Both the position numbers and the translations under genes were made by a program. DNA of 64,000 nucleotides from Aquisalinus flavus. Its GTDB lineage: Bacteria > Pseudomonadota > Alphaproteobacteria > Caulobacterales > Parvularculaceae. The notes under the pieces were generated by a model. It was not told the DNA's origin, ran no database searches, and was given only the letters and a program-made list of their open reading frames with translations. How positions within the stretch are numbered: position 1 is the first letter of the stretch; every line of letters begins with the position of its first letter. The stretch is from assembly GCF_022559625.1 (NCBI RefSeq), contig NZ_CP042288.1, positions 1,627,409-1,691,408 on the forward strand. The letters are read 5' to 3'. Positions 1 to 64,000 of this stretch are shown here, piece by piece.

Positions 1-547
1 TCGGCAGCGGCGGCGCCGGCAGGGGCCCGAGATGGGCGAATCGCTTGAAACCGATGCGCACGCCCCCGGCCATCAGCGCCGACAAGGCGCCGGACGCCCC
101 GATCAGCAGGACATTCTCGCCGAGGCTGACGAAGACGAAGACAATGCCGCAGAACACTGCCGCGGTAAGGTAGAAGCTCAGGAAAACGATCAGCCCGCTT
201 GCCGTTTCTGCGCGGAAGCGAGAGGCCATCATCGTGCCGAAAATCAGCAGCCAGATACAGTTGAACCCGACATGGCCGAAATCGCCATGCAGGAAGGCAT
301 GGGTGACAAAGGTCATCAATTCATGGCCGAGCGCCAGCAGATTGTCCGGATCGGTCGAGGCCACCCGCCCCGGCACCACGGCAAAGAACCTGATCAGACC
401 CTCATAGAGACCGGCAGGGACCGCGAATCGCACCGCATAGACGGCAATATTGATCGCCAGCAGCACCAGGATCACCGGCGGGATCCCCGTCGGCGGCGTA
501 TAGGCAGGCTCGTGTCCGGCCATTCGGTGCATCTGCGAGGGTCTCAT
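1..547 (-). CDS. Rhomboid family intramembrane serine protease (partial, C-terminus off the left edge)
   Basis: Translating the minus strand from the ATG at 547 gives 182 residues that stay open to the window edge. The product has several hydrophobic segments, a HAFLHGDFGHVGFN stretch (about residues 83-96, the rhomboid HGxxxHxxxN region in TM2) and a GASG motif at 150-153, whose Ser152 fits the catalytic serine of the GxSG signature. The catalytic His of TM6 would lie beyond the edge. Rhomboids cleave transmembrane substrates within the lipid bilayer of the inner membrane. The start is backed by a GAAAGGTGG ribosome-binding sequence. It is divergent from the PilZ gene, with about 190 bp between them. 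The family call is secure; the substrate is unknown. Confidence 0.85.
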   Translation of the reverse strand, partial: MRPSQMHRMAGHEPAYTPPTGIPPVILVLLAINIAVYAVRFAVPAGLYEGLIRFFAVVPGRVASTDPDNLLALGHELMTFVTHAFLHGDFGHVGFNCIWLLIFGTMMASRFRAETASGLIVFLSFYLTAAVFCGIVFVFVSLGENVLLIGASGALSALMAGGVRIGFKRFAHLGPLPAPPLP

Positions 548-736
548 AGGCCACCTTTCATAACGGTGCCGCCATTTATGGGGGCATTGGCCAGCCCGGT
601 GCCTGCCTGTGCCAGAACGCAACAGACCTGCCCGGAGGGCCCGGACGCCAACAAATCTGCATCAGAATGAGGCTTGGCAAGCATTTCTTCACTTTAGAAG
701 GCTAAGTTTCCTGAACGAACAGGCAAGGGATTTCAC

Positions 737-1321
737 ATGCAAGCTCAGCAGGAACGCGCTCCTGAGACAAGCTCCATGCGGTCGAGTGTCACCGACAGGC
801 GGACCTACCGGCGTATCCGCCTGCCGCTCGATGCCCGTTTCCTCCTGAATGACGAGCGCGAGTTTCCGGCAAGACTGCGCACCATTTCCGCCGGCGAAGC
901 GGTGATCGAGTGCGAAGCCCCGGTGATGCGCGGCGACAAGGTTATTCTCTACATCGACCATATCGGTCGCATGGAAGGCATCGTGAAGGCGACGGCATCG
1001 AAAGCGATTCGCGTCTATTTCGACGTTCGCCGCTCGCGCCGGGCCCGCATGGCCGACACGCTGATTCGTCTCGTCAATCGCGGCACCCATGATTTCGAAC
1101 GCCGCCGCGCGATTCGCATCCGCCAGAACCGCGCCGCAAAGGCGGAACTGGAAGACGGCTCGACCGTGGATTGCCGCATCCTCGATATCTCGGTAACCGG
1201 CGCGTCCGTCGCGATCGACCCGAGACCCGACATTGGTTGTGTACTGGTAATCGGCAAGATGCGCGGCCGGGTCGTTCGCCATCATGAAACAGGGATTGGC
1301 CTGGAGTTTACCCGGGACTGA
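737..1321 (+). CDS. Tandem PilZ-domain protein (c-di-GMP effector candidate)
   Basis: 194 residues with two PilZ-like halves. The C-terminal half has an intact c-di-GMP signature: R123xxxR127 and D150-I-S152-V-T-G155. The N-terminal half keeps the arginine cluster (R21R22xxR25R26), but its second motif is T49-I-S51-A-G-E54, so the Asp and the last Gly of DxSxxG are missing. The likely picture is one binding and one degenerate domain, a common receptor layout. No signal peptide or TM segment is seen, so it should be cytosolic. An AAGGGA ribosome-binding site precedes the ATG; a second Met at residue 14 is possible. The next gene starts 20 bp downstream, suggesting co-transcription. Confidence 0.85.
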   Translation: MQAQQERAPETSSMRSSVTDRRTYRRIRLPLDARFLLNDEREFPARLRTISAGEAVIECEAPVMRGDKVILYIDHIGRMEGIVKATASKAIRVYFDVRRSRRARMADTLIRLVNRGTHDFERRRAIRIRQNRAAKAELEDGSTVDCRILDISVTGASVAIDPRPDIGCVLVIGKMRGRVVRHHETGIGLEFTRD

Positions 1322-1341
1322 ATGACAGGGATAAGTCGATA

Positions 1342-1881
1342 ATGCTCTCTACCGACAATTGGTGCATCAAGGTGGCAGAACGGGTTTACGGACCCTACTC
1401 AACCGACCAGCTCGAGACCTTCGCCGAGCAGGGCCGCCTCGGCCCGCAATCGCTCGTCGCACCGGCGGGCGGAAAGATGTGGCGCGCCGCCAAGCAATAT
1501 CCGAATATCGCCGAGATTCTCGAAGGCGGCCGGACCGAAACCATCACGGCCGAACAGGTCGCCAGGTCGATCCACAAGAAACCGGGCGAGCGCGAAGACC
1601 CGGAGATCGCCAACTTCCTGGTGATCTTCGACGTCGTCTCCGGCGCCGCCAGCAGGCTGGAACATGTAATTCGCAATCTCGGCCCGGCCTTCCGCGTCAC
1701 GGATAATGTCTGGGCCGTGTCCAGCGACCAGACCCTGATGGGCCTGAAAAACCTGCTGACCCCGCATCTGCAGGTGCGCGAGCCGGTCTTCATTGTCGAC
1801 TCGACCCGCGGCCGCAGCATCTGGCAGAATTTCCCGCCGGAACAGCATTCCAAGATGATCAAGGCCTGGTTGCCGCGCTAG
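1342..1881 (+). CDS. GYF_2 (DUF4339) domain protein with a Cas2/SinR-like C-terminal domain
   Basis: 179 residues. Residues 6-58 match the GYF_2 pattern (W7, VYGPY at 15-19, L33, a W at 47), a small module usually thought to bind peptides. Residues 91-163 read like the short ferredoxin-fold proteins of the Cas2/SinR type: a hydrophobic first strand ending in Asp (NFLVIFD97), a helix with an LG-x-A/W turn, a strand (NVWAVSS), a helix (LKNLLTPHL), then FIVDS and a terminal IWQNF. This second assignment is by eye and is the less certain part. There is no cas gene nearby, so a CRISPR role is unlikely. It lies 20 bp after the PilZ gene and is probably in the same operon. Function unknown. Confidence 0.6.
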   Translation: MLSTDNWCIKVAERVYGPYSTDQLETFAEQGRLGPQSLVAPAGGKMWRAAKQYPNIAEILEGGRTETITAEQVARSIHKKPGEREDPEIANFLVIFDVVSGAASRLEHVIRNLGPAFRVTDNVWAVSSDQTLMGLKNLLTPHLQVREPVFIVDSTRGRSIWQNFPPEQHSKMIKAWLPR

Positions 1882-2296
1882 CCGCCAGCCGGCAACGCAT
1901 TTCCCGATGAAGACTGGCCAGTTGAGCTGGGCCATGTTCTACGCCGTGAGCAGCGCGATGAGCAATCGGTTTGTATACCGAGTTTCAACCCCTTGGTAAG
2001 ACTTTGTTAACGACTAAAAAACTTTTGTCAAACACGCCGGCCTGCTATCGCCAGGCCGGGTGATCTGAAGTAGTATCAAGGGGATGATTGATTCGGTTTC
2101 AGGTTAGCTCTGATGGTGGGATATACCAACATATTCCACCGCCCCGCCGGGGAAAGCCGGCCTGCTCCCTACTTCCCGTTATTTTCCATATTATCTGATA
2201 GTTCGTATGCTGATGGTTCCCGTGATGATTGTCCGGGTACTTTTGGCAGGCGGTCGCATTTCGCCTTTCCACCAGCCAGCCCCAAGGAGGTCAGTC
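1882..2296. other. 415-bp intergenic region / structured leader upstream of phoH
   Basis: No convincing gene. It carries three stem-loops: CCGGCCTG/CAGGCCGG at 2037-2059 (8 bp, 7-nt loop), GGTGGGATAT/ATATTCCACC at 2115-2140 (10 bp with one G-U, 6-nt loop) and GCCGG/CCGGC near 2146-2161. An 11-bp direct repeat (GCCGGCCTGCT) occurs at 2036 and 2156. The segment around 1990-2035 is A+T-rich and could hold a promoter. A perfect AAGGAGG ribosome-binding site sits at 2284-2290. The hairpins are either a structured 5' leader of phoH or an unannotated small RNA. Confidence 0.4.
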
Positions 2297-3091
2297 ATGG
2301 GAAAACGTGCTGCACGCAAATCGACGAAACGTCTCGCCAGGGAAACCCTGGACACTTACGACTATCACGGAGGTAACGTCCAGCCGTTGTTCGATACCGA
2401 CTGGTCACCTATGGAGGAAGAGACCGAGACGATGCAGCCACACCCGGGGGCGCGAAAACCGGAAACAAAATATCGAAAGAACCTCAGGCCACAGAACGAA
2501 TCGCAGCGCCTGTTCATGGAAGCCCTGAACGACCACTCCCTCGTCGTCGCCTCAGGCCCTGCAGGCACCGGCAAGACCTATGTCGCCATCGCCAAGGCGG
2601 TCGAGGCGCTTGAAGCCGGCGAGGTCACCCGCATTGTCCTGTCCCGCCCGGCCGTCGAAGCGGGCGAAAGCCTCGGCTTCCTGCCCGGCGACATGGAGGA
2701 AAAACTCTCCCCCTATCTGCGCCCGCTCTATGATGCACTGACGGACCGGCTCTCTGGCCGGCGGCTGAAGGCGCTGCTAGCCGAGGGCGTGATCGAGATC
2801 GCGCCGATTGCCTATATGCGTGGCCGTACGCTGAACAATGCCTTCGTCGTCATCGACGAGGCGCAGAACTGCACCTATGGCCAGTTGAAGATGCTGCTGA
2901 CCCGCCTCGGCTGGTCATCGACCATGGTCATCACCGGCGACCCGGAGCAATCCGATCTGTTGCCGGGCATGTCCGGCCTGTCCGATATCTCGGCCAAGCT
3001 CGATACGCTCGACAGCGTCTCGGTGATCAAGTTCAACGAGAAGGACGTGGTGCGCCACCCGCTGGTCGCGGAAATGATCGGCGTCCTCTAA
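2297..3091 (+). CDS. PhoH family ATPase
   Basis: 264 residues from the ATG at 2297, chosen because AAGGAGG lies 6 bp upstream; a longer in-frame extension to 2207 lacks a site. Walker A is GPAGTGKT at residues 87-94 and Walker B is VVIDEAQ at 184-190, followed by a TGDPEQ motif; the order is that of the PhoH-like P-loop ATPases related to helicase superfamily I. The first 60 residues are charged and probably disordered. PhoH proteins are linked to RNA metabolism and stress, but this copy lacks the ybeY/corC neighbours of the usual alphaproteobacterial phoH operon, so it is probably the stand-alone paralogue. An intrinsic terminator follows. Confidence 0.88.
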   Translation: MGKRAARKSTKRLARETLDTYDYHGGNVQPLFDTDWSPMEEETETMQPHPGARKPETKYRKNLRPQNESQRLFMEALNDHSLVVASGPAGTGKTYVAIAKAVEALEAGEVTRIVLSRPAVEAGESLGFLPGDMEEKLSPYLRPLYDALTDRLSGRRLKALLAEGVIEIAPIAYMRGRTLNNAFVVIDEAQNCTYGQLKMLLTRLGWSSTMVITGDPEQSDLLPGMSGLSDISAKLDTLDSVSVIKFNEKDVVRHPLVAEMIGVL

Positions 3092-3114
3092 GGCGCTTGC
3101 CCGTGTGAAGGATC

Positions 3115-3151
3115 AGAGCCCCGTAGCCTGCTGCGGGGCTCTTTGCTTTTT
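3115..3151 (+). terminator. Rho-independent terminator of phoH
   Basis: Perfect 9-bp inverted repeat AGAGCCCCG (3115-3123) / CGGGGCTCT (3134-3142) with a 10-nt loop, followed by a T-rich tract (TTTGCTTTTTG). It lies 24 bp after the phoH stop codon. Confidence 0.88.
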
Positions 3152-3231
3152 GTATGGCTCTTTCCCTTCGCCTGCCCGGAGGGTTATGCTAGGAAGCGGA
3201 AGGCTCGACAGGACAAGGCGACAGGCAGGGC

Positions 3232-3990
3232 ATGAGCAACAGCTACGGTTTCGGCGGCGACGAGATCAAGGAAGAATCATCCTGGCGCTATCCGCTGGTG
3301 ATTTTCTTCTCGACATTGATTCTCTGCGCGATCTTTCTCTATCACTATGTCGGCCCGGGATATGACGAGATCCAGGGCACGACGCCGAAGCCGACCATCA
3401 GCGAGGAACAGATTTCCCTGACAGTCGGCGATGTCGCCTTCCAGGTGCCTGCCAACTATACCGTCTATCCGCGCGACCGGCGCGGCGGCGCGCGTGATTC
3501 GCTGACGCTCTATGCCCTGTGGCCGACAATGAATGGCTACACCCCGGCGCGGCGCTCTGAATTCATCGACAATGACCCGGATACCCGCCGCATCGACATC
3601 ATTGTCGACCAGCGCAGTTCAGTCTTCTCCGAGGAACGCCGGCTGGAAACCCTCTACCTGCCCCACACCGTCGACAAGGCCGGGCAGCAATCGGATTACG
3701 GGCTGGTGAAATTCGAGTTCAAGAGCGGCGGCGGCGGCGAGGACATGCAGACCAATGGCTATAGCGACAAGGACATGTTCGTGACCGAGGATGCCGATGG
3801 CGGCACGATCGTCATTTTCTGCTTCAAGGAGCACGAGATCAACGTGATCCCGCCGGAATGCTGGCGCGAATTCGATTTCTCCGAAGGCACCACGGTGCGC
3901 TTCCTGTTCAAGAAGGCCTATCTGCCGGAGTGGCAGAAGATCAACGCCGAGGTTCAGCGCTTCCTTTACGGTATCGCCGATATCGGCTGA
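3232..3990 (+). CDS. Hypothetical protein with one N-terminal membrane anchor
   Basis: 252 residues. A single hydrophobic segment spans about residues 19-40, leaving a roughly 210-residue soluble domain that should face the periplasm. That domain begins with a pattern (ISLTVGDVAFQVPANYTVYP) typical of a secreted beta-rich fold and contains one CFKEHE...PPECW segment with two cysteines about 15 residues apart, which could form a disulfide. I recognise no family. The gene has its own upstream space after the phoH terminator. Its last 25 bp overlap the convergent membrane-protein gene on the other strand. Confidence 0.75.
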   Translation: MSNSYGFGGDEIKEESSWRYPLVIFFSTLILCAIFLYHYVGPGYDEIQGTTPKPTISEEQISLTVGDVAFQVPANYTVYPRDRRGGARDSLTLYALWPTMNGYTPARRSEFIDNDPDTRRIDIIVDQRSSVFSEERRLETLYLPHTVDKAGQQSDYGLVKFEFKSGGGGEDMQTNGYSDKDMFVTEDADGGTIVIFCFKEHEINVIPPECWREFDFSEGTTVRFLFKKAYLPEWQKINAEVQRFLYGIADIG

Positions 3991-5447
3991 CGTTCGGACG
4001 CGCGCACGATGCTGCGCAGCAGGATGCCGAGACAATGCCCCATGCCGAGGGCGAGAACGGCTTCCCCGAGGATCATGACGATACCCGTCACGCCGAGGCC
4101 TGTCTCCGGCACGAGAACCGCGAGGCAGACCAGCAGGAAGGATGCCGCAAGCACGGACACAGCGCCCGCCGGCAGGCCGGCGGCAACGGCCCGGACCATC
4201 AGTTCCTTGCCCCTCGCCCGCTTTTCTACCTCACGGCGCCAGACGATTGCCTGGCGCAGCAGGGCGAAGACAATGATCAGGTGAACCGGACCGGCAAGAT
4301 GGGTCGGCACATGATTACCCGGAATGAGAGCGAACGGAATCGTCGCCAGCATCAGCGGGACGAAGACCAGCAGGCTCGTGCGGAATGACATGGTCGTCAC
4401 CATCAGAACAGCAAACAGGCCTGCGCCAAGGGCGATCAAGACGGCCACTGCCAGCATCGGGTTGCCAGCCTGGCCTGCCGCCAGAATGTCAGGTCGCAGC
4501 GACAGCATCATGGCACCCAGGAGGCCCGCAGCGGCGAGGATTGCGCCCGGCACCACCGGTCTGACACGACCGAGCAGGCGCGCGGAAACAATCCCCGCCG
4601 CGAACCAGCTGCGGTCGGCTGACCGCGAAATCCGTTCCGGCAGTGGCAGCAGCGACAGGAGCGCCAGGGAGATCACCATGACGCCGCCAGCAAAGGCCGC
4701 CAGCATCAGCGGCATGGCGCCAAAGCCATAGGGTCCGTCGCTCAGCGGCAGCATGGGTGGCTGCCCGAGGACCGCCCCGGCGAGGCTGAACAGCGTCGCG
4801 ACCAGGACCAGGCAGACCAGTTGCCGCGCCAGCCGGTTCGCGGTCAGGGCTGCCGCGAGGCGCAGGCCGTCACGCTTTGCCAGCCGGTCGGCGAAGCCCT
4901 CGGCTGCATAAACGGACGCCATGACCGCAAGCGAAAGGCACAACCATACGAGGCCAAGGCCCGACGGCTCCCAGCCGGCGCCGTTCTTGCCCGACCATAC
5001 GACCAGCGCCACGCAGCCCGCCACGGCAGGCACAAGCCCGACGATCGCCATCAGGATGGCGGCACGTCCGGCATATCGCCCGAACCACACGACGGCGATG
5101 GCGATCAGGCCGCCGACCGAGAAAGCCAGGCGGGTCGCCGGATCGGGCGCTATCGCCGAGGCACCAAGGGCACAGGCCAGCAGTATACCGAGGAGCGGCA
5201 GGCGCCAGCGGCCCGCTGGCGGGAACAGGCCGGCGAGACCCAGAAGAAGTCCGGTCAGGCCAAGCGCCTTCAACGCCGCGAACAGCGCGTCGGCGCCAGC
5301 CACTGCATCAATGGCGGCAGGATCGCCGGACGTCAGCAGCACCGCGATGGTACAGCCGGCAAGCAACAGGGTCAGGAAAGGGCGCTGGACGATGAAAGGC
5401 CCTGGCGGGCCGAGATGAAAGGAGGTATCGGGGCGGCCGTCAGCCAT
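3966..5447 (-). CDS. Polytopic membrane protein of unknown function
   Basis: About 493 residues from the ATG at 5447; an upstream ATG at 5474 is equally possible and neither has a strong ribosome-binding site. Hydrophobic segments run almost throughout and suggest 12-13 transmembrane helices, with a basic loop (WRREVEKRARGKE) before the last two or three. No transporter signature or catalytic motif was recognised. The 3' end overlaps the convergent gene by 25 bp. Codon use is the normal G+C-rich pattern. Confidence 0.65.
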   Translation of the reverse strand: MADGRPDTSFHLGPPGPFIVQRPFLTLLLAGCTIAVLLTSGDPAAIDAVAGADALFAALKALGLTGLLLGLAGLFPPAGRWRLPLLGILLACALGASAIAPDPATRLAFSVGGLIAIAVVWFGRYAGRAAILMAIVGLVPAVAGCVALVVWSGKNGAGWEPSGLGLVWLCLSLAVMASVYAAEGFADRLAKRDGLRLAAALTANRLARQLVCLVLVATLFSLAGAVLGQPPMLPLSDGPYGFGAMPLMLAAFAGGVMVISLALLSLLPLPERISRSADRSWFAAGIVSARLLGRVRPVVPGAILAAAGLLGAMMLSLRPDILAAGQAGNPMLAVAVLIALGAGLFAVLMVTTMSFRTSLLVFVPLMLATIPFALIPGNHVPTHLAGPVHLIIVFALLRQAIVWRREVEKRARGKELMVRAVAAGLPAGAVSVLAASFLLVCLAVLVPETGLGVTGIVMILGEAVLALGMGHCLGILLRSIVRASERQPISAIP

Positions 5448-5494
5448 GGAAGGCCCCGCACGTATGCGTGGCACTCAACCGGTCCGACCGTGCC

Positions 5495-5710
5495 CTATCC
5501 TTGCGGCAGATCGATTTCAAGAATCGCCATGTTGAAGTCATAGGAGACTTCCCCTTCGTCCTCGTCCTTGAACAGGACGCCGATAAACTCATCACCGATA
5601 TATACTTCGGCTGAGTCGTCCTTGTTTGCTCTGTCCCGGACGGATAAATTCTCGTCATTGAAACGGCGACGCAGATAAAGCTGCAACTTGGCGATTTCTG
5701 TCTCTTGCAT
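5495..5710 (-). CDS. DUF3126 family protein
   Basis: 71 residues from the ATG at 5710, which has GGAG about 9 bp upstream; an ATG ten codons earlier has no such site. The sequence matches the small alphaproteobacterial DUF3126 family: an N-terminal helix (EIAKLQLYLRRRF), then DDSAEVYIGDEFIGVLFKDEDEGE and a final NMAILEIDL strand. Proteins of this family are short, acidic and cytosolic with no known function. Alternative starts would only add an N-terminal tail. Confidence 0.85.
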   Translation of the reverse strand: MQETEIAKLQLYLRRRFNDENLSVRDRANKDDSAEVYIGDEFIGVLFKDEDEGEVSYDFNMAILEIDLPQG

Positions 5711-5826
5711 GATCCCGTTCTCCGCGGCGTTGTTACGCAACCTGTTTGTCTTTGTGGCCCGGTCGCGTCAGGCTAATAGCTAGCACGACGGCCCTGAATG
5801 TCGATGATCAACCCTTGGAGCATGTA

Positions 5827-6330
5827 ATGCCCCCGATGAACACCCCCGCCCTTGCCGGTTTCGCCGCGCTTTTGCTGACCCTCGCCGCCTGCTCGGGGCC
5901 GGATCAGCCCGAGATTCACCGGACGGAAGCGGTTGCCGCCGGCGATGTCGCCATCAGTGGCAGCTGGGTCCGCGCTGTCGGCGAGGGCGTGCGCATGTCC
6001 GCCGCCTATGGCACGATTAGCAATCAGGGCGATGAGCCGGACAGGATCGTGTCGCTGGCAAGCCCGATTGCCGAGGTGGTGGAACTGCATGAATCGATCG
6101 AGCAGGACGGGCGATCCATGATGCGTCCGGTGAACGGCCTCGAGATACCGGCAGGCGATGAAGTCATTCTCGAACCGGGCGGCTATCACGTCATGCTGAT
6201 CGGTGTTGCGGGCCCCCTCGTCGAAGGCGAGACCTATGACATCACCATCACTTTCGAGAAGGCCGGTGACCTGAGCGTGCCGATGATGGCGATGTCGGGC
6301 AAGAGCGCCATGACCCATGTGGGGCATTAG
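5827..6330 (+). CDS. PCu(A)C copper chaperone lipoprotein
   Basis: 167 residues. A signal peptide ends in the lipobox LTLAAC (Cys22), so it should be lipid-anchored. The metal motif of the PCu(A)C family, H(M)x10Mx21HxM, is complete: His88, Met99, His121 and Met123. Such proteins bind Cu(I) in the periplasm and deliver it to cytochrome oxidase assembly factors or buffer copper. The ATG at 5827 has GGAG 6 bp upstream, which excludes the longer in-frame extension to 5746. No oxidase or Sco gene lies nearby. Confidence 0.9.
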   Translation: MPPMNTPALAGFAALLLTLAACSGPDQPEIHRTEAVAAGDVAISGSWVRAVGEGVRMSAAYGTISNQGDEPDRIVSLASPIAEVVELHESIEQDGRSMMRPVNGLEIPAGDEVILEPGGYHVMLIGVAGPLVEGETYDITITFEKAGDLSVPMMAMSGKSAMTHVGH

Positions 6331-6549
6331 AGACACGCAACAGGGACCAGGCATGGATGACGAAATTTTAAGGCGCGTCATTCCTCCCGGCACGATGTTC
6401 TGTAAGCCGCTAAGGGCGGGGCTTACCGGGAAATAAGACGGGTTCGCCACATTTTCGGCACGGGATCGGCATTTGCATGCGTCGATTCGTTTTGTTAGCG
6501 GGACTCTGCCGCCGACCGTCGGAGCGGCACAAAATTAGGAGAAAACTTG

Positions 6550-6942
6550 ATGATTTCATCCCTGAAAAAGGCTCTTGCCGGAACCGCCGCCGCTGCCCTT
6601 ATGCTCGCCGGCGCAACGCCCGCTTTCGCCCAGGAAGCTCAATCCGCACCAGGCGCCCTGCAGCAGCAGATGGCTGAAGCAAAACCGGTGACGGACGACG
6701 AGATCGAAACCTTTATCACGGTGACCATGGAAGTGCAGACCATTGTCCAGCAATGGCAACCAAAGCTGGAGGAAGCGCAAGGCACGGAAAAAGCTGCCAC
6801 GGTCCAGCAGGAAATGCAGGCCGAACTGAAATCCGCCGTCGAGGACGAAGGCATGACGGCCGAGCGCTACAACCAGATTTATGCGATGGCGAGCCAGGAT
6901 GAAGCCCTTGCCACTCGTATTCAGGAAGCAGCGGAAAGCTGA
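6550..6942 (+). CDS. DUF4168 domain secreted protein
   Basis: 130 residues with a clear Sec signal peptide (basic MISSLKKA, a hydrophobic core, cleavage after AFA near residue 28). The mature part is a short, helical, Glu/Gln-rich domain (VTDDEIETFITVTMEVQTI ... AERYNQIYAMASQDEALATRI) typical of DUF4168, a periplasmic family of unknown function. AGGAG lies 8-9 bp before the ATG. The 219 bp upstream contain a 7-bp stem-loop (GTAAGCC/GGCTTAC, 6402-6426) without a T tract. Confidence 0.8.
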   Translation: MISSLKKALAGTAAAALMLAGATPAFAQEAQSAPGALQQQMAEAKPVTDDEIETFITVTMEVQTIVQQWQPKLEEAQGTEKAATVQQEMQAELKSAVEDEGMTAERYNQIYAMASQDEALATRIQEAAES

Positions 6943-6948
6943 TGACGA

Positions 6949-7887
6949 TCAGTCAGGGATCGGAATGAATTCCTGATCATCCCCCGGGGGCAGGGTGAAC
7001 AAGCCCTCCCCCCATTTTCCGGCACGCCATTCCTCGCGCGCATGCTCAATCTTCTCCTGCGAGGACGAGACGAGATTCCACCAGATATGCCGCGGACCGT
7101 CCAGCGTCGCCCCGCCAAACAGCATCAGCCGCGCGCCCTGCTCGCCGGCACTGACCGAAATGGCATCGCCTGGCCTGAAAATCAGCATACGGGATTTCTC
7201 ATACGAAACGCCCTCTACGCTGATCTCCCCCTCGACGATATAGATACCTCTATCCTCGTGATTGTCCGGCAGCGGCAGCGTCGCCCCCGGTTTCAGCGCG
7301 GCATCGACATAGAATGTCTCCGACAGCATTTTCGCCGGGGCGCTCGCGCCATAGGCATCGCCGAGGATGATCCGCAGTGACTTGTCACTGTCTTCGACCA
7401 TGGGCAAGTCGGCCTTTGCCACATGCTCGAAGGCGGGCGCGACGTCTTCCTTGTCCGATGGCAGCGCCAGCCAGGTCTGGATCCCCGACAGCGGCGCGGC
7501 TGCAGCGTCGCGGAAATCAGCCGGCGACCGCTCCGAATGGGTGATGCCCCGCCCGGCCAGCATCCAGTTGACCGCGCCCGGCTCGATATCGAGCGCGGTG
7601 CCCAGTGAATCGCGATGGGTGATCTTGCCGTCAAACAGATAGGTCACCGTGCCGAGGCCGATATGCGGGTGCGGCCGGACATCGAGGCCCTTGCCCGCCG
7701 GAAAGGTGGCCGGTCCCATCTGGTCGAAAAACACGAACGGGCCGACCAGCCGGCGCTTGGCGACCGGCAGGGCGCGGCGCACCTCGAACCCGCCAATGTC
7801 GCGGGCGCGCGGCACGATCACCAGTTCCAGGCTTTCGGGCTGCGGGGTGTCTTCGTCATAGGGTTGCAGGTCTTTATGTCGGCTCAT
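6949..7887 (-). CDS. Pirin family protein
   Basis: 312 residues, the usual length for bacterial pirins. The N-terminal cupin carries the metal-binding signature HPHIGLGTVTYL (two His near residue 72), followed by a His/Glu further on (ITHSERSP) and a second cupin-like C-terminal half (GEISVEGVSYEKSRMLIFRPGD, then a FGGATLDGPRHIWWNLVSSS stretch). Pirins are iron-containing cytosolic proteins; some show quercetinase activity and some bind regulatory partners, but the role here cannot be read from context. It is convergent with the DUF4168 gene, 6 bp away. Confidence 0.92.
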   Translation of the reverse strand: MSRHKDLQPYDEDTPQPESLELVIVPRARDIGGFEVRRALPVAKRRLVGPFVFFDQMGPATFPAGKGLDVRPHPHIGLGTVTYLFDGKITHRDSLGTALDIEPGAVNWMLAGRGITHSERSPADFRDAAAAPLSGIQTWLALPSDKEDVAPAFEHVAKADLPMVEDSDKSLRIILGDAYGASAPAKMLSETFYVDAALKPGATLPLPDNHEDRGIYIVEGEISVEGVSYEKSRMLIFRPGDAISVSAGEQGARLMLFGGATLDGPRHIWWNLVSSSQEKIEHAREEWRAGKWGEGLFTLPPGDDQEFIPIPD

Positions 7888-7915
7888 CGCCCTCTCCTCT
7901 CCAACCCTCGGGGGC

Positions 7916-8398
7916 CTATTGCGGGGTTTTCGCCGCCTTCATTGCTTTCAGCTTTGCCTTCAACCACGACGGCTTCGGCGTGATCACGAAGCCGAATGAG
8001 ACGCAGCCTTCTTTCGTGCGCACATGGTGATGGATGCGGTGCGCCTCGACGATGCGGTTCAGATACGGCCAGTCAGGCAGCTTCATCCTGATGCGCTGGT
8101 GCACGATCATGTCGTGGAAGATGAAATAGATCAGCCCATAGGCGGTGATGCCGATCCCGACTGGCAAGGCCCAGGACCACACATGCACGCCGATCCAGAT
8201 CAGCGCGATCGCGGGCAGCGCGAACAGGAAGGCGAACCAGTCATTTTTTTCCATCACCTGGTCCGGCCGCTTGACGTGATGATCCTTGTGCAGGAACCAC
8301 ATCGGCCCGTGCATCAGATATTTGTGGGCGAGCCACGCGCCGCCTTCCATGGCGAGCACGGTGCCGAGAAACAGCAGGATTTTCAGGGCAAGGATCAT
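7916..8398 (-). CDS. crtZ: Beta-carotene hydroxylase (CrtZ type)
   Basis: 160 residues, four membrane segments and the eight-histidine di-iron set of the fatty acid hydroxylase/CrtZ family: HKYLMH, HKDHH, HDMIVH and HRIHHH. The end of the protein (KEGCVSFGFV) is also typical of CrtZ. The enzyme adds hydroxyl groups to the beta-ionone rings of beta-carotene to give zeaxanthin, or acts in astaxanthin synthesis. No other carotenoid gene lies in the window, so the pathway genes must be elsewhere. The ribosome-binding site is weak. Confidence 0.92.
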   Translation of the reverse strand: MILALKILLFLGTVLAMEGGAWLAHKYLMHGPMWFLHKDHHVKRPDQVMEKNDWFAFLFALPAIALIWIGVHVWSWALPVGIGITAYGLIYFIFHDMIVHQRIRMKLPDWPYLNRIVEAHRIHHHVRTKEGCVSFGFVITPKPSWLKAKLKAMKAAKTPQ

Positions 8399-8462
8399 GG
8401 CCGACAGTCTACCGGTATCGCCAATCGCTCACAAGCTGGATGATTGCCGCAGCTACTGCCGC

Positions 8463-8547
8463 CCTTCGTGGCCCGCTTCGCGGGCACCTCAGGGTGAGGT
8501 CAGTGCACTCCTCATCCTGAGGAGTCGGCGTAGCCGACCTCGAAGGA
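8463..8547. repeat. Palindromic intergenic repeat, copy A
   Basis: Starts CCTTCGTGG and ends CTCGAAGGA, with inner arms CCTCAGGGTGAGG and CTCCTCATCCTGAGGAG. It abuts the cysE stop codon and lies between cysE and crtZ. It shares its core with copies B (11421-11508) and C (51525-51632), though its outer arms are less perfect. Palindromes containing CCTCATCCTGAGG are common in alphaproteobacterial intergenic DNA. Confidence 0.75.
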
Positions 8548-9372
8548 TCAGATATTCTGGTCCATGTCCTTTGCCGGCTCCTTGCACGGGCAATCGCCGA
8601 CGATCCTGGCCGGGACGCCGGCAACGGTGCAGCCGGGCGGGACTTCGGCCAGCACGACAGAGCCCGACGCGATCTTGGCATTGTCGCCGACCTTGATATT
8701 GCCGAGCACTTTCGCGCCCGCGCCGATCAACACGCCATTGCCGATCTTCGGATGGCGATCGCCGCCGGCCTTGCCGGTGCCGCCGAGGGTGACCGAATGC
8801 AGCATCGACACATTATTGCCGACGCTCGCCGTCTCGCCGATGACGACGCCATTGGCGTGATCGAGGAAAATGCCCTGACCCAGCTTCGCCGCCGGGTGAA
8901 TGTCGACCGAGAACAGCTCCGACATGCGCGATTGCAGATACAGCGCCAGTGCCTCGCGCCCCTGACGCCACAGCCAGTTGGCGATGCGATAGGACTGGAT
9001 CGCCTGATAGCCCTTGAAATACAGGAAAGGCTGGATGTATTCGCGGCAGGCCGGGTCGCGCTCGAACGTCGCCAGCGTGTCGGCGAGCGCCGCCTCGACG
9101 ATGGACGGGTCCTCCTCGAACGCCTCCTCGCAGACCTCGCGCCACAGCATCGCGTTCATCTCGCCATCGGAGAGCTTCTGCGCAATGCGATAGGACAGCG
9201 CGTCCTGATAACTGTCATGGTTCAGCACGGTCGCGTTGAGAAAGCTCGCCAGGATCGGTTCCTGCGCGGCGCCCGTCGCCGCCTCAACCCGGATTCGCGA
9301 CCAGGTCTGGTCCGTCGTCAGGCTGATGATTTTCGCTGTGTCAGCGGCGGATGCGGTATTTGCTGGAGCCAT
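8548..9372 (-). CDS. cysE: Serine O-acetyltransferase
   Basis: 274 residues. An alpha-helical N-terminal domain is followed by left-handed beta-helix hexapeptide repeats. The active-site region is recognisable: SVDIHPAAKLGQGIFLDHANGVVIGE with the catalytic Asp/His pair, then TLGGTGKAGGDRHPKIGNGVLIGAGA. The enzyme makes O-acetylserine from serine and acetyl-CoA, the first step of cysteine synthesis. GGAGGAG lies just upstream of the ATG at 9372; the overlapping GTG one codon earlier is less likely. The C-terminus ends DMDQNI, lacking the final Ile-only tail context needed to judge CysK binding, although it does end in Ile. Confidence 0.94.
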   Translation of the reverse strand: MAPANTASAADTAKIISLTTDQTWSRIRVEAATGAAQEPILASFLNATVLNHDSYQDALSYRIAQKLSDGEMNAMLWREVCEEAFEEDPSIVEAALADTLATFERDPACREYIQPFLYFKGYQAIQSYRIANWLWRQGREALALYLQSRMSELFSVDIHPAAKLGQGIFLDHANGVVIGETASVGNNVSMLHSVTLGGTGKAGGDRHPKIGNGVLIGAGAKVLGNIKVGDNAKIASGSVVLAEVPPGCTVAGVPARIVGDCPCKEPAKDMDQNI

Positions 9373-9384
9373 CACACTCCTCCT

Positions 9385-9996
9385 TCATTGATCGGGCACG
9401 ATATGGCGGCTGATCTCTTCAGGCAGCAGCCCTCGCTGCGCCTTTATGTAAGCGGTTTGTACCATCAAAACAGTAAACGCATCGGTTATTTCGCCCGACA
9501 TCACGAGATCGAGAAGCTCGCCAAAGGGAAGTCTTTTTATTTCAAGCACTTCCGTCGGGTCCGGTGCAAACTGACCTGAAGACAGCCCGGTGGCGATATA
9601 GGCGATGGCAATCTCGTCCGTCACCGAGTTGGACAGGTGCCATGTCCCGATTTGCGTGAGTTTTCCGGCCTTTACGCCGGTTTCTTCCTCCAGCTCACGA
9701 TGGGCAGCATCTTCCGGCTCCTCGTCCAGCGGGCCGCCGCCTTCGGGCAATTCCCAGCTATAGGCATCGGCCGGAAAGCGATGCTGGCCGACGAGCCAGG
9801 TGTAGCCCTCCTCATCGATCGGCAGGACGCCGATCGCGCGGTTCTTGAAATGCACGACGCCATAGCGCCCCGGATCGCCGCTCGGCATTGTCACCGGGAA
9901 CTCATGCACCGCGATCCATGGATTATCGAAGGAGACGGTCTCGCCATGGATGATCCACGGTCCGCGCCTTACATGGCCGCGCTTCACATCGCTCAT
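9385..9996 (-). CDS. Nudix hydrolase (ADP-ribose pyrophosphatase-like)
   Basis: 203 residues. The Nudix box is complete at residues 86-108 (Gx5Ex7REUxEExGU: G86, E92, R100, E101, E104, E105, G107). The surrounding pattern (GVVHFKNRAIGVLPIDEEGYTWLVGQHRF before it, a W-x-L-PEGGG approach) resembles NDP-sugar/ADP-ribose pyrophosphatases. Substrate cannot be fixed by eye. Its ATG overlaps the stop of the cyclophilin gene by 4 bp, so it is the third gene of a queF-cyclophilin-Nudix transcription unit. Confidence 0.9.
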   Translation of the reverse strand: MSDVKRGHVRRGPWIIHGETVSFDNPWIAVHEFPVTMPSGDPGRYGVVHFKNRAIGVLPIDEEGYTWLVGQHRFPADAYSWELPEGGGPLDEEPEDAAHRELEEETGVKAGKLTQIGTWHLSNSVTDEIAIAYIATGLSSGQFAPDPTEVLEIKRLPFGELLDLVMSGEITDAFTVLMVQTAYIKAQRGLLPEEISRHIVPDQ

Positions 9997-10940
9997 TCGC
10001 TCTCGCCTTCTTCTTCCTCAACCGGCTTCAACCGAACCGGCAGCTGCAGCTGGCACAGGTCGAGATAGTCGTGCTGGACATAGAAGAACGCGCCCATGCG
10101 GTTGCGCCGGGCCTCGATCAACTCAAGGAAGACATCGCTGTTGGTGTCCATCATCTGCAGGTCGAGCAATTCCGCTTCCGGCACGTCGCTGGCAAGGCGC
10201 GCGGAGATGATCGGCGTCCAGTCCTCTTCATTCTCGATCACGCCGCCATTGTTCGGGCGGCCGCGCTTGATCGCCTGGACCACATCCATGCCCCAGATGA
10301 CCCGTCCGAAGACCGTCAGATTGCGGTCAAGATAACGCTGCGGCTGCAGGGCGATGTAGAACTCGGTCGACGCCGAATCGCGCTCATTGTTCCGGCCAAA
10401 GGCGAACGCGCCGGTGCAGTGGGCAAGCCAGACGCTGCCGCGCTCGCGGTCGATGCCTGCCGGCATGCCGTTGATGAACCCGGCCTCCGGCGCATAGCCG
10501 TCAAAATTGCCGAGCGGCGTAAAGGCGAGCCCGTCGGGGATCGGCTCCTCGAACTCGGCGGGCAGGCTCTCCGCAGCACTGCCCTTGTCCTTCTCCTCGG
10601 ACACATCCCCGCCCTGGGCGACGAAGCCATCGATCACGCGATAGAAATTGAGGCCGTCATAATAGCCTTCGCGCACCAGCGTCCTGACCTGCTCGACATG
10701 GCCCGGCGCAAGGTCGTCGCTCAGCACGATGACGATCAGTCCGTGCGGCACCAGCATATAGATCGTGCTGTCCGGGTCCGGCGCGAGCCAGTCGGCCTCG
10801 CCCGCCATCGCCATGACCTCGTCGACGGTCTTCGGCGCTTCGGCCTGCGCCGCCTCGTCAGCATTCTGCGCTACCACAGGCGCCATCATCGCAAGCGCCG
10901 CTGCGCCCGTCACAAATCCGGTCAGAAATCTCTTCATCAT
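9993..10940 (-). CDS. Secreted cyclophilin-type peptidyl-prolyl isomerase
   Basis: 315 residues with a signal peptide ([25 protein letters not shown]). The cyclophilin domain starts around residue 50 ([22 protein letters not shown]) and shows [20 protein letters not shown], then [19 protein letters not shown] and [17 protein letters not shown]. The usual catalytic Arg is in FYRVI. A C-terminal extension of about 80 residues is not part of the fold. It should act as a periplasmic proline isomerase. Tandem ATGs at 10940 and 10937 overlap the queF stop; either can start. The 3' end overlaps the Nudix gene by 4 bp. Confidence 0.9.
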
Positions 10941-11401
10941 CCTCTCCCCCGATATGGCTGGACGCCGGTTTCCGGCACATAGACCCCCTTGGGCACCTCG
11001 CCGGTCTGGTAGAACACGTCGATCGGAATGCCGCCACGCGGATACCAGTAGCCGGAGATGCGCAGCCATTTCGGGCTTATCGCGGCGACGATCCGCTTGG
11101 CGATGGCGACGGTGCAGTCCTCGTGAAACGCGCCATGATTGCGGAACGAGCCGAGGAACAGCTTCAGCGACTTCGATTCCACCAGATGCTCGCCCGGCAC
11201 ATAGTCGATGACGATATGGGCAAAATCCGGCTGGCCGGTGACCGGGCACAGCGACGTGAATTCCGGCGCGACGAAGCGCGCGAGATAGTCGACATCTGTG
11301 TGCGGGTTCGGCACCGGGTCGAGAATCGCCTTGTCCGGATCGTCCGGCAGGTCGACCTTCTCGCCGAGCCGGGTATATTCCTGATACATATCGCCGGGCA
11401 C
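10937..11401 (-). CDS. queF: NADPH-dependent 7-cyano-7-deazaguanine (preQ0) reductase
   Basis: 154 residues, type I (short) QueF. The active-site set is present: [14 protein letters not shown] with nucleophile Cys52 and Asp59, the QueF signature [15 protein letters not shown] (75-89) and FHED (92-95). It reduces preQ0 to preQ1 on the way to queuosine in tRNA. The GTG at 11401 is preferred because AGGAG lies 6 bp upstream; the ATG four codons later is too far from that site. First gene of a three-gene run with the cyclophilin and Nudix genes. Other queuosine genes are not in the window. Confidence 0.94.
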
Positions 11402-11420
11402 TTTATTCTCCTACGCCTTA

Positions 11421-11508
11421 TCCTTCGTGGGCTCCTCCGGAGCCGCCTCAGGATGAGGTTCTGTTAGATCGCTCCTCATGCTGAGGTGCTGCCGCAGGCA
11501 GCCACGAA
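11421..11508. repeat. Palindromic intergenic repeat, copy B
   Basis: Starts TCCTTCGTGG and ends GCCACGAA, with inner arms GCCTCAGGATGAGG and CCTCATGCTGAGG, so it folds into a long hairpin. It lies between the M48 protease gene and queF. Clearly the same family as copy C inside glyS. Confidence 0.8.
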
Positions 11509-11575
11509 ACATCAGGCAGTATGCCCGCTTTAGCAGTTTTCACCGGCGATGGCACCGCCTGAAAGCGCATGACGC

Positions 11576-12673
11576 TCATTCAGCCTTTTCCGGCAGCAAC
11601 TCTTCGCCCGCCGCCATCTTGGCCTTGACCTCGGCCACCGCCGCCTCGACCGCCGCATAGCGCTGCGGCGTCAGCGGGTGAGTATAGAGCAGCCAGGTCG
11701 ATTCCGGCTTTTCCGTCGCAAACAGAGTGAACAGCTCCGGCGCGGCGTCGATATTCCCGCCGGCCCGGGCCAGCATGTAGAGGCCGACATAATCCGCCTC
11801 CGCCTCGAATTCATTCATATACGGCACCGATGCGGCAAGCGCACGGGAAGACAGCGAGCCGGAGCGCTGCGAGCCGGTCAGCCGCAGCACCGTGTCGGCG
11901 ACCATACCCCCGGCATAGAGGACCGGGCCGTAGAGCACCGCGCCGGAGACGATGGAATTACGGATCACCTTGGGCCGGTGGGCGAGCGCGATATGGGCCA
12001 GCTCATGGGCGATGACGAATTGCAGCGTGTCGTCATCGGCGGCCCGCATCATCCCCGCATGGATGACAATATCGCCGGTCGCGGCCATGGCGTTGATCGC
12101 GTCCGAGGTCGACATCTTCACCGGCGCGGCGCAGGTCTCCACGCCCTCGATGGCGATGTCCCGCGTGCCCGCCTCGTCACGAATGGTCACCGTCACGCTC
12201 TCGTCCTCATCCAGAGCCTCGACGATGGCGGCAACCGCCGTCTCGGCCTGCCGGGTCTCAAGTTCCGCGCCATTGACCGCCAGCAGCGCCATGCCGGCTG
12301 CCAGCCCCGCCTCGGCGGCCGGGCTGCCCGCCATGGCGTGCAGCACCTTGATATCGTCGCCATAACCCAGCCGGGTCAGGTAGTCTTCATCAATGCCGCC
12401 AACGAACGCGCCGAGGTCCTCGCGCCCGGCGAGGACGACCCCGATGGAGGTCTTCGTCTGGGGGCACAGCGCGACATTCTCCTTCAGCACCGGCCAGGCA
12501 AGGTCATAGAGCCGCGCCCGGCGGGCAAGCTGCAGGTCGATCGCCGCGCGCTGCATGTCCTGCTGATACAGCTCCACCATCTCAGCCGCCGGGTCCGGCG
12601 CGGCATAGTCAACGCTGGCGCAGGCGCTGAGCCCGGCGCACAAAAAAAGCCCCATGAGGAATGACTTCATCAT
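11576..12673 (-). CDS. M48-type metalloprotease lipoprotein with PDZ domain
   Basis: 365 residues. The signal peptide (MMKSFLMGLFLCAGLSAC) has a lipobox with Cys18. A PDZ domain lies at about 108-170 (HAMAGSPAAEAGLAAGMALLAVNG). The zinc motif is H223ELAH227 and a third ligand lies in EFEAEADYVGLYML. This is the BepA/YfgC-like layout of periplasmic M48 proteases involved in outer-membrane quality control. The start is odd: tandem ATGs at 12673 and 12670 lie inside a terminator-like hairpin and there is no clear ribosome-binding site, but the signal peptide excludes a much later start. Confidence 0.87.
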   Translation of the reverse strand: MMKSFLMGLFLCAGLSACASVDYAAPDPAAEMVELYQQDMQRAAIDLQLARRARLYDLAWPVLKENVALCPQTKTSIGVVLAGREDLGAFVGGIDEDYLTRLGYGDDIKVLHAMAGSPAAEAGLAAGMALLAVNGAELETRQAETAVAAIVEALDEDESVTVTIRDEAGTRDIAIEGVETCAAPVKMSTSDAINAMAATGDIVIHAGMMRAADDDTLQFVIAHELAHIALAHRPKVIRNSIVSGAVLYGPVLYAGGMVADTVLRLTGSQRSGSLSSRALAASVPYMNEFEAEADYVGLYMLARAGGNIDAAPELFTLFATEKPESTWLLYTHPLTPQRYAAVEAAVAEVKAKMAAGEELLPEKAE

Positions 12674-12679
12674 GGGGCT
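12642..12679 (-). terminator. Terminator-like hairpin containing the M48 gene start codon
   Basis: Read on the minus strand: AGCCCCATGA (12679-12670), a 12-nt loop, TCATGGGGCT (12657-12648), then seven T (12648-12642). The 10-bp stem is perfect. It lies 43 bp after the stop of the DUF305-LVIVD gene and contains both candidate ATGs of the M48 gene, so it could end the upstream transcript, attenuate the downstream gene, or both. Confidence 0.7.
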
Positions 12680-12722
12680 ATCATGCAATGTTATCGCGCT
12701 ATCTCAAAGCGCGATCAGGCGC

Positions 12723-15191
12723 TTAGCGCAGCTCTGCCGCGATGCCGTCGAGGGTTTCGGACAGGGCTGCCATGCGCTTGGCGGTCATGCCCTCGCCGCC
12801 TTCGAGATCATCGGCGAGACCCCGCAGCGTCGTGGCCAGCTGGCGGTCGCGACCGCCCTCAGCCAGGGCCGCATCGGCCTTGTCGAGCGCCTCTTTCAGC
12901 TGCGTCCCGAGTTCCGGCGACAGCGCCTCGTCCCGGCTCAACTGGTCGATATAGGCGCGGGCGACGACCGGCACGGCCGGCCAGGTGACCGGGAATTGCT
13001 GCTGCGGGTTGAATATCTCGCCCTGATCGGCGAGCGCGGCAGCGGCGATCTCGTTCTCGGTCAGATACTCGCTCGGCTCCAGCGAGAAGACGTCGAGACC
13101 CCGAACGATCTCCGTCGCGTAGATCTTGTCGCCATACCAGTAGCTCGACCAGTAGCCGCCGAGCACCAGCTTCTCGTCCCAGATCGGGCCTCGGTCGAAG
13201 AAGGCGATCTCCTGCGCATTGGTGGAGTCGGTGAAGTCCATGATCGACAGGCCGCCCTGGTACCAGGACTGGACGAAGATATCGCGGCCCGGCACGGGAA
13301 TGATCGACCCGTTATGGGCAACGCAGTTCTCTTCCTCGCTCTGCGGCGCCGGCATCTTGTAATAGCCCTTGAATTCGAGCTGGCCGTCCTCGATGTCGTA
13401 GATCGCATCGGCACCCCAGGTCATCGGATCATGGGACCGGCAGCGCGCGCGGGCACCGCCGCCCCATTCATCCGTGAACAGAACTTTCGTGCCGTCATTG
13501 TTGAACGTCGCCGAGTGCCAGTAGGCAAAGCCCTCATCGGTCACCGCGTCGATCCGTGTCGGGTTCAGCGGATCGGAAATGTCGAAGATGATGCCATTGC
13601 CCGAACACGCCCCGGCGGCAAGATTGGCCGACGGGAACACGGTGATGTCGTGGCACTGGTTGGTCTGGCTCGTCGTCTGGGTATCGTCGCCATGGTCGCC
13701 GCCGAGCCACAGGCCGGCAATGCTGCCGGTTTCCTCGTCGGCAAAAACGGCCGGGCTGTCGACGATGCGCGAGGCCGCCGGATTGTCGACCGGGATCTCG
13801 ATCACGTCTATGCGGAACAGCGCCGTGCGCTGGTCGCCGGGCACATAGCCGATGCAGCCTTCCAGCTCTTCCGCGTCACGAACGCCCGCGGTGCCGGAAT
13901 TGTAGACGACGATGGTCTCGTCATCGGCGGAGACGATGGAATGGGTGTGCGAGCCACGGCAGGTCTGCACCTGGCCGACCTGCACGGGGCGTTTCATGTC
14001 GCTGATGTCGAAAATGCGCAGGCCGCGGAAGCGCTCCTCGCTGACATCTTCGGCAATACCCTGCAGGCCGCAATCGACCCGGCCCCGGGTCTGCTCGACC
14101 GACATGATCAGCAGGTCACCGACGACCGACACGTCGCCCTGACCGCCCGGGCAGACGACCGAGCTGTACAGCGCCGGCACGCCGTCCTCGCCGAGGTCAT
14201 AGATGTTGAAGCCGTGATAGGAGCCGACCACCAGCTTGTCGCCGGCAAAGGCCATGTCGGTATTGGAGAAGGACAGCAGCGGCGAGCGCGTGCCCCACTG
14301 GGTGCCCGCAAGGCTCTGTTCGTTGTCATCGCGGTCGGCAGCGTCTTCGGAGACATCTTCCTCGTCAGCCATCTCGTCGGCCTTCTCGATCTTCGGCGGC
14401 AGGCCTGCCGGATTGCTCGGATCGAAGAAGCCTGCCGGTTTCGGCAGCGCCGCGACCAGCGTCATGTTCGAGATCGCCTCGCCGGCATCGCGGAAACCCG
14501 CCGACAGGCCGACGCGCGGATCGGTCGACAGGCCGGCAAGGATCGCGCTCATGCGCTCGATCTCGGCGGTCTGGTCATTGGTCACGTCATTGACGAAGTC
14601 GAACAGCATCGGGTCATAGGCCGAGCCCGGCTGGTCGAGCAGGTCGTCGACCATGGTCACCGCGCCACGGTGGTGCTTGATCATCAGTTCCAGAAACAGG
14701 CGGTCGAAGGCCGTGCCCTCGGACGCGGCGAGCTGTTCCATCTGGTCGGGCGTCGCCATGCCCATGGCGCGCATCATCTCCATCGACATGTGCATGCTGT
14801 GATGGTCACTCGGGTCCGGCGCATCCTCGCCGCGGGCGGTGAGCCAGTCCTGCATGAAGGCGATCTCGTCTTCCTGCGAGGCGGTGATCCGCCCGGCAGC
14901 GTCGAGAATATCCTGATTATTCGTCCGTTCCGTTGCCAGCGCGGCCATTTCCACCGCCTGCCAGTGATGGGGAATCATGTGCTGCAGGAACATCACATCG
15001 TCCTGCGTATAGCGGGTGTCGGCGATCTTGCTGGCCTCATCGGCGCTCAGGTCGCGTGTGTCCTGCCCCGGCGCGCCCGGCTGGACGATCGGCGCGCTGG
15101 TCTGCGCAAAAGCCGGTGCGGCTGAGATGGAAAGGGCTGCGGCAGAGGCAGCCAGAACATTGCGGTAACGGATAAAAGTCTCGGTTTTCAA
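12723..15191 (-). CDS. Secreted DUF305-LVIVD repeat fusion protein
   Basis: 822 residues from a TTG start at 15191, chosen because AGGAG lies 8 bp upstream and a standard signal peptide follows (cleavage after AFA). The first third is a DUF305 domain with its Met/His signatures (FLQHMIPHHWQAVEMA and LMIKHHRGAVTMVDDLL) and a His/Met-rich linker. The rest carries LVIVD-type beta-propeller repeats (LRIFDISDMKRPVQVGQVQTC, IIFDISDPLNPTRID, LSIMDFTDSTNAQEIA). DUF305 proteins are ferritin-like and often metal-linked; the propeller is probably surface-exposed or periplasmic. A His/Met-rich metal role is plausible but unproven. Divergent from the M28 peptidase gene. Confidence 0.85.
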   Translation of the reverse strand: MKTETFIRYRNVLAASAAALSISAAPAFAQTSAPIVQPGAPGQDTRDLSADEASKIADTRYTQDDVMFLQHMIPHHWQAVEMAALATERTNNQDILDAAGRITASQEDEIAFMQDWLTARGEDAPDPSDHHSMHMSMEMMRAMGMATPDQMEQLAASEGTAFDRLFLELMIKHHRGAVTMVDDLLDQPGSAYDPMLFDFVNDVTNDQTAEIERMSAILAGLSTDPRVGLSAGFRDAGEAISNMTLVAALPKPAGFFDPSNPAGLPPKIEKADEMADEEDVSEDAADRDDNEQSLAGTQWGTRSPLLSFSNTDMAFAGDKLVVGSYHGFNIYDLGEDGVPALYSSVVCPGGQGDVSVVGDLLIMSVEQTRGRVDCGLQGIAEDVSEERFRGLRIFDISDMKRPVQVGQVQTCRGSHTHSIVSADDETIVVYNSGTAGVRDAEELEGCIGYVPGDQRTALFRIDVIEIPVDNPAASRIVDSPAVFADEETGSIAGLWLGGDHGDDTQTTSQTNQCHDITVFPSANLAAGACSGNGIIFDISDPLNPTRIDAVTDEGFAYWHSATFNNDGTKVLFTDEWGGGARARCRSHDPMTWGADAIYDIEDGQLEFKGYYKMPAPQSEEENCVAHNGSIIPVPGRDIFVQSWYQGGLSIMDFTDSTNAQEIAFFDRGPIWDEKLVLGGYWSSYWYGDKIYATEIVRGLDVFSLEPSEYLTENEIAAAALADQGEIFNPQQQFPVTWPAVPVVARAYIDQLSRDEALSPELGTQLKEALDKADAALAEGGRDRQLATTLRGLADDLEGGEGMTAKRMAALSETLDGIAAELR

Positions 15192-15353
15192 CGGATAAGC
15201 TCCTGTTTCCCCATAACTGACCCGAGGATAGTTACGTCTATTTCCGCAAAAGAAAAGCCGCATCGCGCACGGGGTGCGATGGGTGTGGCATATGGGTCGC
15301 TTTTCAGGGCGGCGCGGGATAGGGTCCTCACGGGAAGAATTGTGGGGACCGAA

Positions 15354-17612
15354 ATGTCACTTATCCGACCGCTGGCGCTGCTGGCCGTGCTCGCCCTGAC
15401 TGTCATGCTCTCGGTCTGGCTCGTCCAGCCGCCCCGCGCCCTGCCCCTCGACGCCCCGGCGGACCGGTTCGCCGCCACCCGCGCACTCGAAAAGCTCGAA
15501 GGCCTGCTCGGCGATGGTAGCGCCCGCCCCGTCGGTACCCCCGCCAACGAGGCCGGCCGGGAACGCATTTTCGAAGCGTTTGCCGATCTTGGCCTTGCGA
15601 CCGAAACGATCACCCAAACCACGTGCCGGCAGTCGGAATACTGGTCCCTGATCAGCTGTACCGAAGTGCAAAACATCCTCGTGCCGATCATCGATGGCGA
15701 CGGACCTGCCGTCGTGCTGATGGCGCATCACGATTCCGTACCCACGGGCCCCGGCGCGGCGGATGACACGCATGGTGTCGCGATCATCATGGAGATCGCC
15801 CGCCTCCTGAAAGCCGAAGGCCCGAGCGGCAACCCGGTCATGGCGCTGATCACCGATGGCGAGGAAGAAGGCCTGCTCGGCGCCAAGGCCTTCTTCGAAG
15901 AGCAGGGCCTGATCGACGGCATCGGCGCCGTCATCAATGTCGAGGCACGGGGCAATCAGGGCCCGAGCTTCCTGTTCGAGACAACCCCCGGCGGGGCGTG
16001 GATGGTGAAGGATTATGCGGCTTATGCGAAACGGCCCTCGGCCAGCTCGCTGACCCAGACCATCTACGAGATGCTGCCGAACGACACCGACCTGACCATG
16101 GTCAAGGGCACGGGTCTAGCCGGGGCGAACTTCGCCTTCCTCGACCGCCTGCCCCACTATCACACCCATCTCGATAATTTGGAAAATCTGAGCCCCGCCA
16201 GCGTCCAGCATCAGGGCGAGAACATGCTCGCCATGACTCGCGCGATGATCGCGGCGGACCTGACAGACATGGCCGAGGAAAACGCGATCTACAGCGATCT
16301 GTGGACCTGGGGATTTTTCTACGTGCCGGAAGGTTGGGCTTTGCCGCTCGGCCTGCTGGCGCTGGTCCTGATCGGCGCTGCCGCGTTCATCGCCAGCCGG
16401 GGTGAGCCGATACGACCGCTGAAGATCTTCGCGGGCGTTTTCATACTGCCACTGTGTGCCGTTCTGGCGGCAGCAGGCGGTTTCGCCGTCTATATGCTGG
16501 CGGGACTGATGACGCCATCACCCGGCTGGGCAACGCCGCTTGTGTTGGTTGCCGGACTTGTCATCGCCGTCTGGGCATCGCTCGCCATTACGGGAGCCAG
16601 CCTTGCAAGGATCGCTGGCGATAAGCTCTCTTTATTCGTTCCCTGGCTGATGATTGCCATCTTGGCCTGCGTTCTTGCCATTCTACTGCCCGGCGCATCC
16701 GTCCTTCTGCTGCTTCCGGCCCTCGCTGCTGGAATCATCCTGCTCATCGGCGCGTTCCTTGATCGTACGAAAACGAAGTGGATCAGCGCGAGCCTCGCCG
16801 GCCTGCTCTTCGTCGGCTTCATCGCGCCGGTGGCCGTCTCCAACATCGCGGCCCTGACCGGCGAAATGCATTACGCCCTGACCGTGCCGCTGGCCCTTGC
16901 CGCCGCGACACTAATGCCGCTCGCCATCACCCGCAAGCATGGCCTCGCCGTCAGTGGTGGCGCAATCGTCCTGGTGCTGATCGCTGCCGTCGTCCTCGGC
17001 CTGCAGCCGAGCTATACAACGATGATGCCGAAGGGGCAGAATATCATTCACGCTACGGATTATCGCGATGGCACTTCGCAATGGCGCATCCGCTCCGCCA
17101 CGCCCCTGCCCGACGAGCTGGCGCGAGCCGCAGCCTTCTCCGCCGAGCCCGGTTCTCAAGTCGATGGACTGTTCGCCAGCGCCTATGTCGCTGCAGCAGA
17201 AGGCACGACGCCGCCGCCCGCCCCGTCCCTGAGTGTCGAGGAACGACCGGCGGATGACGGCCGCACCCTGGTGCTCTCTGTCGATGGTTCCGAGGACCTC
17301 GACCGTCCGTGGTTCACGCGGTTGCTCATCCCTGTCGAAGCAAAGCCCGTCGCGGTGAGGGTCAATGGTGTGCGCACGGAATTCCTTGCCGATGAAAAGG
17401 CCGTCGACGGCTATCACGTCTTCGTCTGTCAGGCGGCCTGCGGGCGCATCTGGTTCGAACTCGGCTCCGCCGCACCGACAGACTGGGTCGTGACCAGCTG
17501 GTATAACGGCCTGCCGGAAGGCGGCGACTACATGAACGCGGCCCGGCCCGACTGGATGACGCCGATCCATGATGGCGACCTTACCGTCACCATCGCCGAA
17601 CAAAGGCTCTGA
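15354..17612 (+). CDS. M28 family zinc peptidase with polytopic membrane domain
   Basis: 752 residues. One N-terminal TM helix is followed by a periplasmic M28 aminopeptidase domain: AHHDSVPTGPGAADD (first zinc His and bridging Asp), GEEEGLLGA (catalytic Glu pair), and HYHTHLDN (last His). Then come about 7-8 TM helices (residues 320-560) and a C-terminal soluble domain of roughly 180 residues. This order matches the Fxna/ERMP1-like branch of M28 rather than simple secreted aminopeptidases. The ATG at 15354 has a GGGGA site 7 bp upstream. Natural substrate unknown. Confidence 0.9.
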   Translation: MSLIRPLALLAVLALTVMLSVWLVQPPRALPLDAPADRFAATRALEKLEGLLGDGSARPVGTPANEAGRERIFEAFADLGLATETITQTTCRQSEYWSLISCTEVQNILVPIIDGDGPAVVLMAHHDSVPTGPGAADDTHGVAIIMEIARLLKAEGPSGNPVMALITDGEEEGLLGAKAFFEEQGLIDGIGAVINVEARGNQGPSFLFETTPGGAWMVKDYAAYAKRPSASSLTQTIYEMLPNDTDLTMVKGTGLAGANFAFLDRLPHYHTHLDNLENLSPASVQHQGENMLAMTRAMIAADLTDMAEENAIYSDLWTWGFFYVPEGWALPLGLLALVLIGAAAFIASRGEPIRPLKIFAGVFILPLCAVLAAAGGFAVYMLAGLMTPSPGWATPLVLVAGLVIAVWASLAITGASLARIAGDKLSLFVPWLMIAILACVLAILLPGASVLLLLPALAAGIILLIGAFLDRTKTKWISASLAGLLFVGFIAPVAVSNIAALTGEMHYALTVPLALAAATLMPLAITRKHGLAVSGGAIVLVLIAAVVLGLQPSYTTMMPKGQNIIHATDYRDGTSQWRIRSATPLPDELARAAAFSAEPGSQVDGLFASAYVAAAEGTTPPPAPSLSVEERPADDGRTLVLSVDGSEDLDRPWFTRLLIPVEAKPVAVRVNGVRTEFLADEKAVDGYHVFVCQAACGRIWFELGSAAPTDWVVTSWYNGLPEGGDYMNAARPDWMTPIHDGDLTVTIAEQRL

Positions 17613-17655
17613 TCCTCGATCCCGCCAACCGATCCCGTTTGGCGAATCGCCCCCA

Positions 17656-17669
17656 CCACTCTAGAGTGG
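17656..17669. promoter_or_regulatory. 14-bp perfect palindrome upstream of radA
   Basis: CCACTCTAGAGTGG lies 35 bp before the radA start codon. It could be an operator half-way between promoter and gene, or chance. No second copy was noticed in the window. Confidence 0.25.
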
Positions 17670-17703
17670 ACAAAACAGGAACTTCCCCCTAGAGACCTTC
17701 CCC

Positions 17704-19065
17704 ATGGCGCGATCCTCCGACACGTATATCTGCCAGTCCTGCGGGGCTGCCTATGGCAAATGGGCCGGGCGCTGCGAGGCCTGCGCCCAGTGGAACACGA
17801 TCGAGCTGGAGCAGACCGAGGCCGCCCCCGCCGGCAGCCATTCGGCCAGGTCCAGCGGCAAGGGCAAGGCGATCGAGCTCGTCTCGCTGAAGGGCGAGAT
17901 GGCCGAGGAACCGCGCATCGCCACCGGCAACAATGAATTCGACCGCGCCGCCGGTGGCGGACTCGTGCCCGGCTCGGCGCTCCTTATCGGTGGCGATCCC
18001 GGCGTCGGCAAGTCGACCCTCCTGCTGCAGGTCGCAGCGGGCCTCGCCAGGGGCGGCCCGCGCGTCGCCTATATCTCCGGCGAGGAAGCCGTCGCCCAGA
18101 TCCGACTGCGCGCCTCCCGCCTCGGCCTTTCCGATGCGCCGGTGCATCTGGCATCCGCCACCGCGCTGAAGGATATCCTAGCGACGCTGAAAGCCGCCAG
18201 GCCCGATGTCGTGATCATCGATTCGATCCAGACAATGTGGTCGGACACGCTGCCCGCCGCGCCCGGCACGGTGACCCAGGTGCGCACCTGTGCCCAGGAA
18301 CTGGTACGCTTCGCCAAGCAGACCGACACCGTCGTCATGCTCGTCGGTCATGTGACGAAGGACGGCCAGATCGCCGGGCCGCGCGTTGTCGAGCACATGG
18401 TCGATGCGGTGCTGTATTTCGAGAGCGAGGCCGGGCGTTCCTTCCGCATCCTGCGCGCGGTCAAGAACCGGTTCGGTGCAGCGCACGAGATCGGCGTCTT
18501 CGACATGACCGGCGCCGGCCTGCGCGAAGTGTCCAACCCGTCGGAGCTGTTCCTGTCGGAGAATGACGGCACTATCTCCGGCTCCGCCGTCTTCGCCGGG
18601 ATCGAAGGCACGAGGCCTGTTCTCGTTGAAATTCAGGCGCTTGTCAGCCAGTCCTCGCTTGGTGCGCCAAGGCGGGCCGTCGTCGGCTGGGACTCAGCCC
18701 GCCTGTCCATGCTGCTCGCCGTGCTCGACACGCGCTGCGGCCTTGATTTCGGGCGCCACGATGTGTTCCTCAATGTCGCCGGCGGCCTCCGCATCAACGA
18801 GCCCGCCGCCGACCTTGCTGCTGCTGCCGCGCTCGTCTCCTCGCTGACCGATATCGCCCTGCCGCGCGATACCGCCGTGTTCGGCGAGGTCGGTCTGTCC
18901 GGGTCAATCCGGCCTGTGCCCCAGGCCGATGCCCGCCTCAAGGAAGCCGCCAAGCTCGGCTTCAGCCGCGCGCTGACGCCGACCAAGCTGAAGTCCCGCG
19001 ACTTAGCGCTAAACAGCTTTGCCGGATTGGACGATTTTGTCCGCTGGGTCCGCCAGTCCGCATGA
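17704..19065 (+). CDS. radA: DNA repair protein RadA
   Basis: 453 residues, the standard length. The N-terminal zinc finger has C10xxC13...C24xxC27. Walker A is GGDPGVGKST, the RadA-specific KNRFG motif is present, and the C-terminal Lon-like domain is complete (NVAGGLRINEPAADLA and GEVGLSGSIRPV). RadA is a DnaB-like helicase that promotes branch migration during recombination repair. The protein is intact. cvpA-purF follow about 105 bp downstream on the same strand. Confidence 0.97.
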   Translation: MARSSDTYICQSCGAAYGKWAGRCEACAQWNTIELEQTEAAPAGSHSARSSGKGKAIELVSLKGEMAEEPRIATGNNEFDRAAGGGLVPGSALLIGGDPGVGKSTLLLQVAAGLARGGPRVAYISGEEAVAQIRLRASRLGLSDAPVHLASATALKDILATLKAARPDVVIIDSIQTMWSDTLPAAPGTVTQVRTCAQELVRFAKQTDTVVMLVGHVTKDGQIAGPRVVEHMVDAVLYFESEAGRSFRILRAVKNRFGAAHEIGVFDMTGAGLREVSNPSELFLSENDGTISGSAVFAGIEGTRPVLVEIQALVSQSSLGAPRRAVVGWDSARLSMLLAVLDTRCGLDFGRHDVFLNVAGGLRINEPAADLAAAAALVSSLTDIALPRDTAVFGEVGLSGSIRPVPQADARLKEAAKLGFSRALTPTKLKSRDLALNSFAGLDDFVRWVRQSA

Positions 19066-19169
19066 TCCGAAATTAGATGACGCTTTTGCGAAATTGCCAT
19101 GGCGCAGGCCGTCCAATCGCGTTAAGGAGAGGCCGGGGACGGAAACCGGAACGGTGAAGGCGTGCGCTG

Positions 19170-19694
19170 ATGACCTGGTTTGACCTTATTGTCTTGGGTA
19201 TCCTGGGCCTGTCGGTCCTGTTCGCGGCCTTCCGCGGTTTTTCCCGTGAAATTACGACCCTCGGCGCCCTCGCGGCCGGGGTCATTGCCGCCTACTATCT
19301 GGCTCCTCCACTGGGGGAGCTTTTTGCTTCAGGCTCCACGATGACGGCGATCATCGTCTTTCTGATCGTTTTTCTCGTCATCTTCATTGTTTCCCTGATT
19401 GTTCTAAACAGTCTGGTAAGCCGTTTCATCGCAGAAAAGCCCGGCCGTATCGACCGGGTGCTCGGCGTGATCTTCGGCTTTTTACGCGGCTATATCGTCG
19501 TCGGCCTTCTGTTCCTCGCCCTCGACTACTATTTCGAGGACGACCGGATGCCGCCGGCGATCACCGATGCGCTCACCCTGGGCCTGGCAGCGGGTGCTGC
19601 CGACCTGCTTGAGAGCATGGGACTAGAGACGGTGACAAGCACCGCTGACACGAGTGACATGGCGGCATCGAATGCCCCTGACAGGTTTATCTAG
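19170..19694 (+). CDS. cvpA: CvpA family membrane protein
   Basis: 174 residues with four transmembrane segments and the CvpA opening (MTWFDLIVLGILGLSVLFAAFRGFSREI) plus the RIDRVLGVIFGFLRGYIVVGL block. It lies 21 bp before purF, as in many proteobacteria, where it has been connected with colicin V production, envelope stress and purF expression. The last 40 residues are poorly conserved and polar. Family call is firm; the molecular function is not known. Confidence 0.92.
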   Translation: MTWFDLIVLGILGLSVLFAAFRGFSREITTLGALAAGVIAAYYLAPPLGELFASGSTMTAIIVFLIVFLVIFIVSLIVLNSLVSRFIAEKPGRIDRVLGVIFGFLRGYIVVGLLFLALDYYFEDDRMPPAITDALTLGLAAGAADLLESMGLETVTSTADTSDMAASNAPDRFI

Positions 19695-19715
19695 AGTTTT
19701 GACGGAGCCAATCCT

Positions 19716-21272
19716 GTGACTGCCAATTCCGATTACAGCCCCAACCGCTGGGCTGCCGCCTTTTTGAACCGTGAAAATGCCAGGGTGAAGGGACAGTCCT
19801 CCGCCCTCGCAGAGCTTTACGGCGGAGGACCGAAACTGAAGGAAGAATGCGGCATCTTCGGCATTATCGGCCACCCCCAGGCCGCCGCGAAAATCGCGCT
19901 CGGCCTGCACGCCCTGCAGCATCGCGGCCAGGAAGCGGCCGGCATCATCACCTGGGACGGCGCCCAGTTCTATTCCGAGCGCCATCTCGGCCTTGTCTCC
20001 GACAATTTCAACGACACCGCGACACTCGATGGCCTGAAGGGCCATGCCGGCATCGGCCATACACGCTATTCCACAACCGGCGACACGGTCGTGCGCAACA
20101 TCCAGCCGCTCTATGCCGATATCGACCGCGGCGGCCTCGGTATTGCCCATAATGGCAACCTCACCAATGCCCGGACCCTCCGCAAGGAACTGATCCGCAA
20201 GGGATCGATCTTCCAGACGACGACCGATTCGGAAGTCTTCATGCAGCTCGCCGCCCTGTCGCGCGGCATCACCATGGTCGACAAGGTGATCGACAGCCTT
20301 GCCCTGATCGAGGGCGCCTATGCGCTGTGCATCCTGACCCAGCATTCCATGATCGGCGTGCGCGATCCGCAGGGCATCCGCCCGCTTGTGCTCGGCCGCG
20401 TCGATGGTGCGCCGGTGCTGGCATCGGAAACCTGCGCCTTCGACGTGATCGGCGCGGAATTCGAGCGCGAGATCAATCCCGGCGAAGTCGTCATCTGTCA
20501 CGAGGACGGCACGGTAGAAAGCCGCCAGGCCTTCCCCGCGCCGAAACATCCGCGCCCGTGCATTTTCGAACTGATTTACTTCGCGCGCCCGAATTCCTTC
20601 GTCGATGGTCAGAGCGTCTATGAAATGCGCAAGAAACTCGGCCGCAAGCTCGCCAAGGAAGCGCCGGTCGAGGCCGACATCGTCTCCCCGATCCCGGATT
20701 CCGGCGTGCCTGCCGCCATCGGCTATGCCCAGAAATCGGGCATCCCTTACGAGATGGCGCTGATCCGCTCGCACTATTCCGGCAGGACCTTCATTCAGCC
20801 CGACCAGGCGATCCGCGAGGCTGGCGTTGCCCGCAAGCACTCTGCCAATATCGGCGTCGTCAAGGGCAAGCGCATCGTACTGGTCGACGATTCGCTGGTG
20901 CGCGGCACGACCTCGCGCAAGATCACCCAGATGCTGCGCGATGCAGGCGCAAAGGAAGTCCATTTCCGCATCGCCTGCCCGCCCATCGTCTTCCCGGATT
21001 TCTATGGTATCGACACGCCGTCGCGGGACGAATTGATGGCCGCCAACCATTCCCTCGAAGAGATGCGCGCCAAGATCGGCGCCGACAGCCTCTCCTTCCT
21101 GAGCCTCGACGGGCTCTACAAGGCGTTCGGCAAGGGCCCGCGCGATGACGACGCGCCGGTGTTCACGGATCACTGCTTCACCGGCGACTATCCGACGCCG
21201 CTGACCGACCAGGCCCAGGCCCATAACAAGGCAGTCATCGAACAGCTCTCCCTGCTCGCCGAAACGAGCTAG
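19716..21272 (+). CDS. purF: Amidophosphoribosyltransferase
   Basis: 518 residues from a GTG start at 19716 (GGAG 8 bp upstream). The N-terminal nucleophile glutaminase begins at Cys45 (EECGIFGI) after a 44-residue leader that must be removed; the PRTase domain has RIVLVDDSLVRGTTS. The enzyme transfers ammonia from glutamine to PRPP, the first committed step of purine synthesis. Cysteines near 20560 (RPCIFEL), in RIACPPIVFPDFYGID and in HCFTGDYP lie where the iron-sulfur ligands of the Bacillus-type enzyme occur. Likely co-transcribed with cvpA. Confidence 0.95.
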   Translation: MTANSDYSPNRWAAAFLNRENARVKGQSSALAELYGGGPKLKEECGIFGIIGHPQAAAKIALGLHALQHRGQEAAGIITWDGAQFYSERHLGLVSDNFNDTATLDGLKGHAGIGHTRYSTTGDTVVRNIQPLYADIDRGGLGIAHNGNLTNARTLRKELIRKGSIFQTTTDSEVFMQLAALSRGITMVDKVIDSLALIEGAYALCILTQHSMIGVRDPQGIRPLVLGRVDGAPVLASETCAFDVIGAEFEREINPGEVVICHEDGTVESRQAFPAPKHPRPCIFELIYFARPNSFVDGQSVYEMRKKLGRKLAKEAPVEADIVSPIPDSGVPAAIGYAQKSGIPYEMALIRSHYSGRTFIQPDQAIREAGVARKHSANIGVVKGKRIVLVDDSLVRGTTSRKITQMLRDAGAKEVHFRIACPPIVFPDFYGIDTPSRDELMAANHSLEEMRAKIGADSLSFLSLDGLYKAFGKGPRDDDAPVFTDHCFTGDYPTPLTDQAQAHNKAVIEQLSLLAETS

Positions 21273-21300
21273 GCATAAAACACGGACTGCAATCGAACTG

Positions 21301-21339
21301 CGCCCCGTCATTGCTCGGTCATGGCGGGGCGTTATCATT
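21301..21339 (+). terminator. Probable terminator after purF
   Basis: CGCCCCG (21301-21307) and CGGGGCG (21325-21331) form a 7-bp G+C stem with a 17-nt loop, followed by a weak T-rich stretch (TTATCATTT). It lies 28 bp after the purF stop and just before the next ribosome-binding site. Confidence 0.5.
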
Positions 21340-21359
21340 TCTCCAAAAGGGAGGATGAT

Positions 21360-22235
21360 ATGACTCACAAGAGCGGCCCATCCAAGAAGAACCAACCGGA
21401 CGTGATCGGCTATGAAGACCTGCGCAAGGATCTCGCCGGCACGCACAAACTTGAGAATTATGAGCGCAAGGCCGACCCCGCCGATGTCGAGCGCGACTGG
21501 CAGGCGCTGCAGCGCGATGGCTATGTCATCCTCGAAAAGCTGATCCCGGATGCCGAATGCGACCGCATCAAGCAGGCGCTCACCCCCCTTCTCTCCCATA
21601 CCGGCCGCAACGCGTTCGAGGGCAAGGCGACCCAGCGGCTCTATTCGGTGCTGACCAAGACGCGGGCCTGCGACCGGCTGGTCGATCATCCGCGCATCCT
21701 TGCCCTGCTCGACCGGATGTTCCGGCCGAATTACCTGCTCTCGCAGCTGCAGGTGATCAACATCCTTCCTGGCGAGACCGGCCAATATCTGCACCCGGAT
21801 GATTCCTTCTATCCCGTCCCCCGCCCACGGCCGCCGCTCGGCGCGGCCACGGTCTGGGCGATCGACGATTTCACCGCCGAGAACGGTGCGACCAATATTG
21901 TGCCCGGCAGCGAGACATGGGGCGATGACCGCCAGCCGACAGACACGGACCAGCGCATCCAGGCGGTGATGCCGAGGGGGTCCGTCGTCTTCTATGGCGG
22001 CACGCTATGGCATGGCGGCGGCGAGAACCGCTCGAATGCCTCCCGCCTCGCCGTGACGGCGCAATATTGCGAGCCATGGTGCCGGACGCAGGAGAATTTT
22101 TTCCTGTCGACGCCGAAGCAACTCGTCCGTACACTGTCGCCAGAGCTCCAGACCATGCTCGGCTATTCGGTAATGCCGCCCTTCATGGGCATGGTCAACG
22201 GCATGCATCCGAAGCGCGTGCTTGGCGAAGACTGA
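21360..22235 (+). CDS. Phytanoyl-CoA dioxygenase (PhyH) family protein
   Basis: 291 residues from the ATG at 21360, which has GGGAGG 6 bp upstream. The iron facial triad of Fe(II)/2-oxoglutarate oxygenases is visible: HPDD (His and Asp) and WHGGGENRSNASR, in which the His is the third ligand and the final Arg would hold the 2-oxoglutarate carboxylate. The middle of the protein (FTAENGATNIVPGSE) is also typical of PhyH. The family hydroxylates lipids and many small molecules; nothing nearby identifies this substrate. Cytosolic. Confidence 0.88.
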   Translation: MTHKSGPSKKNQPDVIGYEDLRKDLAGTHKLENYERKADPADVERDWQALQRDGYVILEKLIPDAECDRIKQALTPLLSHTGRNAFEGKATQRLYSVLTKTRACDRLVDHPRILALLDRMFRPNYLLSQLQVINILPGETGQYLHPDDSFYPVPRPRPPLGAATVWAIDDFTAENGATNIVPGSETWGDDRQPTDTDQRIQAVMPRGSVVFYGGTLWHGGGENRSNASRLAVTAQYCEPWCRTQENFFLSTPKQLVRTLSPELQTMLGYSVMPPFMGMVNGMHPKRVLGED

Positions 22236-22244
22236 CTTGTCAAA

Positions 22245-23261
22245 TCAGGAAAGGGGCCGCGGCTGATCGCTGAGACCACCGACCAGGTCGGTGTCACCGT
22301 CGTACGATCGTGTCAGGCTCTGATACATTTTCGCCGTCAGCGTTGTATCCAGCGCCATGCGCAACATCATGTAGACCAGCATGAACGCCCCGCCGGTAAC
22401 CCCCAGAACAGCGAACAGGCCCCACGGGATCGTATCGTCCTGCATCGCACCGACCATGGAAAAGCTGCTGCCCAGAAACACGAATATAAGCACGAATTGC
22501 AGCACCATCTCCACCGCCATCAGAAACAGCGAGTAAAGAACGAAGGTCGCCAGCAAACGCCAGACATTACCGCCAGTCAGGCCGAAAGCACTCATGGGCG
22601 CGACGCTGTTCTCAATGGCTGCCGCAGTCGTGAACAGGCTGGCGCGAAGCCAGAACCAGATAAAGAGCACCACACCGATGAGATAGAAAAGAATGATCAG
22701 GGCGATCTGTCCGCCCGAGGGCGTAACCCCAGCGCCCGACGCTGACTGGTCGGCAAAGACATTGCCCCACAGATCGATCGCCGAACCACCGATCATCACG
22801 GCGGCGAAAAGGCCGCCAACGATGAGGGCAAGCAGAATATAGACTGCAAGAGAAAGCAGAAAGAGTACGATATGAGAGCCGATGAACCTCCATTCCCTCG
22901 CGCCAAACCGGAAATAGCCGATGCCGGCGGGTGCAGCCGCTGTGCCTGCTGCCATCTGTTTGAGCATGACCATGAACGGCGTCAGCACGATGTAAGACAG
23001 CAGGAACCATCCCACTATCGCGCCGTATATCTTGAAGAAGTCACCGATCATGCCTAGTGTTTCTGCATCGCTGGCACCGTCTTCAGCGGCGGAAAACTTG
23101 CTCCAGTCGACGCTGTCATAGATTGCATATCCCAACCCGGCGAGGATCAGCAGCGACAGCGTGATGCCAACCCAGCCGATACGGAAGATCGTCGGAATGT
23201 TGGTGAACACGAACTTTATCGTTTCGGTGAGGGTGTGGATGACCTGCAGTTTCGTCTTCAT
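22245..23261 (-). CDS. Polytopic membrane protein, paralogue 1 of 3
   Basis: 338 residues with about six TM segments. It begins MKTKLQVIHTLTETIKFVFTNIPTIFRIGW and shares this opening, a YFRFGAREWRFI loop, a FTTAAAIENSVAPMSAFGLTGGNVWRLL block and an AKMYQSLTR end with the next gene upstream. No family recognised. Third in the order of transcription of a three-gene tandem set on the minus strand; 63 bp separate it from its neighbour. Confidence 0.78.
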   Translation of the reverse strand: MKTKLQVIHTLTETIKFVFTNIPTIFRIGWVGITLSLLILAGLGYAIYDSVDWSKFSAAEDGASDAETLGMIGDFFKIYGAIVGWFLLSYIVLTPFMVMLKQMAAGTAAAPAGIGYFRFGAREWRFIGSHIVLFLLSLAVYILLALIVGGLFAAVMIGGSAIDLWGNVFADQSASGAGVTPSGGQIALIILFYLIGVVLFIWFWLRASLFTTAAAIENSVAPMSAFGLTGGNVWRLLATFVLYSLFLMAVEMVLQFVLIFVFLGSSFSMVGAMQDDTIPWGLFAVLGVTGGAFMLVYMMLRMALDTTLTAKMYQSLTRSYDGDTDLVGGLSDQPRPLS

Positions 23262-23324
23262 CGATACTCTTTCTACTGAGAACCGGCGCGGGTTCCAACC
23301 CGCACCGTCCTGTTTCCCACGACG

Positions 23325-24332
23325 TCAGCCCCCGACCGGCTCCGCCGCACCGTCCCGCGTCAGGCTCTGATACATCTTGCCCTTGAAGCCGATTTCCAGC
23401 GCCGCAAAGAAGGCGATCATCAGCACATAAAGCAACAGGACAACGATGCCGACAATGACACCACCGATCACGGCGGCAGTGCCGCCCTGCATGAACAGCG
23501 GGATCATCATCGCCCCGGCGATGCCGCCACCGACGAGCAAGACCGTGACGACCAGCATCTCCAGCGCGAAAATGACGACGATGAAGAACAGCACCGCCGC
23601 AAAGATGCGCCAGACATTCCCGCCGGTCAGGCCGAAGGCACTGAACGGCGCGAATTCGTTCTCCACCGCGGCGGCCGTCGTGAACAGGATCGCCCGCAGC
23701 GAGAACCACACATAGAGAATGATCCCGACAAGGAAGACCAGCCCGACAATCAGCCCGCTCATCGCCGACTGGCCGCCCTCGACATTGTCCTCGACGGCTT
23801 GTTCGAACATCTCCGGATCGGACCCCAGCGCCTGCCACGCCTCGGCCGGCACATTGCCGAGCACGCCGATGATCAGCGCGAGATAGCCGGGCAGCATGGT
23901 GATGATGAGGACGACCGCGGCGAGCACGGATAGAATGATATTGGCGAGGATGAACTTGATCTCGCGCCCGCCGAAGCGGAAATAGGCAAAGCCGTGCGGC
24001 GGCTCGATCGCGCCGGCGGCGATCCGGTGCATCACGACGATGAACGGCACCATGGCCAGCACGCCGAGCAGGCCCCAGAAGAACAGCCCCGCGTAGAAGC
24101 CGAGGATCGTCCCGATGAAGCGCGGGTCGAAATCTCCGTTTTCCATGTTTTCCAGCGACTGGATGAACTCCATCCCGCCGGTTGCGCCGACAGTCACGGC
24201 CATCCCGCCGATAAAGATGACGAAGAACAGCACGACACCCAGCCAGCCCAAACGGATGGTCATCGGCAGCTTCGTGAAGGCGAACTTCACGGCCTCCGTG
24301 ACCGTGTTCACGATTTCAAGTTTGGTTTTCAT
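23325..24332 (-). CDS. Polytopic membrane protein, paralogue 2 of 3
   Basis: 335 residues with about six TM segments. It shares with paralogue 1 the N-terminus (MKTKLEIVNTVTEAVKFAFTKLP), the cytoplasmic-type loop YFRFGGREIKFI, the block FTTAAAVENEFAPFSAFGLTGGNVWRIF and the end GKMYQSLTR. The conserved blocks lie between TM segments while the TM residues vary, which suggests a shared soluble interface. Function unknown. Sits between the other two paralogues. Confidence 0.78.
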   Translation of the reverse strand: MKTKLEIVNTVTEAVKFAFTKLPMTIRLGWLGVVLFFVIFIGGMAVTVGATGGMEFIQSLENMENGDFDPRFIGTILGFYAGLFFWGLLGVLAMVPFIVVMHRIAAGAIEPPHGFAYFRFGGREIKFILANIILSVLAAVVLIITMLPGYLALIIGVLGNVPAEAWQALGSDPEMFEQAVEDNVEGGQSAMSGLIVGLVFLVGIILYVWFSLRAILFTTAAAVENEFAPFSAFGLTGGNVWRIFAAVLFFIVVIFALEMLVVTVLLVGGGIAGAMMIPLFMQGGTAAVIGGVIVGIVVLLLYVLMIAFFAALEIGFKGKMYQSLTRDGAAEPVGG

Positions 24333-24422
24333 TGCAATTTCCCCTTCACGCCCGCGCGGAGACTACCATTGCGTGGTGTTATCTGCCAGCGTGAATTGAC
24401 GGACCGGCACTACAGTGCAGCA

Positions 24423-25442
24423 TTACTTGCGGTCGCTTGCCGCTGTTTCGCCGTCCCTTTTCACGCCATCCTCATCGTCAGTGTCCGGCTCGTCCTCCGG
24501 CTTTCGCGGCGTATCGTCGAGCCTGTCGATCAGGTCCTGATCGGTTTTCGGGCGGGCGATGCCGAGATAGATCATCGTGGCAAGCACCATGGCGGCGGCC
24601 CCGGAAAAGGCGTTGAACGCATAGCTGGACAGGAAACCGATGGCGAAGCCCATCGCCGTACCGACCTGCGTGCCCTGGTCAGGGTCGTCAATGCCGGACG
24701 CAAGGACGACCGCAAAAATCAGGATGACCGCCACGATCGCGACAATGATCATCAGCGCGATGTAAATCGCAGCAAGGATGAGCACCAGCAGGATCAGGGC
24801 ACCGAGAATGTTCCAGAAATTGCCGACGCTCAGGCCCAGCCCCCTGCCGATCGTGAGCCTGTCCTCGATCGCCACCATGGGCAGAAAGGGCACAAGCTTG
24901 ACGGTGATCCAGATCATCAGGATGGTCAGTGCCAGGAAGATCCAGATCTCCAGCCCCTGCGGAATGCCGAGGATTGCATACATATTCGGCAGGACGCCGC
25001 CATTGGCAAATTGCGCCCAGCCCGCCGGAAGCGAGAGATCGAAGATAATGTAGACGAGGCTGACGAGAAGCGACGCGCCGACATAGCGCCACTCGCGCAT
25101 GCCGAAAGAGAAATGCCACAGCCCACCCGGCCTTTCGATATCGCCCGCAATGATACGGCTCAGCCTGACGGCACCGGGGGTCAGCAACAGCATGGTGATG
25201 AAGTAAAGGGCCCATTGGGCGAGATAACCGGGCAAGCCATGATACCCTGTCTGCATGGTCCCGGTCTCGCCCCGGAGGATCGCCGACCAGACGTCGCCAT
25301 GGGCTACCATCACATAGGCGAGTTCAATGGCCACCACGGCGAGCGCCGGAAACAGGAACAGCCCGATGATGAGCGGAATATTCCGCGCCGTATAGCCTAG
25401 CGAACTCGTCGCCAGCTGCCCCGATCGAAGTTTCGGCTTCAT
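24423..25442 (-). CDS. Polytopic membrane protein, paralogue 3 of 3
   Basis: 339 residues from the ATG at 25442 (GAGGGG upstream; another ATG four codons earlier is possible). More diverged, but with the same plan: an N-terminal amphipathic stretch, an FSFGMREWRYVGASLL loop matching YFRFGxREwrFI, a block (VAIEDRLTIGRGLGLSVGNFWNILGAL) that aligns with the AIEN...GLTGGNVWRL block, then TM segments. A charged 35-residue tail (PRKPEDEPDTDDEDG) is unique to this copy. Function unknown. Divergent from uvrD. Confidence 0.75.
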   Translation of the reverse strand: MKPKLRSGQLATSSLGYTARNIPLIIGLFLFPALAVVAIELAYVMVAHGDVWSAILRGETGTMQTGYHGLPGYLAQWALYFITMLLLTPGAVRLSRIIAGDIERPGGLWHFSFGMREWRYVGASLLVSLVYIIFDLSLPAGWAQFANGGVLPNMYAILGIPQGLEIWIFLALTILMIWITVKLVPFLPMVAIEDRLTIGRGLGLSVGNFWNILGALILLVLILAAIYIALMIIVAIVAVILIFAVVLASGIDDPDQGTQVGTAMGFAIGFLSSYAFNAFSGAAAMVLATMIYLGIARPKTDQDLIDRLDDTPRKPEDEPDTDDEDGVKRDGETAASDRK

Positions 25443-25568
25443 GATACCCCTCATAGCCTCGTCTACGCATACGCCCCGCAGGCAGCCTAACTGCGAAAAC
25501 CGGCGATGACCAACAAAAGGTTGCAGGTTTTTCATGCCGATCCTGCCGCCACGCGGCATTGCGCCCTT

Positions 25569-25583
25569 GTTCCAGAATCGTTC
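25569..25583 (+). promoter_or_regulatory. SOS (LexA) box upstream of uvrD
   Basis: GTTC-CAGAATC-GTTC exactly matches the alphaproteobacterial LexA operator GTTC-N7-GTTC. It lies 13 and 22 bp upstream of the two candidate uvrD start codons, overlapping the position expected for the promoter. Confidence 0.8.
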
Positions 25584-25604
25584 TCTTGGTCCTATATGTT
25601 CACC

Positions 25605-27920
25605 ATGAGTTCTGACAAAGTCCCCCTGTCCCAGCGTGCCGCCGCTGCCGCGCGCCCCGCCCCCGTCGATGCCGCCTCCTATATGGAGGGGCTGAACGAT
25701 GCCCAGCGCGACGCGGTCATGACCACCGAAGGCCCGGTGCTGATGCTCGCCGGCGCCGGCACCGGCAAGACCCGGGCGCTGACGACCCGCCTTGCCCATA
25801 TCCTCGCCACCCGCCTCGCCGCGCCATGGCAGGTGCTGGCCGTGACATTCACCAACAAGGCCGCCCGCGAGATGAAGGAACGGATCGGCCATCTCGTCGG
25901 CGACACGGTCGAAGGCATGCAATGGCTCGGTACGTTCCACTCCATCGCGGCGAAGATCCTGCGCATCCATGCCGAAATCGTCGACCTGAAGTCGAGCTTC
26001 ACCATCATCGACACCGACGACCAGGTGCGCCTGTGCAAACAGGTGATCGAGGCCGCCGGGCTCGACGAGAAACGCTGGTCCGGGCGCGGCCTTGCCAGTT
26101 TCATCGACGACTGGAAGAATCGCGGCCTGACGCCGGACAACGTGCCCAGGGGCGAGGCGCACCATTTCGGCAATGGCAAGGGCATCGAGCTCTACAAGGC
26201 CTATCAGGAGCGGCTGGTCACCCTGAACGCAGCCGATTTCGGCGACCTCCTCCTGCACAACATCACGATCTTCCAGAAACACCCTGATATTCTTGCCAAA
26301 TATCAGGACCGGTTCCGCTACATGCTGGTCGACGAATATCAGGACACCAATATCGCCCAATATCTCTGGCTGCGCCTGCTCGCCCAGAAAAACAAGAATA
26401 TCTGCGTCGTCGGCGATGACGACCAGTCGATCTATGGCTGGCGCGGGGCCGAGGTCGCCAACATCCTCAATTTCGAGAAGGACTTTCCCGGCGCCAAGGT
26501 GATCCGGCTGGAGCGCAATTACCGCTCGACGCCGGCAATCCTCGCCGCCGCCTCGGGCCTGATCGCGGCCAATCGCACCCGCCTCGGCAAGACGCTGTGG
26601 ACCGACGACGACAGCGAGCACGAAAAGGTCAAGCTGCGCGGCGTCTGGGATGGCGAGGAAGAGGCCCGCACGGTCACTGACGATATCGAGAATGAACAAC
26701 GCAAGGGCCGCTCCCTGTCTGACATGGCCGTGCTGGTGCGCGCCTCGTTCCAGATGCGCTCTTTCGAGGAGCGCTTCAACACCGCCGGTATAGCCTATCA
26801 GGTCGTCGGCGGCCCGCGCTTCTATGAGCGCGAGGAGACCCGCGATGCCCTCGCCTATCTGCGCCTGACCCGCAACCCGGAGGACGATCTGTCGTTCCTC
26901 AGGATCGTCAACAAGCCGCGCCGGGGCATGGGCGACAAGGCGATCCAGGCGCTGACGGTCAACGCCCGCAAGCAGGGCCTGTCGCTGGCCCGCGCCGCGC
27001 AATTGCTGCTCGAGACCGACGAGATAAAAGGCAAGGCCCGCACCGGGCTGACCCGGTTCCTCGACGGGCTGATGCGCTGGGGCGAGGCCGCGCGCGACAC
27101 CCGCCCCGATATCATCGCCGAGACCATTCTCGAGGAAAGCGGGTATACGGAGTTCTGGAAATCATCGAAGAGCCCGCAGGCGCCCTCCAAGCTGGAAAAC
27201 CTCAAGGAACTGGTCAACGCCGCGGGGGAATTCGACACCCTCGCCGGCTATCTCGACCATGTCTCCCTCGTTGCCGACATCAATCAGGACAATTCCGAAG
27301 GCCAGGTCATGCTGATGACCCTGCACGCCGCCAAGGGGCTGGAATTCCCCGTCGTCTTCCTGCCCGGCTGGGAGGAAGAGATTTTCCCCTCCGCCCGCTC
27401 GCTCGACGAGAACGGCAATGAGGGCCTCGAGGAAGAACGCCGCCTGGCTTACGTGGGCATCACCCGCGCGCGGGAGAGCTGCCGCATCTCCTTCGCCGCC
27501 AACCGCATGGTCTACGGACGATGGCAGAACGCCATGCCGTCGCGCTTCATCGACGAGCTGCCGGAGGCCCATGTGGAGGTCGTCTCCGAACCCGGCCTCT
27601 ACGGCAACGCCGCGTCCGAGCTTGCCGCCTATTCCTCCTTCAACGACATGGCCGAAACGAACGACACCTATGACACCCCGGGTTGGCGCCGCGCCAAGTC
27701 TGCGAGAGGCCGCACCAGCCCTGCGCCGATGCTGGAAGGCCGCGCCGAGCTGGTCGCCACGTCATCACCCGGCTCCTCCAGCTTCCGCGTCGGTTCGCGC
27801 GTGTTTCACCAGAAATTCGGCTATGGCCAGGTCGTCGCCGCCGAAGGCAACAAGCTCGAAGTCGATTTCGAGCATTCCGGCCACAAGAAGGTGATCGATT
27901 CATTCCTCGAGCAGGCATGA
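25605..27920 (+). CDS. uvrD: UvrD/PcrA/Rep-type superfamily I DNA helicase
   Basis: 771 residues from the ATG at 25605 (another ATG at 25596). All SF1A motifs are seen in order: LNDAQRDAV (Q motif), GAGTGKT (I), TFTNKAAREMKERI (Ia), VDEYQDTN (II), VVGDDDQSIYGWRGA (III), ERNYRS (IV), MTLHAAKGLEF (V), EERRLAYVGITRAR (VI), and a C-terminal Tudor-like end (VFHQKFGYGQVV). It unwinds DNA in excision and mismatch repair. The start is placed downstream of the SOS box; no Shine-Dalgarno sequence is visible, and a -10-like TATATG at 25593-25598 would make the mRNA nearly leaderless. Confidence 0.95.
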   Translation: MSSDKVPLSQRAAAAARPAPVDAASYMEGLNDAQRDAVMTTEGPVLMLAGAGTGKTRALTTRLAHILATRLAAPWQVLAVTFTNKAAREMKERIGHLVGDTVEGMQWLGTFHSIAAKILRIHAEIVDLKSSFTIIDTDDQVRLCKQVIEAAGLDEKRWSGRGLASFIDDWKNRGLTPDNVPRGEAHHFGNGKGIELYKAYQERLVTLNAADFGDLLLHNITIFQKHPDILAKYQDRFRYMLVDEYQDTNIAQYLWLRLLAQKNKNICVVGDDDQSIYGWRGAEVANILNFEKDFPGAKVIRLERNYRSTPAILAAASGLIAANRTRLGKTLWTDDDSEHEKVKLRGVWDGEEEARTVTDDIENEQRKGRSLSDMAVLVRASFQMRSFEERFNTAGIAYQVVGGPRFYEREETRDALAYLRLTRNPEDDLSFLRIVNKPRRGMGDKAIQALTVNARKQGLSLARAAQLLLETDEIKGKARTGLTRFLDGLMRWGEAARDTRPDIIAETILEESGYTEFWKSSKSPQAPSKLENLKELVNAAGEFDTLAGYLDHVSLVADINQDNSEGQVMLMTLHAAKGLEFPVVFLPGWEEEIFPSARSLDENGNEGLEEERRLAYVGITRARESCRISFAANRMVYGRWQNAMPSRFIDELPEAHVEVVSEPGLYGNAASELAAYSSFNDMAETNDTYDTPGWRRAKSARGRTSPAPMLEGRAELVATSSPGSSSFRVGSRVFHQKFGYGQVVAAEGNKLEVDFEHSGHKKVIDSFLEQA

Positions 27921-28105
27921 TCCCGGCAGACTTCTCCCCCGGCTCGTCCGCTGCGTCTCTAACAGCCCCAAGCTCTATGGCGGAGCGTCTGACCACCTAC
28001 ATTTACACTTTCGCTTATGGAGCCGGTACCGCTTCCACGGGCCCCTCGATCTCTATACGCTCGCACTCCACAGTGGCGGCGATGTTGATGTGCGCTCAAG
28101 GGCGA

Positions 28106-28546
28106 TCACCAGCTGCCGGTATTCTCCATACTGGCCCAGGGATCGGTCGGGGCGAGGGCCTCGCCGGCCTGCAACAGCTCGATGGATATGCCGTCGGGTG
28201 AGCGCACGAATGCCATATGGCCATCGCGCGGCGGGCGGTTGATGGTGACGCCGCCATCCATCAGGCGCTGGCAGGTCTCGTAGATATTCTCGACGCGGTA
28301 GGCGAGATGACCGAAATTGCGCCCGCCGGTATAGTCCTCCGGGTCCCAGTTCCAGGTCAGCTCGACCAGCGGTGCCTTGTTCTCCGTCGCCCCCGCCAGA
28401 TCGTCCGGCGCGCACAGGAAGACCAGCGTGAACCGGCCCTTCTCGACCTCCTTGCGCGAAAACTCGACGAGGCCGAGCTTGTCGCAATAGAAATCGAGCG
28501 AGACGTCGAGATCGGCGACGCGGACCATCGTATGAAGATATTGCAT
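28106..28546 (-). CDS. gloA: Glyoxalase I / VOC family protein
   Basis: 146 residues. The layout is that of lactoylglutathione lyase: [23 protein letters not shown] with His5, [13 protein letters not shown] with Glu, [14 protein letters not shown] with the third ligand His, and a final Glu in DGISIELLQ. It should convert the methylglyoxal-glutathione hemithioacetal to lactoylglutathione in the cytosol. AGGAAAAATACC precedes the ATG. The 185 bp between it and uvrD hold nothing I recognise. Symbol by family resemblance. Confidence 0.87.
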
Positions 28547-28671
28547 GGTATTTTTCCTGTCTGTGCCCTTGTTTGAGGCCTACATAGCCATTCGGGAACA
28601 AAGGGCAAATTGTAAAGCACCCTTGACAGACCGGGCCATTTCCCGTTTGAGTCCCGGAAGGGAGAACGATT

Positions 28672-29829
28672 ATGAACATACGCATCAAGATTGCCTGCGC
28701 CATCGCGCTGTTCCTGCCGCTGCCGCTTGCTGCACAAGACCTTCAGGCCGATGTGGCGGCAGGCATCGCAAAGATCCGTGCCGATAACGACCTGCCGGCC
28801 ATTGGCGCGATCGTGCTGGTCGATGGGGAACAGCGGGCGCTGGCTGTCGAGGGCTTGCGCCGGGTCAGCGGCGAGGACGAAGCGACCGTCGACGATCTCT
28901 GGCATATCGGCTCGATCACCAAGTCGATGACCGCGACCCTCGCCGCGACGCTGGTCGAAGACGGCACCTTCGATTGGGACATGAGCCTCGCCGACATGCT
29001 GCCCGATATGGCCGCCGAAATGGACCCGCAATGGCGCGCGGTGACGCTGGAACAGCTGCTCACCCACACCTCCGGCGCGCCCGGGAATTTCTCGATCTTC
29101 GTCCAGCGCCACTGGCCGGACACGCGGGAAGAGCTGATGGCGAAACGGCGCGACATCCTCGCCGGCACGCTCGCCAAGCCGCCGGTGACCGAGCCGGGCA
29201 CCGCCTATCAATATTCCAATGTCGGCTTTACCATCGTCGGCCACGCTATCGAGACGACCCTCGGCATCCCGTGGGAGCAGGCGATGGACGAAAGGGTGTT
29301 TACGCCGCTGGGCCTCGACAGCGCCGGTTTCGGTGCGCCGAAAGGCGAGCAGCCCTGGGGCCACGGCTCATTCTTCGGTCGCAAGATCGCCAAGAACCCG
29401 GACAGCAACAGCGCCGACAACACGCCCGTTATGGGCCCGGCCGGGACCGTCCACATGTCGCTGCAGGACCTCGCCGCCTGGGGCAATCACCACCTGATGG
29501 GGCAGCTTGACGCGTCCGATGGCTTGCTGGAGCCGGAAACATATCAATATCTGCACATGCCCATATTGGAGGACTACGCCAAGGGCTGGGTCGCCTGGAA
29601 TCGCGACTGGGGTGGCGAGACTGATGCTGAAGGCGACATCAACGTCATCTGGCACAATGGCTCGAACACCATGTGGTATGCCCTCGTCGTGCAACTGCCA
29701 GAAAAAAACGCAGTCATTGCCATCGTCACCAATGACGGCACCAGCAATCAGGCCAAGAAAGACTTCTTCACCCTGACCGAGACGATTGCCACAAGCCTGC
29801 CGCAATGGGATGGCACGAGCGAAGAATGA
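28672..29829 (+). CDS. Secreted serine beta-lactamase-like hydrolase
   Basis: 385 residues with a signal peptide (cleavage after ALPLAAQ region). The class C/PBP4* fold motifs are present: S-x-x-K in GSITKSM and Y-x-N in YQYSNVGFTIVG, with an HNGSN near the C-terminus as the third motif. Such proteins include esterases and D-amino-acid peptidases as well as beta-lactamases; resistance should not be assumed. A strong GGGAGA site precedes the ATG. Its stop overlaps the next gene's ATG (ATGA), so the two are translated together. Confidence 0.87.
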   Translation: MNIRIKIACAIALFLPLPLAAQDLQADVAAGIAKIRADNDLPAIGAIVLVDGEQRALAVEGLRRVSGEDEATVDDLWHIGSITKSMTATLAATLVEDGTFDWDMSLADMLPDMAAEMDPQWRAVTLEQLLTHTSGAPGNFSIFVQRHWPDTREELMAKRRDILAGTLAKPPVTEPGTAYQYSNVGFTIVGHAIETTLGIPWEQAMDERVFTPLGLDSAGFGAPKGEQPWGHGSFFGRKIAKNPDSNSADNTPVMGPAGTVHMSLQDLAAWGNHHLMGQLDASDGLLEPETYQYLHMPILEDYAKGWVAWNRDWGGETDAEGDINVIWHNGSNTMWYALVVQLPEKNAVIAIVTNDGTSNQAKKDFFTLTETIATSLPQWDGTSEE

Positions 29830-30266
29830 GAAAATCTGCCTTTATCGCTGCCGCCCTGATCGCGGCTCTGCCCCTGTCCGCCCTGCCCCTCTCTGCTACC
29901 GCGCAGGGTGCGACAGCCAGCGCATGGCAGCAGCGCTCGACCGATCTGGTCACCATGTCGCGCCTTCTCGGCAATCTCCATCACTACCACCAGCTCTGCT
30001 ATCCCGGCGACTGGCGGCCTGATCTCTATCGCGACCGGATGAAGGAAATGGTTTCGCTGGAAGATCCCTATGAAACCCTGAAAGACGACATGATCGACGG
30101 CTTCAATGAGGCCTATCGCGCCACCAGCGACAGCTATGCTCAGTGTACCGCTGCCGCCATCGAGGCAATGCGCCAGACCGCGAGCAGCGGCGATGTTGTC
30201 GCCGGGCGCCTCGCCGCGCCCTATCGCGAGGTCAGCGGCTATGACTACGATGCGACCGGCGACTAG
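29826..30266 (+). CDS. TIGR02301 family secreted protein
   Basis: 146 residues with a signal peptide (MRKSAFIAAALIAALPLSALP). The mature part has the conserved features of the alphaproteobacterial TIGR02301 family: LLGNLHHYHQLCYPGDW, DRMKEMVSLEDP, then FNEAYRATSDSYAQCTAAA, with two Cys likely to pair. No function is known; the protein is expected in the periplasm. It overlaps the serine hydrolase gene by 4 bp, so it may act with it. A bidirectional terminator follows. Confidence 0.82.
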   Translation: MRKSAFIAAALIAALPLSALPLSATAQGATASAWQQRSTDLVTMSRLLGNLHHYHQLCYPGDWRPDLYRDRMKEMVSLEDPYETLKDDMIDGFNEAYRATSDSYAQCTAAAIEAMRQTASSGDVVAGRLAAPYREVSGYDYDATGD

Positions 30267-30280
30267 CAGTAGCCATTAAA

Positions 30281-30314
30281 AAAAGCCGCCCCGGTGTGTC
30301 CCGGAACGGCTTTT
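30281..30314. terminator. Bidirectional terminator between convergent genes
   Basis: AAAAGCCG (30281-30288) and CGGCTTTT (30307-30314) form an 8-bp stem with an inner CCGG/CCGG pair. The A/T tracts on both sides give a U-tract in either direction. It serves both the TIGR02301 gene and the convergent DUF2383 gene. Confidence 0.85.
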
Positions 30315-30337
30315 GAAAAATTTTATCCCCGCCTCGA

Positions 30338-30787
30338 TCAGGCGTCGTAGGTTTCCTTGATATCGCGCATATCGTCGTGGAGCTGCTTGATCTCCGGATA
30401 GATCCGGTTGAGCACGGCTTTCGCCTCGGTCGGCGTGTCGTCGCTTTCCAGCAGGTCCTGCACCTTATGCAGCGCATGGTCTTCATGCTCTTCGAGTTCG
30501 TCGACGAAGGATTTGCCGGTATCGCCGAGATTGGCTTTCAGCTTGGTATAGCCTTCGCGCATGGTGCCGACGATCGTGCCGTCGGTCTCAGGGTCCTGCC
30601 CGCGCAGGGAGACGGCGGTCGAGAGATCGGTCACCAGCGTCTGCTTGGCATCGCGATAGCGGCGGAATACTGAGTTGAGCGAGGAGTCGTCGACCTGTTC
30701 AATGGCATCGTTATAAAACGACACACCGTCGCGCATGATCGAAACGACATCATTCAGCTTGTCAGCTGTCTGTTCGGAAGTAGACAT
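30338..30787 (-). CDS. DUF2383 / PA2169-type four-helix protein
   Basis: 149 residues, cytosolic, helical. The pattern (DKLNDVVSIMRDGVSFYNDAIEQV ... LNSVFRRYRDAKQTLVTDL ... ELEEHEDHALHKVQDLLE) fits the ferritin-like DUF2383 family, with Glu/His positions that might bind metal although none is proven. A perfect AGGAGG site lies 7 bp upstream of the ATG at 30787, arguing for good expression. Members of the family are often stress-induced. Alternative upstream starts lack a site. Confidence 0.8.
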   Translation of the reverse strand: MSTSEQTADKLNDVVSIMRDGVSFYNDAIEQVDDSSLNSVFRRYRDAKQTLVTDLSTAVSLRGQDPETDGTIVGTMREGYTKLKANLGDTGKSFVDELEEHEDHALHKVQDLLESDDTPTEAKAVLNRIYPEIKQLHDDMRDIKETYDA

Positions 30788-30875
30788 AGTGGTCCTCCTT
30801 TTAGAGTACGTAAAGGAGACACACGGAGGGGTATCAGCGTTCCGCAGGGCGAAGGGCTGCCAGGTTACGGTCTCT

Positions 30876-31265
30876 TCATTCGGCGGCCAGGCCAGCGTCT
30901 TGCCACGCAAGCCAGCCGCCATTCATGTGGCGGATATCGGCAAACCCCAGGTCCCGCAGAAGCGGCACTGTCTTGCCGGATCTGTTGCCCGAACGGCAGT
31001 AGACCAGCACAGGCCGGTTTTCTGGCAGCGTCGCTAACTGGCGGGCGAAATCGTCTGCATGGTAATCGATATTGATCGCTCCCGGCAGATGGCCCGCAGC
31101 GAATTCTTCCGCGGTGCGAACATCGAGAACCGTCAACCCGGTGTCCTTGCCAATCATCTCGACGGCCTGGGTCGGCATCAATTCGATATATCTCGGCTCC
31201 GCTCCAGCGCCACAGCTAGCGAGGGCGAGCACGGCGCAAAGACTGATAAGGAAATATCGCAGCAT
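30876..31265 (-). CDS. Rhodanese-like domain lipoprotein
   Basis: 129 residues. The N-terminus MLRYFLISLCAVLALASC has a lipobox (Cys18), so the domain should be anchored at the periplasmic face of a membrane. The rhodanese active-site loop is CRSGNRSGKT with an intact Cys, following VLDVRTAEEFAAGHLPGAINID. It may handle sulfane sulfur, but the substrate is unknown. It starts 5 bp after the stop of the dihydroorotase gene, which points to co-transcription. Confidence 0.88.
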   Translation of the reverse strand: MLRYFLISLCAVLALASCGAGAEPRYIELMPTQAVEMIGKDTGLTVLDVRTAEEFAAGHLPGAINIDYHADDFARQLATLPENRPVLVYCRSGNRSGKTVPLLRDLGFADIRHMNGGWLAWQDAGLAAE

Positions 31266-31270
31266 GAGAC

Positions 31271-32599
31271 CTACCGGATCGTTTCCTGGAAGCGCACCGG
31301 CTCGCCGAACGGATCGCCGATCAGCTCGTCTTCCCACATCGCCTTGCGGCCGCGGATGATCGTGCCCCTGGGCCACCCTTTGGCTTCCATGCCGTCGAAA
31401 GGCGTCCAGCCGCATTTGGATTCGATCCAGTCGGCGGTGATGGTGCGCTTCGCCTTCAGGTCGACGACGGTGAAGTCGGCATCATAGCCGAGCGCCAGGC
31501 GCCCCTTGCCGGCAATGCCGAAAACACGCTGCTGGCCGTGGCACAACAGGTCGATCATCCGCATCAGGCTCAACCGCCCCTCGGCGACATGGGTCAGCAT
31601 CAGCGGCACCAGCGTCTGCACGCCGGGCATGCCCGATGGCGAGGCCGGATAGGGCTTCTGTTTCTCTTCGGTCGTATGCGGCGCATGGTCGGAGCCCATG
31701 ACATCGAACACGCCCTGCTGCACGGCCTTCCACAGCGCCTCGCGATGGCGCGCATCGCGGATCGGCGGATTCATCTGGGCATAGCCCTTCAGCCGCTCAT
31801 AGCAGTCAGGCGCTTCCAGCGTCAGGTGCTGGGGCAGGATCTCGCAGGTGACGAGGTCTTTATTGGCCGTCAGGATCGGGATTTCGTCGGCGGTCGAGAT
31901 ATGCAGCACATGGATGCGCCGCTTGGTCTCCCGCGCCAGCGCGATCAGGCGTTCCGTACACCGCAGCGCGGCCTGCCAGGAGCGGACCTCCGGGTGGCTG
32001 GTCCAGTCGCCTTCGCGGGCGAGCGGCGCATTGGCGCGCAGGGTCTCTTCGTCCTCGGAATGGATCGCGACCCGGCGCTGTCCATGCTTCAGCACTTCGC
32101 GCACGCCCTCATCGTCGGCAATCAAGAGATCGCCGGTCGAGGCGCCCATGAATATCTTCACGCCCGACACGCCGGGCAGCATTTCAAGCTCGGCGAGGTC
32201 GCGGGCATTGTCGTGGGTCGCGCCGGCATAGAAGGCATGGTCGCAGCGCATCCGGCCCTTCGCCCGGGTCAGCTTGTCCTCGATCGCTTCGGCCGTCGTC
32301 GTCAGCGGCTTGGTGTTCGGCATTTCGAATACGGCCGTCACGCCGCCCATGACCGCCGCGCGGGCCCCGCTTTCGAGGTCTTCCTTGTACTCGTTGCCGG
32401 GTTCACGGAAATGCACCTGGCTGTCGATAATGCCGGGCAGCACGTGAAGCCCGGTGCAGTCGATCACCTCGCCGGCATCCGCCTGGCCAAGATCGCCGAT
32501 GGCGGCAATCTTGCCGCCGACCACGCCGACATCGCGTTTGCCTTCGCCGTCATGATTGACGACGGTGCCATTCTTCAGGATCAGGTCATAAATGCTCAT
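31271..32599 (-). CDS. pyrC: Dihydroorotase (class I)
   Basis: 442 residues from the ATG at 32599; an ATG four codons earlier is possible. The metal ligands HxR of the amidohydrolase fold are in DSQVHFREPG, followed by KIFMGAS (carbamylated-Lys region), HSED, HISTADE and GSDHAPHTTEEK with the catalytic Asp. It closes carbamoyl-aspartate to dihydroorotate in pyrimidine synthesis. The length and these motifs fit the long TIGR00857 type; an allantoinase or hydantoinase is less likely. Divergent from ygfZ with 54 bp between the start codons. Confidence 0.88.
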   Translation of the reverse strand: MSIYDLILKNGTVVNHDGEGKRDVGVVGGKIAAIGDLGQADAGEVIDCTGLHVLPGIIDSQVHFREPGNEYKEDLESGARAAVMGGVTAVFEMPNTKPLTTTAEAIEDKLTRAKGRMRCDHAFYAGATHDNARDLAELEMLPGVSGVKIFMGASTGDLLIADDEGVREVLKHGQRRVAIHSEDEETLRANAPLAREGDWTSHPEVRSWQAALRCTERLIALARETKRRIHVLHISTADEIPILTANKDLVTCEILPQHLTLEAPDCYERLKGYAQMNPPIRDARHREALWKAVQQGVFDVMGSDHAPHTTEEKQKPYPASPSGMPGVQTLVPLMLTHVAEGRLSLMRMIDLLCHGQQRVFGIAGKGRLALGYDADFTVVDLKAKRTITADWIESKCGWTPFDGMEAKGWPRGTIIRGRKAMWEDELIGDPFGEPVRFQETIR

Positions 32600-32653
32600 G
32601 CCCTTCTTCATAAGCGCTTTGAAAGCATCCGGCAAATCGCTTAAGTGTGAGAC

Positions 32654-33508
32654 ATGACAGTCCACTCCTACACCCTGCCCGACCGGGCGATCCTGCACCT
32701 TTCCGGCCCTGACACGCTGGATTTCCTGCGCGGTCTCGTCACCCAGTCGCTGACGAAGCTGACGGACGACCAGCCCGTCTATTCCCTGCTGCTGACGCCC
32801 CAGGGCAAGATCATCTCGGATTTCTTCATCGCGAAGAAGGACGACGACCTGCTGCTGGAATGCCCGGCCAGCGTCGCCGAAACCCTGAAAAAGAAACTCA
32901 CCCTCTACAAGCTGCGCGCCACGGTCGAGATCGAGGATGTCAGCCATGTCTGGACCGCCGTACAGATGTGGGGCGAGGAAGAACGGCTGGAGAAGGTGAT
33001 CGCCGAGGCCCCGGCATTCCTGCATGCCTATCGCGACCCGCGCCTCCCGGCTCTCGGCGTGCGCGTGCTCGGCCCGACACAGGCCAAGCCTGCCCTGCCG
33101 GGCGAGGTCTCCCGCGCCGAGTGGGATGGCCACCGGACCGCGCTGGGCGTGCCTGAATTCGATAGGGATTTTGTCAGTGAGCAGACCTTCCCCATGGATG
33201 TGAACATGGACCGGCTCAATGCCATCGACTACAAGAAGGGCTGTTTCGTCGGCCAGGAAGTCGCCAGCCGGATGAAGCGCAAGGGCGAGGTGCGCAAGCG
33301 CACGCTGATCGCCGATGCCACTGCCCCGCTCGCCATTGGCAGCCCTGTCATGGCAGGCGAGTCGACGCTGGGCGAGATCACCTCCACGGCAGGCAACCAA
33401 GGCCTCGCCCTTGTCCGGCTCGACCGGCTGGACAAGGCCGGCGACACCGGCATTTTCGTCGATGGCCAGACGGTGAGCCTGACCCTGCCACCTTATCTCG
33501 AGGACTGA
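32654..33508 (+). CDS. ygfZ: Folate-binding protein YgfZ (iron-sulfur cluster repair)
   Basis: 284 residues. The YgfZ signature K-G-C-F-V-G-Q-E (around residue 196) is present in a tetrahydrofolate-binding, GcvT-like fold: LDFLRGLVTQSL near the N-terminus and NMDRLNAIDYKKGCFVGQEVASRMKRKG later. It assists synthesis or repair of Fe-S clusters in the cytosol. Only 4 bp separate it from tag downstream. Cleanly bounded. Confidence 0.9.
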   Translation: MTVHSYTLPDRAILHLSGPDTLDFLRGLVTQSLTKLTDDQPVYSLLLTPQGKIISDFFIAKKDDDLLLECPASVAETLKKKLTLYKLRATVEIEDVSHVWTAVQMWGEEERLEKVIAEAPAFLHAYRDPRLPALGVRVLGPTQAKPALPGEVSRAEWDGHRTALGVPEFDRDFVSEQTFPMDVNMDRLNAIDYKKGCFVGQEVASRMKRKGEVRKRTLIADATAPLAIGSPVMAGESTLGEITSTAGNQGLALVRLDRLDKAGDTGIFVDGQTVSLTLPPYLED

Positions 33509-33512
33509 TCCC

Positions 33513-34085
33513 ATGAAGCGCTGCGCCTGGGTGCCGGAAGGCGATGATCTTTACGCCGCCTATCATGACGAGGAATGGGGCGTGCCGGAGCGCGACGCCC
33601 GGGCGCTCTATGAGAAGCTGATCCTCGACGGCTTCCAGGCCGGCCTCTCCTGGCGGACGATCCTCTACAAGCGCGACAATTTCCGTGCAGCGTTCAAGGG
33701 CTTTGAGCCCGAGAAAGTCGCCCGGTTCGGCGAGAAAGATGTTATCCGCCTGCTCGGCGATGCCGGTATCATCCGTCATCGTGGCAAGATAGAGGGGGCG
33801 ATCAAGAACGCGCAGATCTGGCAAGACATGCAAGAGTCCGGCGAGGATTTCTCCGCCTATCTCTGGGACTATGTCGACGGCGCGCCGCTGCAGGGCAAGC
33901 GCAAGACGATCAGGGACGTGCCCGCCGCAACGCCCCTGTCCGAGGCGATTTCGAAAGACATGAAAAAGCGCGGGTTCAAGTTCTGCGGCCCGACGATCAT
34001 CTATGCCTTCATGCAGGCGGTTGGCATGGTCAATGACCACACGGCCGACTGCCACCGTCACGACGTCGTGAAACGCATGGGCTGA
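33513..34085 (+). CDS. tag: DNA-3-methyladenine glycosylase I
   Basis: 190 residues, the usual Tag length. It begins with the zinc ligand Cys4 (MKRCAWVPEG), followed by Y-H-D-E-E-W-G-V with His18 and the catalytic Glu region (FQAGLSWRTIL). The end holds the remaining ligands in NDHTADCHRH. It removes 3-methyladenine from alkylated DNA. Four bp follow ygfZ, so the two are probably one operon; no adaptive-response regulator is nearby. Confidence 0.95.
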   Translation: MKRCAWVPEGDDLYAAYHDEEWGVPERDARALYEKLILDGFQAGLSWRTILYKRDNFRAAFKGFEPEKVARFGEKDVIRLLGDAGIIRHRGKIEGAIKNAQIWQDMQESGEDFSAYLWDYVDGAPLQGKRKTIRDVPAATPLSEAISKDMKKRGFKFCGPTIIYAFMQAVGMVNDHTADCHRHDVVKRMG

Positions 34086-34215
34086 ACCACCGCCGCTATC
34101 CTGCGTTTGCCCTAGCGACGAAAGAAGGACGGCTCCGGAGTGCTCAAGAGCCATTCAGAACTCAACAAGGCCTGAAAACCCGTCTATGCTGGCGTGAAAT
34201 TGCAAGTGAGCGTGA

Positions 34216-35097
34216 ATGAGACTGATGAGATACGCCCTGTTCCTTGCCGCCCTGGCGCTGGCCGCCTGCGGCAGCGCCGACGACACCGATGCCGCCCCCC
34301 GGGCCGAGACCGCCGTCGCGACCCCGGCTCCAGCGGACGCTCAGGCGGCCAATACCGCCAGCGATCCTGCCGAACCGGCCGACATCCCGATCTATGGCTA
34401 TTCCATCGTCAACACCTATCCCCATGACCAGGGCGCGTTTACGCAGGGCCTGTTGTGGAAGGATGGGCATCTCTACGAGAGCACCGGCCGCAATGGCGAG
34501 TCGACCGTGCGCAAGGTCGACCTTGAAACCGGTGAGGTTTTGCAGCGCCACGATGTGCCATTCGAGTATTTCGGCGAGGGCCTTGTCGACTGGAACGGCC
34601 AGCTGATCAACCTCACCTGGCGCGCCGGCAAGGCCTTCGTGCTCGATCAGGAAACCTTCGAGGTCGAAGGCGAGTTTACCTATCCCGGCGAGGGCTGGGG
34701 CATTACCTCCAATGGCGCGCAACTGATCATGAGCGATGGCAGCGACCGCCTCCGCTTCCTCGATCCTGAAACCTTCGAAGAGGTGTCCTCCCTCCGCGTC
34801 ACGGCCCGGGGTCAACCCGTTGGCCGCCTCAACGAACTGGAATGGATCGAAGGCGAGATCTGGGCCAATGTCTGGCAGAGCAACGCGATCGTGCGCATCG
34901 ACCCGGCGACGGGCGGGGTCACGGGGGTCATCGACCTCACCGGCCTGTCACAAATGGCTGGTATCGGCCCGAGCCGCGATTTCGTGCTCAACGGCATCGC
35001 ATGGGACAAAGACGGCGGCAGACTGTTCGTGACAGGCAAGTATTGGCCCGCCCTGTTCGAAATCGAACTGGCGGAACGCCCGCAACCGGGTCAATAA
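34216..35097 (+). CDS. Glutaminyl-peptide cyclotransferase lipoprotein (plant-type QC)
   Basis: 293 residues. The signal peptide ends in a lipobox (ALALAAC), then a Pro/Ala-rich linker, then the five-bladed propeller of the PF05096 family: YPHDQGAFTQGLLWKDGHLYESTGRNGES, FGEGLVDWNGQLINLTWRAGKAFV, and NELEWIEGEIWANVWQSN. These enzymes form N-terminal pyroglutamate from glutamine. It would act in the periplasm or at the outer membrane. The ATG is supported by the signal peptide rather than by a good ribosome-binding site. Confidence 0.88.
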   Translation: MRLMRYALFLAALALAACGSADDTDAAPRAETAVATPAPADAQAANTASDPAEPADIPIYGYSIVNTYPHDQGAFTQGLLWKDGHLYESTGRNGESTVRKVDLETGEVLQRHDVPFEYFGEGLVDWNGQLINLTWRAGKAFVLDQETFEVEGEFTYPGEGWGITSNGAQLIMSDGSDRLRFLDPETFEEVSSLRVTARGQPVGRLNELEWIEGEIWANVWQSNAIVRIDPATGGVTGVIDLTGLSQMAGIGPSRDFVLNGIAWDKDGGRLFVTGKYWPALFEIELAERPQPGQ

Positions 35098-35136
35098 CCC
35101 ACTGGCCTGACCCGGAGCCGATTGGAAAGGAATAGC

Positions 35137-35400
35137 ATGACCGACAAGACCGCCGATCTGGAAGCCCGCCTGGCCGCCCAGCGCCTCGTACTGGAATGGC
35201 TGCTCGAGCAAATCACCGCCGACAAGGCAACGGCAACGGCCCTGATCGATCATGTCGGCGAGCGCTTTCCGCCGCAGGACCATCAGGAGGACCCGGGCGC
35301 CGTGCCGACGAGTGCCTTTGGCGATATTGCCGCCACCGAAGCGGAACTTCGCTTGTTACTGGACCCGGTCCGCGCCCGCCACGGTTTGCTCGAAGACTGA
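35137..35400 (+). CDS. Small hypothetical protein
   Basis: 87 residues from the ATG at 35137 (GGAAAGG 7-8 bp upstream). It is hydrophilic and probably all-helical: TADLEARLAAQRLVLEWLLEQITADKATATALIDHV. No signal peptide or TM segment. No family recognised. It is between the glutaminyl cyclase and the KAS III-like gene on the same strand. Confidence 0.6.
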   Translation: MTDKTADLEARLAAQRLVLEWLLEQITADKATATALIDHVGERFPPQDHQEDPGAVPTSAFGDIAATEAELRLLLDPVRARHGLLED

Positions 35401-35512
35401 AGAACCCGCTGAGGCTTGGCCTTGCCCCGGCGCTACCCAGCGCGCAAGATACGGCCAACCAGAATCAAGAGCACCCCGCCAGGGCTGCCCGACCAGCGCA
35501 AGGCATGTATCC

Positions 35513-36634
35513 ATGAGCAAATCTCCCCTCGCCCGCATCGCCGGTACCGGCCTGTTCACTCCCGCCCAGTCGATCTCCAATGAAGAACTGGTCGAGGCCT
35601 ATAATGCCTGGGTCGACAAATGGAACGCCGAACACCCAGCCGATGACCCGAAGCAGCATTCTTCAGCGGAATTCATCGAGAAGGCGTCCGGTATCAAGGC
35701 CCGCTTCGTGCTCGACAAAGACGGCATTCTCGACACCGACCGCATGCGCCCCAGCCTGCCGCAGCGCTCCAATGACGAGCTATCGATCATGGCCGAGATG
35801 GGGGTGACCGCCGCGCGAGAAGCAATGAAGGCTGCAGACCTTCAGCCTGCCGATATCGACGCCGTCATATGCGCCGCCTCGAATATGCAGCGCGCCTATC
35901 CGGCCATGGCCGTGGAGATCCAGAACGCCCTTGGCATCGATGGCTATGGCTTCGACATGAATGTCGCCTGCGCCTCTGCCGCTTTCGGCATCCAGAATGC
36001 CGTCGGGCTGATCGCCACCGGCGCGCGCCGCGTGCTGATGGTCAATCCTGAAATCTGTTCCGCCCACCTGAATTTCCGCGATCGCGATGCCCATTTCATC
36101 TTCGGCGATGTCGCCACCGCGGTGATCGTCGAGCGCGCCGAGGGCACGCCGGGCCCGGACAGCTGGGACATTATCGACACCCGCCTGAAAACCGTCTTCT
36201 CCAACAATATCCGCAACAATTTCGGCTTCCTGAACCATACCTCGGACGAGCTCGACATCTCCGCGCCGGATACGGACAAACTGTTCAGGCAGGAGGGCCG
36301 CAAGGTGTTCAAGGATGTCGTGCCGATGGTCGCCGAACTGATCTCGGGTCACCTCGCCGACAATGAGATCGACCCGGCGACGCTTAAACGCATGTGGCTG
36401 CACCAGGCGAATTTGTCGATGAACCAATTCATCGCCCGCAAGGTGCTTGGCCGCGATGCCAGCGAGGAAGAAGCCCCGGTCGTGCTCGACACCTATGCCA
36501 ATACCTCGTCAGCGGGGTCGATGATCGCCTTCCATCGCCACCGCGACGGCTTCTTTGCCGGCGAGATCGGTGTCATCTCGGGCTTCGGGGCCGGCTATTC
36601 CGCCGGCTCGGTCATCGTCCGCCGCGCAGCGTAA
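35513..36634 (+). CDS. Beta-ketoacyl-ACP synthase III-like enzyme
   Basis: 373 residues from the ATG at 35513. The KAS III triad is visible: Cys in NVACASAAFGIQ, His in MWLHQANLSMN, and Asn in DTYANTSSAGS. The protein is about 50 residues longer than E. coli FabH, with an extra segment near residue 25-60 (WVDKWNAEHPADDPKQHSS). Typical FabH starts fatty-acid synthesis from acetyl-CoA and malonyl-ACP; this longer type may use another starter. No fatty-acid operon surrounds it. Cytosolic. Confidence 0.86.
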   Translation: MSKSPLARIAGTGLFTPAQSISNEELVEAYNAWVDKWNAEHPADDPKQHSSAEFIEKASGIKARFVLDKDGILDTDRMRPSLPQRSNDELSIMAEMGVTAAREAMKAADLQPADIDAVICAASNMQRAYPAMAVEIQNALGIDGYGFDMNVACASAAFGIQNAVGLIATGARRVLMVNPEICSAHLNFRDRDAHFIFGDVATAVIVERAEGTPGPDSWDIIDTRLKTVFSNNIRNNFGFLNHTSDELDISAPDTDKLFRQEGRKVFKDVVPMVAELISGHLADNEIDPATLKRMWLHQANLSMNQFIARKVLGRDASEEEAPVVLDTYANTSSAGSMIAFHRHRDGFFAGEIGVISGFGAGYSAGSVIVRRAA

Positions 36635-36649
36635 AGGCCGCCAGAGGGC

Positions 36650-38005
36650 TTATTCCGCCTTGGCAACGAGCGGCTCCTGCTGGGTGATGCAGTGAATGCC
36701 GCCGCCTGACCAGTTGATCGCCAGGGGATTGATCTGGACGATCTCCCTGTCTGGAAACTGCGCGGCAAGGATGCGGCGCATTTCCTCGTCGGTCTCCCTG
36801 ATGTGCTCGGGCAGCCCCTCGCGCCAATAAGCGGCAACGAGGACAACTCCATTGGTCACGAGAAAGTTCTGATAGCTTGCCGCCGGAACAAAGTGAATCT
36901 CGTCGCCGGGCTCGAAGTCACGATAGACGCTGCGCGGGTCCCAGCCGCCCTCGCCGGGCATGAAGTCTTCTTCAGTGAGCGTCCGGGTGTCCATCAGGGC
37001 CGTGATGTCCGGCATCGGTACCGGGATGACGGTGAACGGCTCGCCATCGGCATTCCGGGCACGGCGCATTTCCTCGATATTCTCCGTCAGGATTTCGTGG
37101 TCCAGTCGCAGCAGAGCATTGGCGTCGCGCTCGCGTTCAGGCACCTGCGCAACCAGCACCGTGTCGTCACTGACGAAACGGACATACTCGTCGACATGGC
37201 CATTGGCGCCCCAGCCAAAGAAATTCGCGACCTTCGGCCCTGCAAATACGCGATCCGAGATCGGTGCGCGTGAAAGCCAGATAACTTTCTTCTTCCCGTA
37301 CAGGCGCAAATACTCGGCTTCGACCTCCTCGAGGCTCTTGCCGGGATTCCGGAGGCGGGCCGCATCCTCATAAGCAACGATAACATCGCTTGTCACATCG
37401 AGCCCGCCGCCTTCGGCAACAAGGTCGGAGGTCACGGCATCCCAGCCATACATCGCGGCCAGTCCGCGATCGATCTCTTCGTTCCGCATGCCGCCATTAT
37501 CGGCATAGGGCCAGGGGAAGCCGTAATACGCCCAGCGGAATTCGGCGATCTTCTTCTCCGCGCCGTCGGTGAGGAAAAGCGGACCGAAATCGCGGTACCA
37601 GTAATCGGTCCAAGGCTGGACGATGAGCGTGACCCTGTCGAGATCGATCCCGCCCGCCGCGAGTTTATCGCGGGCATCTGCAGCACTCTCTTCGGACGCC
37701 GCGACCAGCTTCACCTGCACATGTACTGTCAGGGCACTGATGATCTCGGTCCATAGCGGGACGAGGTTCTCCGGATGCGGATCGCCGCGTGAGCCCCAGC
37801 TCATCCAGACAGCTTCATGAGGCTCCCACTCGGGCGGAAAGATGAAGGTCTCCGCCTCGATTGCGCTACGATCTTCCGCCTGAGCGGAGTCGGTGGTGGC
37901 GACGAGGGAGACTGCGAAGAAGAGCACCATGGCGGTAAAAGCGATCGCCGCCTGCCTCTTTCCGTCAACAGCGCTGTCACGTCTCGGCACCGGGCAAATC
38001 CTCAT
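36650..38005 (-). CDS. Secreted agmatine deiminase / peptidylarginine deiminase-type protein
   Basis: 451 residues. The N-terminal stretch contains a hydrophobic segment (IAFTAMVLFFAVSLVATTDSAQA) suited to Sec export, unusual for cytosolic agmatine deiminases. The guanidine-modifying fold is well supported: WMSWGSRGDPHPEN, WYRDFGPLFLTD, EGGGLDVTSD, GHVDEYVRFV and the catalytic GGGIHCITQQEP. It should hydrolyse agmatine or a peptidyl-arginine-like guanidine to a ureido product. Its extracytoplasmic location hints at a peptidylarginine role. Start could be the ATG at residue 26. Confidence 0.85.
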   Translation of the reverse strand: MRICPVPRRDSAVDGKRQAAIAFTAMVLFFAVSLVATTDSAQAEDRSAIEAETFIFPPEWEPHEAVWMSWGSRGDPHPENLVPLWTEIISALTVHVQVKLVAASEESAADARDKLAAGGIDLDRVTLIVQPWTDYWYRDFGPLFLTDGAEKKIAEFRWAYYGFPWPYADNGGMRNEEIDRGLAAMYGWDAVTSDLVAEGGGLDVTSDVIVAYEDAARLRNPGKSLEEVEAEYLRLYGKKKVIWLSRAPISDRVFAGPKVANFFGWGANGHVDEYVRFVSDDTVLVAQVPERERDANALLRLDHEILTENIEEMRRARNADGEPFTVIPVPMPDITALMDTRTLTEEDFMPGEGGWDPRSVYRDFEPGDEIHFVPAASYQNFLVTNGVVLVAAYWREGLPEHIRETDEEMRRILAAQFPDREIVQINPLAINWSGGGIHCITQQEPLVAKAE

Positions 38006-38264
38006 GATGTTGTTTGAAAGGTCGGACAGAAGTTAAGCGAAGCCTGTTGGAATTGCAAATCTTGCCAAGGGCACCCGTTTTGAAAGACCAGCAGAGCTAT
38101 ATAGCATTGTCGGGAAGTCAGAAAGCCAGCGCTTGCCTGATTGCGGTATTTCTTCTTGAACAATGGATGAAGAGTTTCAGCTGTCCTGGCTGGATTGGCC
38201 TTTGTCGCTGCTTGCAGCCTCGCTCAGCTGCCGTTAGGATATTCGGACAATCAGGAGAGAGACC

Positions 38265-38705
38265 ATGAAGACAATCATCACCACAAGCCTTGCCATTTTT
38301 TCCCTTGCGGCTCTGACTGCCTGCGGCGGTGGAAATGATGGCGAGGCCTCGGATATCAACATCACTGCCGAGCAGGCTGACGGCCCGAAAGACTATGTCG
38401 CCGTGTATGAAAAGCAGCTGATCACCATCGCTGACGCGGTTGAGGCCGTTACTGACGAGCAGAGCGCGCAGGTTGCAGCGCAGGTCATCCGTGATGCGTC
38501 GGCGGAGCTCGAGATCATCGCCAAAAAGGCCGAGACGATGTCGCAGATCGAACAGGCCCGCTTCGCCATGAGCTTCACAACGGAGCTTGCCGACACCCAG
38601 ATGCGCCTGATGGGCGCCATGCAGAGACTTTACCAGACCGATCCTGAGACGATGCAGCTGATCTCGGATGCGATGGAAGACCTGCCCTCTCCCGTCGAGC
38701 AATAG
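38265..38705 (+). CDS. Hypothetical lipoprotein
   Basis: 146 residues. The lipobox LTAC (Cys20) follows a typical signal peptide; the mature part is acidic and predicted helical (DYVAVYEKQLITIADAVEAVTDEQSAQVAAQVIRDASAELEIIAKKAETM). AGGAGAG precedes the ATG. The 259 bp upstream hold no gene I can support. Family not recognised. Confidence 0.72.
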   Translation: MKTIITTSLAIFSLAALTACGGGNDGEASDINITAEQADGPKDYVAVYEKQLITIADAVEAVTDEQSAQVAAQVIRDASAELEIIAKKAETMSQIEQARFAMSFTTELADTQMRLMGAMQRLYQTDPETMQLISDAMEDLPSPVEQ

Positions 38706-38840
38706 GCTCATCCATCGACGTGGCGCCATCTGGCGTGGAAAAATTCCCGCGCCAGCCCGTTTCGATTGACAGACTGGTTATTGATTTCCGGCCGGTGACA
38801 TGCGAGGCGCTTCTTCCTCAATGCTCACCGGACGCAGGAC

Positions 38841-39458
38841 ATGGCAAAACTCGATCAAAAAAAGGGACAGGCTCCGCGTGCCTGGCAGCGTATGCTGTCC
38901 GGGCGGCGTCTCGATATTCTCGACCCCTCGCCCGTCGATGTCGAGATCGAGGATATCGCCCACGGCTTGGCCCGCGTCGCCCGCTGGAATGGTCAGACCG
39001 TTGGCGGCCTCGCCTTCAACGTCGCGCATCACTCGGTTATCGTCGAGGCGCTGTGCCAGGAATTGAAACCCGGCTGGCCGGTGAAATGGCGCCTGGCCGC
39101 GTTGCTGCATGACGCGCCGGAATATGTCATCGGCGACATGATCTCGCCGTTCAAGGCGGCGCTTGGCGAAGGCTACAAACGTGTCGAGCGCGGTCTCGAA
39201 CAGGCGATCCACCTGCGGTTCGGCCTGCCTGCCGAACTGCCCCAAGCGATCGAGAACACGATCAAGCGCGCCGACCGCATCTGCGCCTATCACGAGGCGA
39301 CCCAGATCGCAGGTTTCTCCCACGAGGAGGCACGCAAGTTTTTCGGCGCACCGCGCGACGCGGCACCCCTGACGATCAAGGCGCTCGACCCTGAGGCCTC
39401 CCAGACATTGTTTCTGCAACGCTTCGAGGCACTATTGCGTGAACATCGCGGCAATTAG
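38841..39458 (+). CDS. HD-domain phosphohydrolase (YfbR-like)
   Basis: 205 residues. The HD metal set is visible: ARVARWNGQT...FNVAHHSVIVEAL with the first His, LLHDAPEYVIGD with the HD pair, and KRADRICAYHEA with the last Asp. This order resembles the YfbR 5'-nucleotidase group that removes phosphate from deoxynucleoside monophosphates; substrate not certain. It is cytosolic. The tyrosine phosphatase gene begins 57 bp downstream on the same strand. Confidence 0.85.
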   Translation: MAKLDQKKGQAPRAWQRMLSGRRLDILDPSPVDVEIEDIAHGLARVARWNGQTVGGLAFNVAHHSVIVEALCQELKPGWPVKWRLAALLHDAPEYVIGDMISPFKAALGEGYKRVERGLEQAIHLRFGLPAELPQAIENTIKRADRICAYHEATQIAGFSHEEARKFFGAPRDAAPLTIKALDPEASQTLFLQRFEALLREHRGN

Positions 39459-39515
39459 TCGTTTTCTCGGTGCCGGGTACTAGTGGTTTGCGGCAACTTG
39501 CCCCACATTTGCAGC

Positions 39516-40040
39516 ATGATCATCATAAGCCCTTATGACCGCGTTGAAGCAGCCTTGAAGAAATTCGCGCCTGACCGCGTCATCACCATCATGGACGGCG
39601 CCGGATCAACGAGTTTTGCCGGGATCCCGCCGGAACGCCATCTGAAGATCGGCTACACGATGGCCGAGGCCGCGCGCACGCAAACCTGCGCGCCCCATTG
39701 CGACACCGTCCGTATCCGGCAGATGATCGACTTTGCCGCGGGCAATGACTGGACAAGGCCGCTGCTCGTCCATTGCCGGCTCGGCCTGTCGCGCTCGCCA
39801 GCGGCCGCCCTGATCATCCAGTGCGCCCTGTCGCCCAATACCCCGGAACGGCGCTTCGCCGAAGACTTGCGCACCCTGTCCCATGATGTCGAGCCGAGCT
39901 TCATGATGCTGGCACAGGCCGATGATCTGTTGCAGCGCGATGGCCGGATGCTCGATGCGCTCGACAGCATGGGCGAGGGCAGCGGCGCATCCGTCGGCGA
40001 CGTGCTCCGCATTCCCTATCTCCCCGAAAAGGCTGCTTGA
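39516..40040 (+). CDS. Protein tyrosine phosphatase-like protein
   Basis: 174 residues. The P-loop HCRLGLSRS fits HCx5R(S/T) exactly, with its Cys and Arg. A general acid could come from the loop before it (MAEAARTQTCAPHCD). The length and the start (MIIISPYDRVEAALKKFAPDRVITIM) are those of the small alphaproteobacterial PTP/DSP-like group. It is 31 bp upstream of nadQ, so it may be co-transcribed with that regulator. Substrate unknown. Confidence 0.82.
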   Translation: MIIISPYDRVEAALKKFAPDRVITIMDGAGSTSFAGIPPERHLKIGYTMAEAARTQTCAPHCDTVRIRQMIDFAAGNDWTRPLLVHCRLGLSRSPAAALIIQCALSPNTPERRFAEDLRTLSHDVEPSFMMLAQADDLLQRDGRMLDALDSMGEGSGASVGDVLRIPYLPEKAA

Positions 40041-40071
40041 TCGTCCGCCACAAAGACGGCAGAAGCGCCCG

Positions 40072-41088
40072 ATGAGCAACAGGACCGGCGATAACAGCGG
40101 CGTCATCATTGGCCTCAACGCGGTCGTCGCCGCCATTATGGGCGACCGCCCCCTCGTTCTCAGCCTGCGCAGCGAAGCTGCACGGCCTTTGCTGGCCCTG
40201 CCCTATGGCGCCTTTTCACCGGAACTGCATCGCACGTTCGAACTGGGCTTGCGCGAGTTCGTCTCGCAACAAACCGGTATGCAGCTGGGCTATGTCGAAC
40301 AGCTGTATACATTCGGGGACAAGGGCCGCGAAGCACCAAGCGCCGCGTTCGAAGGCGGGCGCGCCAGCGACAGGATCATCTCCGTCGGCTATCTCGCCCT
40401 CGCCCCGCGGGCCGCACCGGTCGAGATGGCCAATACCGCGTGGACGAACTGGTATGACTTCTTTCCATGGGAGGACTGGCGCAATGGCGAGCCCACCATC
40501 CTTGTACAGAGCATCCTGCCGGGCTTTTCAAGGTGGATTGCCGAGGCCGATGACAAGACCGGTGACAAGGCCCGCCAGGCTCGCCGCCGCGCCCGTGTGC
40601 GCCTCGCCTTTGGCTATGAGGATGCCGGCTGGGAGGAAGAGCGGGTGCTCGATCGCTATGAACTGATGTATGAGGCCGGCCTCGTCTCCGAAGCATGGCG
40701 CGACGAAGGCCGCGACAGGCCTTGCGAAACCGGTACGGCGATGATCTCCGACCACCGGCGCATCCTCGCCACGGCGATCGGTCGTCTGCGCGGCAAGCTG
40801 CGATATCGCCCGGTCATCTTCGAGATGATGGACGACACCTTCACTCTTCTCGACCTGCAGCGAGGCGTAGAATCGATCATCGGCTTTGCCCTGCACAAGC
40901 AGAATTTCCGCCGCGGTGTCGAGAATGCGCGTCTCGTGAAGAAGACCGGCTCGACCAGCGCCGAGACCGGCGGCCGGCCAGCAGCGCTCTACCGCGTCAA
41001 TCGCGATCCGCAGACGGCAAACCATGACCGAACGATCCAGGGCCTGACCCTGCCGCGCCTGCGCCAGTCGCCGTCTTTTCCCCTCTGA
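40072..41088 (+). CDS. nadQ: NAD biosynthesis regulator NadQ (Nudix-like plus winged helix)
   Basis: 338 residues. The N-terminal half is a Nudix-like ligand domain without a full Nudix box: GLNAVVAAIMGDRPLVLSLR, LELGLREFV-type segment, YVEQLYTFGDKGR, ISVGYLALAPR. The C-terminal part reads as the winged-helix domain seen in NrtR/NadQ proteins: FTLLDLQRGVESIIG...KQNFRRGVENARLV, GGRPAALYRVN. COG4111 NadQ proteins repress nadABC in alphaproteobacteria, and nadABC lie 1.9 kb downstream with a palindrome before nadA. The name rests on architecture and context. Confidence 0.82.
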   Translation: MSNRTGDNSGVIIGLNAVVAAIMGDRPLVLSLRSEAARPLLALPYGAFSPELHRTFELGLREFVSQQTGMQLGYVEQLYTFGDKGREAPSAAFEGGRASDRIISVGYLALAPRAAPVEMANTAWTNWYDFFPWEDWRNGEPTILVQSILPGFSRWIAEADDKTGDKARQARRRARVRLAFGYEDAGWEEERVLDRYELMYEAGLVSEAWRDEGRDRPCETGTAMISDHRRILATAIGRLRGKLRYRPVIFEMMDDTFTLLDLQRGVESIIGFALHKQNFRRGVENARLVKKTGSTSAETGGRPAALYRVNRDPQTANHDRTIQGLTLPRLRQSPSFPL

Positions 41089-41179
41089 CCCCAGCCAGCC
41101 GCGACTTGTCGAAACCTCTCAACCCAGGATAGGCTTTGGGCGACGTATCTGATCAAGAAGCGCTTTGAGGGAGGACCGA

Positions 41180-42787
41180 ATGATCAACCGCGCCATGGTG
41201 CTGGGGGCCTTGTGGGCTACCATTCTCGGGGTAACCATTCTGCCGGTTCGGGCCGAGCCGCTGGAAATCCGTTCGACAAATTTCATTTTTGTCGGCGATG
41301 TGCGCGAGGATGACGCCCTCAAACTGGTCAAGGATCTGGAGATTTATCGCGCCACGGTTCTTGCCCTTGCCGGTCTCAACAGCAGAACCGAAGTCAGGCC
41401 GGTACGGATTTACGGCGTTGGCAGCGGCAAGGAGATAAGCAAGTTTACCAACATGTCGAACATCGGCGGTGTTTACACCCTGCGCGATGATTATCCAGTC
41501 TTCGTGATGGTCAGCGATGGCGGTTTCGACGACGAGGATTTCTCCCGCCATGTCGCGCTGCATGAATATGCCCATCACATCATCGGTTCCTATACGGAGG
41601 AGTATTTTCCGCACTGGTTCAATGAGGGCTTCGCCGAATACATTGCGGCTTTCAAGGTGGAAGGCGATCTCGTCTCCATTGGCATGCCGACCAGCCGTTT
41701 CGGTAACATTCTCCAGAACAAGAACTGGATGGATATCGACACGGTTCTCAATGCCATTACAAGGTATCCTGATTTTGGCGGGGCGAACCGTGTCCGCTTC
41801 ATGCGGGGGAACATGTTCTATGGGATAAGCTGGATCGCAGTTCATTACATTCAGAACACGCCGGAATTGAGCAGTCGCTTGGGCGATTACATTGGGCTGA
41901 TCAATCAGGGCGTCGAACCGACAGAAGCCTTCGAGAAAGGTTTTGGCATTACCCAGGATGAGTTCGCAGACCTGTTACGTGACTATTGGCGCGCGAACCG
42001 GTTCGCTTCCGTACAATTCCGATATACGGAGGAAATCTTCAAGGACACGATTGAGGTTCGCAGGCTGGACCGGCAAGATTTTGACCTCATCATGCTGGGC
42101 GGAAAACGAATCTTCTATCCGCATGGAGATGACGGGAAAAAGGCACGCCGAACAATCGCCCGTAATCTCGATGACCTGGAGGAACGACACGGTCCTGCGC
42201 CGGTAATCGCGCGGGCTCGCATGGCGCTGGCTCTTTCTGCCAAAGACCATGGAGATGCAGTTGCCAGGGGCGAAGCGGCAATCGCAGCCTTTCCGGGCAG
42301 TCCGGATGCACATCTCACTGCCGGCGATGCCTATTACCATCGCTATGCCGATACGGAAGATCCGGACCCTGTCGATCTTGAAAAGGCCCGCTATCACCTC
42401 GGCGAGGTCGTGAAGGCAGACCCCACCAATCCGACCGCGACCGGACATTATATATCCACCTTCACGTTCGACCGCAGTCAGCCTGACGCCCTTGCCCTTG
42501 GCGCGGTCGATTTCCTCGCAAGCTATCGCCGTAATCCGGTGTTCTGGCAGACACATCTTGAGCTCGGCGAGGTGCTGCTGCTTGCTGGCGAACCCGAGCG
42601 CGCCTGCAGTCATATCGCCAAGGTCGCCCAGTGGGTCCGGCGCGATGCCGAACGGGCCGCAGAGGAAGCCGCGAACCGCGATGAGCCTGACGAGGAAGCC
42701 AAGGACACCTTTTCAAGCGAGACAAGCATTGATCGGTTGAACCGATTGCTGGAGACGCCCGGCTTTGAATGCCCGACAGAACCGTGA
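41180..42787 (+). CDS. Secreted gluzincin-type metallopeptidase with C-terminal TPR region
   Basis: 535 residues with a signal peptide (cleavage near VRAEP). The zinc motif is HEYAHH (HExxH) followed at the right distance by FNEGFAEYIA, which contributes the Glu ligand, as in gluzincins. The second half is helical with TPR-like repeats (RARMALALSAKDHGDAVARGEAAIAAFPGSPDAHLTAGDAYY). A GGGAGGA site lies 6 bp before the ATG at 41180. Its G+C is slightly lower than its neighbours'. It sits between nadQ and nadA without an obvious link to NAD. Confidence 0.8.
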   Translation: MINRAMVLGALWATILGVTILPVRAEPLEIRSTNFIFVGDVREDDALKLVKDLEIYRATVLALAGLNSRTEVRPVRIYGVGSGKEISKFTNMSNIGGVYTLRDDYPVFVMVSDGGFDDEDFSRHVALHEYAHHIIGSYTEEYFPHWFNEGFAEYIAAFKVEGDLVSIGMPTSRFGNILQNKNWMDIDTVLNAITRYPDFGGANRVRFMRGNMFYGISWIAVHYIQNTPELSSRLGDYIGLINQGVEPTEAFEKGFGITQDEFADLLRDYWRANRFASVQFRYTEEIFKDTIEVRRLDRQDFDLIMLGGKRIFYPHGDDGKKARRTIARNLDDLEERHGPAPVIARARMALALSAKDHGDAVARGEAAIAAFPGSPDAHLTAGDAYYHRYADTEDPDPVDLEKARYHLGEVVKADPTNPTATGHYISTFTFDRSQPDALALGAVDFLASYRRNPVFWQTHLELGEVLLLAGEPERACSHIAKVAQWVRRDAERAAEEAANRDEPDEEAKDTFSSETSIDRLNRLLETPGFECPTEP

Positions 42788-42836
42788 GTGCGCCACGACC
42801 TCACAAATACCTGTTTTCCCTTCAGTTTTTTGCTTC

Positions 42837-42864
42837 TTGACAATATCGGGCCGAAGCCTATTTT
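42837..42864 (+). promoter_or_regulatory. Sigma-70-type promoter of nadABC
   Basis: TTGACA (42837-42842), 16-bp spacer, TATTTT (42859-42864), giving a start of transcription near 42871. A second, weaker candidate is TTGAAG (42878-42883) with CATATA 17 bp on (42901-42906), which would place the palindrome at 42905 over its -10/+1 region. Confidence 0.5.
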
Positions 42865-42904
42865 CCGCATTCTGCCCTTGAAGGGCGCTTTTTTAGACCC
42901 CATA

Positions 42905-42923
42905 TATGCTCTAGTTGAGCATA
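42905..42923 (+). promoter_or_regulatory. Palindromic operator upstream of nadA (predicted NadQ site)
   Basis: TATGCTC-TAGTT-GAGCATA: perfect 7-bp arms with a 5-nt spacer, ending 16 bp before the nadA start codon and just before its GGAGG site. Location and symmetry suit a repressor of nadABC; nadQ is encoded nearby. Confidence 0.7.
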
Positions 42924-42939
42924 ATGATTGGAGGCTTCC

Positions 42940-44067
42940 ATGCCCGCGTTTGGAAATGAATTCGAGAACGAGCTGCCCTACACCGCCGAGGTCAAGGCAA
43001 AGACCGAGCATCTCTACCCGCTCGTCCAGCGCCAGATCCCGCGCATCGAGTGGGAAATGCATGCGCCTTACATCGCTGCGATCAATGATCTGAAAAAGCA
43101 GAAAGACGCGGTCATCCTCGCCCACAACTATATGACGCCGGAGATCTTTGCGTGTGTCGGTGATTTCCGCGGCGACAGCCTGGCGCTCGCGATGGAAGCG
43201 GCGAAGACCGAAGCCTCTGTCATCGTCCAGGCTGGCGTCCATTTCATGGCCGAGACCTCGAAGATCCTGTCGCCGGAAAAGACGGTGCTGATCCCGGACA
43301 TGAAGGCCGGCTGCTCCCTCGCCTCCTCGATCACCGGCGATGATGTGCGCCTGCTGAAACAGAAATACCCTGGCACGCCGGTCGTCACCTATGTCAACAC
43401 GACCGCCGATGTGAAGGCGGAGACCGACATCTGCTGCACGTCGTCGAACGCCGTGCAGATCGTCGAGCATATCTGCGCCGAATGGGATACCGACCGGGTC
43501 ATTCTCATTCCTGACCAGTATCTGGCCAAGAATGTCGCCGCGATGACTAAGATCAAGGTGATCACCTGGGCAGGATCCTGCGAAGTGCATGAGCGCTTCA
43601 CGCCGGAAGACATTCGCGAGATGCGTGCCGGCAATCCGGGCGTCATCGTGCTCGCCCACCCGGAATGCCCGCCGGAAGTCCTGGCCGAGGCGGACTTTGC
43701 CGGATCGACCAGCGGCATGAGCAATTACGTCAAGGAAAAGCAGCCGAACAATGTCGTGCTGATCACCGAATGTTCGATGTCGGACAATGTCGCGCTGGAA
43801 AACCCGAACGTTAATTTCGTGCGGCCCTGCAATCTTTGCCCGCACATGAAGCGCATCACCCTGCCGGGCATCCTTCGCGCCCTGCAAAGGATGGAGCACA
43901 AGGTCGAGGTCGATCCCGTCATTGCCGCCAGGGCACGCAAGGCGGTGCAGGCAATGATCGACGTGAAGCTGGAGAAGCAGTCGGAATATTCCCATATCGG
44001 CAAGCCCGAAGTCATCGCGCTGGAAGACCGCGAACTTGCCGGCCGCGCGCTGGAAATCAGCGCCTGA
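42940..44067 (+). CDS. nadA: Quinolinate synthase
   Basis: 375 residues. The three cysteines that hold the [4Fe-4S] cluster are recognisable in [27 protein letters not shown] region and [14 protein letters not shown], along with [11 protein letters not shown] near the start and HPECPPEV. It condenses iminoaspartate with dihydroxyacetone phosphate to quinolinate. GGAGG lies 6 bp before the ATG. First gene of nadA-nadB-nadC under the palindromic operator. Confidence 0.96.
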
Positions 44068-44080
44068 CGGGCGGCGGGGC

Positions 44081-45688
44081 ATGAAGGAAACCCTTGAAAC
44101 GCTTGCCCTGCCAGAAGGCAGTACCTTGATCATCGGGGCCGGTGTCGCCGGTCTTTTCACAGCGCTGAAACTCGCCCCCAATCCGGTGACCGTCATCAGC
44201 GCCGCCCCGATCGGGCGCGGCGCGTCGTCGACATGGGCCCAGGGCGGCCTTGCCGCAGCCATGGGCGACGACGATACACCGGCGCTACATTTCAAGGACA
44301 CGATCGATGCCGGCGCCGGTCTGGTCGAGCCGGAAGCTGCCCGTATTCTGACCGGCGAAGGCCCTGCCCGCGTCCGCGACCTGATCGATCTCGGCGTCGC
44401 TTTCGATGTCGACGATAGCGGAACTCTCAAACTCGGCCGCGAGGCCGCCCATTCCCGGAAGCGTATCGTGCACGCGACCGGAGACCGCGCCGGTGCTGCA
44501 ATCATGGCGAGCCTCGATGAAGCTGCCCACACGGCAGAACACATCACCCTGCGCGAACGCATGATCGCCGAAGATCTGGCTACGGATGATCAAGGCAACG
44601 TCATTGGCGCGCTGATCCACGACATTATCGAGCAGAAGCGCGTGCTGATCCTGTGTCCGCGTACGGTGCTGGCAACCGGCGGCCTTGGCGGGCTCTATGC
44701 CGTCACGACCAATCCGGTCCGGGCGCAAGGCCACGGCCTTGCCATGGCGCTAAGGGCCGGGGCGGAGATCATCGATCCTGAATTCGTTCAGTTCCACCCG
44801 ACGGCGCTCGATGTCGGTATCGACCCGGCACCGCTGGCGACCGAGGCCCTGCGCGGCGATGGCGCGATCCTTGTCAGCGGCAAGGGGCGCCGGTTCATGA
44901 AATATCTGCACGAGGATGCAGAGCTGGCCCCGCGCGACATCGTCGCCCGCGGGGTCGCCCAGGCCGTTCATAATGGCGGGGCGTTCCTTGACGCGCGCGA
45001 GGCAATCGGCGCAGCCTTCCCGGAGAAATTCCCGACCGTCTACGCCGCCTGCCGCGACGCGGGGATCGATCCGGTGACGGAGCTGATGCCCGTCGCCCCC
45101 GCCGTGCATTATCACATGGGCGGCGTCGGCACCGACGTCGACGGGCGCACCAGCCGCCCCGGCCTGTGGGCCGTCGGCGAGGTCGCCTCGACCGGCATTC
45201 ACGGGGCCAACCGGCTCGCCTCCAACTCCCTGCTCGAAGCGCTCGTCTTCGGCGCCCGTGCGGCGGAGAGCCTGAAACAGGATGATACCACGATCGCCCC
45301 CTCCTCTATCAACCTGCTTCCCGATCGCCTGGCACTGGATGCCAAGCCGCCTGTCGCGGCGGACATCGCACGCCTGCGCCGGACCATGGCCGACAAGGCG
45401 GGCATTCTGCGCAACAGGGATGGCCTGATGGCGGCAATGGCGGTGATCGGCGAACTGGAAGAACGCTCCAGCCTGAACAGCGGCATGCTCAACTGCCTGC
45501 TGACGGCGACGATGATCCTCGCCGGAGCGCTCGACCGCCGCGAGAGCCGTGGCAGTCATTTCCGCACGGATTATCCTGAAAAGGCTGCACCGCCACCGGT
45601 TCACACGGTGATGACGTTCAGTGCCGAGACGGGCCTCACCGTCTCACCGCGCGCCGTTGACTACAAAACAGATCTGGAGAGAATCTGA
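44081..45688 (+). CDS. nadB: L-aspartate oxidase
   Basis: 535 residues. The FAD dinucleotide-binding motif (IIGAGVAGLFTAL, residues 17-29) is at the N-terminus; the signature of the succinate-dehydrogenase-like family follows (SSTWAQGGLAAAMG), with the active-site block HYHMGGVGTDVDGRTSRPGLWAVGEVASTGIHGANRLASNSLLEALV. It oxidises aspartate to iminoaspartate for NadA. The ATG at 44081 is 13 bp after nadA; the stop codon shares one base with the nadC start. Confidence 0.96.
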   Translation: MKETLETLALPEGSTLIIGAGVAGLFTALKLAPNPVTVISAAPIGRGASSTWAQGGLAAAMGDDDTPALHFKDTIDAGAGLVEPEAARILTGEGPARVRDLIDLGVAFDVDDSGTLKLGREAAHSRKRIVHATGDRAGAAIMASLDEAAHTAEHITLRERMIAEDLATDDQGNVIGALIHDIIEQKRVLILCPRTVLATGGLGGLYAVTTNPVRAQGHGLAMALRAGAEIIDPEFVQFHPTALDVGIDPAPLATEALRGDGAILVSGKGRRFMKYLHEDAELAPRDIVARGVAQAVHNGGAFLDAREAIGAAFPEKFPTVYAACRDAGIDPVTELMPVAPAVHYHMGGVGTDVDGRTSRPGLWAVGEVASTGIHGANRLASNSLLEALVFGARAAESLKQDDTTIAPSSINLLPDRLALDAKPPVAADIARLRRTMADKAGILRNRDGLMAAMAVIGELEERSSLNSGMLNCLLTATMILAGALDRRESRGSHFRTDYPEKAAPPPVHTVMTFSAETGLTVSPRAVDYKTDLERI

Positions 45689-46536
45689 TGGCCCGCTTCC
45701 CCCTGCCCCGGCCGCTCGTCGAAACCCATGTGCGCGCGGCGCTCGTCGAGGACCTCGGCGATGCCGGTGACATTACAACCCTTGCGACGATCCCGGCGCA
45801 TGCCCAGGCAAACGCTGTCATCGCCGCGCGCAAGCCCGGCATTATCGCGGGCACGGCGCTGGCCGAAGCCGCCTTCACGCTCGTTAATCGCGCCCTCACC
45901 GTCGAGATCGTGACTGAAGACGGCGGCCGCGTGGAACCGGGCACAGAGATCATCCGCTTGTCGGGCCCTGCCCGCGCGATCCTGACCGCCGAGCGCGTCG
46001 CGCTTAACTATCTGGGCCACCTGTCCGGAATCGCCACGGCAACAGCTGATCTCGTCAGGGCTGTCGATGGCACCGGCGCCCTGATCGTCTGCACAAGGAA
46101 GACGACGCCCGGCCTGCGCGCGCTTGAAAAACATGCCGTCAAATGCGGCGGCGGTCAGAACCACCGGTTCGGCCTGTATGACGCGGTGATGATCAAGGAC
46201 AACCACATCGCCGCGGCCGGCTCGATCGCCGAAGCCCTGCAGGCGGCCAAGGCCGCGACCGGCCACATGGTCAAGATCGAGATCGAGGTCGATACGATCG
46301 ACCAGCTTGGCGAAGTGCTCGAGGAAGGGGCAGATGTCATCCTGCTCGACAATATGTCCACGGACGATATGCGCAAGGCCGTCGAGATGACGGCCGGGCG
46401 CTCGATCCTCGAAGCGTCGGGTAATGTCACCATCGAGACCGTCCGCGCCATCGCGGAGACGGGTGTCGATGTCATCTCGTCTGGCTGGATCACCCATTCC
46501 GCCCCGGCACTCGATCTCGGCCTCGACTGGGCCTGA
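45688..46536 (+). CDS. nadC: Nicotinate-nucleotide pyrophosphorylase (carboxylating)
   Basis: 282 residues. Typical QPRTase signatures: EDLGDAGDITT near residue 17, ERVALNYLGHLSGIAT, TRKTTPGLRALEKHAVKCGGGQNHRFGL, DAVMIKDNHI, and EASGNVTIETVRAIAETGVDVISSGWITHS. It turns quinolinate and PRPP into nicotinate mononucleotide. The start codon overlaps the nadB stop (TGATG), showing translational coupling. Last gene of the operon. Confidence 0.97.
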   Translation: MARFPLPRPLVETHVRAALVEDLGDAGDITTLATIPAHAQANAVIAARKPGIIAGTALAEAAFTLVNRALTVEIVTEDGGRVEPGTEIIRLSGPARAILTAERVALNYLGHLSGIATATADLVRAVDGTGALIVCTRKTTPGLRALEKHAVKCGGGQNHRFGLYDAVMIKDNHIAAAGSIAEALQAAKAATGHMVKIEIEVDTIDQLGEVLEEGADVILLDNMSTDDMRKAVEMTAGRSILEASGNVTIETVRAIAETGVDVISSGWITHSAPALDLGLDWA

Positions 46537-46566
46537 GTGTAACACGCCAGGTCCTCTGCCGGACTA

Positions 46567-46614
46567 GATCAACCCGCCTTCAAATGGAATCATTTGAAGG
46601 CAGGAAAGTTGATC
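46567..46614. repeat. Nested inverted repeat between nadC and sleB
   Basis: Inner arms GCCTTCAAATG (46576-46586) and CATTTGAAGGC (46591-46601), outer arms GATCAAC (46567-46573) and GTTGATC (46608-46614), with an internal loop. A second imperfect hairpin (TAGAGC...GCTCTA) follows at about 46627-46670. There is no T tract, so it is not a standard terminator, though it sits between convergent genes. Could be a repeat element or a transcript end. Confidence 0.6.
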
Positions 46615-46746
46615 GCTTCCAAAGTGTTAGAGCAGCTCCTCTGCATCCATCCGGACGCAGGCCGCTCTAGCCGCAGATTTATGAGATGGCGTACGAGACG
46701 GAAAGCGTCGTCCTCGGCGACTGATCGTTCAGCCTGCTGAGCAGCC

Positions 46747-47526
46747 TTACTGGGCGGCCGAGACGATGGTTTCCGTCGTCTTGTTGGGGAAGCGATAGAA
46801 TTTATGCGCACCGATCTGGGCGGTCGGCGTCAGCGTCGGCGCCCAGTATGGCGAGACATAGTCGGCATGATAGTGCGTCGCGTTGCGCGAAACCGGCATG
46901 TGCATGCCAGCGATGATCACGCCGGCCAGTTCGTCGATATCGTCATAAAGGCCGGTCTTGCCGCGCTTGTCCATCGATCCGTCACAAGTAAAGGAGAACT
47001 GGCACCCGGTCGTGCGTTCGGAGCCCTGATAGACCACACCGCAAATCGTGTCCGGATAATACGGGCTCTTGACCCGGTTCAGGACGACATCGGCGACGCC
47101 AAGCTTGCCGAGCATCGATTCATTGCGGCTTTCGTAGTAGATCGCGTCGGCGAGGCAGCGGCGTTCGGCCGACTGGATGCGCGCGACCTCGAGTTCGGTA
47201 AAATCATAGCTGACGAGATCAGAGATATCGGCACTGGCGAACTGCATCGCGGGCGCCGTATCGAACAAACCATCATCGCCGCCTTCGGACTGGGCAAACT
47301 GCCATTGCGAAAACTCCGCAGCGGCGGCCTCGGCCTCTGCGAGCATCTGCAGGCTTTCCTGCTCAGCCTCATGCAACTGGACGCGGTGATGACCGCTCAG
47401 CGTCAGGGCGACGGCGCAAACGCTGATGCCGAGCGCGGCCAGCCAACGCCGGGCCTGCCAATTCGGCATAGCCGGACTCTGTTCCGGATTCTGCGCGTGT
47501 GTATCAGTATCGATCGCCCAATTCAT
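46747..47526 (-). CDS. SleB-type cell wall hydrolase (Hydrolase_2 domain)
   Basis: 259 residues. One TM/signal-anchor segment lies at residues 28-46 (WLAALGISVCAVALTLSG), then a charged linker and the SleB-like catalytic domain: ERRCLADAIYYESRNE with the catalytic Glu, GKLGVADVVLNRVKSPYYPDTICGVVYQ, CQFSFTCDG and NATHYHADYVSPYW. It should cut peptidoglycan from the periplasmic side of the inner membrane, in cell-wall turnover. No sporulation role is implied. The ATG at 47526 lacks a good ribosome-binding site; a TTG three codons earlier is possible. Confidence 0.87.
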   Translation of the reverse strand: MNWAIDTDTHAQNPEQSPAMPNWQARRWLAALGISVCAVALTLSGHHRVQLHEAEQESLQMLAEAEAAAAEFSQWQFAQSEGGDDGLFDTAPAMQFASADISDLVSYDFTELEVARIQSAERRCLADAIYYESRNESMLGKLGVADVVLNRVKSPYYPDTICGVVYQGSERTTGCQFSFTCDGSMDKRGKTGLYDDIDELAGVIIAGMHMPVSRNATHYHADYVSPYWAPTLTPTAQIGAHKFYRFPNKTTETIVSAAQ

Positions 47527-47856
47527 GACGGTCAAAAGCCTCTTCTTCTGTGTCCCTGGTAAAATAACCGGTTGTTCACCGGACAATCCGCGTTCCCCGC
47601 GGTGTCCCTTTAAAGGTCTCTGCAATCCTTGATGCTCGATCAAACCTCGCTCCGCCACGCAGTTTCCGTGCCGGGTCTGCGGCTTATGACGGAAGAAAAC
47701 GCGCTTGGCAAATTCTCTCTGATGATGATGACATAATGTTAATCTTCTTTGAACGCAGGTTTTTCCCCACGCAAACGTGAAAAAACCGCGCTGCAATGCG
47801 GAATCTCGTCTGCAGCACGGCTATTCTTCCAGCAAAAACAACGCCCTGCGCGTTAA
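47527..47856. other. 330-bp intergenic region between sleB and ppdK
   Basis: No gene recognised. It must hold the sleB promoter and the end of the ppdK transcript, both on the minus strand. A hairpin (GGTTTTT at 47758-47764, AAAAACC at 47781-47787, with inner CACG/CGTG) lies about 70 bp after the ppdK stop; it has no proper T tract after it on that strand. Confidence 0.4.
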
Positions 47857-50526
47857 CTATTTGTTAACCGATAGCGCCGATTGCGCCGCCGTAAGGCGCG
47901 CTATCGGCACCCGGTACGGCGAGCACGACACATAGTCGAGGCCGAGCTTTTCAACGAAATGGATCGAATCGGGGTCCCCGCCATGCTCGCCGCAGATGCC
48001 CAGCTTGAGGTTTGCCCGGGCCGAGCGGCCCTTTGTGGCAGCCATCTCGATCAGCGCGCCTACGCCGGCCTGATCGAGCGTGACGAACGGGTCCTGCTCG
48101 AGAATGCCCTGTTTCTGATAGGCCGGCAGGAAGGAGCCGGCATCGTCGCGCGACAGGCCGAAGGTCGTCTGGGTCAGATCATTGGTACCGAAGGAGAAGA
48201 ACTCCGCCTCCACCGCGATCTTGTCGGCGGTCAGCGCGGCGCGCGGCAGCTCGATCATCGTGCCGACGAGATAGGTCATGTCCTGGCCTTTCTCGACCAG
48301 CACCGCCTTGCAGACCGCATCGACACGCACCTTCAGGGTCGACAGCTCCTTCACCTCGGCAACGAGCGGGATCATGATTTCCGGCACGATCGTCTCGCCG
48401 GTCTCCTTGGCCACCTCGCACGCGGCCTCCATCAGGGCGCGTACCTGCATCTCGTAGATTTCGGGATAGGTGATGCCAAGGCGGCAGCCGCGATGGCCCA
48501 GCATCGGGTTGAACTCGTTCAGCTTGTGGGCCCGCGCTTTCAGCGCGGCAGGTTCCAGGCCGGACGCCTTGGCGACCTCCTCGATCTCGGCATCGGAATG
48601 CGGCAAGAATTCATGCAATGGCGGATCGAGCAGGCGCACCGTCACCGGCAGGCCGGCCATCACCTCGAACAGTGCCTTGAAGTCGCCGCGCTGCATCGGC
48701 AGCAGCTTGGCCAGCGCCGTCTCGCGCCCTGCCTTGTCCTCGGCGAGGATCATCTCGCGCACGGCGACGATCCGCTCGGCCTCGAAGAACATGTGCTCGG
48801 TCCGGCACAGGCCGATGCCCTCCGCGCCGAAATCACGGGCGGTCTTCGCGTCAAGCGGCGTCTCGGCATTGGCGCGCACTTTCATGCGGCGATACCGGTC
48901 GGCCCAGGTCATGATCTTCCGGAAATCGCCGGACAGTTCCGGCTGCACGGTCTTGACCTCCCCGGCAAAGACTTCGCCGGTCGCGCCATCGATGGTGATC
49001 CAGTCGCCCTTGGCGATGGACCGGCCACCGGCGGTGAAGCCCGATCCATCCTTCTCGATGCGCAGATCGCCGGCGCCGCACACACAGGGCCGTCCCATAC
49101 CACGGGCGACGACCGCCGCATGGCTGGTCATGCCGCCGCGGGCGGTGACGATGCCTTTCGCGGCATGCATGCCATGAATGTCTTCCGGGCTCGTCTCCAC
49201 GCGCACGAGGATGACCGGCTTACCGTCCTGCGCCAGCCGCTCTGCCTCATCCGAGGAGAACACCACCTCCCCCGCCGCTGCGCCGGGCGATGCCGGCAAG
49301 CCCTTGGTGATGACGTCGCGCTTCGCTTTCGGGTCAAGCGAGGGGTGCAGCAGCTGGTCGAGTGAGCCGGGCTCGACGCGCATAACCGCTTCTTCCTCAC
49401 TGATCAGCCCGTCGGCGCACATTTCCACGGCAATCTTCAGCGCGGCCTTCGCCGTGCGCTTGCCGGTGCGCGTCTGCAGCATCCACAGCTTGCCTTCCTG
49501 GATGGTGAACTCGATGTCCTGCATGTCGCGATAATGCTGCTCCAGCTTTTCGAACACAGCGACCAGCTCCCTGAATGTCTCCGGCATCGCCTCTTCCATC
49601 GAGGGCAGATCCTCGCCCTGCTTCTGCTTGGCAAAGATCGTCAGCGGCTGCGGCGTGCGGATGCCGGCGACAACATCCTCACCCTGGGCGTTGATCAGGA
49701 ACTCGCCATAATAGGCGCGCTCGCCGGTCGACGGGTCGCGGGTGAAGGCAACGCCGGTCGCCGACGTCTCGCCCATATTGCCAAAGACCATGGCCTGCAC
49801 GGTCACCGCCGTGCCCCATTCCTCGGGGATATTGTGCAGGCGGCGATAGGTGTTCGCCCGCTCGTTGCGCCAGGAGCCGAACACGGCGTCGATCGCGCCC
49901 CAAAGCTGCGCCGTCACATCCTGCGGGAACGGTTCGCCGCGCTCCTTGCTGACCACATCCTTGTACTGACCGATGACAGCCTTCCAGTCCGCCGCGGTCA
50001 TGTCGGTGTCGAGCCTGTAGTCGTGATCTTCCTTGTAGAGGTCGAGGATCTCCTCGAAATGATAGTGATCGACGCCGAGCACCACGTCTGAATACATCTG
50101 GATGAAGCGGCGATAGCTGTCATAGGCAAAGCGCTCATCGCCGGCCAGCGCAGCGAGCCCGGCGACCGTCTCGTCATTCAGGCCCAGGTTGAGCACCGTG
50201 TCCATCATGCCGGGCATGGAGGCGCGGGCACCGGAGCGTACGGAAACGAGCAGCGGGTTTTTCGTATCGCCGAAGTGCTTGTCGACCAGCTCGCCGATAC
50301 GGGCAACGGCCTCGTCGACCTTTTGCGCCAGCCCGTCCGGATACTGACGGTCATTCTTGTAAAAAAGCGTGCACACATCGGTGGTGATGGTAAAGCCCGG
50401 CGGCACGGGCAGGCCCAGACTGGCCATCTCGGCAAGGTTCGCGCCCTTGCCGCCCAGAAGGTTCTTCAGGCTTGCATCGCCGTCGGCATCGCCGCCGCCG
50501 AAATTATAGACCCACTTGTCACTCAT
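47857..50526 (-). CDS. ppdK: Pyruvate, phosphate dikinase
   Basis: 889 residues, the standard length. The three domains are in order: the ATP-grasp domain (GGKGANLAEMASLGLPVPPGF at residues 25-45, VSVRSGARASMPGMMDT), the phosphohistidine swivel domain (GGMTSHAAVVARGMGRPCV), and the PEP/pyruvate barrel (GLCRTEHMFF, SFGTNDLTQTTFG, GICGEHGGDP). It interconverts pyruvate, ATP and Pi with PEP, AMP and PPi and can run toward gluconeogenesis or glycolysis. It starts 33 bp after the glyS stop on the same strand; the pair is a frequent neighbourhood in alphaproteobacteria. Confidence 0.97.
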   Translation of the reverse strand: MSDKWVYNFGGGDADGDASLKNLLGGKGANLAEMASLGLPVPPGFTITTDVCTLFYKNDRQYPDGLAQKVDEAVARIGELVDKHFGDTKNPLLVSVRSGARASMPGMMDTVLNLGLNDETVAGLAALAGDERFAYDSYRRFIQMYSDVVLGVDHYHFEEILDLYKEDHDYRLDTDMTAADWKAVIGQYKDVVSKERGEPFPQDVTAQLWGAIDAVFGSWRNERANTYRRLHNIPEEWGTAVTVQAMVFGNMGETSATGVAFTRDPSTGERAYYGEFLINAQGEDVVAGIRTPQPLTIFAKQKQGEDLPSMEEAMPETFRELVAVFEKLEQHYRDMQDIEFTIQEGKLWMLQTRTGKRTAKAALKIAVEMCADGLISEEEAVMRVEPGSLDQLLHPSLDPKAKRDVITKGLPASPGAAAGEVVFSSDEAERLAQDGKPVILVRVETSPEDIHGMHAAKGIVTARGGMTSHAAVVARGMGRPCVCGAGDLRIEKDGSGFTAGGRSIAKGDWITIDGATGEVFAGEVKTVQPELSGDFRKIMTWADRYRRMKVRANAETPLDAKTARDFGAEGIGLCRTEHMFFEAERIVAVREMILAEDKAGRETALAKLLPMQRGDFKALFEVMAGLPVTVRLLDPPLHEFLPHSDAEIEEVAKASGLEPAALKARAHKLNEFNPMLGHRGCRLGITYPEIYEMQVRALMEAACEVAKETGETIVPEIMIPLVAEVKELSTLKVRVDAVCKAVLVEKGQDMTYLVGTMIELPRAALTADKIAVEAEFFSFGTNDLTQTTFGLSRDDAGSFLPAYQKQGILEQDPFVTLDQAGVGALIEMAATKGRSARANLKLGICGEHGGDPDSIHFVEKLGLDYVSCSPYRVPIARLTAAQSALSVNK

Positions 50527-50559
50527 TCCACGCTCTCCATCAGGTTGGAGGGCGTTTCC

Positions 50560-52875
50560 CTAGCCCTCCAGGCGCGACAGGTCTGCCACCTGTTCGCATG
50601 TTGTTTTAATCTCAGACAGCAAGGCGAGACGATTGTTCCGCAATGCAGCATCTTCCGAATTGACCGTAACGTCTTCAAAGAAGGTATCAAGCGGAACCCG
50701 CAGTTTTGCCAACGCCGACATGGCTTTTTCGAAATCTTCTTCCGCACACGCACTGTTAGCGGTATCACGAACCTCTTTCAGCACGGCGTAAAGCTGCTTT
50801 TCGGCGGGCTCGACGAGCTTTTCTTCGATGACTGAACCGCTGACATCGGTGTCGCCCTTCTTCTCCTCGGCCTTGAGGATATTGGCGACCCGCTTGTAGG
50901 CAGCGGTCAGGTTCGCCCCGTCATCGGTCTTGAGAAAGGCATCAAGCGCGGTGAGCTTCGCCACGATCAAGACAATGTCATCCTCAATGAGGTCATCTGC
51001 TCGAAAAACCGATGCGTCGATAACGTCGTAAGTGGAGCATTTCTCACGTAGATAAATCCTCAAACGCTCATGGAAGAAAGCAATTAAGTCAGGCGCTACG
51101 GAAGCAAATTGCAGCCCGCGGTGCTCATATACTTTCTTGAGTTGCGGTGAGTTCACATACTCTCGGCGCGTTTCAGCAAGGATTTTACCTGTAGCTTTTT
51201 CAATTTTTTCAAATGCCAGTTTAGCGTCATGGGCCACGTCTCGCATAACGACTTCTGCAACCCTTTTAAGATGTCGTTCGACGAGGGGTATAAGTTCAAA
51301 GCGAAACCCACCGCCTAGAATTAAGGCGAAAGAACTCAACGCTGCCCGTCTCAAGGCAAACGGATCGCCCGATCCGGTCGGCTTCCTGCCGATGGCCCAG
51401 AAGGCCGTCAGCGTGTCGAGCTTGTCGGCGAGCGCAACCGCAACAGTCACCGGCTCGGTCGGCACGTCGTCATTCTGGCCGGCGGGCTTGTAGTGATCGC
51501 GAATGGCGTTTGAGATAGCCCGATCCTCGTCCTTCGTGGGCGACTTCGTCGCCGCCTCAGGATGAGGATCTTGTTCAGCACCCGGAGCAGCCTCATCCTG
51601 AGGTGCCGCGCCAGCGGCCACGAAGGACGAGGCGGCCTGTGCTTCATAATAATAGGCGCCCATCAGGCCCTGCAGTTCCGGGAATTCATAGACCATCTGG
51701 GTGACGAGATCGGCCTTGGCGAGGCGGGCTGCCTTCTCTGCCATGTCCGGATCAGCCCCGACCGCCGGGGCGAGTTCACGGGCGAGCGCCGCGATGCGCT
51801 CGACCTTGTCAGCGACGGTGCCGAGGCCCTCGAAGAAGGTCACCTTCTCCAGCTTCTTGGCGTGCTCGGCCAAAGGCGTCTTCAAATCCTGCTGATAGAG
51901 GAACCAGGCATCCGACAGCCGCGCGGTCAGCACGCGCTCATAGCCGGTGCGCATCGCCGCGCCGCCATCGGGCGCCTCGATATTGGCGACATAGACGAAC
52001 TTGTTGGCGAGGCGGCCCGTCTTCGGGTCGCGTACGGAGAAATATTTCTGGTGCCCGCGCATCGAGGCCGTCAGCGCCTCGTCCGGTACGGTGAGGAATT
52101 TCTCGTCGAACGTGCCGACCATCACGACCGGCCATTCGGCCAGCCCTGCAACCTCGGCCAAAAGCCCCTCATCCTCTACCAGCTCCAAACCTTGAGCCTT
52201 GCACAGCTGCTGCGCCTCGCCGAGGATCGTGTCTTTTCGTTCTTCCGTATCGAGAACGACTTTCGCGCGCTTCAGCTGCGCGGCGTAATCCTCGAAATTG
52301 CGGACCTGGATCTCCTGCGGCGCCATGAAGCGATGACCCCATGTGCGGTCGCCGGCGGTCACGCCGTCGATCTCGAACGCCACGATCTCGCCATCGAAGG
52401 CGCACAGGATCGCGTGCAGCGGGCGCACCCAGCGCAGCTCACCATCGCCCCAGCGCATGGATTTCGGCCACGGGAATTTCGCGATCACTTCCGGCATGAA
52501 CCCGGCGATCACTTCCGCCGTCGGGCGGCCCTTCTCCTCGATCAGGGCGACGTAATACTGGCCCTTCTTGTCGTCCCTCACCTCGCACTGGTCGAGACTG
52601 TCGAGACCCGCCGATTTCAGGAATCCCTCGACCGCCTTCTCCGGTGCACCGACGCGGGGACCTTTTCGCTCTTCCTTGCGGTCCGGCTGGGCATTGGGCA
52701 GACCGGTGACGACCAGCGCCAGGCGGCGCGGCGTGGCAAAGCCCTTGGCGCCTTCCGGCATGAACCCGGCATCGAGCAGCTGCTGGTTGACCAGGCGCTC
52801 AAGGTCGGCGGCGGCGCGCGCCTGCATGCGCGCGGGGATCTCTTCTGAGAACAGTTCAAGGAGTAAATCAGCCAT
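50560..52875 (-). CDS. glyS: Glycyl-tRNA synthetase beta subunit with an in-frame repeat insertion
   Basis: 771 residues, longer than the usual roughly 690. It opens with LLLELFSEEIPARMQARAA and contains GLAEWPVVMVG...LTASMRGHQKYF, KVTFFEGLGTVADKVERI, and the HD-like TQMVYEFPELQGLMGAYYYEA. Just after that block, residues about 415-450 are encoded by a 108-bp palindromic repeat (51525-51632); the normal sequence (AISNAIRDHYKPAGQNDDVP) resumes after it. The 3' part is noticeably A+T-richer. The alpha subunit gene glyQ, needed for the alpha2beta2 enzyme, is not in the window. Otherwise intact. Confidence 0.95.
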   Translation of the reverse strand: MADLLLELFSEEIPARMQARAAADLERLVNQQLLDAGFMPEGAKGFATPRRLALVVTGLPNAQPDRKEERKGPRVGAPEKAVEGFLKSAGLDSLDQCEVRDDKKGQYYVALIEEKGRPTAEVIAGFMPEVIAKFPWPKSMRWGDGELRWVRPLHAILCAFDGEIVAFEIDGVTAGDRTWGHRFMAPQEIQVRNFEDYAAQLKRAKVVLDTEERKDTILGEAQQLCKAQGLELVEDEGLLAEVAGLAEWPVVMVGTFDEKFLTVPDEALTASMRGHQKYFSVRDPKTGRLANKFVYVANIEAPDGGAAMRTGYERVLTARLSDAWFLYQQDLKTPLAEHAKKLEKVTFFEGLGTVADKVERIAALARELAPAVGADPDMAEKAARLAKADLVTQMVYEFPELQGLMGAYYYEAQAASSFVAAGAAPQDEAAPGAEQDPHPEAATKSPTKDEDRAISNAIRDHYKPAGQNDDVPTEPVTVAVALADKLDTLTAFWAIGRKPTGSGDPFALRRAALSSFALILGGGFRFELIPLVERHLKRVAEVVMRDVAHDAKLAFEKIEKATGKILAETRREYVNSPQLKKVYEHRGLQFASVAPDLIAFFHERLRIYLREKCSTYDVIDASVFRADDLIEDDIVLIVAKLTALDAFLKTDDGANLTAAYKRVANILKAEEKKGDTDVSGSVIEEKLVEPAEKQLYAVLKEVRDTANSACAEEDFEKAMSALAKLRVPLDTFFEDVTVNSEDAALRNNRLALLSEIKTTCEQVADLSRLEG
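51525..51632. repeat. Palindromic repeat, copy C, inside glyS
   Basis: 108 bp (exactly 36 codons). Outer arms CCTCGTCCTTCGTGG (51525-51539) and CCACGAAGGACGAGG (51618-51632) are perfect 15-bp complements; inner arms GCCTCAGGATGAGG and CCTCATCCTGAGG also pair. Same family as the intergenic copies A and B. Read in the glyS frame it adds a stretch rich in Ala, Pro, Glu and Asp with no stop. Confidence 0.9.
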
Positions 52876-52916
52876 AACCCCAATCGTTTAGGCGGCAGCG
52901 CGGTGCCTTGCAACAG

Positions 52917-53939
52917 CTATTGCACCACCAGTTTGCGCTGGTCTTCCATCCCCATGGACAGGACCAGCGGATCACTGCCCTGCCGGGTCTTGAACGCGCC
53001 CTTGCCCGTCAGCCCGCGCCAGCGATGGCGGATCAGTTCCTGTGCCACCGGCGCGCCCATGGTCGTGCCCGGCCCGAGCAGGATGAACACGTCCGGCGCA
53101 TACTCCTTGGCCGCAACCTCGATCGCCTTCGAGAAATCATAGGGCGTGTCGATCTGCGCCCCCAGCGTATAGCCGTGCAGGGCGTCCGTGTCCGTCGACC
53201 AGGGCGACCACTGGTTGGCCTTGCCGTCGATCAGCGGCATGGCGGGCCTGGCGAACATCTCCGCGCCCAGCTTCTCTTGCGCCAGCGGCGGCACATGGGA
53301 GAGCAGCGGCGAATGGAAGGCCGCGTGGTTGGCGAGCCGCATAGGATAGCGGTCGGAGGCCGGCAATTCCCGCTCCAGCAGCTTCAGCCCGGCCTCGTCC
53401 GCGGCAAGCACGCTGATCCCGCCGAGCCTGATCGACTGGTGAACATTATCGTTTTCGGCGATCAGCCGGTCGATCAGCGCCTGCTTTGCGGCGTCCGGCT
53501 GCCAGTCATCGTCGACGACCGGATAGACCATTTGCCCGCCGCGCCCCTCGGCCTGCATCAGCGTGCCCATTGTGTTGACCAGGCGCGCGCCCTCTTCGTG
53601 CGACAGCGTCCCCCCGGCGGTCAGCGCCAGATACCAGCCCATGGAATTGCCGGTGACGGCGACGGGCTCGTATTGCTCGCGGTCGATGGCCATGAAATCG
53701 GCAATCGCGCAGGCGAAGATCAAGAGCGAGGCGTTCTGGCTGGAGGTGTGGCGGGCGAGCGAGAACCGCTCGGCGCCATCGAGCGCACTGACCGGCGTCT
53801 GGCCCTCGGCCTCGCGCAACGCATCGAGCATGGCGATGAAATCCGCCTTGTCGCCATGGTGGCGGGTGAGATAGCCGAGCTCCGCCGCATTATAGGTGCC
53901 GCGCCCGGGGCAGACGATGACCGCTTTCTTCCTGGTCAT
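52917..53939 (-). CDS. Acyltransferase of the malonyl-CoA:ACP transacylase (FabD) fold, atypical active site
   Basis: 340 residues from the ATG at 53939, overlapping the E1 stop by 4 bp. The FabD alignment is clear: GNSMGWYLALTAGGTLSHEEGARLVNTMGTLMQ corresponds to GHSxGEYxAL...RGxLMQ, with Ser99 as nucleophile, and LANHAAFHSPL holds the catalytic His. Three family-critical positions differ: PGRG for PGQG (the oxyanion Gln), Asn98 for the His of GHSxG, and Met124 for the Arg that binds the malonyl carboxylate. So it is probably not a malonyltransferase and may move a non-carboxylated acyl group. Cytosolic. Paired with the fused E1 gene. Confidence 0.78.
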   Translation of the reverse strand: MTRKKAVIVCPGRGTYNAAELGYLTRHHGDKADFIAMLDALREAEGQTPVSALDGAERFSLARHTSSQNASLLIFACAIADFMAIDREQYEPVAVTGNSMGWYLALTAGGTLSHEEGARLVNTMGTLMQAEGRGGQMVYPVVDDDWQPDAAKQALIDRLIAENDNVHQSIRLGGISVLAADEAGLKLLERELPASDRYPMRLANHAAFHSPLLSHVPPLAQEKLGAEMFARPAMPLIDGKANQWSPWSTDTDALHGYTLGAQIDTPYDFSKAIEVAAKEYAPDVFILLGPGTTMGAPVAQELIRHRWRGLTGKGAFKTRQGSDPLVLSMGMEDQRKLVVQ

Positions 53940-56140
53940 TTGCCGCCTCCACACAGTTTCACCGCCGCATCGATAATACCATCAACCGAGGGCAGCACCT
54001 CATAAGCGGCGGGCCCGAGCGGGATGAAGCTGTCGTCGGCACAATAGCGGGCGGTCCTAGCTGTCACGCCGGCCTCCGCCAGCAGCGTCATGATCTGTTC
54101 ACTGACGGACCCGGTGCGCCGTGTCTCGTCGACGACCAGCACGGTCTGGCACTGGCGGGCGTGCTTCAGCATCGCCTCGCGCGGCAGCGGATGCAGCCAG
54201 CGCAAATCGACGACGCGCGAGCGGATGCCATGACTTTCGCCCAGCACTTTCGCCGCCTTGCGTGACAGGTAATAGCCATTGCCATAGGACAGGATGCACA
54301 AATCCCGCCCGTCGCCATGGTGCCCGGCCTCGCCCAGCGTGACGCGATGATCCTCCGCCGGGGCGCGATAGCGTGAGGCCCATTTGCCGTCGCCGTCCTC
54401 GTGAAGATCAGCTGTCATGTAGAGCGCGATGGGTTCGAGGAAGATGACGACGCGCCGCTCTTCCTCCGCCAGCCGCACGCATTCACGCAGCATGCGCGCG
54501 CCATCGGTGCCGTTGGACGGACAGGCGATGATGATGCCGGGAATGTCGCGCAGGGCGGCAAAGGAATTGTCGTTATGGAAATGCCCGCCAAAGCCCTTCT
54601 GATAGGCCAGCCCGGCAATGCGCACGACCATCGGGTTCGTGTACTGACCGTTGGAGAAGAAGGACAGGGTCGACGCCTCGCCCCTGATCTGGTCGGCGGC
54701 ATTGTGGATATAGGCGAGAAACTGGATTTCCGGGATCGGCAGGAAGCCATTATGCGCCATGCCGATAGCGAGCCCGAGGATCGATTGTTCGTCGAGCAGC
54801 GTGTCGATTACCCGCGCCGGGCCGAAGGCCGCCTGCAGGCCGGTGGTGACGGAATAGACACCGCCCTTGCGCCCGACATCCTCGCCGAAGACGACGATAT
54901 TCTTATACTGCAGCATGATATCAGCGAGGGCGAGATTGATGTGGCGGGCCAGAGGGAGCGGCTTGTCCTTCTGGCGCAGCTCTTTCACTTCAGACCGCGC
55001 CGCCTCGCCCGGCAGGGCCGGCGCCTTGCCGGCCGAGACCGGCGGGACCAACGGCGCCATCACCGCCGCCGCGCTGGTCAGCCTCGGCCGGGCACAGGCG
55101 TCTTCGGCAACGCGCATAACGCGTTCACCGGTCTCGTGATACAGCCGGCAGATATCCTCCGCGCTCATGACGCGCTCGCGGATCAGGTGGCGGGCCGTGT
55201 GCAGCAGCGGGTCCTGTGCCTCGCAAGCCTCGATATGCGAAACATCCGTATAGGCCGCTTCGATATCAGCCCCGGCATGGCCCATCAGGCGCACGGTCTT
55301 CATGTGCAGGAAGACAGGCCGCCGCGTGCGCCGCGCATAATCCACCGCCGCCGCCGTTCCGCGACAGGCATCGAGAATGTCGCGCCCGTCGCAGGCCATA
55401 TAGGTCAGCCCCGGACGATGGGAGAATGTCGACGCGATCCAGCCTTTGGGCGTGCGCACGGAAATGCCGATATCATTGTCCTCGCAGATGAAGACGATCG
55501 GCATTGGCAGGTTCTGGTAGGCGGTCCAGGCGGCCGTATTGAACGCGCCCTGCGCCGTCGAGTGATTGGCCGAAGCATCACCAAAGGAACACAGGATCAC
55601 TGCATCGCGCGGCAGCACCGCCTCGACATCGGTCAGCTTGCGCGACAGCGCGATAGAATGCGCAGCGCCGACAGCCTTGGGCAGATGCGAGGCGATGGTC
55701 GAGGTCTGCGGCGGCACGAACACCTCATGCCCGCCCAGCACCTTGTGGCGCCCGCCGGAGACCGGGTCCTCGGCACTGGCGGCAAAAGACAGGCACATGT
55801 CATAGAGATAGGTCGATCCCGATACGGACTTCTTCCGCTCGAGCAGAAAGGCGCCGTCGCGGTAGTGCAGGAAGGCCATGTCGGACAGCCGCGACAGGCG
55901 CCCCAGCGTCGCCATGCCCTCATGGCCGGACGAGCCGATGGAATAGAAGGTCCTGCCCTTGGACCGGCGCGCCATCAGGTCGAGATGGCGGCTCATCACC
56001 TGCGTCTCGAACAGGCCGGCCAGCGCGGTCGCGTCAAGGCCAGAATCGGCAAGCGTTGTATCGCTCAATGGCCCGGGCAGGTCCCCTGCCCCGACCCTGT
56101 CGATGAACGCCTTGTCGATGATCACTGCCCGGTCGAACAA
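53936..56140 (-). CDS. Fused alpha-beta E1 of a 2-oxoacid dehydrogenase (thiamine diphosphate-dependent)
   Basis: 734 residues. The first half is E1 alpha: SSGHEGMATLG, then the ThDP motif GDASANHSTAQGAFNTAAWTAYQNLPMPIVFICEDN. The second half (from about residue 390) is E1 beta: LADIMLQYKNIVVFGEDVG, PEIQFLAYIHNAADQIRGEASTLSF, and VVDLRWLHPLP. Such fused enzymes resemble branched-chain 2-oxoacid dehydrogenases, which decarboxylate the 2-oxo acid and pass the acyl group to a lipoyl E2. No E2 or E3 gene is nearby; the acyltransferase gene overlaps its end by 4 bp. Substrate unknown. Confidence 0.85.
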   Translation of the reverse strand: MFDRAVIIDKAFIDRVGAGDLPGPLSDTTLADSGLDATALAGLFETQVMSRHLDLMARRSKGRTFYSIGSSGHEGMATLGRLSRLSDMAFLHYRDGAFLLERKKSVSGSTYLYDMCLSFAASAEDPVSGGRHKVLGGHEVFVPPQTSTIASHLPKAVGAAHSIALSRKLTDVEAVLPRDAVILCSFGDASANHSTAQGAFNTAAWTAYQNLPMPIVFICEDNDIGISVRTPKGWIASTFSHRPGLTYMACDGRDILDACRGTAAAVDYARRTRRPVFLHMKTVRLMGHAGADIEAAYTDVSHIEACEAQDPLLHTARHLIRERVMSAEDICRLYHETGERVMRVAEDACARPRLTSAAAVMAPLVPPVSAGKAPALPGEAARSEVKELRQKDKPLPLARHINLALADIMLQYKNIVVFGEDVGRKGGVYSVTTGLQAAFGPARVIDTLLDEQSILGLAIGMAHNGFLPIPEIQFLAYIHNAADQIRGEASTLSFFSNGQYTNPMVVRIAGLAYQKGFGGHFHNDNSFAALRDIPGIIIACPSNGTDGARMLRECVRLAEEERRVVIFLEPIALYMTADLHEDGDGKWASRYRAPAEDHRVTLGEAGHHGDGRDLCILSYGNGYYLSRKAAKVLGESHGIRSRVVDLRWLHPLPREAMLKHARQCQTVLVVDETRRTGSVSEQIMTLLAEAGVTARTARYCADDSFIPLGPAAYEVLPSVDGIIDAAVKLCGGGK

Positions 56141-56229
56141 CAGCTGCCTCCTCCGCCGCGCGGCATGTTTTTGCGGCGGCTATAGACTGCCCTCGCGGCG
56201 AATGCCAGCCCTGTGATCAGACCGTGCTA

Positions 56230-57666
56230 TCAGGCGGTGTTAGGCCCGTAGAGCGCGTAGGCCTTGCGCATGACGGCGATGTCTTCCAGCTTCTGCTCGA
56301 AGGCCGACCAGTCGTCGTCTTCGTCGATCTTCTCCCAGATCGCCTCGACCTCGTCGATCAGCATGGTGCAGGGCTCGCCGTCGAACCAGGCATTCTCAAG
56401 CCGCTCCGGCCGGACCGGCTTCGCCGCCATCAGCCTGTCACGGATCGGCTTGAACTCCTCCGCCTTGTAGAGATCGGCATGAGGCGAGCGATCAGCCCGC
56501 GCCTCGCTGGCCGCGCCGCAGAACCAGTCGAAGAAGACCCGCTCGAACGGGATTCTCGTCGCCTCCATCCATTTCAGCAAGGAGCCGACGAAATCGCCGG
56601 TCAGGCCCTCGACACCGAAACGGCGCGAGAACTGGAACGCCATCATGCGTTCATACATGAGCGGGAACCTGGCGATGGCCGCGTTCAGCGATTTCTGGCT
56701 CGCCTGGCTCGTCAGCGTACCGCCGAGCTGCGCCAGGTTCCAGCCGACGGCCTCTGGCTGGCGGCCATAACAATAAAGCCCGCGCTCGTCGAAATAGGCG
56801 GCGGTAAAGGCCGGATCCGCCTCAGGCAGAAAACGCCAGGGCCCATAATCGAAACTCTCGCCAGAGACGTTCATATTGTCCGTATTCAGAACGCCATGGA
56901 CAAATCCCGCCGCCATCCAGCCGGCGACCATGCTGGCAGACCGGGTGATGACGTCGTTGTAGAAGCCGATCGTGCGCGCTTCGCCCTGCTCATAGACCTG
57001 GTGCTCCATGAAGTGCTCGATGCAGTAATCGATCAGTCGCTTGATTTCTTCGTCCTTGTGCCAATAGGCCAGATACTGGAAAGTACCGAAACGGATATGG
57101 GTGTGGCTCAAGCGGACAAGCACCGCTGACCGCGTCGGACTCGGCTCGTCCGTACGCTCCAGCTTCTCGCCGGTCTCGATCAGGGAAAAGCTCTTGGAGG
57201 TGTAGACACCCAGCGCTTCCAGCATCTCCGTGGCCAGCACCTCACGCACGCCGCCTTTCAAGGTCAGGCGCCCGTCGCCGAACCGCGAATAGGGCGTCGT
57301 GCCGGAGCCCTTGGTGCCGAGATCGAGCAGTCGCCCGTCCTTCGATTCCAGCTGCGCGAACAGGAAGCCGCGACCGTCGCCGATATCAGCGTTGTAGCTG
57401 CGGAACTGGTGGCCGTGATAGCGCATCGCCAGTGGCTGCGGCAGGTTGTCCGGCAGCGGCATGAAACCGGCGAAATGATAGATCCAGTCCTCATCGCTCA
57501 GACCGTCGAGCCCGACAGAGGCGGCGGCCCGGTCATTGCGGTACCGCAGGATCGTTTCCGGAAACAGCGCCGGTTTCACGACATCGAAGAACGTCTCGCC
57601 AAGGGCCAGATAGGGATAGGGTTTGCGGGTCGATGTCGGCGGCTTCGGCTCGGTCTTCTTGGGCAT
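56230..57666 (-). CDS. selO: SelO/YdiU family protein AMPylase
   Basis: 478 residues. Pseudokinase-type signatures of SelO: RYHGHQFRSYNADIGDGRGFLFAQL near residue 85, LDLGTKGSGTTPYSRFGDGRLTLKGGVREVLATEML, and the active-site block FVHGVLNTDNMNVSGESFDYGPWRF. SelO transfers AMP from ATP to Ser, Thr or Tyr of other proteins, linked to redox stress. The ATG at 57666 was preferred to a GTG three codons upstream. It follows the sulfotransferase gene on the same strand. Confidence 0.94.
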   Translation of the reverse strand: MPKKTEPKPPTSTRKPYPYLALGETFFDVVKPALFPETILRYRNDRAAASVGLDGLSDEDWIYHFAGFMPLPDNLPQPLAMRYHGHQFRSYNADIGDGRGFLFAQLESKDGRLLDLGTKGSGTTPYSRFGDGRLTLKGGVREVLATEMLEALGVYTSKSFSLIETGEKLERTDEPSPTRSAVLVRLSHTHIRFGTFQYLAYWHKDEEIKRLIDYCIEHFMEHQVYEQGEARTIGFYNDVITRSASMVAGWMAAGFVHGVLNTDNMNVSGESFDYGPWRFLPEADPAFTAAYFDERGLYCYGRQPEAVGWNLAQLGGTLTSQASQKSLNAAIARFPLMYERMMAFQFSRRFGVEGLTGDFVGSLLKWMEATRIPFERVFFDWFCGAASEARADRSPHADLYKAEEFKPIRDRLMAAKPVRPERLENAWFDGEPCTMLIDEVEAIWEKIDEDDDWSAFEQKLEDIAVMRKAYALYGPNTA

Positions 57667-57740
57667 GGATATCACTTTGCACGGTTAGGGATGGTGTCTG
57701 GACATAGACAAATATCGTGCCAGCCACAATGCGGTCGATG

Positions 57741-59552
57741 TCACGATAGCAGATCAGCGAAACGGGCCAGCGTCTGCTCACCAAGACTGTCCCGCAGCGG
57801 CTGCAATTGCTCCTCCACCTGTCGCCACAGACCGATACTGTCCGTATACATGGGTCTGCGGACCTGTTCACTGCTGGCGGTGCGCACGGCGCGGCTGTTT
57901 TCATGGAAGTCGAGACATGCTGGCTCGAACTCGAGGCCGACATGGTCGAGCATGGCCCGGATGACGGCTTCCGGCTCGCGGACCAGCGCCTCATACTGGA
58001 CCCGGAACACCCTGCCCGGCAGGACGGCATCCCAGTGGTCCATCAGTTTGAGATAGCCATTGTAATAGGCGCCGGTATGGCCAAGGTCGTAACTGTATTC
58101 TGCGCCCGCCGCGAAATGCTGCCGATAGAGGCTGAGCCCGCAATCCATCGGATTGCGGCGCACATCAATGATCACTGCCTCTGGCAAGATCTTGTGGATC
58201 AGGCCGACATGCTCGAAATTATAGGGCAGCTTGTCGGTGAAGAAGCGGCAGCGCTCACGGCGGAACAAGGTCGTCTCATCGAGATAGCCCTGCCCGTGCC
58301 TGGCGAGATCGGCAGCGGTAACCTGCCCCAGCCGGTCCAGATAGGCGCCGCCATGGGCTCGCAGGCAGGTCGCGTGGACTGCCCGTTTGACGGCAGGCAG
58401 AACGAGGTGCTCGATCGTTCCCTCGACCTGTGAATGAGACGTCAGGATCTGCTCGACAAGGGTCGAGCCTGACCGCGGCATGCCGATGATGAAGACCGGT
58501 CTCGATTCGAACGGCAGGCCCACCGCCCGCGACGCGAGGGCATCGGCGTCAAGATGCGCGATCATGTCTTCGACCGAGCGCGAGAAACGCTCTGGCGAAA
58601 AACTCCCGGTCGCGTGCAGCGCGTTTGCCTGCTCGTACAGGGCAAAGCCGGCCCGCGGATCGCCATCGATATCCTCCGCCCGTGCCATGGCAAATGCCGC
58701 CATGGACCTGGTCTCGCGATCGAGATGGGTGGCAGACATCAGCGCCCGCAGCGCATCCCTGTCGGCGTCAGAGAACCTGTAATTCTTCATGTCGGCAAGG
58801 CCGAGCCATCCAGCCGCGCTGTGCGGTTTGCTGGCGATGCTCGCGCGGAAAGCCTGTTCGCTTCGCTCCCGCTCACCCATGATCCTGAAAACCTGTCCGC
58901 GCATCAGGTCAACTTCGCTCTGGCGTGAGCTATCGCCGGAACAGTGTCGCTCGGCGCGGTCGCAGGCGGCCAGCGCTTCCTCGTTCAGTCCGTAGCGGAA
59001 CAGGACGCCCATGAGACTGTGGAGAGATGCAAAGCTCTCTTCGATCTCGACCAAATGCCGGGCCGCAGCGATCGCCTGCCTGAATGAGCCGGCATCTTCG
59101 AGCGCCCCGATCAGCATCTGGCGCAGCAACAGATTGGCTGGGCAATGGTCGAGGCCGTCCTTGAGGATCTCGACCCGCTTTTCGTGATCGCCCCTGCCCT
59201 GGGCCAGCTGGGCAAGCGTGAAGATGGCCCTCGGATGGCCCGGTTCCGCTTTCAGCATGGCGTTGGCCGTACGCTCCGCCGGCGTTAGATCACCGGACTG
59301 CATCGCACGCTGAATAGTCAGGAATTCGGTGCCGAGCGGATCGAACTGCTCCGCAGCCTGACTGACCTGCAGCGCCGGGGCATATTGTTTCTCGCGGTAG
59401 AGCAGACGGGCAAGATCGAGCCAGCCCCTGTAATAGCGGGGATTGCTCCTGATCGCCTGCTTCAGCGCGGCGATGGCACGGACGCTGTCGCCTGCCGCCA
59501 TCAGTTCGGCGGCCTGTCGCGCGAAAGGCAAATGCGGGGCGGAATCACTCAT
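57741..59552 (-). CDS. TPR repeat sulfotransferase
   Basis: 603 residues. The first half carries TPR repeats (AELMAAGDSVRAIAALKQAIRSNPRYYRGWLDLARLLYREK and several more). The C-terminal sulfotransferase domain begins with the 5'-PAPS loop VFIIGMPRSGSTLVEQIL and contains the 3'-PAPS site VDVRRNPMDCGLSLYRQHF. It would transfer sulfate from PAPS to an unknown acceptor. Such TPR-sulfotransferases are frequent in marine alphaproteobacteria; no partner gene reveals the substrate. No signal peptide is seen. Confidence 0.9.
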   Translation of the reverse strand: MSDSAPHLPFARQAAELMAAGDSVRAIAALKQAIRSNPRYYRGWLDLARLLYREKQYAPALQVSQAAEQFDPLGTEFLTIQRAMQSGDLTPAERTANAMLKAEPGHPRAIFTLAQLAQGRGDHEKRVEILKDGLDHCPANLLLRQMLIGALEDAGSFRQAIAAARHLVEIEESFASLHSLMGVLFRYGLNEEALAACDRAERHCSGDSSRQSEVDLMRGQVFRIMGERERSEQAFRASIASKPHSAAGWLGLADMKNYRFSDADRDALRALMSATHLDRETRSMAAFAMARAEDIDGDPRAGFALYEQANALHATGSFSPERFSRSVEDMIAHLDADALASRAVGLPFESRPVFIIGMPRSGSTLVEQILTSHSQVEGTIEHLVLPAVKRAVHATCLRAHGGAYLDRLGQVTAADLARHGQGYLDETTLFRRERCRFFTDKLPYNFEHVGLIHKILPEAVIIDVRRNPMDCGLSLYRQHFAAGAEYSYDLGHTGAYYNGYLKLMDHWDAVLPGRVFRVQYEALVREPEAVIRAMLDHVGLEFEPACLDFHENSRAVRTASSEQVRRPMYTDSIGLWRQVEEQLQPLRDSLGEQTLARFADLLS

Positions 59553-59571
59553 AGGTACCCCTATAATGGAA

Positions 59572-59597
59572 AATGCGGGAGCTTTCGCCCCCGCATT
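59572..59597 (-). terminator. Terminator of the TonB receptor gene
   Basis: On the minus strand, AATGCGGG (59597-59590 reversed) and CCCGCATT (59579-59572) form an 8-bp stem with a 10-nt loop, followed by a short T run (TTTTCC). It lies 25 bp after the receptor's stop codon and before the sulfotransferase gene. Confidence 0.7.
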
Positions 59598-59621
59598 CCC
59601 GCTTTTCTCTCGTCGAGAAGC

Positions 59622-62600
59622 CTATTGTCTGTAGGTGATGCCCAGGAAGTAGAACCTGCCGCGCGGGCCAACCGGCCATGCCGTCTGCGTTGCGAAAGGC
59701 TCGACATCGGTGATGTTATTGATGCCGCCATAGAGCGACAGCTTCTCGTTGAACTCGTAATCGAAGTTTGCATCGAAGATATATGTTTCATCGAAATAGG
59801 CACCATCGCCGTAAAGCTCAAGATGGCGCTCGAGGCCGGTTTGTTCGACGGTTCCGTCAGCCAGGACAGAGTCAGCCTCGATGAAATCGACAGTCTGCTT
59901 GTCCTGATAGGTTGTCTGGAAGCTGGCACCGAACGGACCATTGTCCCAGCTAAGGGTCAGGTTGCCGGACAGTTCCGGGAGCTGGACTTCACCAACATCC
60001 GAATTGGTCTCGCTCAGGTTGCTCGGATTAAAGAAGTTATCCAGTTTCTCCTGATGAGAGCCAACCAGACGCGCGCCGAACGTGTTCGGCCCGACATCGA
60101 AGGAGTAGCTTGCCGTCACGTCGACACCTTCGGCTTCCTGCGATGCGAAGTTGATTTGGCCGCTCGACAGGTCATCCAGACCGCCGTCGCCTCTGCGGGA
60201 GAACAGGTCGCAGAACGGCACATTCGGATAATCCACCGAGTCAAGACATCCATTCAGGATATCTTGCGCGCTGACTGCGCCGATCGCCTCGACAATTTCG
60301 ATCTGCCAGTAATCGACAGTCAGTGACAGGCCCTCGATGAAGCTCGGCGTGTAAATCGCGCCAACCGTCAGGGATTCGGAAGTTTCCGCGTCAAGATCCG
60401 GGTTGCCGCCGGAAGTACCCGAAAAACGGCCGGTCAGCGGGTTCACCCAGATGTAGTCGCCGCTGCCATCCTGGATTTCGGAATTCGGAACACCAGCTGC
60501 CTGCAGGGCGGCAATACAGTTCCCGGGACGGGCGGCTGTACCGCCGTCCACGCTGCCGGGGTCGCACGGGTCTGCCGTTGCTGAAATCGTGATCGGCAGG
60601 GGCGGATCGAACAGTTCACTGATATTCGGTGCACGTACGGCCTCGGAAACAGTGGCCCGGAACGTTAGATCCTCTATCGGTGCCCAGGTTGCCCCGACTT
60701 TCCAGGTCGTCGCTTCGCCGAGCGTGGAATAGTCGGCAAACCGCGTTGCGGCGTCGAGGGTCAACTCGTGAGCGAACGGCTTGTCCCGAAGAATCGGCAG
60801 CCTGATTTCGCCGAAGACCTCAGCAACATCATACTCGCCGGAGGTATTGAACTGGCGGTCATTATCGATGCTCGTGAAAGAATTCAGCCACGGATCGATA
60901 TCGCCGACAAATTCCCCCGCCGTTAGTGACGTGCCTTCCGGGAGGATGCCAAGCGTCAGCGGATCGAGTTTGTTGTCGCTGGATTCCTCGCGATACTCGA
61001 CACCCGCGGCGTAACCGATCGGGCCATCAAGCAGGAACTGGAAGCGGTCGAACTGACCGGCCGCAATGGCGGAAAATACCGTCTGCTTGACTTCGAGGAC
61101 GTTCTGCAGGTCAGCCGTGACAAAGTCCTGTGCTGCCTTGCTTGCCGAATAGGTGCCAAACGGGTTGAGCGGCTGGCACTGCCCGTCGCCCGGGGTGAAG
61201 GAATAATAACGGTTCGACGCGAAACCACCATCAGCATAGCCGGCAAGTGCAGTAAAGTAGTCGATCTCGTAGAACGCACCCGGGTCGAGATCGGACCGGC
61301 AGACAGCATTGCCGCTTGCATCCGTCGTGGCGTCAATCGACGCGAAGATGCGGTCGAGATACAGACCGGTCGTGTCCTGCGTGTTCTTGAACACGCCATG
61401 ATTGGCGGAGACCTCGATAATGTGTCCCGGAACCGGCTCCCATTCGACGCCGCCGACGAAACGATAGGTCTCGCGCTCATTGACAGTCGGATTGTCGTCA
61501 CTGAAGTCCAGCGGGTCCTGTGTCAGCAGCAGACCGCCGGTGACATCGACCACGGGCAGCAGCTGTTCCGGAATGAACGGGTTGTCCGGCAGGATGAACA
61601 GTGTGTCGTAGAATGTGTCCTGCTCGCCGAAGGTCGTCGATTCTGCTATGACATATTTACCTTCAAAGAAAGCCGTCAGCGTTGGCGTCACTTCGAACTT
61701 GGAGTTCAGGTTGACAGCAATTTTGTCCGTTTCAGGAAGCAGGGTGTCCCGGTTGAAGTTCAACCGGCCGCCATCACCCCCAATGCCCCACAGGCCATTG
61801 AGAACGATACCGTCCTGGTTCACGCGCACCGATCCATCGGGATTGGTCAGCCAGCAGCCGGCAAGAAAGCTGGCGCGTCCGCCTGCCGATTCCTGACAGT
61901 CGGCGACGCCGTTATTGTTGATGTCGACATAGGTCACGCCGCGACCGCCGAATGTCGGTGCGATGGAGCCCTCCTGCGACGTCAGCCAGAAGCGCGGATC
62001 CTCGATAACCGCGCGTGACGGACCATCAGGATCAGGGTTTGCGTTGGGTTCTGTCGTGGCGATCCCGTTATCCTTGGACCAGGGGCGGTCGCCATAGGTC
62101 AGCGCGGTGTCTTCCTCGATACCCAGTGTAAGGACGACGTTGCCGCGGCCATCGGCGAAGTTCTTGCCGTAGATCGCATCGAGGGAAAAGTTCTCAGCAT
62201 CCGTGCGGCTGGAAATGCCGCCGCGGGCATTGATCTCAAGGCCTTCGAAATCGTCTTTCAGGATGAAGTTGACGACGCCGGTCACAGCGTCGGAGCCGTA
62301 AACGGCAGAGGCACCGCCCGTGGTCACCTCGACGCGCTCGACGAGTGCGCGCGGAATGGAGCCGATATCGACCGATTGCGACCCGCGGAAGCCGGCAACA
62401 TGCCGACGGCCGTTGACCAGGGTCAGCGTTCTGTTGGCGCCAAGGCCACGGAGGTTCAACTGGTTGGCCCCGGTCGCGGAATTCTCTGCGGTCAGCGAGG
62501 AGATCAGCGCCGGGATGTCGTTGACGACATCGGCAAGGTTCAGTTCGCCAGACAGCCTGATGTCTTCATCATCGACCGACTGGACCGGGACGGAAGACGC

Positions 62601-62765
62601 AAGGTTGGGATCCTGGGGAATCCGCGAGCCGGTAATGGTGATGACGTCGCTGCTGCTGGATTCCGCACCTTCTTCATCCTGCGCGACCGCCGCCGGAACG
62701 GCCATACTCGCCAAAAGCGCGATGGCGGAAGATGTAAGGATCGACTTTTTGAAATTTTCTTTCAT
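59622..62765 (-). CDS. TonB-dependent outer-membrane receptor
   Basis: 1047 residues from the ATG at 62765 (GAGG 6-7 bp upstream). A signal peptide ends near AVAQ, followed by a TonB-box-like segment (SDVITITGSRI). The plug domain is typical (LADVVNDIPAL, LNLRGLGANRTLTLVNGRRH, RVEVTTGGASAVYGSDAVTGVVNFILK), then a 22-strand barrel ending SLYGGINNITDVEP and RGRFYFLGITYR. It imports a ligand across the outer membrane at the cost of TonB energy. The sequence resembles the large marine receptors for sugars or peptides, but no nearby gene tells the ligand. Confidence 0.92.
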   Translation of the reverse strand: MKENFKKSILTSSAIALLASMAVPAAVAQDEEGAESSSSDVITITGSRIPQDPNLASSVPVQSVDDEDIRLSGELNLADVVNDIPALISSLTAENSATGANQLNLRGLGANRTLTLVNGRRHVAGFRGSQSVDIGSIPRALVERVEVTTGGASAVYGSDAVTGVVNFILKDDFEGLEINARGGISSRTDAENFSLDAIYGKNFADGRGNVVLTLGIEEDTALTYGDRPWSKDNGIATTEPNANPDPDGPSRAVIEDPRFWLTSQEGSIAPTFGGRGVTYVDINNNGVADCQESAGGRASFLAGCWLTNPDGSVRVNQDGIVLNGLWGIGGDGGRLNFNRDTLLPETDKIAVNLNSKFEVTPTLTAFFEGKYVIAESTTFGEQDTFYDTLFILPDNPFIPEQLLPVVDVTGGLLLTQDPLDFSDDNPTVNERETYRFVGGVEWEPVPGHIIEVSANHGVFKNTQDTTGLYLDRIFASIDATTDASGNAVCRSDLDPGAFYEIDYFTALAGYADGGFASNRYYSFTPGDGQCQPLNPFGTYSASKAAQDFVTADLQNVLEVKQTVFSAIAAGQFDRFQFLLDGPIGYAAGVEYREESSDNKLDPLTLGILPEGTSLTAGEFVGDIDPWLNSFTSIDNDRQFNTSGEYDVAEVFGEIRLPILRDKPFAHELTLDAATRFADYSTLGEATTWKVGATWAPIEDLTFRATVSEAVRAPNISELFDPPLPITISATADPCDPGSVDGGTAARPGNCIAALQAAGVPNSEIQDGSGDYIWVNPLTGRFSGTSGGNPDLDAETSESLTVGAIYTPSFIEGLSLTVDYWQIEIVEAIGAVSAQDILNGCLDSVDYPNVPFCDLFSRRGDGGLDDLSSGQINFASQEAEGVDVTASYSFDVGPNTFGARLVGSHQEKLDNFFNPSNLSETNSDVGEVQLPELSGNLTLSWDNGPFGASFQTTYQDKQTVDFIEADSVLADGTVEQTGLERHLELYGDGAYFDETYIFDANFDYEFNEKLSLYGGINNITDVEPFATQTAWPVGPRGRFYFLGITYRQ

Positions 62766-63057
62766 TCTGGCCCTCATATTGGTGTTCTTGCCGCAAAATG
62801 GTGACATTAATTGCGATATTGCGACTGAGAATGTTGCTCCGCACAAAAGTTACCGCTTCATGACAGTTCTGTCACTATTTAAAACACCTCTATATTCCAT
62901 GAGAACGAACACTGTGGCTTCTCGGCAACGCCTCGGCCTGCGCCGCTCAACTGCAAGTGATCGATGCGGCGGATCAGCCGAAACCGTCCGAAAGTTATTG
63001 AACAGGGCCTCAAAAGACTTATCTTGAGACTGGAGAGTTTTCTTGGGGCGGGAAGTG

Positions 63058-64000
63058 ATGGTTCGCAAAATCTGGCAGTATGCATGTCTGGGCATGGTCG
63101 CAATCGGCCTCGCCTCGCTTCTGGCGAACGCCGTCCCGTCCCTTACCGCGCAGCCTGACAACACGGGCATCATCCTCGACCTGAAAGGTCCGGTCACGCC
63201 GACATCGGCCGAATACCTGTCCCGCGAAATCGCCCTTGCCGGCACGAATGGCACTGATCTCGTCATCATCGAGATCGACACGCCGGGCGGGCTCGTCACC
63301 TCGATGATGGATATCGTCAAGTCGATTCTGGGGTCGGATGTCCCGGTAGTGACTTATGTCTCGCCGCAGGGCTCGCGGTCTGCCAGTGCCGGCCTTTATA
63401 TAATGTATTCAGCCCATGTCTCTGCCATGGCACCGGCAACCAATACCGGCGCCGCAACGCCGGTCGAACTCGGCGGCGGCGGCGGCGGCGAGCCGTTCGA
63501 GCCCCCTGTCGATACCGCCCCGGAAGAGGACGATACCGGCGACAGCGCCCCGGCAGATGACGAGGCCGGTGAGGACGTCCCGGCCGATGAAGAGGCAGCC
63601 CCTTCAGGCGACCAGGCTCCTGCGTCGGAGACCCCCGCCCTCGCCAATGACGACGCCATGCGTGCCAAGGTGATCAATGATTCCGTTGCCTATATCCGCT
63701 CCCTTGCGGAGAAACGCGGACGGAATGCCGACTGGGCCGAAAGCGCTGTGCGCGACGCCGCCAGCGTTACCGCCAACGAGGCGCTGGACCTCGGCGTGAT
63801 CGACCTGGTCGCCGACGATCTCGACGATCTGCTGGCCCAGATCGATGGCATGGTGGTCGAGACGGCTACCGGCGAGGTTACAATCAGCACCGCCGACATC
63901 CAGCTGACCCGGGTCGAGCCGCAATTCTGGGAAAAAATTCTCGGCTTTTTCGCCGACCCGAATGTCGCCGCGATCCTCTTGTCCCTCGGGACGCTGGGCA
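63058..64000 (+). CDS. NfeD-type membrane serine protease (partial, C-terminus off the right edge)
   Basis: Translated from the ATG at 63058 (GGGAAG upstream): 314 residues that stay open to the edge. A signal peptide or TM helix comes first, then a ClpP-like protease domain: LDLKGPVTPTSAEYLSREI, IIEIDTPGGLVTSM, and the nucleophile loop GSRSASAGLYIMYSA (Ser of SASAG), followed by TNTGAATPV. A Lys partner fits in AMRAKVINDSVAYIRSLAEKRG. Between the two lies an acidic Asp/Glu/Pro/Ala-rich insert of about 50 residues (63490-63650). The NfeD membrane and OB domains would follow beyond the edge. Confidence 0.85.
   Translation, partial: MVRKIWQYACLGMVAIGLASLLANAVPSLTAQPDNTGIILDLKGPVTPTSAEYLSREIALAGTNGTDLVIIEIDTPGGLVTSMMDIVKSILGSDVPVVTYVSPQGSRSASAGLYIMYSAHVSAMAPATNTGAATPVELGGGGGGEPFEPPVDTAPEEDDTGDSAPADDEAGEDVPADEEAAPSGDQAPASETPALANDDAMRAKVINDSVAYIRSLAEKRGRNADWAESAVRDAASVTANEALDLGVIDLVADDLDDLLAQIDGMVVETATGEVTISTADIQLTRVEPQFWEKILGFFADPNVAAILLSLGTLG

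Follow-up and report, generated by a model that had tools for sequence, protein, structure and literature searches.

A palindromic repeat in the coding sequence of glyS

The window analysed is a stretch of 64,000 nucleotides from the Aquisalinus flavus genome (NZ_CP042288.1, positions 1,627,409 to 1,691,408). A 108-bp palindrome at 51525-51632, belonging to a dispersed hairpin-forming repeat, lies in frame inside glyS. The features, in window coordinates, are as follows.

50560-52875, minus strand: glyS, glycyl-tRNA synthetase beta subunit, 771 amino acids including the palindrome-encoded segment (PF02092, PF05746)
51525-51632, minus strand: palindromic element of two ~43-bp hairpin half-units in inverted arrangement, in frame as GlyS residues ~415-450 (...AASSFVAAGAAPQDEAAPGAEQDPHPEAATKSPTKDED...)
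51525-51539: outer arm CCTCGTCCTTCGTGG, from the arm search
51618-51632: outer arm CCACGAAGGACGAGG, perfect complement of 51525-51539
51550-51567: inner arm containing CCTCAGGATGAGG, pairing 89% over 18 nt
51591-51608: inner arm containing CCTCATCCTGAGG, pairing with the 51550-51567 arm
8460-8547: intergenic copy of the same family as the glyS element, from the nucleotide search
11421-11508: intergenic copy of the same family as the glyS element, from the nucleotide search

The outer arms are perfect over 15 bp and 94% complementary over 18 nt, and the inner arms include the 13-bp pair CCTCAGGATGAGG/CCTCATCCTGAGG at about 51555-51567 and 51591-51603. The minus-strand RNA of the element folds at -73.4 kcal/mol (z -6.9), and none of 200 dinucleotide shuffles was equally stable. 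The open reading frame matches PF02092 (E 1e-182) without an internal stop, and 36 of its stop-free codons are supplied by the element. An earlier note, made from the sequence alone, had described the 108-bp palindrome with its perfect 15-bp arms and stop-free 36 codons in glyS, and the arm search, the fold and the reading frame all confirm this. The insertion of 36 residues that it proposed is also real, with a net gain over the empty site of ~34-36 residues; a few flanking residues also differ from the empty site, which blurs the exact insertion junction. The open frame in the sole full glyS match found suggests that the segment is retained in mRNA and protein. No Rfam family matched at E up to 1 in window 50500-53000, and a known structured RNA family was rejected as the identity of the element.

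Directly upstream of glyS lies a weakly acyltransferase-like gene, and no glyQ is found directly next to glyS on that side. The adjoining minus-strand gene (53936-56140) is a single reading frame of 734 amino acids that joins E1-dehydrogenase and transketolase-type domains.

When the home genome (3,135,332 bases) was searched at the nucleotide level, about 36 copies of the family were found at E < 1e-4. Of these, 26 are at least 70 bp long and mostly made of an inverted pair of ~43-bp hairpin units; the other ten measure 39-51 bp. These dispersed copies support the proposal that the glyS insert derives from a repeat family. The two intergenic relatives that had been noticed at 8463-8547 and 11421-11508 are real, at 8460-8547 and 11421-11508, but the three copies then seen underestimate a family of about 36. 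With a simple codon-score gene caller, 34 of the ~36 copies are not wholly within a convincing gene and are often at most 30 bp from a gene end. Whole copies were found inside only two conserved genes, glyS and thiC, both times in frame; the remaining apparent genic copies were rejected because their frames are antisense or shadow ones that score poorly for codons. A genomic copy has, on average, 2.3 of its six frames open. In thiC the copy is a half unit that is read in frame as QPHPEEARSVVTKDE close to the C-terminal end of ThiC (L131:2030-2075; genome 474629-474674). The ThiC of Aquisalinus luteolus, 95% identical, is 15 residues shorter and does not have this copy; in the alignment the flanking residues are replaced and no clean duplication is visible.

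A. luteolus is the nearest named relative. Its GlyS is 95% identical over the first 415 residues and has a short loop, with GAYYAEAEGQPAEIVNAIRDHY (L031/L004) where the window has GAYYYEAQ-[insert]-RAISNAIRDHY. All five same-genus genomes sampled have the short loop, and the gain of the insert is therefore most simply specific to the home lineage. Nine family matches are found in A. luteolus, none of them in glyS and one ~50 bp upstream of its glyS (G002:C3:40047-40141), which makes it probable that the element was already present when the glyS insertion occurred. A further family copy lies immediately downstream of glyS in another genome (G032:C4:186259-186302). No target-site duplication of the kind left by classical MITEs was seen in the comparison of glyS and thiC with A. 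luteolus, where divergence of the empty sites around the junctions would hide one.

A reading in which the 36 residues belong to GlyS by ancestry and only happen to look palindromic has a negligible probability. Long loops occur at this place in other relatives too, but they are mostly unrelated palindromes, and the segment is absent from the same-genus and most other genomes of the order and matches dispersed repeats; the empty sites and the repeat copies already refute this reading. Conservation of the residues in many palindrome-free relatives had been named beforehand as the observation that would speak against an insertion. What was found is a short loop in the closest relative, in the sampled genus-mates and in 105 of 162 distinct loops of the order.

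GlyS also diverges from A. luteolus in a second region (window ~50940-51330, residues ~516-645), with 20-60% identity amid ~80-100%. This region is very length-variable across the order, with up to 116 extra residues and no palindromes, and is possibly a recombined or fast-evolving segment. A recombination breakpoint at the insert had been considered, since GlyS is 95% identical to that of A. luteolus before it and 69% after it, but was rejected, the drop being confined to residues ~516-645.

Recurrent inserts at one GlyS loop

Among 246 evenly sampled Caulobacterales genomes with GlyS, each at least 90% complete, the GlyS match was split in 49. The break lies elsewhere in two of these (G150, G206), which leaves a large insert at this loop in 47, distributed over families f1-f5 as 5, 8, 6, 14 and 14 genomes. 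No stops were found within the split glyS matches among the matches listed. The extra residues number ~20-70 and are mostly encoded by palindromes of several unrelated families. While the 105 short loops have 19 residues between the anchors, 55 loops have 25-92. Folding gave z < -3 for 36 and z < -2 for 45 of the 55 long loops, against a mean z of -0.23 for the short ones. Some long loops form no palindrome (L009, L032, L222 and L224) and may derive from decayed inserts or have another origin; a palindrome is likewise absent from the long inserts at this site in L032 and in L009/L035 (Amphiplicatus metriothermophilus).

The inserts were clustered after trimming of the conserved flanks. The majority are of a CTCCCC/GGGGAG type. 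The CATCCTGAGG type comprises L001, L002, L025, L033 and the remnant L003, and an ATCCCGG/CCGGGAC type comprises L182, L183, L211 and L217. Others are singletons, for example CGTACCGCCGGCTT in L190, and the L189 insert, of a CATCCCGAC-GAAA-GTCGGGAT-CCA type, resembles the published CGTC REP layout. In all ten genomes tested the trimmed insert also matches other places in its own genome, from one or two partial matches (G036, G039, G026) up to ten or more (G131). Different families occur within one pure-insert clade of the GlyS tree (L025, L095, L189, L219, L223), and L215 shares its flanks with L085/L181 yet has a different palindrome; the inserts therefore turn over. Mapping loop state on the GlyS tree (159 tips) required 21 changes by parsimony, and a mean of 44 when labels were shuffled. 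The loop is a recurrent landing site for hairpin repeats and not the place of a one-off accident. The earlier note missed this, that several unrelated palindrome families have repeatedly struck the loop across the order.

Other sites were used as controls. Inserts of at least 20 residues are found at the main loop in 48 of 159 sequences, against nine or fewer at the other palindrome-bearing sites of GlyS. Palindromic inserts occur in up to seven sequences at ~644 and in one each at 290, 378 and 490. The ~644 site is occupied in L085, L161, L178, L210, L212, L214 and L081, several of which also have a main-loop insert, and the single cases are L059 (290), L173 (378) and L148 (490). The very length-variable GlyS region 540-562 is not palindromic (mean z -0.40). 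PpdK, the product of the next gene (888 amino acids), had no internal insertion among the ~150 genomes listed. Its matches in four genomes of one genus (G065, G094, G085, G027) contain one in-frame stop codon (TGA or TAA); the match may simply run past the end of the gene and take in its terminal stop. ThiC has palindromes of several families at two loops (~residues 125 and 165) in several genomes; the G016 insert belongs to the CATCCTGAGG family and shares the PQDE/HPE frame of the GlyS inserts. The ThiC set (L250-L267) also includes inserts that form no palindrome or that consist of simple tandem repeats of a SPLATRHSP-like sequence (L260, L262). Outside the order, at most three of 289 Alphaproteobacteria could have an insert at the GlyS loop, since two of the six split matches break elsewhere and one spans the loop intact.

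The concentration of nearly all GlyS palindromic insertions in one loop (48/159 against at most nine elsewhere), and from several unrelated families, is what would be seen if the loop DNA held a site recognised by a mobilising enzyme. Such targeting is nevertheless improbable: one target would have to serve unrelated families, the insertions show no duplication in common, ThiC loops are struck too, and the site is bounded by protein structure, as tolerance predicts.

The AlphaFold model of the home GlyS has a mean pLDDT of 89.8, lowest in blocks 421-430 (56) and 431-440 (52). The insert is a low-confidence loop between the HD-domain helices 404-422 and 448-460, and the rest is well predicted. 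In Foldseek the model matches E. coli GlyRS 7yse (target TM 0.84), and the insertion site aligns to E. coli residues ~420-425. The HD domain of E. coli GlyRS comprises residues 341-540, with the cavity residue Tyr434 (PMC8464048). The site is thus inside the HD domain, ten residues before this cavity residue. The model and the alignment to the solved enzyme support the earlier suggestion that GlyS probably tolerates an exposed loop here.

The inserts are hydrophilic (GRAVY -0.83, Gly/Ala/Pro/Ser 53%). Every genic insert of the CATCCTGAGG type that was seen is read in the hydrophilic PQDE/HPE frame, and the LRMR/LILR frame is used by none of them. The count is of seven inserts: four full GlyS inserts, the remnant L003 and two in ThiC. 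With frames drawn in the proportions of the genomic copies, where 27 of 60 open ones are free of the hydrophobic-basic motif, seven of seven would have a probability of ~0.004. This value is no more than suggestive, the independence of the events being unproven and the classes having been defined after looking.

Nucleotide conservation of the inserts

One insert is common to four genomes of one genus (L011, L185, L187 and L026; the genus of G035, G039, G065 and G077). Its third codon positions are 0.82-0.95 identical; other glyS windows average 0.44-0.61, with a maximum of 0.79, and none of ~570 windows is as conserved. The edges are sharp, with conservation dropping at once in the flanks. The three codon positions are conserved alike, which is not the signature of a protein. 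Variable columns among the four sequences make up 8 of 86 (9%) in the stems and 8 of 25 in the unpaired part (Fisher p 0.009), against 201 of 246 (82%) four-fold sites elsewhere in glyS. In the consensus a short stem encloses five hairpins, and one internal pair has changed in a compensatory way from C-G to U-A. The conservation is weaker in a second genus (0.92-0.97 in the insert against 0.76-0.79), and L085/L181 have none (0.65 against 0.68). The four-genome pattern could result from selection on a hairpin, from correction between the arms or from repeated recent insertion; the sample is small and no function is claimed.

The palindrome could be kept for a nucleic-acid function, either as a hairpin in the glyS mRNA (pausing at the HD boundary, stability or control of termination) or as a DNA structure, and be gained convergently. 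The slow third positions and stems, the compensatory change, the milder conservation in the second genus and the recurrence of gains in many lineages are in line with this explanation, which is still considered rather unlikely: the strong signal is in four sequences only and the L085/L181 clade is without it, ~80% of the genomes of the order have no insert, unrelated structures occur, and the long loops L017, L005, L222 and L224 are short or non-palindromic and may be decayed inserts. A slightly more doubtful form of the idea sees the HD loop as a convergent acquisition site whose captured coding hairpins are kept by nucleic-acid selection, for example on translation speed or message stability. 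Unrelated selfish palindromes would then have been repeatedly domesticated as regulators of an essential gene from within its coding sequence.

Palindromy may also be maintained without selection, by template-switch (quasi-palindrome) correction between the arms or by gene conversion with genomic copies. This would account for the paired changes and for the lower rate of change in stems than in loops, and the genomes tested hold the repeats in multiple copies. It is less probable still, as the unpaired columns too vary less than the four-fold sites (8/25 against 201/246). In G039 only two partial other copies are found (~58 nt, 80-84%) and no full-length donor, which argues against gene conversion there.

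The preferred explanation, held with considerable confidence, is that the glyS element is a dispersed, non-autonomous REP/MITE-like palindrome that was inserted after the split from A. luteolus into a tolerated loop, one that serves as a recurrent refuge. A palindrome of this kind, a ~43-bp hairpin occurring singly or as an inverted pair of ~100 bp, would have reached glyS in the home lineage, probably by transposition, and landed in the short turn between two HD-domain helices. With a length that is a multiple of three and a stop-free hydrophilic frame, it would be transcribed and translated as a floppy loop of ~36 residues rich in Ala, Pro, Glu and Asp. The synthetase would tolerate this loop, with a nearly neutral effect on the enzyme. 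Genic insertions elsewhere would presumably be mostly lethal and purged, and the HD-domain turn would be one of few places in core genes where palindromes of any local family survive. No match to the Y1/RAYT transposase (PF01797) was found in the home genome (one contig, estimated 92.75% complete), and on this ground a resident RAYT was rejected as the mobiliser; of 16 genomes, 4 gave a match. The strong conservation of the insert in one genus is not predicted by pure tolerance, and tolerance alone does not explain the near-restriction to Caulobacterales.

Relation to known palindromic elements

Protein-coding palindromes as such are already known, from the Rickettsia palindromic elements (RPEs) and from intragenic REPs. 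GTAG- and CGTC-tagged REPs occur as singles and inverted dimers, mostly near the 3' ends of genes, and some are intragenic, including in tRNA synthetases; different REPs were found at about the same recB site in two Xanthomonas species (Di Nocera et al. 2013; PMC3733652). That same-site case concerns one species pair, whereas the GlyS loop is occupied in 47 genomes of five families, and the home genome has no RAYT match. Read from its sequence, the glyS family also departs in layout from the CGTC REPs, which have a CGTC tag, a stem of 8-9 bp beginning with AT, a loop of 4-5 nt and a CCA tail. CGTC does occur within the outer arm of the glyS element, but the unit measures ~43 bp and has GGACGAGG at its end. 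In nematomorph mitochondrial genes, embedded palindromes are translated with the genes and apparently evolutionarily kept (PMC6649704). These are perfect inverted repeats scattered through mitochondrial genes, not dispersed bacterial repeat families. Among the papers searched by sequence, none contains CCTCATCCTGAGG.

The CIR elements of Caulobacter, reportedly described by Chen and Shapiro in 2003, resemble the glyS element as a repeat family of Caulobacterales that forms two stem-loops. CIRs are strictly intergenic, with stops in all frames (PMC2229807; PMC10969869). The family in the window differs in having open frames (2.3 of six) and in sitting in glyS and thiC.

The closest likeness in mode of insertion is to the RPEs. 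They are said to have been described by Ogata et al. in 2000 and 2002 and to have counterparts in Wolbachia. RPEs are palindromes of 105-146 bp that form long stem-loops and are found in intergenic DNA as well as within conserved genes, where they are in frame and the encoded peptide is tolerated (PMC2229807; PMC10969869). The glyS element, of 108 bp and with a fold at z -6.9, is likewise a long stem-loop palindrome in the ~100-150 bp range, and it is in frame in the conserved glyS and, as a half unit, in thiC, while the A. luteolus orthologues do not have it. The comparison with RPEs drawn in the earlier note is thus apt as an analogy, not as membership: the host belongs to Caulobacterales and not Rickettsiales, and the likeness is one of mode. 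Only two of ~36 copies are genic here, against nearly half of the first-described RPEs (PMC10969869), and the stems are retained in one Caulobacterales genus, whereas RPEs are reported to lose their repeat identity (PMC6649704). No description of repeated insertion of unrelated families into one loop was found for RPEs.

The glyS element probably works like an RPE and belongs to a repeat family of its own that fits neither the CGTC-REP nor the CIR description. The recurrent landing loop and the nucleotide-level conservation in one clade appear to be new. Protein-coding palindromes, best known from the intracellular Rickettsia and Wolbachia, are hereby extended to the order Caulobacterales. The loop is a natural replicate experiment in which one site of an essential enzyme has undergone about twenty changes of state with unrelated repeats. 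With it one can test if selfish DNA that lies in frame is no more than tolerated or becomes useful, and which properties allow a position in a protein to accept an insert, and the four genomes with the conserved insert offer a concrete case for asking about selection on a coding hairpin.
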